A stretch of 33,324 bases of DNA from Clostridia bacterium. Lineage in GTDB: Bacteria; Bacillota; Clostridia; Oscillospirales; Acutalibacteraceae. Location of the stretch: assembly GCA_017435865.1 (NCBI GenBank), contig JAFSEF010000001.1, positions 1 through 33,324 on the forward strand, written 5' to 3'. The translations under genes were made by a program, and so were the position numbers. Below, piece by piece: positions 1-33,324 of the stretch; position 1 is the first letter of the stretch, and each line of letters begins with the position of its first letter. The notes under the pieces are model-generated. The model saw only the letters and a program-made list of their open reading frames with translations, had not been told where the DNA came from and made no database searches.

Positions 1-3000
1 CAGGCCTGTTGCAGAGCAGGTTGCTGCCTTGGCTTCGAGCTTGACGAGCTTTTCGTGGTTGTCTGCATCGAGTTCGAGTACCGTGGTCTGTTCTGCACCG
101 CAGCCGCAAGCCATGGTGACGGAGCCTGCAGTCTTACAGGTAGAGGGTACACGGTTGATTTCGGTTGCATAAACGTGTTCACCGGTTGCGGGGATAACTT
201 TTTCTTCTTCCTTGATCACTTCGTCACAGACGGAGCAATAGGTTACAAGGGTGTAAGAGCCGTCCTTGCCGCAGGTTGCGGGGACTTTGTCTTCTTCGCG
301 GGTAGCTTCGGTGTGTGCAAGCTTTGCGGTTTCGGTCTGTGCGACCGTCACAACACCGCAGGCTTCACATTTTTCACCCTCGGTCAGGCCTGTTGCAGAG
401 CAGGTTGCTGCCTTGGCTTCGAGCTTGACGAGCTTTTCGTGGTTGTCTGCATCGAGTTCGAGTGCTGTGGTCTGTTCTGCACCGCAGCCGCAAGCCATGG
501 TGACGGAACCGGCGGTCTTACAGGTGGAGGGAACACGGTTGATTTCGGTTGCGTAGGTATGCTCGAGCATTGCGATATCAAATGCACTTGCTTCATTTTC
601 GCCGTTTGCGGCATCCGTTGCGGCATCGGCTGCAAAATACAGAGAGCAGGTTTCGCACTGCTTGTAGGCTTCATTGCCCTTGGCGGTGCAGGTAGCTTCG
701 TTGGCAGCAACCGTTGCACCGAAGGTGTGGCCGAGCGCTGCAACAGGCTGCGTTGCCGTGCCGGTGCAGAACTGACAGGTCTTGGTCTGTTCGCCTGCGG
801 TCAGGCAATCGGGCTGTGTGGTGGTCATCCAGTCACCGTAGGTACAGGTAACAACCTGCTGATGATTTTCGGCATCATATTCGCAGGTTCTTGTATGCTT
901 ACCGTTGCCGAGATCCTCATAAGCATTCCATTTGTGTGCGTTGGGGTCAATGGCCTTGGTCTGTTCTTCGGTTTCATGGCAGACAGAGCATTCTCTGACT
1001 TCCAGACCGGTAGCCGAACAGGTGGGAGCCAGGGTTTCGTTCCAATCGGACCAGGAATGGTCTTTGAGTTCAACAACAATGCTGTCAAGCACAACCGTGC
1101 AGTCTTCGTCTTCAAAAGCGGTGTTACACTGTGCGCAGAACCAGTGTGCTTTCACACCCGTTTCGGTGCAAGTGGAATCTTCAAAGGGAACAAAGACAGC
1201 GCTGTGACCGAGGGCATCGACAGATTCGGTCTTGGTTGCTTTACAGACAGAACATTCATAATGTGCCGTGCCGCCTGTTGTGCAGGTGGGGGCAGGATCG
1301 TTTTTCACAAAGACATAGGGATGCGGGAGCGGTTCACCCTCTTCGCTTGTCTTTGTGTCGCCGCAGTTTGCACAGGTGTAGGTGTAATATTCACCGTTGG
1401 TGCAGGTGGCTTCGTGCTTGACTGCATTGTAAGAATGCTCACGTGCGGGGAGCACAACTGCGGTTGCGGTGGTGGGCATGGTGGCGGCAGCATCGAGGTA
1501 ATAACCGTTGCAATTGCCGCACCGCCAGTATTCAATGTTACCGGCGACACCGCATTTTGCCGCATTTGCAGTGAAATGCACAAGGGCATGACCGGAAGAG
1601 GCAAGAATAAAGTCTTCGTTTGTGGTCTTACCGTCCACGGAGTTCACGGCAGCATCCCCTGCAAAATACAGGTTACAGACCGAGCAGGTCTTATAAGCAA
1701 GATTGCCGTCAGCGGTACAGGTTGCTTCATTTGCATTGACCGTTTCATTGAAGGTGTGTCCGGTGGCTTTCAGCGTAACGGTTTCACTTGAGATCATGTT
1801 GCCGCATTTTTCACACCAGATCTCCTTGGTGTAAGAGCCGTCGGTAATGCAATCGGGCTCGATACGGTCTTTTTCGACGGGAGCCATCGGGGTGTGTTCG
1901 AGCTTTTCCACCACATCGGTTTCAATATAACCGCAGGTGATACAGCTTCTCTGCTTTGCACCGACAGCGGTGCAGGTAGAATCCATGGTAACCGTCCAAC
2001 CGCCGAAATTGTGCCCTTCATAAGAAAGTGTTTCGGTGTAGGTTACGTTGCCGGTGGGAGGAGATACGATTGCGGGACTCCATGTGTAAGTATAATGATA
2101 CAGGGAATCGGGAGCCTTTGTGCTGTTATCGGGAGCAACGACCTCGTTGCCCTGCCAGACGTATTTGAGCGTACTTGTGCCGCCGTTGAACTTGAAGGTC
2201 AGTTCATACAGCGTGCCGACAAGATTTGCCTTTGCAAGATTGATGTCACTTGTAAGGCGGGCAATTTCATTCTGATCAGCGGCAACAAGATTGGCTGCAT
2301 CATTGTTTGTATACAGATGATAGGTCGGTGTGCTTGCATAAACAGCTGCGGAAAGAGCTGCATTGACGGCATTGTCAAGAGCCTGACGGGAGGCTTCGGA
2401 ATACTTCGCCGTATAATCCGCTGCATTGCGGATAGCATTTGCCTGGTTGATTGCTGTTGTCAGTTCGGATTTATCAGCACCGATATACAGTGCATAGGCT
2501 GCATTATAGAGCTCGTTCTTTGCGGTGTTGATATTGGACTGGGTCTGTTCACGGATGATGATCTGATTCTCTGCCTGTGAATTTTCAGCGAGGAAGGTAT
2601 CCCAGTTGCCGGCAACGATCTTATCCTTGCTGCCTGCAAAACGGTTGATGAGATCGGCGGCCTTGTTGATTTCGTTTTTGAGCGAAGACTTGTCGTAAAC
2701 GGTAACATTCCATGCCATTTCGGGCCAGTATGTGCCGTTCGAATATTCGGTATAGTTGGAGCAATCAACAGCGGACTGTGAGGACTGTCCGCCCGTACCC
2801 TTTTTGTTGAACATATGTCTGGAGTCGGCATTTCCCCAACCGCTGTTGTACTGCTGCAGCAGACCGAAACTTGCAATGTCACCGCCTGAGGTGTTGAACG
2901 CCTGCGTTTTGCCGGAGGCGGAGGAGGACGGTGTTCCCATAAGGAAGATTTTGGTGTACATCGGATCGGTACGGTTTACATTGTTTCTCCAAAGCACATA

Positions 3001-3567
3001 TTTATCGTGTCTGACATTATTGAACGTAAAGCCGTCTGATCCCTGGCCGTCCCAACCGTAGCCGACTATACGAAGGTCAAAGTTGGTCGAGCTGTTTGTT
3101 TTGCCGTAAAGACCTGCGGGTGCATTGGTCGGCAGTTCTGCGTCCACCTTGTAGTCGCTGAAAATATTGGTCATTGTGTAATAAGCGGACGGGTAGCCGC
3201 TGTAGGCAGTGTAGTCACCCCAGATGGGAGCACCCAGCAGCACACGGTAATTGGAGCTGTCACCGAAATGCCATTCCACATTGAAATAATAACCTGCACT
3301 CTGCAGTGTTTCCGTCACATCAAGATAAATGTTTGACGGATAATGCACCTTGACGTAATCGGAATTGTAGGCCCATTTGAACCAGCGGTCGGCATTCGCA
3401 TTCCATTTAGGTGTGCCGTAAGCATCGGTTTTGACATATGTATCGACTGTGGCTGGCAAAGCTTTTGCCGTAATAGGCATAAAAACCGAAAACGAACCGA
3501 AATATGCCATGATCATAAGTAAACTTAAAAACACGGATAAAACTTTTTTGAAAACTTTGTTTTTCAT
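1..3567 (-). CDS. Large secreted repeat-rich surface protein (C-terminus beyond the window)
   Basis: The frame is open from ATG at 3567 to the window edge: 1189 codons with no stop, checked triplet by triplet. A Sec signal peptide covers residues 1 to about 37 (MKNKVFKK, then a hydrophobic stretch ending TAKALP). Residues about 40-290 form an N-terminal module I do not recognise, rich in W, Y and N. Residues about 290-365 and 362-447 look like two FIVAR-type helical repeats (for example KSELTTAINQANAIRNA). From about residue 510 to the edge the protein is a string of Cys-rich repeats of the pattern C..G......C..C, rich in T, E and H. One 128-residue block is tandemly repeated (nt 1-175 matches 385-560). 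An AGGAG site lies 12 nt before the ATG. An extracellular or wall-associated role is inferred; no anchor is visible because the C-terminus is missing. Confidence 0.88.
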   Translation of the reverse strand, partial: MKNKVFKKVLSVFLSLLMIMAYFGSFSVFMPITAKALPATVDTYVKTDAYGTPKWNANADRWFKWAYNSDYVKVHYPSNIYLDVTETLQSAGYYFNVEWHFGDSSNYRVLLGAPIWGDYTAYSGYPSAYYTMTNIFSDYKVDAELPTNAPAGLYGKTNSSTNFDLRIVGYGWDGQGSDGFTFNNVRHDKYVLWRNNVNRTDPMYTKIFLMGTPSSSASGKTQAFNTSGGDIASFGLLQQYNSGWGNADSRHMFNKKGTGGQSSQSAVDCSNYTEYSNGTYWPEMAWNVTVYDKSSLKNEINKAADLINRFAGSKDKIVAGNWDTFLAENSQAENQIIIREQTQSNINTAKNELYNAAYALYIGADKSELTTAINQANAIRNAADYTAKYSEASRQALDNAVNAALSAAVYASTPTYHLYTNNDAANLVAADQNEIARLTSDINLAKANLVGTLYELTFKFNGGTSTLKYVWQGNEVVAPDNSTKAPDSLYHYTYTWSPAIVSPPTGNVTYTETLSYEGHNFGGWTVTMDSTCTAVGAKQRSCITCGYIETDVVEKLEHTPMAPVEKDRIEPDCITDGSYTKEIWCEKCGNMISSETVTLKATGHTFNETVNANEATCTADGNLAYKTCSVCNLYFAGDAAVNSVDGKTTNEDFILASSGHALVHFTANAAKCGVAGNIEYWRCGNCNGYYLDAAATMPTTATAVVLPAREHSYNAVKHEATCTNGEYYTYTCANCGDTKTSEEGEPLPHPYVFVKNDPAPTCTTGGTAHYECSVCKATKTESVDALGHSAVFVPFEDSTCTETGVKAHWFCAQCNTAFEDEDCTVVLDSIVVELKDHSWSDWNETLAPTCSATGLEVRECSVCHETEEQTKAIDPNAHKWNAYEDLGNGKHTRTCEYDAENHQQVVTCTYGDWMTTTQPDCLTAGEQTKTCQFCTGTATQPVAALGHTFGATVAANEATCTAKGNEAYKQCETCSLYFAADAATDAANGENEASAFDIAMLEHTYATEINRVPSTCKTAGSVTMACGCGAEQTTALELDADNHEKLVKLEAKAATCSATGLTEGEKCEACGVVTVAQTETAKLAHTEATREEDKVPATCGKDGSYTLVTYCSVCDEVIKEEEKVIPATGEHVYATEINRVPSTCKTAGSVTMACGCGAEQTTVLELDADNHEKLVKLEAKAATCSATGL

Positions 3568-3745
3568 AAAATGATTCAACTCCTCTGAAAGATAAAATTT
3601 CACACTGACTGTGATTTGTCTTTGATTCTCCCGCTCGGAGAACTGTTGTGTCATTTTGCATTCTGAAGTCGTTCCGACATTGTCCGTCACACCTGACCTC
3701 CCTGCGAGGCGGACAAGCTTTTTTTGCAGCAAAATATACATAATA

Positions 3746-3774
3746 ATTATATCACAATGTTAAAAAAGTGTCAA
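3746..3774 (-). promoter_or_regulatory. Perfect-consensus promoter of the surface protein gene
   Basis: On the minus strand TTGACA (3774-3769) and TATAAT (3751-3746) are separated by exactly 17 bp. Transcription would start near 3739, leaving a leader of about 170 nt. That leader contains a GTCCG/CGGAC-closed hairpin (about 3685-3713) before the AGGAG site. Confidence 0.85.
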
Positions 3775-4085
3775 TCACTTACAATCTTCTTTACTTTGAT
3801 TTGTGCAACATTTTTCTCATTATTTGTCTTACATTTCAAAACAAACAAAACTGAAAATTCTGAATAAGCATCAATGCAACAGGATGCTTTCAATTATAAA
3901 AAAAACGAATACAGCATCTGTCAGATCCGGTAACAGCAGGGTGTAAAAACAACACCATGAAAAGGTGTAAAAGATGACAGCTGTTTTTTATGCAAAATCA
4001 CCCGCATAAACAAAACTTTTCTACTTGCATTATTTTTTCATTTATGATAAAGTAATTTTATATAACCTTTTGAAAGGATCAACCC
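3775..4085. other. AT-rich intergenic region between divergent genes
   Basis: No gene is visible. For the plus-strand gene at 4086 only a weak promoter is seen: TTGCAT at 4025-4030, then 17 bp, then TAAAGT at 4048-4053. An AAAGGA ribosome binding site (4073-4078) precedes the ATG. An ACACC/GGTGT mini-hairpin lies near 3953-3970 with no clear U-tract. Confidence 0.4.
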
Positions 4086-5246
4086 ATGAACGAGCAGTAT
4101 TATGATTTCGGCATCATGGCTGACGGCATTGCCGATGACTCCCCTGCACTGCAAAGAGCCATCGACTGCAGCGGCGGATATCTCGAACTGCCTGCCGGCA
4201 TTTACCGCATCACATCCGCTTTACGTCTGCCATCCGATATGCACCTTCATCTGCACCCTTATGCCGTCATGAAACTCTGCGGTGAAACACAACGTGCGGA
4301 AGGTGATTTTCTGATTACAAACGCGGATCCGCTGAACGGCAACTCCAACATCCGCATTGAGGGCGGACTGTGGGACGGAAACTGCTGCGGCACATACAAC
4401 GAAAAACCTGATATTTTTACGCCGCACGGCTGGTCAGGTGCCATGTTCAACTTCAGAAAAGTCAAAAATCTGACCATTTCAAATCTGACCGTTATGGATT
4501 CACCTGCATACTTTTTCCGTTTCTGTGAAATTGACGGTTTCCGCATTGAGAATATTATTTTTTCCGGCATCAATGCAAGACCCAATCAGGACGGTCTGCA
4601 CTTCGGCGGTGCCTGTCGGAACGGAACCATCAGCAACCTTGTTGCTCTGGACGGACAGACCAATGATGATATGATTGCACTGAATGCGGATGATTGCATT
4701 GACCGTGTTGAAAACTACGGCATGCTCCGCGGTGCCATTGAGAATATCACCATCGAAAACATCATTGCGGAAGATTGCCATACCTTCCTGCGGATGCTGA
4801 GTGTGGATTCCCCCATCCGCAACATCACAATCCGTAACGTGCGTTGCGGTTGCCGAACCAATGCCATAAACATGGATGCCGCAAGATATTGCCGTACACC
4901 TTTGTTTGATGATGCTCAAAGACCCACAGGTGTCGGACGGATTGAAAACGTGTCCATTTCAAATATGCTCGCATATTCAACGGGCAACAACCCCGAAACA
5001 CCGCTGATCTGCTGCGAAAGCAACTGCAAGAATGTACGCATCGAAAGATTTGAAAGGGACATTTCCCTTGACAGCACCAATTGTCCGCTGCTGATCGCAC
5101 AGAATGTGTGTGACATGAGAATTGCACTGCGTGAACCGACCGACATCGGCGGCAACGCTAAACGAACCGCAACGGGATTGTACCTGGGCACCAAGCAGGA
5201 ATCACTGCGGGTTCTTCGCTCCTTCAAATCCTGTTATTTCAACTGA
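4086..5246 (+). CDS. Right-handed beta-helix protein, GH28/pectate-lyase-like
   Basis: A 386-residue protein. The N-terminus has the layout of Pectate_lyase_3/GH28-type proteins: DFGIMADGIADDSPALQRAI, then YLELPAGIYRI. Repeated short strands such as NLTISNLTV, NGTISNLVAL, NITIENI and NITIRNV fit a parallel beta-helix. DGLHFGG (from D169) and NDDMIALN (D194, D195) match the places where GH28 polygalacturonases carry catalytic Asp residues. There is no signal peptide, so if it is a glycosidase it probably acts on oligosaccharides taken into the cell; the substrate cannot be told. It starts at ATG after AAAGGA and is 25 nt upstream of the next gene, suggesting an operon. Confidence 0.75.
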   Translation: MNEQYYDFGIMADGIADDSPALQRAIDCSGGYLELPAGIYRITSALRLPSDMHLHLHPYAVMKLCGETQRAEGDFLITNADPLNGNSNIRIEGGLWDGNCCGTYNEKPDIFTPHGWSGAMFNFRKVKNLTISNLTVMDSPAYFFRFCEIDGFRIENIIFSGINARPNQDGLHFGGACRNGTISNLVALDGQTNDDMIALNADDCIDRVENYGMLRGAIENITIENIIAEDCHTFLRMLSVDSPIRNITIRNVRCGCRTNAINMDAARYCRTPLFDDAQRPTGVGRIENVSISNMLAYSTGNNPETPLICCESNCKNVRIERFERDISLDSTNCPLLIAQNVCDMRIALREPTDIGGNAKRTATGLYLGTKQESLRVLRSFKSCYFN

Positions 5247-5271
5247 TACCGACTCAGGGGAGGAATTATCC

Positions 5272-6072
5272 ATGACCAGAAAAAATATCAAAAAAAGAGC
5301 TTCCGAGCTTGTCAAACAGAATCTTGAAACAAGCATTTTTTCAGCAGCCGTTCCGTCTGTTCTTGCAGCACTCTCCACAGTGCTCAACCCCTTTGTCAGC
5401 GGCGGTTTTGTGTTGGGAAAAAACAAAGTCTTTCTTGACCTTGCAAAACAGGGCAAAGGGCAGCTTGAAGAGATTTTCAACGGTTTCAAAAGCTTCAAAA
5501 CCTACACAACGGGCCTGCTGATGCACATTGTCAAGAGCCTTTATATCGGTGTGGGACTTGTTCTGCTGATCGTTCCCGGCATCATTATGTGGATGCGTTA
5601 TCTGTTTGCCGAACTGATTCTTGCCGACGAACAGAACATTACCGTTCTCGATGCACTCAACAAAAGCCAGTTCCTGACAAAAAACCGCATGGGTGAAATT
5701 TTCAGCTTTGTACTCTCCTTCCTGCCCTTGTTCATTGTGGGCATCATTCCGATTTTCGGTTGGGTACTGATGGCTGTCTATATCATTCCTTATTTCAGAG
5801 TATCGGTTGCAACCTATTACTGTGCCCTGAAAGATGAAGCCATCCGTGCAGCAGAACGCAAAGCAAACTTCCGCTATCCCGGCGGCACTCCCACCCGCAA
5901 GAAACTGGCAACCGGTGCTGCTGCCGCACAGCAACAGGCTCTGAATCAGCAGCAGGCTTATGCACAACAACAGGCTTATGCACAGCAGAACTATTACCGT
6001 CAGCAAGCCTATTACAATCAGCAGAATGCTCAACCGCAGCAACCGCAACAGCCGAACGGTGGACAGGAATGA
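5272..6072 (+). CDS. DUF975-like integral membrane protein with Q-rich tail
   Basis: 266 residues from ATG 5272, chosen because GGGGAGG lies 8 nt upstream; the frame is open further upstream but has no ribosome binding site there. The core has at least three hydrophobic segments (about 23-50, 85-112 and 140-172) and the motif LIVPGIIMWMRYLFAELILA with ILADEQN.TVLDALNKSQ, typical of the DUF975/YciC-like membrane family. From about residue 205 the protein becomes a low-complexity cytoplasmic tail of Q, A and Y (repeats of QQAYAQ). Its TGA overlaps the next ATG by 4 nt, so it is translationally coupled to the HELSH protein. Function of the family is unknown. Confidence 0.75.
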   Translation: MTRKNIKKRASELVKQNLETSIFSAAVPSVLAALSTVLNPFVSGGFVLGKNKVFLDLAKQGKGQLEEIFNGFKSFKTYTTGLLMHIVKSLYIGVGLVLLIVPGIIMWMRYLFAELILADEQNITVLDALNKSQFLTKNRMGEIFSFVLSFLPLFIVGIIPIFGWVLMAVYIIPYFRVSVATYYCALKDEAIRAAERKANFRYPGGTPTRKKLATGAAAAQQQALNQQQAYAQQQAYAQQNYYRQQAYYNQQNAQPQQPQQPNGGQE

Positions 6073-6875
6073 AAGACGTTGCCATCTTATTTCTTCTGCA
6101 AATGATTCTGACCGCCGGCAGCACCGTTGCTGCCGGTCTTTTTATCCGCGGTTGCAAACAGTTGCTGGTGCGTGCCTGCGGTAAATATGCACCGCAGATT
6201 GTCAACGGTGCGGGCATTATAGGGACACCCGTTCACGAACTGTCACATGCCGCCATGTGCATTGTGTTCAGACACAAAATCAAACGCATCAAACTCTTCG
6301 GCATTGACAAAAACAGCAGCACTCTCGGTTTTGTGGAGCATTCGTTCAGCCGACACAGTCTGTGGCAGCGTGCCGGTAATTTCTTTATCGGTGTCGCTCC
6401 CGTCGTTGCAGGCTCTGCCGTTCTTCTTCTGCTGCTTCGTTTGTTTTTGCCCGACACCTTCACAGCGGTACAGCATTCGCTGTCCGTCGTAGCACAGAGT
6501 TCCTTGTCAACGGAAACGATCGGTCAGTTTCTGCACACAGTTGTTTCCGTGTTCCGCATTATTTTTGATGCATCCCATTTTTCATCCTGGAAATTCTGGG
6601 TCTTTGTTGTGATCGCCATGACCATTGCCATTCACATGGATCTGAGCACGGCTGACATCAAGGGCGGTGCCAACGGATTCATTTTTTACGCACTCGGTTT
6701 TCTGCTTGTTGATATTGCACTGTATTTTCTGAATCCTGCATGGTTGCAATCGTTTACGAATCTTATTCTGCGCGGCGGTTTTTTTATGACTTCCCTGCTC
6801 GTGATGAGTGTTGTTTTTGCAGGTGCGGCAGGTATTCTGTCCGCGATTGTTCTGTTGATAAAAAAATTATTCTGA
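6069..6875 (+). CDS. Membrane zinc metallopeptidase-like protein (HELSH motif)
   Basis: 268 residues, almost wholly membrane embedded. TPVHELSHAAMC gives an HExxH zinc site at residues 56-60, next to the second membrane segment, as in M50/site-2-protease-like peptidases. A downstream GNFFIGVAPVVAG stretch resembles the conserved N/G-rich membrane loop seen after HExxH in that class. At least five hydrophobic segments follow. It begins inside the stop codon of the DUF975-like gene (ATGA), which suggests the two proteins work together. A canonical third ligand (NPDG-like motif) is not obvious, so activity is uncertain. Confidence 0.65.
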   Translation: MKDVAILFLLQMILTAGSTVAAGLFIRGCKQLLVRACGKYAPQIVNGAGIIGTPVHELSHAAMCIVFRHKIKRIKLFGIDKNSSTLGFVEHSFSRHSLWQRAGNFFIGVAPVVAGSAVLLLLLRLFLPDTFTAVQHSLSVVAQSSLSTETIGQFLHTVVSVFRIIFDASHFSSWKFWVFVVIAMTIAIHMDLSTADIKGGANGFIFYALGFLLVDIALYFLNPAWLQSFTNLILRGGFFMTSLLVMSVVFAGAAGILSAIVLLIKKLF

Positions 6876-6886
6876 GTGAGGTTTTT

Positions 6887-7483
6887 ATGAGCTGCCTGAA
6901 AATGTATTTTACAAATCCCAAAGCCAGAGGAAAACAGCTGCCCGAAGGTTTCACCGTCACCCGTTTTCAATCCGAAGCGGACATCGAACAATGGCTTGAT
7001 ATCTGCCATGACGGACTGATTGCTGCGGATGCGGGGATTGAAAAATTCCGTTGTGAACTGGTTGACATTGACGGTCCCGACCCTTACAGAGATACGTATT
7101 TTATTGAAAAAGACGGCAAAAAAATAGCCACATTCACCGTTGTCCCGAATATGTGGAGCACAGGCATGGGCTACATTCACATGGTCGCCTTGCGTTCGGA
7201 ATACAGAGGACTCGGACTTGGCAGCTTTATGGCAGACTTTTCTTTGCAGAAACTCATTGAAATGGGCAAAGAACGCGTGTTTCTGCTGACAGGGGACGCA
7301 AGACTTCCGGCCCTGCGGACATATCTCAATGCAGGTTTTCTTCCGGTCAATTACATTGATGAGGAAGGTAAAGACATGGTGGATCGTTGGCAGAACATTG
7401 TCAACACCTTGCAGATTCAAAATCTGATGCTGCTCAATGATGACGGCAGCGAAATGCAGGAACTGCATTGTACAACACAATAA
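6887..7483 (+). CDS. GNAT-family N-acetyltransferase
   Basis: 198 residues from ATG 6887, preceded by GTGAGG; the longer upstream reading has no ribosome binding site and overlaps the previous gene. The acetyl-CoA site is visible as VALRSEYRGLGLGSFMADFS (motif A, RGLGLG) after the strand GYIHMVAL, followed by VFLLTGDARLPALRTYLNAGF (motif B region). This is a complete single GNAT fold with a short C-terminal extension. The substrate cannot be predicted. It lies 11 nt after the metallopeptidase gene and is the last gene of the operon, followed by a strong terminator. Confidence 0.8.
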   Translation: MSCLKMYFTNPKARGKQLPEGFTVTRFQSEADIEQWLDICHDGLIAADAGIEKFRCELVDIDGPDPYRDTYFIEKDGKKIATFTVVPNMWSTGMGYIHMVALRSEYRGLGLGSFMADFSLQKLIEMGKERVFLLTGDARLPALRTYLNAGFLPVNYIDEEGKDMVDRWQNIVNTLQIQNLMLLNDDGSEMQELHCTTQ

Positions 7484-7491
7484 AAACCATT

Positions 7492-7539
7492 AAGAGGCTG
7501 TTGCAAATCCGGTTCAGGAATTGCAACAGCCTCTTTTTT
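7492..7539 (+). terminator. Terminator hairpin of the GNAT operon; left hairpin flanking the RloAB module
   Basis: A perfect 15-bp stem, AAGAGGCTGTTGCAA (7492-7506) with TTGCAACAGCCTCTT (7521-7535), has a 14-nt loop and a T-run to 7539. A near copy in inverted orientation lies at 9605-9648. It may also stop rloB transcription coming from the right. Confidence 0.9.
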
Positions 7540-7541
7540 CC

Positions 7542-8210
7542 TTACAAATAAGGCTTTAACTTTTCGATTAATTCAAACATTTTTGTTCCCGGTGCAGAAG
7601 CAGAAGGAGTTTTTCCGGAATTGATTTTATCAAGTCTTTTGGCATTTTCTATAGCAAAATTCTGATAATCCTTCAGAACCAAAAACATATCCTCTCTGTT
7701 TTTATGATAGTCTCCTGCACCTATCGTATTTAAGTTTTCAGATAGCTTACTTTTATATTCATCACGCTGCAAATCAGAATGCATAAAGCTGAAGTGAAGT
7801 AAAAACCACAATTCAACACACTGATTTGACCATATCGCGTGATACTTGCAATCTGAGTTGCTTTCATGCTCACACAAAACAGGAACAACATCAATTCTAT
7901 CCTTCGGAAAATCATCCGTATCATAAATTATCCAAACATGCTTATATCCATTCGGGTCATCTCTCACCAGTTGTTTAGCTTTATCAAAAAGATGAACTGT
8001 ATTGTCACCTTGTCCGACTATTTCCAAATGTATTCTTTCGCTGTAATTTTGATTTATCAAATCTTTAATTGCTTTGAAATAGTTTGGTTCAGTCTTTGTT
8101 CCTTCGGTAATAATCAAATGGTATTCCGGTTGGATTTTCTTTTTTCTTTCATACCTTTTGGACATCCATTCTTTATCCAAATCTGATTTCTTCGGCGGTT
8201 TTAAACTCAT
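7542..8210 (-). CDS. rloB: RloB-like TOPRIM-type nuclease/effector of a two-gene defence module
   Basis: 222 residues. ATG 8210 is chosen because it overlaps the TGA of the ATPase gene by 4 nt (ATGA); an upstream in-frame TTG is less likely. Family features: LIITEGTKTEPNYF (E36) at the end of the first strand, VWIIYDTDDF (D97, D99), and the SNQCVELWFLLHF block near the middle. This E...DxD arrangement resembles TOPRIM-like metal sites, as in the effectors of PARIS and OLD-type systems. RloB was first named from Campylobacter restriction loci. With its ATPase partner it is best read as a phage-defence or abortive-infection module; that role is family inference. Base composition is clearly more AT-rich than its neighbours. 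Confidence 0.82.
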   Translation of the reverse strand: MSLKPPKKSDLDKEWMSKRYERKKKIQPEYHLIITEGTKTEPNYFKAIKDLINQNYSERIHLEIVGQGDNTVHLFDKAKQLVRDDPNGYKHVWIIYDTDDFPKDRIDVVPVLCEHESNSDCKYHAIWSNQCVELWFLLHFSFMHSDLQRDEYKSKLSENLNTIGAGDYHKNREDMFLVLKDYQNFAIENAKRLDKINSGKTPSASAPGTKMFELIEKLKPYL

Positions 8211-9415
8211 GTTAAACTCTCCCAAGAAAGCATTGTTTTAAGATATGGATCAGCACCATATCTGCCTTCTAAATATTGTCTGTCATAAGCGGCTGTATGA
8301 TTAACTCTTTTGCCGTCTTCCTTACGGATGTCATAAAGAGAATAGATTTCACTGCTGTGATTTTCGTCAAGAGCGGCAAACCAAATCTCATCTCTTCTGA
8401 ACACATCGTTTTTCAGAATTGACATATCATGACAAGTAAATAAGAGCTGTGCACCGTTCTTATTTATTTCTCTGTTTGTAAATAAATTTACAATGTACTT
8501 AAGCAATTTTGGATGAAGCTTTGAATCTAATTCATCCACGATAATCAATCTACCTTCTATTAATGCATACAATATGATCGGCAAAGTTGCAAATATTTTT
8601 TTGGTTCCTTCTGATTCGTTAGCAAAAGGAAGCGGATAAATCTGTGAATTAATTGTACGCTTCAGATAAAACTGATTTTCTTCCTTGTCAAAAGCATAAT
8701 CAGTTATATCTATACCCATATCGTTAATTGCAATTATAAAACTCTTTTTAAATTTATCATTATCTGAAAGAAGAATGCTCTTTTCGGTTGTTTGATTTGC
8801 ATAATTTCGAATAATACAGGATTCAAACCACTTCTGTACTTCTGCAATAACCGGAATATTATAATTAATGGCCAAAAAAGAAAGGTAGGGCATTTTGGGA
8901 TTCGCCTCTGTATTAATCGAGGACTTCGATATACTGCTGCCCAATTCGATTTGGTCTTCTTCTCTTTCAAAAATTACTGCCGGCTTCTTAGCACCGATTG
9001 ACTTCCTTTGCAGATACTCAGAAACTATTTTGTCGTTCAAAACAGAAATGTAATACCTGTATTCATTATTTTGTGTACGAAAATAAATATTAAATTCAGT
9101 CGGCAAGTTACATGATATTTCATCAAATTTAAAAGGTTCATTAATCACCTTGTGTTGAAAAATCAAGGGCGTTCTGTTTTTACCAAGTTGGTATATAGGC
9201 TCCACAACAAGATTAATCAAACAAGAAAGAGCCTGCAATAAGCTTGTTTTTCCACCACCGTTAGGACCATATATAACACTAACAGGCAAAAGTGAGGTTG
9301 CGTTTTCAGTCACAAGCAAACTGTTTTCATACTCGGCCAATGTCGCAGCTTGAAAATCAAAAACTGTTTCGTTTTTGTATGACTTAAAATTCTTAAAGCT
9401 AAATTGACAAATCAT
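8207..9415 (-). CDS. rloA: RloA-like ABC/AAA ATPase of a defence module
   Basis: 402 residues. The SMC/ABC-type N-terminus MICQFSFKNFKSYK leads into Walker A GPNGGGKTS (residues 50-58). The C-terminal half carries FANESEGTKKIFATLP (signature-like), LIIVDELDSKLHP (Walker B plus D-loop, about 290-305) and LLFTCHDMSIL (H-loop). This is the AAA_15/RloA organisation: one nucleotide-binding domain split by a long insertion. AGGAGG lies 7 nt before the ATG. It is first in a two-gene transcript, with rloB overlapping its stop. It is predicted to sense infection or hold RloB inactive, by analogy with ATPase/TOPRIM pairs. Confidence 0.85.
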   Translation of the reverse strand: MICQFSFKNFKSYKNETVFDFQAATLAEYENSLLVTENATSLLPVSVIYGPNGGGKTSLLQALSCLINLVVEPIYQLGKNRTPLIFQHKVINEPFKFDEISCNLPTEFNIYFRTQNNEYRYYISVLNDKIVSEYLQRKSIGAKKPAVIFEREEDQIELGSSISKSSINTEANPKMPYLSFLAINYNIPVIAEVQKWFESCIIRNYANQTTEKSILLSDNDKFKKSFIIAINDMGIDITDYAFDKEENQFYLKRTINSQIYPLPFANESEGTKKIFATLPIILYALIEGRLIIVDELDSKLHPKLLKYIVNLFTNREINKNGAQLLFTCHDMSILKNDVFRRDEIWFAALDENHSSEIYSLYDIRKEDGKRVNHTAAYDRQYLEGRYGADPYLKTMLSWESLT

Positions 9416-9439
9416 CTCAATACGCCTCCTATTGCTTTT

Positions 9440-9468
9440 ATATTAACATTATTGTGCATAAAAGTCAA
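9440..9468 (-). promoter_or_regulatory. Promoter of the RloAB module
   Basis: TTGACT (9468-9463) and TAATAT (9445-9440) are 17 bp apart on the minus strand. The start would be near 9433, leaving a very short leader that already contains the AGGAGG site. Upstream, 9482-9505 and 9523-9543 hold AT-rich inverted repeats (ATTTAGT/ACTAAAT) that could bind a regulator. Confidence 0.65.
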
Positions 9469-9594
9469 GTTTATCCCATCGTTTGTAAAAATATTTTTTA
9501 CAAATTCAAATAAAAACTATTCAATTTAGTTTTTTTACTAAATACATACCATAAAAAATTTCAAACAAATCAAATTATACTGTCATTCATTTTT

Positions 9595-9650
9595 AGCAAA
9601 AAACAAGAGACTGTTGCAATTCCTGAACCGGATTTGAAACAGTCTCTTGT
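9595..9650 (-). terminator. folE operon terminator; right hairpin flanking the RloAB module
   Basis: Stem-loop 9603-9650, followed on the minus strand by a T-rich run (9595-9601). It differs from the inverted copy at 7492-7535 at only 3 of 44 positions. Two of the three form a compensatory G-C to A-T pair change, so the stem is preserved. It starts 4 nt after the folE stop codon. Confidence 0.85.
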
Positions 9651-9653
9651 TAT

Positions 9654-10211
9654 TTATTCATCAAGCAAAGAAAGGGCTTCTGCACGGGTGCGTGCATCCT
9701 TTTTCATGGATCCTCGCAATGCACTGGTTTTTGTTTTGGCACCTGCGGCACGTACACCGCGCATGGTCATGCACAAATGCTCGGCTTCCACCACAACCGC
9801 AACACCTTTGGGCTGCAGATTGTCTTCCAAAAAATCCGCAATCTGTGCGGTCAGTCTTTCCTGCAACTGCGGTCTGCGTGCAAACACACCGACAATGCGT
9901 GCAAGCTTTGAAAGACCGATGACCTTACCGTCCGCAGGGATATACGCAATATGTGCTTTGCCTACAAACGGCAGCAGATGATGCTCACACATGGAGTACA
10001 GAGGAATATCACGCACAACAACCATTTCATCATTCTGCTGTTCGTTGAAAATTTTCAGATGCTGCGTGGCATCATCACCGATTCCCGAAAAAACCTCAGC
10101 ATACATATTTGCTACGCGACGCGGTGTTTCCACCAGACCTTCACGGTCGGGATCTTCACCGATTGCAATCAGAATTTCACGGACTGCGTTTTCGATTCTT
10201 TGTTTATCCAT
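9654..10211 (-). CDS. folE: GTP cyclohydrolase I
   Basis: Converts GTP to 7,8-dihydroneopterin triphosphate, the first step of tetrahydrofolate or pterin synthesis. 185 residues, the normal length. Zinc ligands are visible in [10 protein letters not shown] (C75, H78) and in HLCMTMRG (third Cys). [13 protein letters not shown] and [11 protein letters not shown] are hallmark blocks. I chose ATG 10211 (MDKQ) because AGAGG sits 9 nt upstream; the in-frame ATG at 10220 would touch that site. It is the last gene of a three-gene operon behind two cell-surface proteins, an unusual context for a folate gene. Confidence 0.95.
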
Positions 10212-10223
10212 TGTTTTCATCCT

Positions 10224-11450
10224 CTATTCATCAAATACAAAATTCAGTTTCAGATACAGATGCTTGTCATCGGTCGAATATGAAATACGGTCCGCAGCAA
10301 GCGATTCATTCGTAAGCTGTGCCTGCTGCAACAAGGCGTATATCGTATCGTCTTCAAACAATTCCCTGCAGGCCTGCTCAAATAAAGCATCATCAGTAAA
10401 ACGGAACTCAGCAGTGGGTCTGCCTTCGGAAAGTGCCAGCTGCATTCCGGCAAGAAGTACATCTGCATATGCCTCATCTGTACAACAGAGATTGCGGCGG
10501 ACATAGTAATTCGCATTTTCGGAATCACACACAATTGTATCAGGCATTGTAATATCCGAATGGGTCATCGACAACTGCTCGCGGGTAAGACCGAAATAAG
10601 AATGCTCCACGACCTGCCGCCCGTCTTCGCTGACGGGATCATCCCATGTCGGATCGCAAAAACTCCATTGATTGTCTATGCAGACAGCCAACCACATATG
10701 GCTGACCGTACCGCTCTCTTCATCCGAAGCATTGCCCGTAACGGTACAGCTCGGAATATTGAGCATATCAAGCATCAGCTTGAGTGCTTTTGAATAGCCT
10801 GCACAGGTTGCGGTGTGATCCAGCAACACGCCGCTGCAATTCGATGCATTGCCGTTGTCGCCGTAGACACACATTTCACATACAGCATCATGTGCATACA
10901 AAAGCTTTTCAAAATCATCTGCATTCTGCGGCAGATTCTGCAGCACTGCACGTGCGGCAGCAGCAGAATCCGTGACAGCTTCCCTTGCCTGCCAGTAATC
11001 CATCGAATAGGTCGGCACGAAATAGCAACTGATGCCTGCCGTCAGCAGACTGGCTTTTTCACCAAGGAACAAAAGCTGCGGATTGTCATTGCGTAAAGCG
11101 GTATACAGACGATCAAGCTCCCCGTCCTCAAGCAAAGGAACAGCAATGCGTTCGGGTTGCCCGAAAATATTGTTATAAATACAACGGTAGGCAAGTTTTT
11201 CCGTTTCGTTCAGGTTTTCATAATACAAACGGTTCGTCTGCCAATCAATATACTGCGGTTCTTTGAGTTGGGCATAGGTATCCGAAAAAGACTGCACGGA
11301 AATGCTTTTCAGAACATTCTCGGCAAATAACGAAAAATGCCCTACTCCGTTCTGCAGTAAAGAACGTACATCTCCCTTTTCGGCTGAACAGCCTGCAAAA
11401 AGAAAGACAATACAACAGATCAAAACGGACAGGACACTTTTTTTTCGCAA
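10224..11450 (-). CDS. Transglutaminase-like lipoprotein
   Basis: 408 residues with a TTG start at 11450. That start is supported by AAGGGAG 8 nt upstream, directly after the previous stop, and by the signal sequence it yields: RKKSVLSVL, a hydrophobic run, then lipobox FAGC. A transglutaminase-like cysteine-peptidase triad is visible: Cys in HTATCAGYSKALKLML (about 214), His in VSHMWLAV (about 250) and Asp in FCDPTWDDP (about 268). The mature protein would be tethered outside the membrane. Its target is unknown. The frame is open another 65 codons upstream but overlaps the preceding gene, so that longer form is rejected. Confidence 0.8.
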   Translation of the reverse strand: MRKKSVLSVLICCIVFLFAGCSAEKGDVRSLLQNGVGHFSLFAENVLKSISVQSFSDTYAQLKEPQYIDWQTNRLYYENLNETEKLAYRCIYNNIFGQPERIAVPLLEDGELDRLYTALRNDNPQLLFLGEKASLLTAGISCYFVPTYSMDYWQAREAVTDSAAAARAVLQNLPQNADDFEKLLYAHDAVCEMCVYGDNGNASNCSGVLLDHTATCAGYSKALKLMLDMLNIPSCTVTGNASDEESGTVSHMWLAVCIDNQWSFCDPTWDDPVSEDGRQVVEHSYFGLTREQLSMTHSDITMPDTIVCDSENANYYVRRNLCCTDEAYADVLLAGMQLALSEGRPTAEFRFTDDALFEQACRELFEDDTIYALLQQAQLTNESLAADRISYSTDDKHLYLKLNFVFDE

Positions 11451-11463
11451 GAAATTCGCTCCC

Positions 11464-12318
11464 TTAATATTCACTGCGGATCGTCGGACCGGACACAATG
11501 AAAGCATTGATGATCGACGAGGCCTCACGGAAATCATAAATGCTGATATCCGTTGTGAAATAACTGATAAATGACGAAAAATATTCTTCGCCTTCAATAT
11601 ACAAACGATCGGTAAAGTGCGTCTTGAGCAAAAGCACAAGCACATCCGCCTGCAATTTCAGCAGTTCTTCCCCTGTTGCGGTGAGGGTCATGTACTTCAG
11701 CAACAAATCCGATGTCAGCGAAAGATCGCCTGCACGGAATGTATAAATATCACCGTCGTAAATATATTCGATATCGTTCGGAATGGAGACGGAAACAGAG
11801 CCGAGTTCTGCCATCATCTTCTTGAAACGATCCGTCGTGATACGCAGGTATTTATCAACCGTCCGGCTGGAGTTTTCGGCATAACAACTGACAAGGTCAT
11901 AAGGATATTCTTTGAACAGGCGGGCAATGGTCATTTCCTGCCCGTTGTACTGCAGTGTCCGTGCAGGTGAAACAACGCGGACCTCCAGAACAGACGTACT
12001 CAGGAACACACCGATTTCTGCCATAAACGCAAATCCGTATTCCTCATCACCGCATATCAGCAAGAAATTATATTCATCTTTCGGTGCTGTTATGACAGCT
12101 GCCGCAGGAAGCGTACCCGTTATTTGCGGCACACTTTCCTGTGTTGTGCTTTCTTCACGCATTCCGATGAATTTTTTGACATCAAAATCATTTTCACGGA
12201 ACAAAAAAACCAACGCAACCGCACTTGCAAGTACCACAAAAACAACAGCAAACACAAAAAATGAACGTGACCGCTGTTGTTTGTCGGCTGCGTTTGTATA
12301 TGTTAAATCTTTTCGCAT
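11464..12318 (-). CDS. Membrane-anchored LytR-CpsA-Psr-like protein, degenerate
   Basis: 284 residues. A short basic cytoplasmic tail, one transmembrane helix at about 19-41, then an extracellular domain. The segment YLRITTDRFKKMMAELGSVS followed by VSIPNDIEY and a later DLSLTSDLLLKYM matches the order of LCP domain blocks (F..LVD.LGGV.V.VP.DI and L.G..AL.Y.R). The conserved Arg/Asp phosphate-binding motifs are not found: SPARTL stands where IPRDT is expected, and the final Arg motif is replaced. It may therefore bind rather than transfer wall polymers. It is the first gene of an operon with the transglutaminase-like lipoprotein and folE. Assignment is by blocks only. Confidence 0.55.
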   Translation of the reverse strand: MRKDLTYTNAADKQQRSRSFFVFAVVFVVLASAVALVFLFRENDFDVKKFIGMREESTTQESVPQITGTLPAAAVITAPKDEYNFLLICGDEEYGFAFMAEIGVFLSTSVLEVRVVSPARTLQYNGQEMTIARLFKEYPYDLVSCYAENSSRTVDKYLRITTDRFKKMMAELGSVSVSIPNDIEYIYDGDIYTFRAGDLSLTSDLLLKYMTLTATGEELLKLQADVLVLLLKTHFTDRLYIEGEEYFSSFISYFTTDISIYDFREASSIINAFIVSGPTIRSEY

Positions 12319-12353
12319 TATTATTTCCCCGATTATCCGTATTATCCGGTTCT

Positions 12354-12382
12354 ATTATACCTGCGAAAGAGATAAAAAACAA
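12354..12382 (-). promoter_or_regulatory. Promoter of the LCP-like/transglutaminase/folE operon
   Basis: Perfect TATAAT (12359-12354) with TTGTTT (12382-12377) 17 bp upstream on the minus strand. It lies about 36 bp before the ATG at 12318. Confidence 0.6.
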
Positions 12383-12427
12383 GATGTAATAATTGAAAAT
12401 TATCGTTTTTTGTTGTTGTTTTTAAAC

Positions 12428-12475
12428 GGCTGTACCGACCCTGCAAAGAAAAGTCATTGCAAGGCCGGCACAGTC
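12428..12475 (-). other. 19-bp stem-loop favoured in the minus-strand RNA
   Basis: Arms 12428-12446 and 12457-12475 pair with 15 Watson-Crick and 3 G-U pairs plus one mismatch when read as minus-strand RNA. The plus-strand RNA would have three A-C mismatches. It lies about 80 nt downstream of the small membrane protein gene. No strong U-tract follows, so it may be a weak terminator or a 3' UTR structure. Confidence 0.5.
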
Positions 12476-12555
12476 GGGGAAAATATGGATAGATTGTAGC
12501 CGGAACGCAAAACTCGTTTCATTTTACATTCCGCGGAGATAACAACAAAAGAAAA

Positions 12556-12765
12556 TCAGGCTGCGTAGTTTGATTGCTCCTGTTCCTTGCGGACAAGTTC
12601 GGGCTGTGCCTTTGCAACTGCTTTTTCCTTGCGGAACTTGCTGACAAGCATACCGAACACATGGTTTTCAAGGCGGATCAAAAAATCCTCATTCATGAAC
12701 CCCCATACAACAGCCAGTGCCAGAACGACTTCAATTATTATGAATACGATTGCAAGTTGTGACAT
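12556..12765 (-). CDS. Small single-pass membrane protein, possibly damage-inducible
   Basis: 69 residues from ATG 12765, with GGAGGA 8 nt upstream. The sequence is MSQLAIVFIIIEVV, one transmembrane helix (about 4-24), then a basic and acidic cytoplasmic part ending EQEQSNYAA. No known domain is recognised. The promoter is a strong TTGACA-17-TACAAT flanked by two GAACATTTGT sites in inverted orientation, resembling LexA operators. Small one-helix proteins under LexA control in other bacteria (YneA, SidA, DivS) block cell division. That role here is a hypothesis from regulation and topology only. Confidence 0.75.
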   Translation of the reverse strand: MSQLAIVFIIIEVVLALAVVWGFMNEDFLIRLENHVFGMLVSKFRKEKAVAKAQPELVRKEQEQSNYAA

Positions 12766-12782
12766 AGTAAAAATCCTCCAAG

Positions 12783-12796
12783 CGAACATTTGTTTT
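12783..12796. promoter_or_regulatory. Putative LexA-like operator O1
   Basis: CGAACATTTGTTTT matches 12 of 14 positions of the Bacillus-type SOS box CGAACRNRYGTTYG. It lies in the 5' leader, about 15 nt downstream of the -10 element of the small membrane protein gene. Confidence 0.5.
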
Positions 12797-12810
12797 GTGT
12801 TTCTGATTGC

Positions 12811-12839
12811 ATTGTAACGCATTCTTTTGCGTTTGTCAA
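12811..12839 (-). promoter_or_regulatory. Promoter of the small membrane protein
   Basis: TTGACA (12839-12834), 17 bp, TACAAT (12816-12811) on the minus strand. The putative operator O2 overlaps the -35 edge and O1 lies just downstream, a layout suited to tight repression. Confidence 0.8.
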
Positions 12840-12851
12840 GACAAATGTTCT
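12838..12851. promoter_or_regulatory. Putative LexA-like operator O2
   Basis: AAGACAAATGTTCT contains the exact inverse of the O1 core (GAACATTTGT at 12784-12793; ACAAATGTTC at 12841-12850). Only 10 of 14 positions match the SOS consensus. Centres of O1 and O2 are 55 bp apart. Confidence 0.4.
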
Positions 12852-13115
12852 AATATTTTTGCTTTTGCTGTCCTATTTTTCGGACTCAATAAAATTTTTC
12901 CGTTGTTATCAGTTGTTTTATAAATTTTTTGACTTCTTTACACTATTATTTCACATTTCATAACCGAACAAACCGAACACAAAAGCAGAACAAAACCGAA
13001 CAAAATTATTTGCAGAAATATGCAAATACCACTTTATATTTATTTGTATTTGTGTTAAAATAACTTAGTATATAAAAAAATATAAGGAATCCGCATACGC
13101 GGACGGTAAACGAAT
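12852..13115. other. AT-rich region upstream of obgE with three AACCGAACA repeats
   Basis: No gene is seen. AACCGAACA occurs at 12962-12970, 12971-12979 and 12994-13002. No obgE promoter can be called with confidence; the best guesses are TTGTAT-16-TAGTAT or TTGCAG-17-TTTATA. A CCGC/GCGG mini-hairpin (13091-13102) lies between an AAGGA (13084-13088) and the obgE ATG. Confidence 0.4.
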
Positions 13116-14387
13116 ATGTTTGCAGATATCGCAAGAATAAAAATCAAAGCCGGTGACGGCGGCAACGGTGCCGTGGCGTTTCACCGTGAAAAATTTGTGG
13201 CTTCGGGCGGTCCCGACGGTGGTGACGGCGGCAAAGGCGGCGACATCATTTTTGTAACGGACTCGCATCTTTCCACTTTGACCGACTTCCGCTATAAGCG
13301 TAAATACACAGCCGAAAACGGTCAGAACGGTCAGACCAACCGCAGAAACGGTAAAAACGGTGAAGACCTCATCATCCGTGTTCCCTACGGCACGGTCATC
13401 CGCGAAGTCGAAAGCGGAGCCGTACTTGCCGATATGTCCGACGACAAACCCTTTGTTTGTGCCAAAGGCGGCAAAGGCGGTTGGGGCAACATCCATTTTG
13501 CCACCCCGACAAGACAGGCACCCCGTTTTGCAAGAGACGGTTATCCCGGTGAAAGCTGGGAAATCAGTCTTGAACTGAAACTGATTGCCGATGTCGGTCT
13601 GCTCGGTTTCCCCAATGTCGGCAAATCCACACTCATTTCGGTTGTCAGCGAAGCCAAACCCATCATCGCCGATTATCATTTTACAACCATCATCCCTGTT
13701 CTCGGTGTTGTCCGAATGGGCCCCGAAAGCAGCTTTGTCATGGCAGATATCCCGGGACTGATCGAAGGTGCCGGTGAAGGTGTCGGACTCGGTCACGAAT
13801 TCCTCAAACACGTTGAGCGTTGCAGAATGCTTGTGCATGTGCTGGATGCGGCAGGCAGCGAAGGCAGAGATCCGTTGGAAGACTACGAAATCATCAATCG
13901 TGAGCTCGCCGTGTTCAATCCCGAACTTGCAAAATGTCCGCAGATCGTGGCACTGAACAAAATCGACCTTGCAGAAGATGAGCAGCTCGATCGTCTGCGT
14001 GCATTCTTCACAGAAAAAGAAATCCCGTTCTATGAAATCATAGCACCCATTCAGGAAGGCACAAAAGAACTCATCAATGCCGTTGCAGCAAAACTGCAAT
14101 CCCTGCCTCCCGTCAAACGCTTTGAACCCGAAGTCATTCCCATGGAAACGCTTGCAAAGAAGCAAAACAACGGTTTCAAGATCACGGAAGTAGACGGCGT
14201 ATATTATGTGGAAGCCGAATGGCTGATGAAAATTCTTTACAAAACCGACATGGAGGACTACGAATCGCTGCAATATTTACAGCGTGTTCTTGAAACCAGC
14301 GGCATCTTTGATGCACTGAGAAGACGCGGTATACAGGACGGCGATACGGTATCGATTTATGACCTTGAATTTGAATTTGTCCCGTAA
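13116..14387 (+). CDS. obgE: GTPase ObgE/CgtA
   Basis: 423 residues with all three expected domains. The Gly-rich Obg fold is at 1 to about 158 (GDGGNGAVAFHREKFV, GPDGGDGGKGGD). The GTPase domain has GFPNVGKST (164-172), DIPGLIEGA and NKID. A C-terminal OCT domain ends DTVSIYDLEFEFVP. It binds the 50S subunit and acts in late ribosome assembly and stress response. The local ribosome binding site is weak; the nearest AAGGA is 28 nt upstream. It is the first gene of a nine-gene run on this strand, and mrnC starts inside its 3' end. Confidence 0.97.
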   Translation: MFADIARIKIKAGDGGNGAVAFHREKFVASGGPDGGDGGKGGDIIFVTDSHLSTLTDFRYKRKYTAENGQNGQTNRRNGKNGEDLIIRVPYGTVIREVESGAVLADMSDDKPFVCAKGGKGGWGNIHFATPTRQAPRFARDGYPGESWEISLELKLIADVGLLGFPNVGKSTLISVVSEAKPIIADYHFTTIIPVLGVVRMGPESSFVMADIPGLIEGAGEGVGLGHEFLKHVERCRMLVHVLDAAGSEGRDPLEDYEIINRELAVFNPELAKCPQIVALNKIDLAEDEQLDRLRAFFTEKEIPFYEIIAPIQEGTKELINAVAAKLQSLPPVKRFEPEVIPMETLAKKQNNGFKITEVDGVYYVEAEWLMKILYKTDMEDYESLQYLQRVLETSGIFDALRRRGIQDGDTVSIYDLEFEFVP

Positions 14388-14775
14388 TGACAACAATAAC
14401 TACCGCACATGGAACGGTCTTTCGCTTGCTTTTGTGGGTGACGCGGTTTACGAACTGATGGTACGCAATATGCTGACCGATTGCAGTGAACACACCGTCA
14501 ACGATCTGCACAAGCAATGCGTGCAATATGTCAATGCCGATTATCAGGCAGAAGCAATGGACCGTCTGCTGCCGCTGCTGACAGAAGAAGAAATTACATT
14601 TTTCAAACGCGGCAGAAATGCCAAAAGTGCCCATGTTCCGAAAAACAAAACACAGGCGAACTACCACAAAGCCACAGGTTTTGAAGCACTGTTCGGGTAT
14701 TTGTTTTTAAAAGGCGATTCCGGACGGCTGACAGAACTGTTCAACATCACAGTCAACAAGGAAGATGCATCTTAA
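14359..14775 (+). CDS. mrnC: Mini-ribonuclease III
   Basis: 138 residues, an RNase III catalytic domain without a dsRNA-binding domain, the Mini-III form that matures 23S rRNA ends. Signature blocks are NGLSLAFVGDAVYELMVR (catalytic Asp in GDA), KRGRNAKS and ATGFEALFGYLFL (catalytic Glu). The only ATG is at 14359, overlapping obgE by 29 nt; in-frame TTG codons at 14365, 14371 and 14377 are alternatives, and no clear ribosome binding site decides between them. Its TAA is immediately followed by the yitT ATG. Placement between obgE and other translation genes fits rRNA processing. Confidence 0.92.
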   Translation: MTLNLNLSRNDNNNYRTWNGLSLAFVGDAVYELMVRNMLTDCSEHTVNDLHKQCVQYVNADYQAEAMDRLLPLLTEEEITFFKRGRNAKSAHVPKNKTQANYHKATGFEALFGYLFLKGDSGRLTELFNITVNKEDAS

Positions 14776-15651
14776 ATGAAAGAAAAACGCAATGCCTTTT
14801 TTTCCGCAGCAGCGGACGTATTGTTCTGGTTCATCGGAACCTTCCTTTACGCTTTTTCCGTACAGGTCTTTGTTGCACCGAATGCTCTTGCCGCAGGCGG
14901 TGTCACGGGTATCGCCACCACGGTCAACTATCTGTTCCCCGTGATCCCGACAGGTGCATTGATTTTTGCAATCAATATTCCTCTGTTTATTATCTCCTGG
15001 ATTGTATTCGGCAAACAATTCATCGTCAGAACCATCATCGCAACCGCCATCAACTCGGCGTTCGTGGACCTCATTCCGTCTTTCATTCCTGCTTACGAGG
15101 GTGAAAAACTGCTGTGTGCACTCTTCGGTGGTCTGCTGTGCGGTATCGGACTCGGACTTGTGTTCCGCCACGGTGCAACCACGGGCGGTATGGACATTGC
15201 AGCACGGCTTGTACGTCTGAAGCTGCCGCATATTTCAACAGGTACCATGACACTGCTGCTTGATTTCTGTGTCATTCTGTTTGCAGGTCTTTGCTACAAA
15301 AGTGTGGACAGCATTCTGTATTCGGTGATTGTTGTTTTCATGTCCGGCAAAGCGATGGATTATGTCATTGCAGGCATGGGACACGGAAGGATGCTGATGA
15401 TCGTTTCAGACCATCCCAAAGAAATCACCGCCGACATCACAAAAGAAACGGGACGCGGTGTGTCCCTGCTGCCCGTACAGGGCGGTTTCACAGGGGAAGA
15501 AAAGAAAATGCTGCTGTGCGTGGTGCGTGCCCATGAAGTTGCCAAAGTACGCAAAATCGTAAAACGCTACGATGCAAAACCCTTTATTATCATCACCGAA
15601 TCCAGCGAAGTGCTCGGTCTCGGTTTCAAAGATCTCAACGAAACGTTATAA
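14776..15651 (+). CDS. YitT family membrane protein
   Basis: 291 residues. It has five or so hydrophobic segments in the first 200 residues, with family blocks VAPNALAAGGVTGIATTVNY and FRHGATTGGMDIAAR, then a soluble C-terminal DUF2179 domain (about 205-285) with VQGGFTGEEKKMLLCVV. AAGGAAG inside the 3' end of mrnC serves as ribosome binding site. The family is widespread in Firmicutes; transport is suspected, but the substrate is not established. Confidence 0.9.
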   Translation: MKEKRNAFFSAAADVLFWFIGTFLYAFSVQVFVAPNALAAGGVTGIATTVNYLFPVIPTGALIFAINIPLFIISWIVFGKQFIVRTIIATAINSAFVDLIPSFIPAYEGEKLLCALFGGLLCGIGLGLVFRHGATTGGMDIAARLVRLKLPHISTGTMTLLLDFCVILFAGLCYKSVDSILYSVIVVFMSGKAMDYVIAGMGHGRMLMIVSDHPKEITADITKETGRGVSLLPVQGGFTGEEKKMLLCVVRAHEVAKVRKIVKRYDAKPFIIITESSEVLGLGFKDLNETL

Positions 15652-15675
15652 TTCTTCGACATATAAGGTGAACAC

Positions 15676-17487
15676 ATGAAAGAAAAGAAAACACACATCC
15701 GTAATTTTTCCATCATTGCCCACATTGACCACGGCAAGTCCACGTTGGCTGACCGCTTGCTCGAAATCACGGGTTCTGTTTCAAAACGTGAAATGACCCA
15801 GCAGGTGCTGGACAACATGGACCTCGAAAAAGAACGCGGCATTACCATCAAGGCCACCGCGGTCCGTCTGGATTACAAGGCAAAAGACGGCGAAACCTAT
15901 TCACTCAATCTTATTGACACCCCCGGTCACGTGGACTTCAACTACGAAGTTTCGCGTTCCCTTGCTGCGTGTGAAGGTGCATTGCTTGTGGTGGATGCCA
16001 CGCAAGGTGTAGAGGCACAGACACTTGCCAACACCTACCTTGCACTTGACAACGATCTCGAAATGGTGCCCGTCATCAACAAAGTGGACCTGCCTGCTGC
16101 CGAACCTGCCCGTGTGGCAGCGGAAGTGGAAGACATCATCGGCCTGGATTGCTCCGAAGCACCGCAGATTTCCGCAAAAACGGGGCTGAATGTGGAAGAA
16201 GTGCTTGAACAGATCGTCAACAACATTCCCTGTCCCGAGGGTGATGACGATGCACCGTTCAAGGCACTTGTATTTGACTCTGTATATGACAACTACAAAG
16301 GCGTTATCGTTTATGTGCGTGTTATGGACGGCACTCTGCGTCCGGGTGACACCATGCGTATGATGGCAACAGGTGCACAGTTCACGGTTGTGGAAGTCGG
16401 TGCCATGCGAGCCATGGGTCTTGAACCCTGCGATGCACTGCGTGCAGGTGAAGTCGGTTACATAACGGCATCCATCAAAACTGTCCGTGATGCCCGCGTG
16501 GGTGATACCGTCACAACCGCTGCAAACCCCGCAAGCGAACCGCTGGAGGGTTACCGCAAAGTCAACCCCATGGTATTCTGCGGTATCTATCCTGCCGACG
16601 GTGCAGATTACGAAGCACTGCGTGATGCACTCGAAAAACTGCAGCTCAACGATGCTGCCCTTACCTATGAACCCGAAACCAGCGGTGCGTTGGGATTCGG
16701 TTTCCGCTGCGGCTTCTTAGGCTTGCTGCATCTTGAAATCATACAGGAGCGACTTGAACGCGAATACAATCTTGACCTTGTTTCCACCGTGCCGAGTGTT
16801 ATTTATAAATTCCATCTTGCGGATGACACGGTGCTTGAAATCGACAACCCGACCAAATATCCCGACCCGACTATGATCGCATGGTCGGAAGAACCCATTG
16901 CGGAAGTGCACATTTATTCTCCGCCCGATTATGTCGGCACCATCATGGAGCTGTGTCAGAGCAGACGCGGCATTTTCAAGAACATGGATTACATCACGTC
17001 CGACCGTGTGGACATCCACTACATTCTGCCGCTGAATGAAATCATTTATGACTTCTTTGATTCTCTGAAATCACGCACAAAAGGCTACGCTTCGCTTGAC
17101 TATACCGTCATCGGCTACGAAAAGAGCAACCTCGTCAAACTCGATGTCCTTCTCAACGGCGACATGGTCGATGCACTGTCCTATATCATTTTCTCGGATT
17201 CCGCTTATTCGCGTGCCCGTAAGATCGCAGAAAAACTCAAGGAACACATTCCGAGACAGATGTTTGAAATCCCCGTACAGATCGCCATCGGCGGCAAGAT
17301 CATCGCCCGTGAGACCATCAAGGCCATGCGTAAAGACGTTCTTGCAAAGTGCTACGGCGGCGACATCACAAGAAAGAAAAAGCTGCTCGAAAAGCAGAAA
17401 GAAGGCAAAAAGAGAATGCGTTCGTTCGGTACGGTCGAAGTGCCGCAGGAAGCATTCATGGCCATCCTCAAGCTCGACGATCAGTAA
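15676..17487 (+). CDS. lepA: Elongation factor 4 (ribosomal back-translocase LepA)
   Basis: 603 residues, the usual length. G-domain motifs are AHIDHGKST (15-23), [15 protein letters not shown] and NKVD. EF-G-like domains II, III and V follow, then the LepA-specific C-terminal domain with [20 protein letters not shown] and [15 protein letters not shown]. It is a ribosome-bound GTPase affecting translation initiation and elongation fidelity. The start ATG has AAGGTG 7 nt upstream, and its stop overlaps the hemW start by 1 nt. Confidence 0.98.
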
Positions 17488-18635
17488 TGGACACGCTCGG
17501 TCTTTATTTTCACATTCCGTTCTGCAAAGGAAAATGTCCGTACTGCGATTTTTATTCCCTTGCAGACAAATCTTTGTACACTGCGTACAAAGAGGCGGTG
17601 TGCGAAGAAATAAAAACGCTCTCACGCTGCAGGGAGTTTGCAGCCGATGCACACAAACGCACCGTGGACACGGTGTATTTCGGCGGCGGTACCCCGTCGG
17701 AATGGGGAGCTGAAAACATCCGCTGCGTTTTGCAGGCAGTGAAAGAGCAGTTTCCGCTTGCTGCCGATGCAGAGATCACAGTCGAATGCAATCCGTCCAC
17801 ACCCGATCTGCAAACTTTTTTTGCAGTATGTGCCGAAAGCGGTGTCAACCGCATTTCAATGGGTATGCAATCCGCTGTGGACAGTGAACGCAAAAAACTC
17901 GGCAGACGGGCAAATGCTGCAGATGTAAGAGCAGCTCTGTATGCTGCAAAGAATGCAGGTATCTCTGATTGTTCGCTGGATCTGATGATCGGCATTCCCG
18001 ACCAGACAGCCGAAAGCTTGCAGCAAAGCCTGCAATTCCTGGTTGATTCGCAAGTTCCGCACGCAAGCGTGTATCTGCTGAGTGTGGAAGAGGGGACTTT
18101 TTTCCATAAGAATCAAAGCAAGCTCAACCTGCCCGATGAAGACACGGCTGCATCCTTTTATTTGCAGACGGTGGATTTTCTGAACAACAACGGCTTGCAG
18201 CAATATGAAATCTCAAACTTTGCCCGACCCGGTTACGAAAGCCGTCACAATACCCGTTACTGGGAACAAAAGGAATACCTCGGCATCGGTCCTGCCGCCC
18301 ATTCGTTCCTGAACGGCAAACGATTCGGCTTTACACGCGACATCCATGCATTCCTGCAAGGACAACCGCCCGCATTCTGTGATGACGGCGGTGACTTTGA
18401 AGAGTACGTCATGCTTCGTTTGCGGCTGGCAAAAGGACTCACACAAACCGATTGCCGTCAGAAATTCAGCATCGGCATACCGCCGTCTCTCTTGCAGGCG
18501 GCTGCAAAATATGAAAAATTAAATCTTATAAAATGCGGATCGCAAGGCATACAACTGACACCGCAGGGTTTTCTGGTGTCGAATATGCTGATTGCTGACT
18601 TACTCGGCAACATCGATCCGACGGAGGTCCCATGA
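17487..18635 (+). CDS. hemW: HemW-like radical SAM protein (heme chaperone family)
   Basis: 382 residues from ATG 17487, which overlaps the lepA stop (TAATG). Radical SAM cluster Cys residues are in CKGKCPYC (C13, C17, C20). GGGTPS and ISMGMQS are present, and GIGPAAHSFLNGKRFGF marks the HemW C-terminal domain. Such proteins were long annotated as oxygen-independent coproporphyrinogen III oxidase but deliver heme. The lepA-hemW gene order is common in Firmicutes. It overlaps murE by 4 nt (ATGA). Confidence 0.93.
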   Translation: MDTLGLYFHIPFCKGKCPYCDFYSLADKSLYTAYKEAVCEEIKTLSRCREFAADAHKRTVDTVYFGGGTPSEWGAENIRCVLQAVKEQFPLAADAEITVECNPSTPDLQTFFAVCAESGVNRISMGMQSAVDSERKKLGRRANAADVRAALYAAKNAGISDCSLDLMIGIPDQTAESLQQSLQFLVDSQVPHASVYLLSVEEGTFFHKNQSKLNLPDEDTAASFYLQTVDFLNNNGLQQYEISNFARPGYESRHNTRYWEQKEYLGIGPAAHSFLNGKRFGFTRDIHAFLQGQPPAFCDDGGDFEEYVMLRLRLAKGLTQTDCRQKFSIGIPPSLLQAAAKYEKLNLIKCGSQGIQLTPQGFLVSNMLIADLLGNIDPTEVP

Positions 18636-20083
18636 AACTTTCCGAATTGCTGCAAAATGCAGTATACACCGGCAGTGTTGCAGATTGCGACATTACCGAT
18701 ATTGTTTATGATTCAAGAAAAGCACTTGCAGACACTGTCTTTTGTGCTCTTTGCGGTGCTGCCGCAGACGGTCACAACTATGTAAAAAACGCCTATGACA
18801 AAGGCTGCAGAGTTTTTGCGGTGGAACATGAAGTGGAATTGCCCGACGATGCACAGCAGCTCATTTTTGCAGACACCCGTGCTGCCCTTGCAAGACTTTC
18901 GTGCAACTTTTTCGGTGATCCTGCAAAAGAGCTTGCCGTTGTGGGCATTACAGGTACCAAGGGCAAAACCACCGTCACCAATATGCTGCGTTCCGTGTTT
19001 GACGGTTGCGGCGTAAAAAGCGGTGTCATCGGCACAATCGGTGCATTCTGGGGAGACCGTTTTGAACCGACCGTCAACACAACCCCCGAATCCTATGAAA
19101 CACAGCGGCTGCTGCGTACCATGGCAGATGACGGCTGCAAGGCTGTCTTTATAGAAGTGTCGTCCCTTGGTCTCAAGCAGCACCGTTCGGATTGCATTGA
19201 TTTTGATACAGCCGTTTTCACCAACCTCTCCCCCGACCACATCGGCGGAACGGAACATGAAAGCTTTGAAGAATATGCCTACTGGAAAAAGCAGCTCTTC
19301 AAGCAATGCAAGAAAGCGGTTCTCAATGCAGACGATGCATTCTGTGCAGAGTTCAGAAATGAAATACAATGCCCTGTTGTCACTTTTTCAGCGGAAGGTG
19401 CTTCCGATTTTGCGGCATCCGACCTGCGTTTTATCCGTGAAGGCAAGCTCGGCATGGAATTTACACTTACCCACAATGGCGAAAACGATCTGTGCCGTGT
19501 GGGTATGCCCGGTGTTTTTTCCGTTTACAATGCACTGACAGCCGCTGCGGTGGCTGACGGTCTGGGCATAGACAAACAAACCGTTTTCACCGCACTCAAA
19601 GATGCCCGTGTCAAGGGCAGAATGGAACCCGTGGAAATCCCTGCAGATTTCGACGTACTCATCGACTATGCACACAACGGTCTGAGTTTCAAGAGTGTCA
19701 TTGAAACCGTAAAAGCATACAATCCTTCGGGTCTGATTGCACTGTACGGCTGTGTCGGCGGCAGAGCACAGGTCAGAAGAAAAGAAATGGCAAGCATCTC
19801 GGGTGCATTGTGCGACCTGACCATTGTTTCGACCGACGATCCGCAGTTTGAAGATCCTGCCGAAATCGCAAAAGAAGTGGCTTCTTACATTGAAGAAATC
19901 GGCGGCAGATATGAAATCGTTATCGACCGTGCAGAGGCAATACGCTATGCCTTGCAACACGCACAGAACGGCAACATCATTCTTCTGCTCGGCAAAGGAC
20001 ATGAAGAATTCATGAAAGTCAAAGGCGAAAGCATACCGTTTTCGGAACGCAAAGTGGTAGAAGACTATTACAAAACCCTGTAA
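18632..20083 (+). CDS. murE: UDP-N-acetylmuramyl tripeptide ligase, MurE family
   Basis: 483 residues with the three Mur-ligase domains. The N-terminal UDP-binding part contains YDSRK. The ATPase domain has GTKGKTT (108-114), NTTPES and EVSSLGLKQHR. The C-terminal domain carries DYAHNG, GCVGGRAQ.RRKEM and LLGKGHE. It adds the third residue of the peptidoglycan stem. The substrate-choice motif reads DDPQ (402-405) instead of the DNPR/DDPR expected for diaminopimelate enzymes, so the amino acid added is uncertain, or this is a divergent paralogue. The start overlaps the hemW stop; GGAGGT is 6 nt upstream. Confidence 0.88.
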   Translation: MKLSELLQNAVYTGSVADCDITDIVYDSRKALADTVFCALCGAAADGHNYVKNAYDKGCRVFAVEHEVELPDDAQQLIFADTRAALARLSCNFFGDPAKELAVVGITGTKGKTTVTNMLRSVFDGCGVKSGVIGTIGAFWGDRFEPTVNTTPESYETQRLLRTMADDGCKAVFIEVSSLGLKQHRSDCIDFDTAVFTNLSPDHIGGTEHESFEEYAYWKKQLFKQCKKAVLNADDAFCAEFRNEIQCPVVTFSAEGASDFAASDLRFIREGKLGMEFTLTHNGENDLCRVGMPGVFSVYNALTAAAVADGLGIDKQTVFTALKDARVKGRMEPVEIPADFDVLIDYAHNGLSFKSVIETVKAYNPSGLIALYGCVGGRAQVRRKEMASISGALCDLTIVSTDDPQFEDPAEIAKEVASYIEEIGGRYEIVIDRAEAIRYALQHAQNGNIILLLGKGHEEFMKVKGESIPFSERKVVEDYYKTL

Positions 20084-20122
20084 CACAGGTTTTTATTAAT
20101 AATTTGTACGGAGGTATTCGTG

Positions 20123-21358
20123 ATGTCAGAGACACAATTCAGACTCCTTGCTGCAACCCCCGAAAATCCCGATTGGGAAATTCTGAGCAAACGCAAAACA
20201 CCCCTTTATCAAAAGGACAACGATACACGCAGTGCTTTTGAACGGGACTACACGCGAATACTGCACTCTCTTGCCTACCGCCGCCTGAAACACAAAACGC
20301 AGGTGTTTTTTAACATCAGCAATGACCACATCTGCACACGCATGGAGCACGTATCACACGTTGAATCCGTTGCCTGCACCATTTCAAAAGCACTGGGACT
20401 GAACATTGAACTGACCCGTGCCATCGCTATGGGACATGACCTCGGACACGCTCCGTTCGGGCATCAGGGAGAACGCAAACTCCACAAACTCAGCAAAGAA
20501 TACCTCGGCACTTCCTTTTTCCATGAAAAAAACGGCCTGCGTTTTGCAGACCACATTGAATTGCTGGAAGATGATTACCGCTTCTGGCGAAACATGAACC
20601 TGACGTATGCCGTCCGCGACGGAATTATTTCCCACTGCGGCGAAGTGGATGAAAACGGCATAAAACCGCGGGAAGCCTACATAGACCTGAACCTGTTTAC
20701 GGAAGTCGGACAATACCAACCCGCCACATGGGAAGGTTGCGTGGTCAAGATTTCCGATAAAATTGCCTACCTCGGCAGAGATATTGAAGATGCCATGCGG
20801 CTGCGTTTTTTGTCCGATGAGGATTTAAGAGAGCTGTCCGACATCGGCATGGCCTACACCAACAAAGCCATCAATACCACTGCCCTCATTCACAGCATGA
20901 TTTATGACATCTGTGCAAACTCGTCCCCCGAAAACGGCATTTGCCTGAGTGACGAAAAAGCACAGCTGATGAAAACCATCAAGGATTTCAACATCCGTGC
21001 AATCTACCGCAACAAAAAGCTCGATCCGTTCATCAAGTATTCCGATCTTGTAATTGATGAACTCTTTTTGCTGCTGCTTGATTTTTATGACGGTGAAAAC
21101 ACCCTGCAGGTGCTCAACAAAAAAGCCAAAGAATACCCCGAAACCTGCGGTGCCTTTGCAAGCTGGCTGACAAAATACTGCGATATGCCGCACAGCTTTT
21201 TTGATTCGACAAACGAAAACACCGTCAAATGCGTCAACGAAAAAATTTACGGTCAGATGGAAACCAAAGAGATCTACATTCAGGCAATCATAGACTATAT
21301 TTCCGGCATGACCGACACATACGCAATCAAATGCTTCAACGAACTCATTACATATTAA
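20123..21358 (+). CDS. dgt: dGTP triphosphohydrolase-like HD protein
   Basis: 411 residues from ATG 20123, with GGAGGT 7 nt upstream; the GTG three bases earlier sits too close to that site. The HD metal site is seen as H76 in RMEHVSHV and HD at 105-106 in AIAMGHDLGHAPFGHQGE. YRRLKHKTQVF and KISDKIAYLGRDIEDA are typical Dgt blocks. It is predicted to remove triphosphate from deoxynucleotides, affecting dNTP pools or DNA fidelity. Members of this family can also act in phage defence, but the location in a housekeeping operon argues for a general role. Confidence 0.9.
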   Translation: MSETQFRLLAATPENPDWEILSKRKTPLYQKDNDTRSAFERDYTRILHSLAYRRLKHKTQVFFNISNDHICTRMEHVSHVESVACTISKALGLNIELTRAIAMGHDLGHAPFGHQGERKLHKLSKEYLGTSFFHEKNGLRFADHIELLEDDYRFWRNMNLTYAVRDGIISHCGEVDENGIKPREAYIDLNLFTEVGQYQPATWEGCVVKISDKIAYLGRDIEDAMRLRFLSDEDLRELSDIGMAYTNKAINTTALIHSMIYDICANSSPENGICLSDEKAQLMKTIKDFNIRAIYRNKKLDPFIKYSDLVIDELFLLLLDFYDGENTLQVLNKKAKEYPETCGAFASWLTKYCDMPHSFFDSTNENTVKCVNEKIYGQMETKEIYIQAIIDYISGMTDTYAIKCFNELITY

Positions 21359-21370
21359 AAAGGACAAACC

Positions 21371-22159
21371 ATGGCACGATTTGCAACTCTATGTTCATCC
21401 AGTAAAGGAAACGCTTCGTATGTCGGCACAGCCGACCACGGCATTCTCATCGATGCAGGCTCCAATGCAAAACAGCTCGATCTTGCATTGCAGAATCTGT
21501 CGCTTTCTCCCGAATCGGTCAGAGCCATTTTTGTGACACATGAACACACGGATCACACAAGCGGCATCCGCGTGTTTGCAAGTCGCTATCAGATTCCCGT
21601 ATATGCCTCCGAAGGCACATACAAGGCCATGGATGCCCAGGGGATTTTAAACGGCAAATTCCCTGCCTTTTGCATGAAAGACGACGTGTGTATTGGCGAT
21701 ATGGTCGTTTCCGCATTCCGCACCTCACACGATGCAAAAGAAAGCACAGGCTACACCATCGACCTCGGTGAACGCAGAGTCGGCATCTGCACGGATACAG
21801 GCATTGTCTCGCAGAAAATGCTGCAAATACTCAAAGAATGCGATCTGGTATTACTGGAGTCCAACCATGACCCTGAAATGCTTGATTTCGGCCCTTATCC
21901 GCTGCCCTTGCGGATGCGGATCAAATCCAATCTCGGTCACCTTTCCAATGAAGCGTGTGCCCGTACGGCAACAGAACTGCTCAATGCCTGCCGCACAAGA
22001 CGTTTTATTCTCGGTCATTTAAGTCAGGAAAACAACACCGCCCAAAAGGCATATGCCTGCACAAAAGCTGCCTTTGACACACTGGGTGCAGCAGAAAACA
22101 GAGATTACATCCTGCAGGTCGCACCCGAAAAATGCTGCGAAAAATACATGATTTTTTAG
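21371..22159 (+). CDS. walJ: WalJ/YycJ-like metallo-beta-lactamase-fold hydrolase
   Basis: 262 residues. The metal-binding motif THEHTDH (H57, H59, D61, H62) is present, as are SSSKGNASYVG at the N-terminus, SHDA, CTDTG and GHLSQ near the end. These are the pattern of YycJ/WalJ, a predicted nuclease linked to the WalKR cell-wall regulators and to DNA replication/repair. No walK or walR gene is nearby here; instead it precedes rlmH, with which it is also found in the yyc locus of other Firmicutes. The ribosome binding site AAAGGA is 5 nt before the ATG. Confidence 0.88.
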   Translation: MARFATLCSSSKGNASYVGTADHGILIDAGSNAKQLDLALQNLSLSPESVRAIFVTHEHTDHTSGIRVFASRYQIPVYASEGTYKAMDAQGILNGKFPAFCMKDDVCIGDMVVSAFRTSHDAKESTGYTIDLGERRVGICTDTGIVSQKMLQILKECDLVLLESNHDPEMLDFGPYPLPLRMRIKSNLGHLSNEACARTATELLNACRTRRFILGHLSQENNTAQKAYACTKAAFDTLGAAENRDYILQVAPEKCCEKYMIF

Positions 22160-22168
22160 GAGACGTCC

Positions 22169-22648
22169 ATGTTACCCGTTACGCTTATTACCATCGGCAG
22201 ACTCAAAGACCGTTTTTTTGAGGATGCAAGCAGCGAATATCTGAAATATCTCAAACAGTACGCAAAAACGGAAATGGTGGAAATTGCAGCGGCTTCCCTG
22301 CCTGATGAACCTGCCGCATCACAAATTGAAGCGGCACTCGAAAAGGAAGCGGATGCCATCCTCAAACGCATTCCCGACAATGCTTTTGTTGCGGCTCTGT
22401 GCATTGAGGGAAAACAGTTTTCTTCGGAAGACATGGCAAACCTGCTGAAAACAAATCAGCAGACCGGCAAACCCGTGTTTTTCATCATCGGCGGCTCCTA
22501 CGGTCTGTCCGAAAGGGTCAAAAAAAGAGCCGATGTACGGCTCTCCATGTCGCGTATGACCTTTCCGCACCGTCTGGCAAGAATCATGCTGTTGGAGCAG
22601 ATTTACCGCGGTTTTACCATCAATGCCGGAAAGACATACCATAAATAA
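22169..22648 (+). CDS. rlmH: 23S rRNA pseudouridine-1915 N3-methyltransferase RlmH
   Basis: 159 residues, full length for this SPOUT methyltransferase. It starts MLPVTLITIGRLK. The AdoMet knot is visible as FIIGGSYGLSERVKKRAD and LSMSRMTFPHRLARIMLLEQIYRGFTI with the terminal YHK. It methylates pseudouridine 1915 in helix 69 of 23S rRNA on the assembled ribosome. AGGAG lies 7 nt before the ATG. It is the last gene of the nine-gene run, followed by a bidirectional terminator shared with the convergent dockerin gene. Confidence 0.97.
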   Translation: MLPVTLITIGRLKDRFFEDASSEYLKYLKQYAKTEMVEIAAASLPDEPAASQIEAALEKEADAILKRIPDNAFVAALCIEGKQFSSEDMANLLKTNQQTGKPVFFIIGGSYGLSERVKKRADVRLSMSRMTFPHRLARIMLLEQIYRGFTINAGKTYHK

Positions 22649-22669
22649 GATTTTCAAAAAAAATCACAT

Positions 22670-22705
22670 ACCGCTACGGACATCCATCATCCGCAGCGGT
22701 GTTTT
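22670..22705 (+). terminator. Terminator of the obgE-rlmH operon (probably bidirectional)
   Basis: ACCGCT and CGGA (22670-22680) pair with TCCG and AGCGGT (22690-22700) with one internal mismatch. TTTT follows on the plus strand. On the minus strand a T-run (22656-22663) follows about 6 nt after the stem, so it can also serve the dockerin gene. Confidence 0.8.
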
Positions 22706-22748
22706 ATTATGTTCTGTTATTGAACACTCATCTGAAACAAATTCTTTT

Positions 22749-23771
22749 TCAGTCTGCATCGTCAATTGTCAGCACAAACGGACAGGAACGAATGCACGCT
22801 CCGGAAGAATCCTGCAAGCTGAAATGCAGTTCATAAGTACCGTTCTGTTCAAAGCTGCAAACAAAGTACTGCCGTTCAGCAATACCATCTTGTGCGTTTT
22901 CATCTGCAAATACTTTTTCAACAACTTTCACGGCATTGTCATCCTGTGTTTCCAAAACCCAGTTAAAGCTTTCGCTGTCTGTATCGACAAACGGACCGAA
23001 CACAATTTCCTGATTCGGGTTCCCCTGCTTTTGATTGCTCTGCAATGCATCGATGCTGATTGCCGCACGCAGGATGTCTCTTGCAAGGCTGCTTGAACAC
23101 TCGGATGCACCGTTGAAAGCAAGAGCCGCATATTGCCATGCTTTCAGATTTTCAAGGCCGACCGCAGCACGCAAACAAAGACGGGCATCGCTTGCGGTAA
23201 TCATACCGTCCGCATCAAGATCACCCGGTTGTGGGTAAAAAATCGCAGTTTCGGATTCCAAAAGCGTCTTTTCCCAGGAAGGTTCAAGGGGAATGGGCAG
23301 AATTGTGAATCCGCCTGTTTCTGCCTTCACATTTTCAATAACTCCATCGGCTGTGTAAACAACGATATCTTTGACAGAAACCTGTATGGATTCATTCACT
23401 GCAGCGGCATAAAAAGCAATTACAGTTTCAGGTGCTTCCTCCGGCATTTTCAAATCGCTCATTGTGACTTTGTATGCACCGTCCTGCAATTTTTCTACAG
23501 CCGTTGTGCAGTTAACAAAATCTGCAAATACTCCCGGTTTTTGTTCTGCATAAAAGAACGGCGGCTCATTGACCGTTATAACAAATGCACAGGATTCAAA
23601 ATCCTCCACTTGCGACAAGCTGATCTGCAAGAGAGCAACAGTGGCATCACTTTCTTGATCACTCGTTGTTTGCACATGGATCTTCAGACACACTTGCTCT
23701 TCAGCCGAAACAACGGCTGCAAAAGAAAACAACATTGCAACGCACATAAAAACGGAAATGATTTTCTTCAT
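22749..23771 (-). CDS. Secreted dockerin-containing protein
   Basis: 340 residues from ATG 23771, with AAAGGAG 10 nt upstream. A Sec signal peptide ends at about residue 23 (VVSAEE). Residues about 25-165 form a beta-rich module reminiscent of cohesin- or CBM-like folds. Residues about 180-240 form a dockerin: GDLDADGMITASDARLCLRAA is a clear first Ca-binding F-hand. The second, AFNGASECSSSLARDILRAA, keeps the helix but lacks the Asp ligands. A C-terminal Ig-like module of about 95 residues follows. It probably attaches to a cohesin-bearing scaffold on the cell surface. No enzyme active site is recognised. Confidence 0.8.
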   Translation of the reverse strand: MKKIISVFMCVAMLFSFAAVVSAEEQVCLKIHVQTTSDQESDATVALLQISLSQVEDFESCAFVITVNEPPFFYAEQKPGVFADFVNCTTAVEKLQDGAYKVTMSDLKMPEEAPETVIAFYAAAVNESIQVSVKDIVVYTADGVIENVKAETGGFTILPIPLEPSWEKTLLESETAIFYPQPGDLDADGMITASDARLCLRAAVGLENLKAWQYAALAFNGASECSSSLARDILRAAISIDALQSNQKQGNPNQEIVFGPFVDTDSESFNWVLETQDDNAVKVVEKVFADENAQDGIAERQYFVCSFEQNGTYELHFSLQDSSGACIRSCPFVLTIDDAD

Positions 23772-23925
23772 CAAAAAAAACTCCTTTCATTATGGGTCTA
23801 AGCCAAGCATTTGAAAAATACAACATTTAAACAAAAAAGAATTTTTTTCTTATCACCTTCTGCTATTCGTTTTTTTGTGCTACTCGTCCATGGTTCTTCT
23901 CCTTTTTTTCTTATTTTGCATTTTT

Positions 23926-23954
23926 ATAATAACAAAACTATATTTAGATGTCAA
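23926..23954 (-). promoter_or_regulatory. Promoter of the dockerin gene (divergent promoter copy 1)
   Basis: TTGACA (23954-23949), 17 bp, TATTAT (23931-23926) on the minus strand. On the plus strand a second -35-like TTGACC (23976-23981) faces away. The same divergent arrangement is repeated at 24266-24323. Confidence 0.75.
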
Positions 23955-24112
23955 TATATTTTTTCAAAAAAGGTATTGACCTACATAAATAATTTGTATT
24001 ATTGTTTTTACGCACAAAAAAAATGAGTTTTTCCATAATGAATCAGCTTACAGAGACTCGATTAAAAGATGAATGTGAGATGATTGAAAAACATATCATA
24101 AATAAAATAAGC

Positions 24113-24163
24113 AAAAAAAACTAACCCCCCTTGTCTGCAATGTCAAACACTGCAGACAGGGGG
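24113..24163 (-). terminator. Strong intrinsic terminator of the candidate small RNA
   Basis: A 13-bp GC-rich stem with one bulged T and an 11-nt loop is followed on the minus strand by TTAG and eight Ts. On the plus strand only TTT follows. Confidence 0.75.
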
Positions 24164-24261
24164 TTTAGGTGATATATGTACAAATCCTGCAATCAGGAAT
24201 GCACAACACAGTGAGCAAAATCCGCGTTTTTCTTTCAAATATGCACTTATCTTTATTTTTC
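24113..24261 (-). ncRNA. Candidate small RNA of about 150 nt
   Basis: A consensus promoter (24296-24268) fires leftward into a region with no convincing ORF. It meets a strong hairpin (24126-24163: CCCCC plus TGTCTGCA pairing with TGCAGACA plus GGGGG) followed by an eight-T run (24120-24113). Promoter plus terminator define a transcript of about 150 nt. No known RNA family is recognised. Existence is inferred from signals only. Confidence 0.4.
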
Positions 24262-24267
24262 CGTCTT

Positions 24268-24296
24268 ATAATAACAAAATTTCACACAGTTGTCAA
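24268..24296 (-). promoter_or_regulatory. Leftward promoter of the candidate small RNA (divergent promoter copy 2)
   Basis: TTGACA (24296-24291), 17 bp, TATTAT (24273-24268). The -10, the -35 and the sequence beyond the -35 are identical to the dockerin promoter, while the 11 central spacer bases differ. Confidence 0.7.
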
Positions 24297-24317
24297 TATA
24301 TTTTTTCTGAAAAGGTA

Positions 24318-24347
24318 TTGAATATTATAAATATCCTATGTTATCAT
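24318..24347 (+). promoter_or_regulatory. Rightward promoter of the HAAS operon
   Basis: TTGAAT (24318-24323), 18 bp, TATCAT (24342-24347). It is the rightward half of divergent promoter copy 2 and is followed by a GA-rich ribosome binding site before the ATG at 24393. Confidence 0.5.
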
Positions 24348-24392
24348 AAAACAGTCATCCGAAACAAAAGAGAGAGGGGGGTATTATGCACA

Positions 24393-24806
24393 ATGGCAAA
24401 AAGTGAAAATGCACATGTCAGCAACGAACGCAAAATGATTTTCCGCTATATTCGCGAAGTCAACAAAGAAATCATTGCCACGAACAAGCAAAAGCAAAAA
24501 TTGTTCGGCGATTTAATAAGTGACATTCACGAGCGTATTGCCGACGGCAAAATTGCAAGCTATGAGGACATTGTTGCACACTTCGGCACCCCTGCACGGG
24601 TAGCAAAGGACTTTTTTGCTTCGGCTGACATAAAAGAGATCAAGAAAAAGCTGTTGTTCAAACAAATCCTCTTTTTTGCCGTTGCATGTTGCCTGCTTAT
24701 TTTCATGGCATACCGTTTATTCATGATGAACGGAGCATTTGACAGTATTCACAATTTGTTGGGGCTGCATACAGAGGGATTTCTTCTGTTATCGCTACTG
24801 CAATAG
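24393..24806 (+). CDS. HAAS/DUF1700-like membrane protein, paralogue 1
   Basis: 137 residues from ATG 24393, with AGAGAGGGGG about 12 nt upstream. The soluble N-terminal part contains YIREVNKEIIATNKQKQKLF followed by IHERIADGKIASYEDIVAHFG and PARVAKDFF. This is the helical HAAS-type domain (DUF1700/DUF6120-like) that usually precedes a membrane segment; here one hydrophobic helix lies at about 92-110. HAAS proteins are typically encoded next to PadR regulators, and one is present downstream. Function is unknown; membrane sensing is suspected. It is a clear paralogue of the next gene. Confidence 0.75.
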   Translation: MAKSENAHVSNERKMIFRYIREVNKEIIATNKQKQKLFGDLISDIHERIADGKIASYEDIVAHFGTPARVAKDFFASADIKEIKKKLLFKQILFFAVACCLLIFMAYRLFMMNGAFDSIHNLLGLHTEGFLLLSLLQ

Positions 24807-24826
24807 AAAAAAGGGGCACACGAAAG

Positions 24827-25315
24827 ATGAAACCATCTGCTTATATTTCTGCAAAAGACGCGCAAAAAATGATCTCAGACTATGTCCGTACTGTCAAAAA
24901 AGAGATCATTGCAACACGCACACAAAGGCAACAGCTGTTTGATGATTTGAAAGCTGACATTCACGAGCGAATTGCAGACGGCAAAATTGCTGACTATGAC
25001 GATATCGTTGCTCATTTCGGCACACCCGAACAGGTTGCAAAGGATTTTTCCAACACTGCGGACATAAAAGAAGTCAAAAGACTGATTCTTCATCGCCATA
25101 TTCTCGTCACTGCCATCGTTTGTTGTGCTGCTACTTTCTTCGGTTACTATGAGTACAAGTTTTACGATGTCTACAACGCTTCGCACACCTATACAACAGA
25201 AACATTTGAGGTGGACGGACAAACCATTTACGAAGACATATTGGTTGAAGATCACCGTCATGGTGTCTCAGATATACTATCAAAAATATTCAACAGAAAG
25301 GATTCGGAACAATGA
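24827..25315 (+). CDS. HAAS/DUF1700-like membrane protein, paralogue 2
   Basis: 162 residues. The N-terminal 85 residues closely match the preceding protein (VKKEIIATRTQRQQLFDDL, IHERIADGKIADYDDIVAHFG, EQVAKDFSNTADIKEVK). One transmembrane helix lies at about 89-107. A tail of about 55 residues, likely outside the cell, differs from paralogue 1 and is rich in T, E and H. The ATG follows GGGG and a short AT-poor spacer. Its TGA overlaps the ATG of the secreted protein by 4 nt, so the two are translationally coupled. The pair looks like a tandem duplication with divergent C-termini. Confidence 0.78.
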   Translation: MKPSAYISAKDAQKMISDYVRTVKKEIIATRTQRQQLFDDLKADIHERIADGKIADYDDIVAHFGTPEQVAKDFSNTADIKEVKRLILHRHILVTAIVCCAATFFGYYEYKFYDVYNASHTYTTETFEVDGQTIYEDILVEDHRHGVSDILSKIFNRKDSEQ

Positions 25316-25776
25316 AAAAGTGTCTTGTCGTTTTATTCGCACTCACAATCTTTTTCAGCTGCATTCTCCCCGGATTTGCTTCTGTCTCCACGCAATCGCC
25401 CAAACCCGATGCAGCCGTCAGCACAACAGAAATCGTTTACCATGCGGACGGCAGCTATACTGTCACAACATTTGAAATCGTAAGTGAATCACGTGCCACA
25501 AAAACCGGCAAAAAAACAAAAACATGTTACAATGCCAACGGTTCAACCGCTTTCAGCGTTACAAATACATCCACATTCACCTACACCGGCTCTTCTGCCA
25601 CTTGCACCTCAACCACGGCATCCAAAAGCATTACCGACAGTGCATGGTCGGTCGCTACGGGTGTCATCAGAAGCGGCAACACAGGTCATGTTCGCTATAA
25701 CGGCACACACAGCAGCGGCACAACCAACAGCGGTTATGTTTCTATCTCTTGCAGCAACACCGGCGTATTGAGCTGA
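25312..25776 (+). CDS. Small secreted Ser/Thr-rich protein of unknown function
   Basis: 154 residues. A Sec signal peptide covers residues 1 to about 24 (MKKCLVVLFALTIFFS..., ending GFAS). The mature part is beta-rich with many T, S, N and G residues, for example TFTYTGSSATCTSTT and GYVSISCSNTGVLS at the C-terminus. Three Cys in the mature part could give a disulfide. No known domain is recognised; similar Ser/Thr-rich exported proteins are common beside HAAS genes in Clostridia (recollection, not searched). It is coupled by ATGA overlap to HAAS paralogue 2. Confidence 0.75.
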   Translation: MKKCLVVLFALTIFFSCILPGFASVSTQSPKPDAAVSTTEIVYHADGSYTVTTFEIVSESRATKTGKKTKTCYNANGSTAFSVTNTSTFTYTGSSATCTSTTASKSITDSAWSVATGVIRSGNTGHVRYNGTHSSGTTNSGYVSISCSNTGVLS

Positions 25777-25839
25777 AATGAGGAGTAAAACAGACTTCAC
25801 AAGTGTTGACTGACTTATATCCATAAAGGGGCACGAACA

Positions 25840-26184
25840 ATGCCGACAAATCCCAATCAGAATCAGGACAATTTCAAACGGGGTACCGCAGAACTCCTCG
25901 TTTTGTACCTGTTGACAAAAGAAGACCTATACGGATATCAGATCTCGCAGGCTTTTGAAGAAAAAAGCCTGGGGGCTTATACCATATTGGAAGGTTCCCT
26001 GTATCCGGTTCTTTATCGTCTGTCCGCAGCAGGTTACATCAGCGAATATACAAAAAAAGTCGGCGTCCGCAGAACCCGTAAATACTATCACCTTGAACCC
26101 CAAGGCCGGGAGTATTATGAGCAGATCCGTGCGGACTACGAAACAATCACCCTTGCAATCAACCGCATCATGGATAATACATAA
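25840..26184 (+). CDS. PadR family transcriptional regulator
   Basis: 114 residues. The winged-helix core is complete: ELLVLYLLTKEDLYGYQISQ, then ILEGSLYPVLYRLSAAGYI, the wing VRRTRKYYHLEPQGREYY, and a short C-terminal helix for dimerisation. This matches the PadR-s2 short class. It is the last gene after two HAAS proteins and a secreted protein, with 63 nt between. It probably represses its own operon, perhaps at the duplicated promoter region upstream of 24393; this is inferred from the usual behaviour of PadR/HAAS loci. The start follows AAAGGGG. Confidence 0.92.
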   Translation: MPTNPNQNQDNFKRGTAELLVLYLLTKEDLYGYQISQAFEEKSLGAYTILEGSLYPVLYRLSAAGYISEYTKKVGVRRTRKYYHLEPQGREYYEQIRADYETITLAINRIMDNT

Positions 26185-26198
26185 ACACTGCATAGTAT

Positions 26199-26331
26199 GC
26201 AAGAAAACGGCTTCGCCGTAACGCGGCGACCGTTTTCGATTCGTCCATCTCCGAGCACGTGAAGCGTGCGTTCGGAGGGACATACAATATTTTTTACTTT
26301 ATGGAAACGCAGTTTCCTATAAAGTAAAAAA
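26199..26331. repeat. 133-bp structured repeat, copy A
   Basis: Identical over all 133 bases to 30344-30476, in the same orientation. Three hairpins are visible. The first is GAAAACGG/CCGTTTTC with an inner CGCCG/CGGCG. The second is CCGA-CACG/CGTG-TCGG. The third is a near-palindrome of about 42 nt, TTTTTTACTTTA...TAAAGTAAAAAA with GGAAAC/GTTTCC inside. Its right end directly abuts the dltC terminator stem. No coding potential was seen. Confidence 0.9.
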
Positions 26332-26356
26332 GGAGCTGTCTGCACAGCTCCTTTTT
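26327..26356. terminator. Bidirectional terminator between padR and dltC
   Basis: A perfect 13-bp stem, AAAAAGGAGCTGT with ACAGCTCCTTTTT, and a 4-nt loop. T-runs are present on both strands within the stem ends. It serves the convergent padR (+) and vanW-dltA-dltC (-) operons. Confidence 0.85.
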
Positions 26357-26387
26357 CATATCATTTTTTATTCTTTTCCCGGAAAGC

Positions 26388-26606
26388 TCAGCTGTACATT
26401 TCAATCAGCTGTTCAATGCCTTCCACTGTGTGCAAAAGATTCTTATCAATGCGTGAAAGCGGAATTTCAATTCCCTCGTCTTCCAATGCAGAGAAAAGTT
26501 CAATAACACCCATGGAATCCAGCAAGCCTTCTTCAACAAGGTCGATACCGGGTTCGCTTACGCGGTCACTTTCGCATACTTCTGCAAGAACTTTTTTGAG
26601 ATCCAT
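26388..26606 (-). CDS. dltC: D-alanyl carrier protein-like acyl carrier protein
   Basis: 72 residues, the size of DltC. The phosphopantetheine site is GLLDSMGVIELF with Ser31. The N-terminal helix (LKKVLAEVCES) and C-terminal VEGIEQLIEMYS complete the four-helix carrier fold. It would hold the aminoacyl group made by the adjacent adenylating enzyme as a thioester. AAGGAG lies 9 nt before the ATG, and it follows the ligase gene by 23 nt. The usual export partners DltB and DltD are not in this operon. Confidence 0.82.
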   Translation of the reverse strand: MDLKKVLAEVCESDRVSEPGIDLVEEGLLDSMGVIELFSALEDEGIEIPLSRIDKNLLHTVEGIEQLIEMYS

Positions 26607-26629
26607 ACAAAATGGCTCCTTTCAAAATA

Positions 26630-27970
26630 TCAAAGTGCATTTTTGCCGTTGGCAGTCAGCTTGATCTCTGCAACGGTTTCAATCACTTTCGGAATCATAT
26701 ATTCGGGCACATACTTTGCCAGTTGCTCACGCAGATTTTCGCTGTCAAGGTCTTTGCCTGCCGCAATGGCTCTGATGTATTTTACATGACCTTCACTGTC
26801 CTTTTCAGCTACGACCTTACAGGTCTCAACGCCTTCAAAAGATGCAAGACGGTTCTGAATTTCGGACAGTTCAATGCGATAGCCGTTGAGTTTGATCTGA
26901 CTGTCCTTTCTGCCGCGGCAGAAAATAAGGCCGTCTTCGGTGATTTCACCAAGGTCACCCGTATAATAACGGTCTTCCACAAATCCGCCGATTTTGCCTG
27001 CAAGGTACCCCGGTGAAAGTGCATCACCGCGAAGCACGAGCTCGCCGTCTTCAATGAACACTTCAACCGAAGTCTCTCCAATTCTGCCGACGGGAAGATA
27101 CGGAAGTTCCAGTTCTTTTTCGGTAATTGCCACGGCACTGACCGCACAGGTGCATTCCGTAGGTCCGTATGCATTGAGCAATGTAATACCGGGGAAACGT
27201 TTCATAAGCTTCTGACAGGTCTTTTTCTCAAGCGGTTCGCCGCAGAAGAAAATACACTGCAGAGACGGAATATTGGCAGCTCTGAAATCCATATCGCACA
27301 TGGCAAGTTTTGCAAACGACGGGGTCATAACAGCCACATGAGGATCAAATCGTGCCGTTTCCGTTGTGATGTCGGCAAAACCGTCAGCACCTGTTGTTTC
27401 AAGGCAACCGCAGGTATGACCGAAGCACATGGAATAATACAGGTCGCATACACTCAGGTCGAACGAATACGATGCCTGATTCAATACGCGTACATTTTTA
27501 TAAGAATTCATGGGAGCCAGTGTATCCAGCCAACCGACAAAACATTTCAGATTTGCCTGGGTAATGCAGACTCCTTTCGGTGTTCCGGTGCTGCCGGAAG
27601 TAAAAATCATGTATGCAATGTCTGTGTCCTTCGCCGGAAAAACAGAAAGCGCCGGACCGGTCCAATCGGGTTCACAATCAATCACCGTGTCGGTTTTTGT
27701 TGCTTCCAGAATAAAATCCAGTCTGCGCTGCGGTATAAAAGTATCGCAGGGTACATAAGCCCTGCCAACCATAAGACAGGCAAGGAACACAACAGGCATA
27801 TAAGGCTCCTTGTGTCCGCGGACGACCACCGGCAAAGAACCGCCTGCAAGAGAGGCAGCAACACGAGAAGCTCTGTCCCAAAGCTGTCCAAACGTGAGCG
27901 AGCCGGAATGACTCGTAAAAAACAAATCATCCCGGTGCTCTAAACAGCATTTTTTAATCAGTTCAATCAT
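26630..27970 (-). CDS. dltA: DltA-like D-alanine (amino acid)-carrier protein ligase
   Basis: 446 residues from ATG 27970, which overlaps the vanW stop region by 8 nt. Adenylation motifs are in order: TSGSTGTPKG (A3, 124-133), NQASYSFDLSVCD (A4), NAYGPTECT (A5), YYTGDLG (A7), GRKDSQIKLNGYRIEL (A8) and terminal ANGK (A10 Lys). FFCGEPL matches the FCGE block holding the Cys typical of DltA substrate pockets, favouring D-alanine. It is somewhat shorter than typical DltA (about 500). With dltC it would charge a carrier protein for wall teichoic or lipoteichoic acid esterification. The absence of dltB and dltD nearby leaves the acceptor open. Confidence 0.82.
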   Translation of the reverse strand: MIELIKKCCLEHRDDLFFTSHSGSLTFGQLWDRASRVAASLAGGSLPVVVRGHKEPYMPVVFLACLMVGRAYVPCDTFIPQRRLDFILEATKTDTVIDCEPDWTGPALSVFPAKDTDIAYMIFTSGSTGTPKGVCITQANLKCFVGWLDTLAPMNSYKNVRVLNQASYSFDLSVCDLYYSMCFGHTCGCLETTGADGFADITTETARFDPHVAVMTPSFAKLAMCDMDFRAANIPSLQCIFFCGEPLEKKTCQKLMKRFPGITLLNAYGPTECTCAVSAVAITEKELELPYLPVGRIGETSVEVFIEDGELVLRGDALSPGYLAGKIGGFVEDRYYTGDLGEITEDGLIFCRGRKDSQIKLNGYRIELSEIQNRLASFEGVETCKVVAEKDSEGHVKYIRAIAAGKDLDSENLREQLAKYVPEYMIPKVIETVAEIKLTANGKNAL

Positions 27971-28793
27971 TGCGGATCTTTTCCGGCGGAATGAGGCTGT
28001 AATCGTAAAGAACCTTGGAATGGTTATCAAGGATCAGTTCCTTTTTCAGCGTTTCACCGGTCTCACGGTCAAGCGTGAGCTTATAAATCTGGCTGATACG
28101 ATAGAAAGTACCGTTTTCATTGCGGAAATGGTCGTTTTCTTCAATGATGCGGTATCTGTGTTCAAAAGCTTTTTCGCTGCGCAGTTCGCCGTTGAGATAT
28201 TCATCATCAAGCCATACAAGAATCTGCACGTCCTGATCGGTCGTGTTCTTGAAACGATAGTCAAGCTTGCTGTAGAATACGCTTGTACCTGTTCCGAAAG
28301 GAACCTTGCGGCGTTCATCGGGGAACAGAGCATCAGAATGGTGATGAAGCTCGGTCACTTCAAGGGGGCTGTGAAGTACAAGCCAATGCACCATGTTGGC
28401 AAGCTGGCAAAGACCGCCGCCGACACCGTTACCCATGGTCTGTCTTGCAGAGATGGTCAAACCGGGAAGATAGCCCTTCTTTTCGGTGGGGTTACCGACA
28501 AGATGCCAATAAGAGAAAGTTTCACCGGGATGAATCACAAGACCTGTGAACTTGGATGATGCGATTTTAAGATTCTGCACCTTATTCTGCTGCAGGGTGA
28601 GATCAACACCGTTCAGACGACGGATAAGAATAGAAGCATGGCTTTTGACGAGATTGTCCAGGGGTTCGGACTTGATCTCTTTCGCATATTTTTCGCCACT
28701 TACCAGATCTTTTGCAAATCTGATAACCCATTCTTTTTGCTGAGAAATTTTGTAAGTAAAGGGAGAAATTTCACAAAACAGTTTTCGTTCCAT
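27963..28793 (-). CDS. VanW family protein
   Basis: 276 residues from ATG 28793, with AAGGAG 12 nt upstream; a longer frame to 28883 would start inside the promoter and is rejected. The VanW block is clear: NLKIASSKFTGLVIHPGETFSYWHLVG..., then TISARQTMGNGVGGGLCQLANMVHWLVLHS and SVFYSKLDYRFKNTTDQDVQI. No signal peptide or membrane helix is evident, unlike many VanW proteins that carry an N-terminal anchor. VanW accompanies some vancomycin-resistance clusters, but its biochemical role is not established. Here it leads an operon with dltA- and dltC-like genes, suggesting a role in wall polymer modification. Confidence 0.85.
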   Translation of the reverse strand: MERKLFCEISPFTYKISQQKEWVIRFAKDLVSGEKYAKEIKSEPLDNLVKSHASILIRRLNGVDLTLQQNKVQNLKIASSKFTGLVIHPGETFSYWHLVGNPTEKKGYLPGLTISARQTMGNGVGGGLCQLANMVHWLVLHSPLEVTELHHHSDALFPDERRKVPFGTGTSVFYSKLDYRFKNTTDQDVQILVWLDDEYLNGELRSEKAFEHRYRIIEENDHFRNENGTFYRISQIYKLTLDRETGETLKKELILDNHSKVLYDYSLIPPEKIRND

Positions 28794-28873
28794 ATTTCTG
28801 CAACAACTCCTTTCGAAAACAAAAAAATGCAACAAATTATGTGGTTTATTCCTTACACCCATAATCACATTGC

Positions 28874-28902
28874 ATTTTATCATATACAGCCGTTTTTGTC
28901 AA
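28874..28902 (-). promoter_or_regulatory. Promoter of the vanW-dltA-dltC operon
   Basis: TTGACA (28902-28897), 17 bp, TAAAAT (28879-28874) on the minus strand. The leader is about 75 nt. Confidence 0.8.
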
Positions 28903-29191
28903 TAAAATTAAGGCAAAAAGCGACACAATATTCATTAAGTTTTATTAAGATTAAACACTTATCTATATCATCGTGCAATAATTTATAAAAAAATATTCTA
29001 TATCAACCCCCCGTCCCCCAATCTTGGGGGCGAAAAGGTGTTTTTTGTTATATGCAAACTGCTCACAATCGCGAGCAGTTTCCTATATAATAAAAAACAT
29101 CAACTGTATCAATTCTCTGTTTAGTCTGTTGAGCGACAAAAACAGACGATTCCCACACAACAGGTCACTTGCGTGAGCAAATTTTATGCAA
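28903..29191. other. Intergenic region with two strong hairpins
   Basis: No gene is visible. CCCCCAA/TTGGGGG lies at 29015-29030. A 59-nt near-palindrome spans 29040-29098, built of GTTTTTT, TTATAT and AAACTGCTC pairing with GAGCAGTTT, ATATAA and AAAAAAC. Its right arm, AGTTTCCTATA followed by A-rich sequence, resembles the third hairpin of the 133-bp repeat. Confidence 0.55.
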
Positions 29192-29222
29192 CAAAAAGCC
29201 CCACCGTACGAAAACGATGGGG
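29192..29222 (-). terminator. Terminator of rplU-prp-rpmA
   Basis: CCCCATCG and CGGTGGGG form an 8-bp stem (29199-29222) followed by a T-run (29197-29193) on the minus strand. It lies 15 nt after the rpmA stop. Confidence 0.85.
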
Positions 29223-29236
29223 TAATTTGCGTTGAC

Positions 29237-29515
29237 TTATGCCTCGTAGACGCTGACCTTTTTGCGGTCTTTGCCGTAACGCTCAAACTTGACTTTACCG
29301 TCGATAAGAGCATACAGAGTGTCATCGGAGCCGATGCCGACATTGTTGCCGGGATGGATATGCGTACCGCGCTGACGGACGAGGATGGTGCCTGCAAGAA
29401 CTGCCTGGCCATCGCTTCTCTTCGCGCCGAGTCTCTTGGATTCGGAATCACGACCGTTACGGGTGGAGCCCATTCCCTTTTTATGAGCAAAAAGCTGAAT
29501 GTTAACCTTAAGCAT
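29237..29515 (-). CDS. rpmA: 50S ribosomal protein L27 precursor
   Basis: 92 residues. The N-terminus [14 protein letters not shown] carries the nine-residue extension found in Firmicutes. Cleavage after F9 by Prp exposes the AHKKG end that reaches the peptidyl-transferase centre. The body [21 protein letters not shown] and [20 protein letters not shown] is standard L27. GGAGGT precedes the ATG. The protease gene prp is immediately upstream, so precursor and processing enzyme are co-transcribed. Confidence 0.98.
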
Positions 29516-29517
29516 TG

Positions 29518-29829
29518 TTATACCTCCGTAGTTATTTTGATAGCTTTCGGATACTGTTCGGCAAGCTGTTCCATATGCAAACGGAACCCTGCCAGAAGAT
29601 CCGAAGCACTGCTGTTTCCGTCGGAAACCATACAGTGCAGATAACCGTCTTCTACTTCAATTTCTGCCTGCACACCTATAATTTCAGTCAAGGTGTTGAC
29701 TGTCATATAAGCAGCCGAAGAAACTGCCGCACAGACGATGTCCGAACCTCTTGCAGCCGTACCGGAATGACCTTTGACGGTAAAACCGGTCAACTGTTGA
29801 TCATGAAGTCGGAAAACAGTGCAAATCAT
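29518..29829 (-). CDS. prp: Ribosomal-processing cysteine protease Prp
   Basis: 103 residues. The catalytic pair lies in the family motif GHSG...[10 protein letters not shown] (H21, C33). It removes the N-terminal extension of L27, encoded 2 nt downstream (YsxB/Prp family, studied in Staphylococcus). Its ATG overlaps the rplU stop by one base (TAATG), indicating translational coupling. Confidence 0.94.
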
Positions 29830-30140
29830 TATGCGTTGATTGCAGTGATTTCAATCTTGGTGTAGGGCTGTCTGTGGCCAAGCTTTCTCTTTTCGTTCTT
29901 CTTGGGCTTGTAGGTCATAACGGTAACTTTCTTCTGTTTGCCGTTCTTGATAGCCTTTGCAGCTACGGTTGCACCTTCAACATAGGGAGCACCGACCTTG
30001 ATACCGTCCTCAGAACCAACAGCAATAACCTTTTCAAAAGTGATTGCTTCTTCAGCCTCAACGTTAAGCTTTTCGATGTAGACGATATCGCCTGCTTCGA
30101 CCTTATACTGCTTACCGCCGGTTTCAATAATTGCGTACAT
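29829..30140 (-). CDS. rplU: 50S ribosomal protein L21
   Basis: 103 residues from [18 protein letters not shown], the canonical L21 start; the longer open frame to 30188 is leader sequence. [20 protein letters not shown] is the conserved C-terminal rRNA-binding block. AAAGGAG lies 9 nt before the ATG. First gene of rplU-prp-rpmA, the order normal in Firmicutes. Confidence 0.98.
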
Positions 30141-30228
30141 GCTTTTTTCTCCTTTACAAGACTCGCTACGGCAGGCGGGAAAATCCACTTGTGTACTCTT
30201 GACAGAATACGCCCTTGATATGCGGCGT
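30141..30228 (-). promoter_or_regulatory. rplU 5' leader, possible L21-type autoregulatory leader
   Basis: A leader of about 88 nt between the promoter and the rplU ATG. It can form an ACGCC/GGCGT hairpin (30209-30228) and an ACAAG/CTTGT-closed structure nearer the ribosome binding site. L21 leaders are known in Firmicutes; membership is not proven here. Confidence 0.4.
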
Positions 30229-30233
30229 GTAGA

Positions 30234-30262
30234 ATTTTATCATATTGACCGCCGATTGTCAA
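30234..30262 (-). promoter_or_regulatory. Promoter of rplU-prp-rpmA
   Basis: TTGACA (30262-30257), 17 bp, TAAAAT (30239-30234) on the minus strand. Confidence 0.85.
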
Positions 30263-30343
30263 TACTATTTTTCTTTTTTTCCGGATTATTTTTTCAACAC
30301 CGGAATCACAGCATTCTTTCAGTGGATGATCATTTCAGGATAA

Positions 30344-30476
30344 GCAAGAAAACGGCTTCGCCGTAACGCGGCGACCGTTTTCGATTCGTCCATCTCCGAG
30401 CACGTGAAGCGTGCGTTCGGAGGGACATACAATATTTTTTACTTTATGGAAACGCAGTTTCCTATAAAGTAAAAAA
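30344..30476. repeat. 133-bp structured repeat, copy B
   Basis: Base-for-base identical to copy A at 26199-26331 and in the same orientation. It lies between the rplU promoter and the first 5S gene. As with copy A, its right end is the A-run adjoining a terminator stem of a minus-strand gene. Confidence 0.9.
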
Positions 30477-30494
30477 CCACCCTGATGGGTGGTT
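30471..30494 (-). terminator. Terminator of 5S rRNA copy 1
   Basis: AAACCACCC and GGGTGGTTT form a 9-bp stem with a 3-nt loop, followed by Ts on the minus strand that belong to the end of repeat copy B. Confidence 0.85.
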
Positions 30495-30502
30495 TCGTTT
30501 GT

Positions 30503-30618
30503 GTCGGCGACGACCTATTTTCCCGGGCAGCTTCCCGCCAAGTATTTTCGGCACGATTGAGCTTAACTACCGTGTTCGGGATGGGAACGGGTGGAACCTC
30601 AATGTTATAGACACCGAC
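30503..30618 (-). rRNA. rrf: 5S ribosomal RNA, copy 1
   Basis: 116 nt on the minus strand. The ends pair as helix I (GTCGGTG with CGCCGAC). The conserved core CCCATCCCGAACACGG is present, followed by GTTAAGC and a GGGAAAATAGGTCG end. It has its own promoter and terminator. No 16S or 23S gene is nearby. It differs from copy 2 at one base (G versus A on the plus strand, about 30554). Confidence 0.96.
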
Positions 30619-30651
30619 TGTGAGAAGGTATTCCCTCTCAACGCAAGCAGT

Positions 30652-30680
30652 AGTATAGCACAAAGAATCAGGTTTGTCAA
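30652..30680 (-). promoter_or_regulatory. Promoter of 5S rRNA copy 1
   Basis: TTGACA (30680-30675), 17 bp, TATACT (30657-30652). The short leader carries a TGAGAGGG/CCTTCTCA hairpin just before the mature 5' end; the same hairpin precedes copy 2. Confidence 0.88.
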
Positions 30681-30859
30681 GACTTTTTTTATTCTTTCTG
30701 CATTTTTCAAAAAAAACCTTTGACCTGCTATTACATCTTATATATAGTTGTTGACGTTCGGCATTCACAGAAACCAAAACCCTCATCATTCAAATCAGAA
30801 GCACGGACTCTGCCTGCAATCAGCATTTTGTTTCTGACACCGTTTGTTTTTTAACAACG

Positions 30860-30884
30860 AAAAAACCACCCTGATGGGTGGTTT
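30860..30884 (-). terminator. Terminator of 5S rRNA copy 2
   Basis: The same AAACCACCC/GGGTGGTTT stem as after copy 1, with T-run on the minus strand. Confidence 0.85.
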
Positions 30885-30891
30885 CATTTGT

Positions 30892-31007
30892 GTCGGCGAC
30901 GACCTATTTTCCCGGGCAGCTTCCCGCCAAGTATTTTCGGCACAATTGAGCTTAACTACCGTGTTCGGGATGGGAACGGGTGGAACCTCAATGTTATAGA
31001 CACCGAC
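30892..31007 (-). rRNA. rrf: 5S ribosomal RNA, copy 2
   Basis: 116 nt, identical to copy 1 except for one base. It is complete, with matching helix I ends, and is separately transcribed from its own promoter. It lies 273 bp from copy 1 in the same orientation. Confidence 0.96.
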
Positions 31008-31041
31008 TATGAGAAGGTGTTTCCCTCTCAGTGCAAGGCGT

Positions 31042-31070
31042 AGTATATCACAAGCAGTTCCGGTTGTCAA
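31042..31070 (-). promoter_or_regulatory. Promoter of 5S rRNA copy 2
   Basis: TTGACA (31070-31065), 17 bp, TATACT (31047-31042). Hexamers and spacing are identical to copy 1, but the spacer sequence differs. Confidence 0.88.
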
Positions 31071-31127
31071 GTCTTTTTTTGATTTTTTTCAAATTTTTCT
31101 CAACAACCGAAACAGAAGGATTCAGAA

Positions 31128-32093
31128 TCAATAAGTGATTGTCCAGCGCTGTTCGCCGAGAAGACCGATATCACAGTCATTAACGGAAACAACAACAGCT
31201 GCGGTAACCTTATCGAAATGCAGGACACCGGGCATTCTCAGATACAGTTCGGTGATTCTGCCTGTTGCCTTGTCGATGGTTGCGGTAGCAGTACAATCAC
31301 TGTATTTGAGAGCAAGACCTTCAAACTTGATAGCACCGCCGACTGCATCGGTAATAGCAGTGGTTTCAATCAGCGGGCCGATCTTACCGGCAGAACCGCT
31401 GCCGACAGTCGGATTGACTTCGGGGTTGTCATCGGTACCGGTGGATTTGACAGTAACGGTATAGGTTGCACCGTTGTCAACACAAGTAGCTTCTGCAACA
31501 TCAGCTGCGGTCAGAGGAGAAGTGGTAAGACCGACAGGCGGTACATCGGCAACAGCAAAATCAACAGCTTCGGTATTTTCAACCATGAACTTACCCATCA
31601 GGCTTTCAGCAAGGCTGGCAAGGGTGGAGTTGTTACCGATCTTGAGGATATTGTTGTAGTTGCTGGTGTAGTCATATGTCTTGGTGGCTTTGGTTGCTTC
31701 AGCAGCAATCTTGTTGTAAGCGGAAACATAAAGAGCCACGATTTCTTCTGTGGAAGAAGGAGCACCGGACGGTGCGGGAGCTGCATTTGCGGTGGTGTCG
31801 GCAACAGGAGCATCTGTTGCATCGGCAGCGGGAGCATCCGTTGCATCGGCTGCAGGAGCCGCGGTTGTATCCTCTGCAGGAGCAGCCGTTGAGTCGGCGA
31901 CGGGAGCAGAAGCCTGATTGTCAGGTGCGGGCAGACCTACTGCATTGCCGTTGGAATCGATGTTAACGATCTCATAACCGGAGTTGATGGAGTCAACCTG
32001 AACATATAATTTTACCTTTGCACAAGAGGTTGCACAAAGCAGCATTGCGGCAAGCAAAGTAAAAACCAAAACTGCACGGAACACTTTTTTCAT
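31128..32093 (-). CDS. Lipoprotein with Ala/Pro/Thr-rich linker
   Basis: 321 residues. A lipoprotein signal peptide ends at lipobox CATSC (Cys24). Residues about 57-112 are a low-complexity linker of A, P, T and D repeats (for example ATDAPAADATDAPVADT). It is followed by a domain of about 205 residues beginning STEEIVALYVSAYNKIAAEA and ending ATIDKATGRITELYLRMPG and RWTITY. I do not recognise the domain; similar SxxEIVALYNxAxNK-type lipoproteins occur in Clostridia, but no function is assigned. AGGAGG lies about 10 nt before the ATG. It is likely monocistronic. Confidence 0.85.
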   Translation of the reverse strand: MKKVFRAVLVFTLLAAMLLCATSCAKVKLYVQVDSINSGYEIVNIDSNGNAVGLPAPDNQASAPVADSTAAPAEDTTAAPAADATDAPAADATDAPVADTTANAAPAPSGAPSSTEEIVALYVSAYNKIAAEATKATKTYDYTSNYNNILKIGNNSTLASLAESLMGKFMVENTEAVDFAVADVPPVGLTTSPLTAADVAEATCVDNGATYTVTVKSTGTDDNPEVNPTVGSGSAGKIGPLIETTAITDAVGGAIKFEGLALKYSDCTATATIDKATGRITELYLRMPGVLHFDKVTAAVVVSVNDCDIGLLGEQRWTITY

Positions 32094-32136
32094 ATTAAAT
32101 TCCTCCTCAATGTCTATGAAGACACAATACGGAATT

Positions 32137-32166
32137 ATAATACTCCAAAACGGCTTCGTTTGTCAA
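32137..32166 (-). promoter_or_regulatory. Promoter of the lipoprotein gene
   Basis: TTGACA (32166-32161), 18 bp, TATTAT (32142-32137) on the minus strand. Confidence 0.75.
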
Positions 32167-32214
32167 GTGTTTTTGTTTTTTTCAACAAAATCTTCACAAA
32201 CGAACAAAAGACAC

Positions 32215-32243
32215 TTGAAAATCATGTTGTTTTAATGTATACT
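32215..32243 (+). promoter_or_regulatory. Promoter of the secreted protein gene at 32277
   Basis: TTGAAA (32215-32220), 17 bp, TATACT (32238-32243). Confidence 0.75.
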
Positions 32244-32276
32244 TTAAATATAAAATCTAACATGAGGTGTCCGATA

Positions 32277-32825
32277 ATGAAAAAAATGGTATGCATCCTT
32301 TTGAGCGTTCTTATGGCTTTCGGTCTTCTTGCCGTATCGGTCGGTGCTTCCGAAGTGATTCCCGTTCACTATGTTTGCCTTGATGAAGCAGCCCAGGGGT
32401 ATATCCTGATTCCGCTGAACGAAGACGGAAAATACAACTCCACCTACACAACGGAAGATGACGATATTGAAAACGGTTCTTTCTACATTCCCAACGGCGG
32501 CACCATCCGCTTTGTTGTTGAATATGAAGAAAGTTACAGCGATAACTTCATGACCACCGTAAAATACATTGCCACCAACCGTTATCAGGGTTCCTTCAAC
32601 GGTGATCCTGCACTGGCAGAAAATGAAGCTGTTATGCTGCAGCCTGACAAGAACGGTGTTTACACCATTGCAAACATCACCGAAGGTATTACCGTCACGG
32701 TGTACAATGTTGAAAGTGAATCCATGTCCGGTATCATTGATTTCATCAAAGAACTGATCGCTTTCCTTGCCGATCTGCTCATGAAATTCTTCGGTGTTGA
32801 TTTTGATCTCGGCGATGAATATTGA
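32277..32825 (+). CDS. Small secreted acidic protein of unknown function
   Basis: 182 residues from ATG 32277, with GAGGTG 9 nt upstream. A Sec signal peptide covers 1 to about 24 (MKKMVCILLSVLMAFGLLAV, then SVGAS). The mature protein is acidic and beta-rich. It ends with an amphipathic or hydrophobic helix (IIDFIKELIAFLADLLMKFF) and an acidic tail that may associate with the membrane. No known domain is recognised. It is monocistronic, with its own promoter and terminator. Confidence 0.8.
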   Translation: MKKMVCILLSVLMAFGLLAVSVGASEVIPVHYVCLDEAAQGYILIPLNEDGKYNSTYTTEDDDIENGSFYIPNGGTIRFVVEYEESYSDNFMTTVKYIATNRYQGSFNGDPALAENEAVMLQPDKNGVYTIANITEGITVTVYNVESESMSGIIDFIKELIAFLADLLMKFFGVDFDLGDEY

Positions 32826-32847
32826 TTATTAATTATTGTATGTAACT

Positions 32848-32876
32848 AAGGATCGTTGCCAAACGGTCCTTTTTTC
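32848..32876 (+). terminator. Terminator of the secreted protein gene
   Basis: AAGGATCGTT and AACGGTCCTT form a 10-bp stem with one G-T pair and a 4-nt loop, followed by a T-run. Confidence 0.85.
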
Positions 32877-32952
32877 TTTGTTTTGTAAGAAAATTTGTTC
32901 ATATACAACAAAAGAATTCTCAAAACTTTTATGAATTTTACAGAAATAAGTA

Positions 32953-32981
32953 TGGAAATCAGTGAATATATTTGGTATAAT
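32953..32981 (+). promoter_or_regulatory. Promoter of ppdK
   Basis: Extended -10 TGGTATAAT (TATAAT at 32976-32981) with TGGAAA (32953-32958) 17 bp upstream. The leader is about 50 nt. Confidence 0.65.
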
Positions 32982-33036
32982 ATTTGTCGGTCAAATTATC
33001 TTATGTATATTTGAAAAAAGAAAGGACATGATTCCA

Positions 33037-33324
33037 ATGAGCAAGAAATTCGTTTACCTGTTCAAAGAAGGCGACGCTTCCATGCGTGAACTCCTCGGCG
33101 GTAAGGGTGCTAACCTCGCTGAAATGACCAAGATCGGTCTTCCCGTCCCCCAGGGCTTCACCATCTCCACCGAAGCTTGCACTCAGTACTATGAAGACGG
33201 CCGCAAGATCAACGATGAAATCCAGGCTGAAATTATGGAATACATCGTTAAGATGGAAGAAATCACCGGCAAAAAGTTCGGCGATCTCGAAAATCCGCTG
33301 CTTGTTTCCGTTCGTTCCGGCGCA
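33037..33324 (+). CDS. ppdK: Pyruvate, phosphate dikinase (N-terminal part; continues past the window)
   Basis: The first 96 codons, open to the right edge. [20 protein letters not shown] followed by [23 protein letters not shown] is the start of the PPDK ATP-grasp domain, and VSVRSGA near the edge is its conserved nucleotide-binding block. The enzyme interconverts pyruvate, ATP and phosphate with phosphoenolpyruvate, AMP and pyrophosphate. It often replaces pyruvate kinase in glycolysis of anaerobes. ATG 33037 is preferred because AAAGGA lies 11 nt upstream; the ATG at 33028 is only 2 nt from it. The rich codon bias suggests high expression. Confidence 0.96.

Follow-up and report, generated by a model that had tools for sequence, protein, structure and literature searches.

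The EFAR elements of Enterococcus faecalis are miniature insertion sequences of palindromic form; their empty sites are stem-loops unrelated in sequence, and most of the target stem-loop is deleted upon occupation. The small structured intergenic repeats SPRITE, RUP and BOX of Streptococcus pneumoniae are commoner between convergent genes (PMC3049150) and are found inserted into each other (PMC10969869). SPRITE is terminator-like and lacks a matching insertion sequence, and RUP and BOX carry terminal inverted repeats that resemble insertion-sequence ends (PMC3049150, PMC10969869). Group IIC introns use a stem-loop, for example a Rho-independent terminator, and insert behind it with short IBS1 pairing (PMC7923331), and IS200/IS605 elements and REP/RAYT systems have palindromic ends, strand specificity and site choice via internal guide pairing (PMC8266576).

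We analysed a stretch of 33,324 nucleotides from a Clostridia bacterium of the Acutalibacteraceae (the window), which carries two copies of a 133-bp repeat. Judged from sequence, this repeat, with a unit of about 125 nt, is quite probably a miniature mobile element that is non-autonomous and targets terminators.

A structured repeat beside two terminators

The initial annotation had described the repeat as identical and in the same orientation at 26199-26331 and 30344-30476, and BLAST returns 100% identity across the 133 positions, with the bases directly outside differing on either side. Both copies are intergenic, as had been claimed, and their right ends do adjoin minus-strand terminators, those of 5S rRNA copy 1 and of a dltC-like gene encoding a 72-aa phosphopantetheine carrier protein (PF00550). 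The features of the two copies are as follows.

26200..26324, minus strand: mobile unit, copy 1, 125 nt, reading CTTTATAGG...CTTG on the minus strand and identical to copy 2; ends from tandem copies and reciprocal empty sites
26203..26237, no strand assigned: hairpin 1 of copy 1, beside the CTTG end and followed by TTTTCTTG on the minus strand; fold; terminator-like by terminator scan (26219-26207, minus strand)
26243..26281, no strand assigned: hairpin 2 of copy 1; fold; both-side changes in 5 of 8 pairs
26283..26288, plus strand: conserved unpaired TANAAT motif between hairpins 2 and 3; column conservation
26290..26331, no strand assigned: hairpin 3 of copy 1, a composite of element arm and host T-tract (26326-26331); fold, covariation and tandem joints
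26332..26351, minus strand: terminator stem of the dltC-like gene, target of copy 1; terminator scan (listed on the plus strand, 26327-26356) and minus-strand fold
30345..30469, minus strand: mobile unit, copy 2, identical to copy 1
30348..30382, no strand assigned: hairpin 1 of copy 2; same sequence; terminator-like at 30364-30352 (minus strand)
30388..30426, no strand assigned: hairpin 2 of copy 2; same sequence and fold
30435..30476, no strand assigned: hairpin 3 of copy 2, including the 5S terminator T-tract 30471-30476; fold
30473..30496, minus strand: terminator of 5S rRNA copy 1, target of copy 2; terminator scan
30502-30618, minus strand: 5S rRNA copy 1
30862..30885, minus strand: terminator of 5S rRNA copy 2, an unoccupied paralogous site with its own T6; terminator scan

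A genome-wide count, which the annotation had called for, gave about 30 dispersed copies. More exactly, 30 places could be assigned a locus, including a 43-base piece at a contig end and one whose left end is divergent, and a covariance model gives 31 matches. Near-identity is not peculiar to the window pair, as 12 of the 30 places match at 99% or more (rounded by the tool). The annotation's simpler alternative, that only two copies exist through local duplication of a longer segment, is ruled out by these dispersed copies with different flanks. That the two window copies arose by local duplication or recombination between them would account for their identity, but given the same dispersal and differing flanks we regard it as exceedingly improbable.

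Folding recovered the three consecutive hairpins that had been noted, with z = -8.3 on the plus strand and -7.9 on the minus strand; none of 200 shuffles was as stable. The suggested test of covariation across copies was positive, with changes on both sides in 14 of 26 pairs, against none of 500 shuffles and 0 to 2 pairs in slid controls. Hairpin 3 shows both-side changes in 8 of 13 pairs and hairpin 1 in 1 of 5, the consensus helix tested for hairpin 1 being only a short 5-pair part. Over 122 rows, the TANAAT motif has one and the same base at column 85 in 121, at column 87 in 119, at column 88 in 121 and at column 89 in 117, with column 86 variable; T84 is invariant in a 28-sequence alignment.

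Unit ends and insertion behind terminators

Where units occur in tandem, the joints locate the ends. In three of four arrays examined the second unit opens with CTTTACAGG, CTTTATAGG or TTTGATAGG right after the CTTG of the first, without a T6, and is placed behind the first unit's hairpin 1; the fourth array (L314) looks like a duplication including the preceding stem rather than simple stacking. In an orthologous intergenic region of two genomes, G000 and G001, two independent insertions lie at different points, such that each genome provides the other's empty site. This locus pair is the one exact two-sided comparison. Taking the unit out leaves a 4-base gap in G001 and eight surplus bases, most of them T, in G000, and neither a clear target duplication nor a long deletion is seen at these joints. 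Because of the gap and the extra bases, part of the T-tract may be brought by the element, and a short target duplication is possible. Elsewhere, the degree of synteny around the rplU and L027 loci did not suffice to define empty sites exactly, and at L022 and L006 flank homology ended before the terminator; the G001 counterpart of L006 carries an element in the opposite orientation. Taken together, the tandem joints and the reciprocal empty sites delimit the mobile unit at about 125 nt (CTTTATAGG...CTTG, minus strand) and place its insertion behind a stem-loop and T-tract. Its two ends are not inverted repeats of one another.

The CTTTATAGG end falls inside the palindrome of about 42 nt, T6...A6, reported by the initial annotation. 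The palindrome is real, but its right-hand A6 is mostly part of the host terminator and not of the element. Since this unit end lies within it, the outer tract is mostly host T-tract, paired with the element's internal A-tract. Among 122 rows the outer tract has 16 variants with the inner T kept, versus 6 inner variants. Three of these 6 are matched by the outer tract, which is also compatible with the T-tract being the element's own.

A stem-loop adjoins the poly-A end in 90 of 118 copies and the opposite end in 10 of 116, compared with 16 of 288 offset positions and 18 of 354 shuffled controls, and the association is strand-specific. The expectation that insertions always abut terminators therefore holds for most copies and not for all: 28 of the 118 have no stem by the criterion used, although several of these nevertheless have a terminal A6, read as T6 on the minus strand. 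The target seems to be the terminator rather than the gene end, because two elements sit directly behind T-box leaders, one of the window family (L047, T-box score 89.3) and one related element in a phage-labelled record (L080, 78.4), both scores being read against a cut-off of 93. Unoccupied terminators with T6-T7 exist at related places, at 5S copy 2 and L013, and two more (L262, L273) are comparable on the terminator side only.

The proposal of a MITE-like element aimed at terminator T-tracts thus gains support from dispersal, stem-loop association, empty sites and stacked units. It is not a classical MITE, having no terminal inverted repeats and no clear target duplication, and the recommended search for a transposase with matching ends found none in the families covered (Y1, RVT_1, IS110). 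It resembles EFAR in general description and differs in that the target stem-loop is kept. With SPRITE, RUP and BOX it has in common that all are small structured intergenic repeats; unlike them, it inserts behind existing terminators.

Across the genus, 19 of the 26 genomes carry matches to the covariance model, at least 285 in all; the number per genome ranges from 0 to at least 34 (three genomes at 34 or more), and 72 other relatives have none. These numbers bear on whether the repeat is instead retained for some role in the host, as a dispersed functional RNA or a regulatory terminator cassette. Strong covariation would suit such a role, as would the highly conserved unpaired TANAAT, which resembles a -10 box. 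However, copy number varies widely within one genus, the two window copies contain neither a promoter call nor, by eye, a -35-like hexamer, units are stacked on one another, and independent insertions occupy different points of one intergenic region. We judge this explanation improbable, and the dispersed structured RNA that the annotation had also offered is not needed to account for the data.

Candidate mechanisms of mobilisation

For a terminator-targeting mobile element, small (125 nt), multi-copy and without coding capacity, we propose the following. Written with the target 5', the order is host stem-loop, host T-tract, CTTTATAGG (hairpin 3), A6, ATTNTA, hairpin 2, hairpin 1 and CTTG. A putative enzyme acting in trans would recognise the end hairpins and mobilise the unit, probably in the form of single-stranded nucleic acid. 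The unit's internal A-tract may pair with the target T-tract and so direct site choice, target and element together closing the 42-nt palindrome. Harm to the host would be low, because the host terminator is left intact and the unit has its own terminator-like end hairpin, which could serve as the next target. As to the chemistry, we can only guess: single-strand (HUH-type) transposition is a real but less than even prospect, something else entirely is another such, and a reverse-transcription route seems rather unlikely.

Could the unit derive from an IS200/IS605-type element, or be REP-like, with a Y1 HUH transposase (TnpA or the domesticated RAYT) mobilising it as single-stranded DNA? Set beside the description of that group (PMC8266576), palindromic ends, strand specificity and the proposed internal guide pairing are shared. 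Hairpins at both ends, a strand-specific target and the lack of a clear target duplication at the one locus pair fit, the element end TTTTCTTG resembles the target T-tract, and on visual inspection IS200-type genes of the genus (L062, L063, L064 and L076, four of the five loci inspected, L061 being ambiguous) seem to follow stem-loops with T-rich tracts. Yet no Y1_Tnp match at E 1e-3 was found in five genomes with at least 16 copies each (G001, G010, G015, G019 and G023; drafts, 78-95% complete). The sole Y1-like gene found in the window's own genome is RAYT-like and flanked by its own GTAG REPs, and was rejected as the mobiliser; where REPs carry GTAG, the element has CAAG before its palindrome, and no cognate transposase was found in the families covered. 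Guides lie 5' of each palindrome in IS200/IS605 (PMC8266576), whereas here the complementary A-tract is 3' of hairpin 3. A palindrome like hairpin 3 occurred at none of 45 Y1 or RT loci, in a scan that detects only 6 of 12 loci known to have it. On balance we find this origin doubtful.

Group IIC introns are ribozymes with a domain V and a reverse transcriptase and are far longer than 125 nt, whereas the present element is 125 nt and matched no such fold; the likeness lies in insertion behind a terminator stem-loop, as seen in 90 of 118 copies. A retro-mobilised element, whose RNA or cDNA a reverse transcriptase would link to terminator sites in the manner of these introns, would share their type of target, a stem-loop followed by a short IBS1 that pairs with the intron (PMC7923331), and the insertion point coincides with the expected ends of terminated RNAs. 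Against this, group II intron models matched neither the window nor, up to E 5, any of 11 selected loci, and RVT_1 is absent at E 1e-3 from five draft genomes (74-96% complete) with 16 to at least 34 copies (G001, G006, G015, G022 and G023). We consider this route unlikely. None of the Y1_Tnp, RVT_1 and IS110 distributions, the three families covered, follows copy number.

No autonomous form was present among the partial or split matches inspected (L321, L322, L413-L420). At L321 a solo hairpin 3 lies about 5.5 kb from a degraded copy, and a 1,744-aa reading frame separates the two. The copy at L322 is split by an inverted-repeat element, and L413 is truncated at a contig end. In L414-L418 hairpin 3 is absent, shortened or degraded; L419 is a hairpin-3 arm only and L420 hairpin 1 only.

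Intrinsic terminators are very common landmarks that can tolerate insertion on their downstream side. A stem-loop and T-tract as target would give the terminator-targeting element a safe harbour behind many genes and leave termination intact. The architecture predicts that the internal A-tract is the guide and hairpin 1 the next target, and the mobiliser, once identified, could reveal a new way of addressing DNA. This reading would also account for a dispersed Clostridia repeat that is easily taken for a structured RNA.

Related elements and other replicons

In the openly accessible literature we found no description naming the window element or the elements in other Clostridia that share its end hairpin (hairpin-3 elements). 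The latter have different middles and other ends, and occur patchily; those that are not full-length members of the window family lie behind stem-loops in 46 of 65 cases versus 9 of 189 controls. A second family (family 2) shows no clear stem-loop association (3 of 13, controls 4 of 39), and elsewhere in the class the motif occurs in 2 of 117 further genomes, in one of which it looks fortuitous. We tentatively entertain, as a minority possibility, that family 1, family 2 and the hairpin-3 elements form one broad class of terminator-homing mini-elements, in which pairing of an internal A-tract with the target T-tract would set the insertion point, with a decoy terminator at the opposite end and an undescribed single-strand or RNA-based machinery.

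No match was found on plasmids, and none in viral contigs, for which the search pattern fits the Clostridia-set hairpin and not the window copies. Among unannotated faecal records labelled as phage, three gave matches, and 14, including these three, matched a Lachnospiraceae-type element. The three, when opened, were all titled UNVERIFIED and may be bacterial contigs.

Structure and distribution of the repeat

The initial annotation had described two identical, intergenic 133-bp stretches with three hairpins in a row. Sequence comparison bore out both the identity and the intergenic position, and folding recovered the three hairpins on either strand, with 0 of 200 shuffles equally stable. We refer to this repeat, whose mobile unit spans about 125 nt, as family 1.

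26199-26331: family-1 copy 1, between a PadR-like gene (end 26184) and a dltC-like carrier gene (minus strand)
30344-30476: family-1 copy 2, with the 5S rRNA copy 1 terminator on one side and, on the other, a promoter-like site preceding rplU

Upstream of the PadR-like gene the window also holds two 212-nt direct repeats (24432-25077; 74% alike), located in adjacent reading frames. A 48-nt inverted repeat, 92% complementary, encloses two reading frames of the minus strand between arms separated by 2 kb (7492-7539 and 9601-9648).

A genome-wide count gave about 30 copies in the window's assembly, which comprises 3.1 Mb in 133 contigs and is 85% complete. DNA search located 30 places; one of these is a 43-base stretch at a contig end, and another diverges at its left end. 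A covariance model built on 28 hand-chosen copies returned 31 matches. At the DNA level, 11 of 98 genomes had matches, all within the genus; the model found them in 19 of 26 genomes of the genus and in 0 of 72 outside it. Model matches (E 1e-3 or better) total at least 285, a lower bound given the strict filters and three genomes with at least 34 each, and range within this one genus from 0 to at least 34 per genome.

The helices covary. Across 28 aligned sequences, both sides have changed at 14 of 26 pairs (1/5, 5/8 and 8/13 by helix), and the observed values were reached by 0 of 500 shuffles; the consensus retains only a short inner part of hairpin 1, which lies at the CTTG end. Sliding the pair partners left 0 to 2 such pairs. 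Paired cells amount to 97.9%, a figure for which the sliding control is biased in the structure's favour because the structure was derived from the same alignment. Between hairpins 2 and 3 lies an unpaired TANAAT, near-invariant save at its third position, which by its sequence looks like a -10 box. No -35 partner was seen by eye, and a promoter scan of both window copies made no internal call.

Stem-loops at the right end

Both window copies had been described as abutting terminators, and we asked how general this is using 119 distinct copies of the at least 285 (29 own-genome loci, search-returned loci and 60 regions picked among the matches listed). A stem of at least six pairs begins no more than a few bases away from the right end, where the A-tract stops, in 90 of the 118 copies with enough flank, compared with 10/116 at the left end facing outward, 16/288 at positions 70, 110 and 150 bases further and 18/354 in shuffled flanks. 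A first version of the test, with loops limited to 10 at most, had given 77/122 at the right end, 10/119 at the left and 10/299 at control positions; the loop limit was then relaxed. In the relaxed test 28 copies have no stem by this criterion, some showing imperfect hairpins by eye and others none.

One family-1 element (L047) and one related element (L080) adjoin T-box leaders, both somewhat below the Rfam cut-off. Because these elements lie behind such leaders, the target seems to be a terminator rather than a gene end. Five relics (L414-L418) have hairpin 3 absent or shortened; by eye, a terminator-like stem still precedes four of them (L414, L416, L417 and L418). In the genus, genes for IS200-type transposases (loci L062, L063, L064 and L076) appear by eye to follow stem-loops and then T-rich tracts, like family 1.

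Unit ends and proposed mobilisation

Four tandem arrays were inspected. Three are simple stacking, the second unit starting with CTTTACAGG, CTTTATAGG or TTTGATAGG right after the first unit's CTTG, with no T6 (L311, L312, L313); the fourth (L314) resembles a duplication taking in the preceding stem. The same unit start comes after the terminator's T-tract in single copies. Some unoccupied terminators have a T6-T7 of their own: that of the window's 5S copy 2, that of a paralogue in locus L013 and those of two genome G014 loci, for which only the terminator side is comparable. Genomes G000 and G001 bear separate insertions in one orthologous intergenic region, each genome being the other's empty site: once the unit is removed, G001 shows a 4-base gap, its T-tract running into shared flank, and G000 keeps eight surplus bases, mostly T. 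Among 122 rows, 16 outer-tract variants had an unchanged inner tract, against 6 inner variants, 3 of them matched. Tandem joints, empty sites and tract variants together indicate that the outer tract, on the terminator side of the 42-nt palindrome, is mostly host sequence; part of it may still come from the element itself. One copy (L322, G021 contig C23, 190.5-191.5 kb) is broken in hairpin 3 by an element of about 270 bp with long inverted repeats and the start TAGGGTGACGGATATAATCCGAACCC.

The unit's internal A-tract pairs with the target's T-tract, thereby closing the long palindrome noticed in the initial annotation. The other unit end, hairpin 1 plus TTTTCTTG, scored as terminator-like in a terminator scan and serves as target in the tandem arrays. 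We propose that mobilisation occurs in trans, by an enzyme acting on single-stranded hairpins. No such enzyme was found: the distributions of the families searched, Y1_Tnp, RVT_1 and IS110, do not track family-1 copy number. At locus L060 (G000:C115, 1-1130), many GTAGGGAACGCAT...ATGCGTTCC REPs flank a Y1 gene that is RAYT-like and scores below the Pfam cut-off; the arrangement is REPtron-like.

In its behaviour family 1 resembles a terminator-targeting miniature insertion sequence, and we take EFAR of Enterococcus faecalis to be the closest known system. Family 1 is also partly like pneumococcal SPRITE, RUP and BOX repeats (PMC3049150, PMC10969869), group IIC introns (PMC7923331), and REP or IS200/IS605 systems (PMC8266576). 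At least one defining test failed for each of classical MITE, REP, IS200/IS605 and group IIC membership, and family 1 is therefore filed as a new variant among already known small non-autonomous mobile repeats.

Related elements and a second family

A search with a hairpin-3 pattern to which the window copies do not conform returned at least 100 stretches. Record titles of those listed name Clostridia or its families or genera, except one named Lactobacillus rogosae. The stretches form clusters with differing middles, the window's genus being represented among them. Across six clusters, the right-end stem occurs in 66/90 stretches versus 14/264 control positions, and in 46/65 of those that are not full-length family-1 members versus 9/189; the small clusters are weak (1/3, 1/2 and 0/2).

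The start motif TTTTNNYTWTAYAGGAAA, with 31 occurrences in the window's own genome versus 1 for its reversed control, exposes a second repeat family (family 2).

28990-29101: family-2 repeat, start TTATATAGGAAA, T6/A6 paired palindrome, hairpin CCCCCAAGATTGGGGG

Family 2 shows no clear stem-loop association (3/13 versus 4/39 in controls). Across the class the motif plus arm is rare, being found in 2 of 117 other genomes, in one of them probably by chance. By eye, family 2 is also stacked behind family-1 hairpin 1 at two loci (L046 and L321). At L336 (G000:C11, ~3365) a family-2 start is broken past its first arm, directly before a reading frame, and the break may mark where another mobile element joins.
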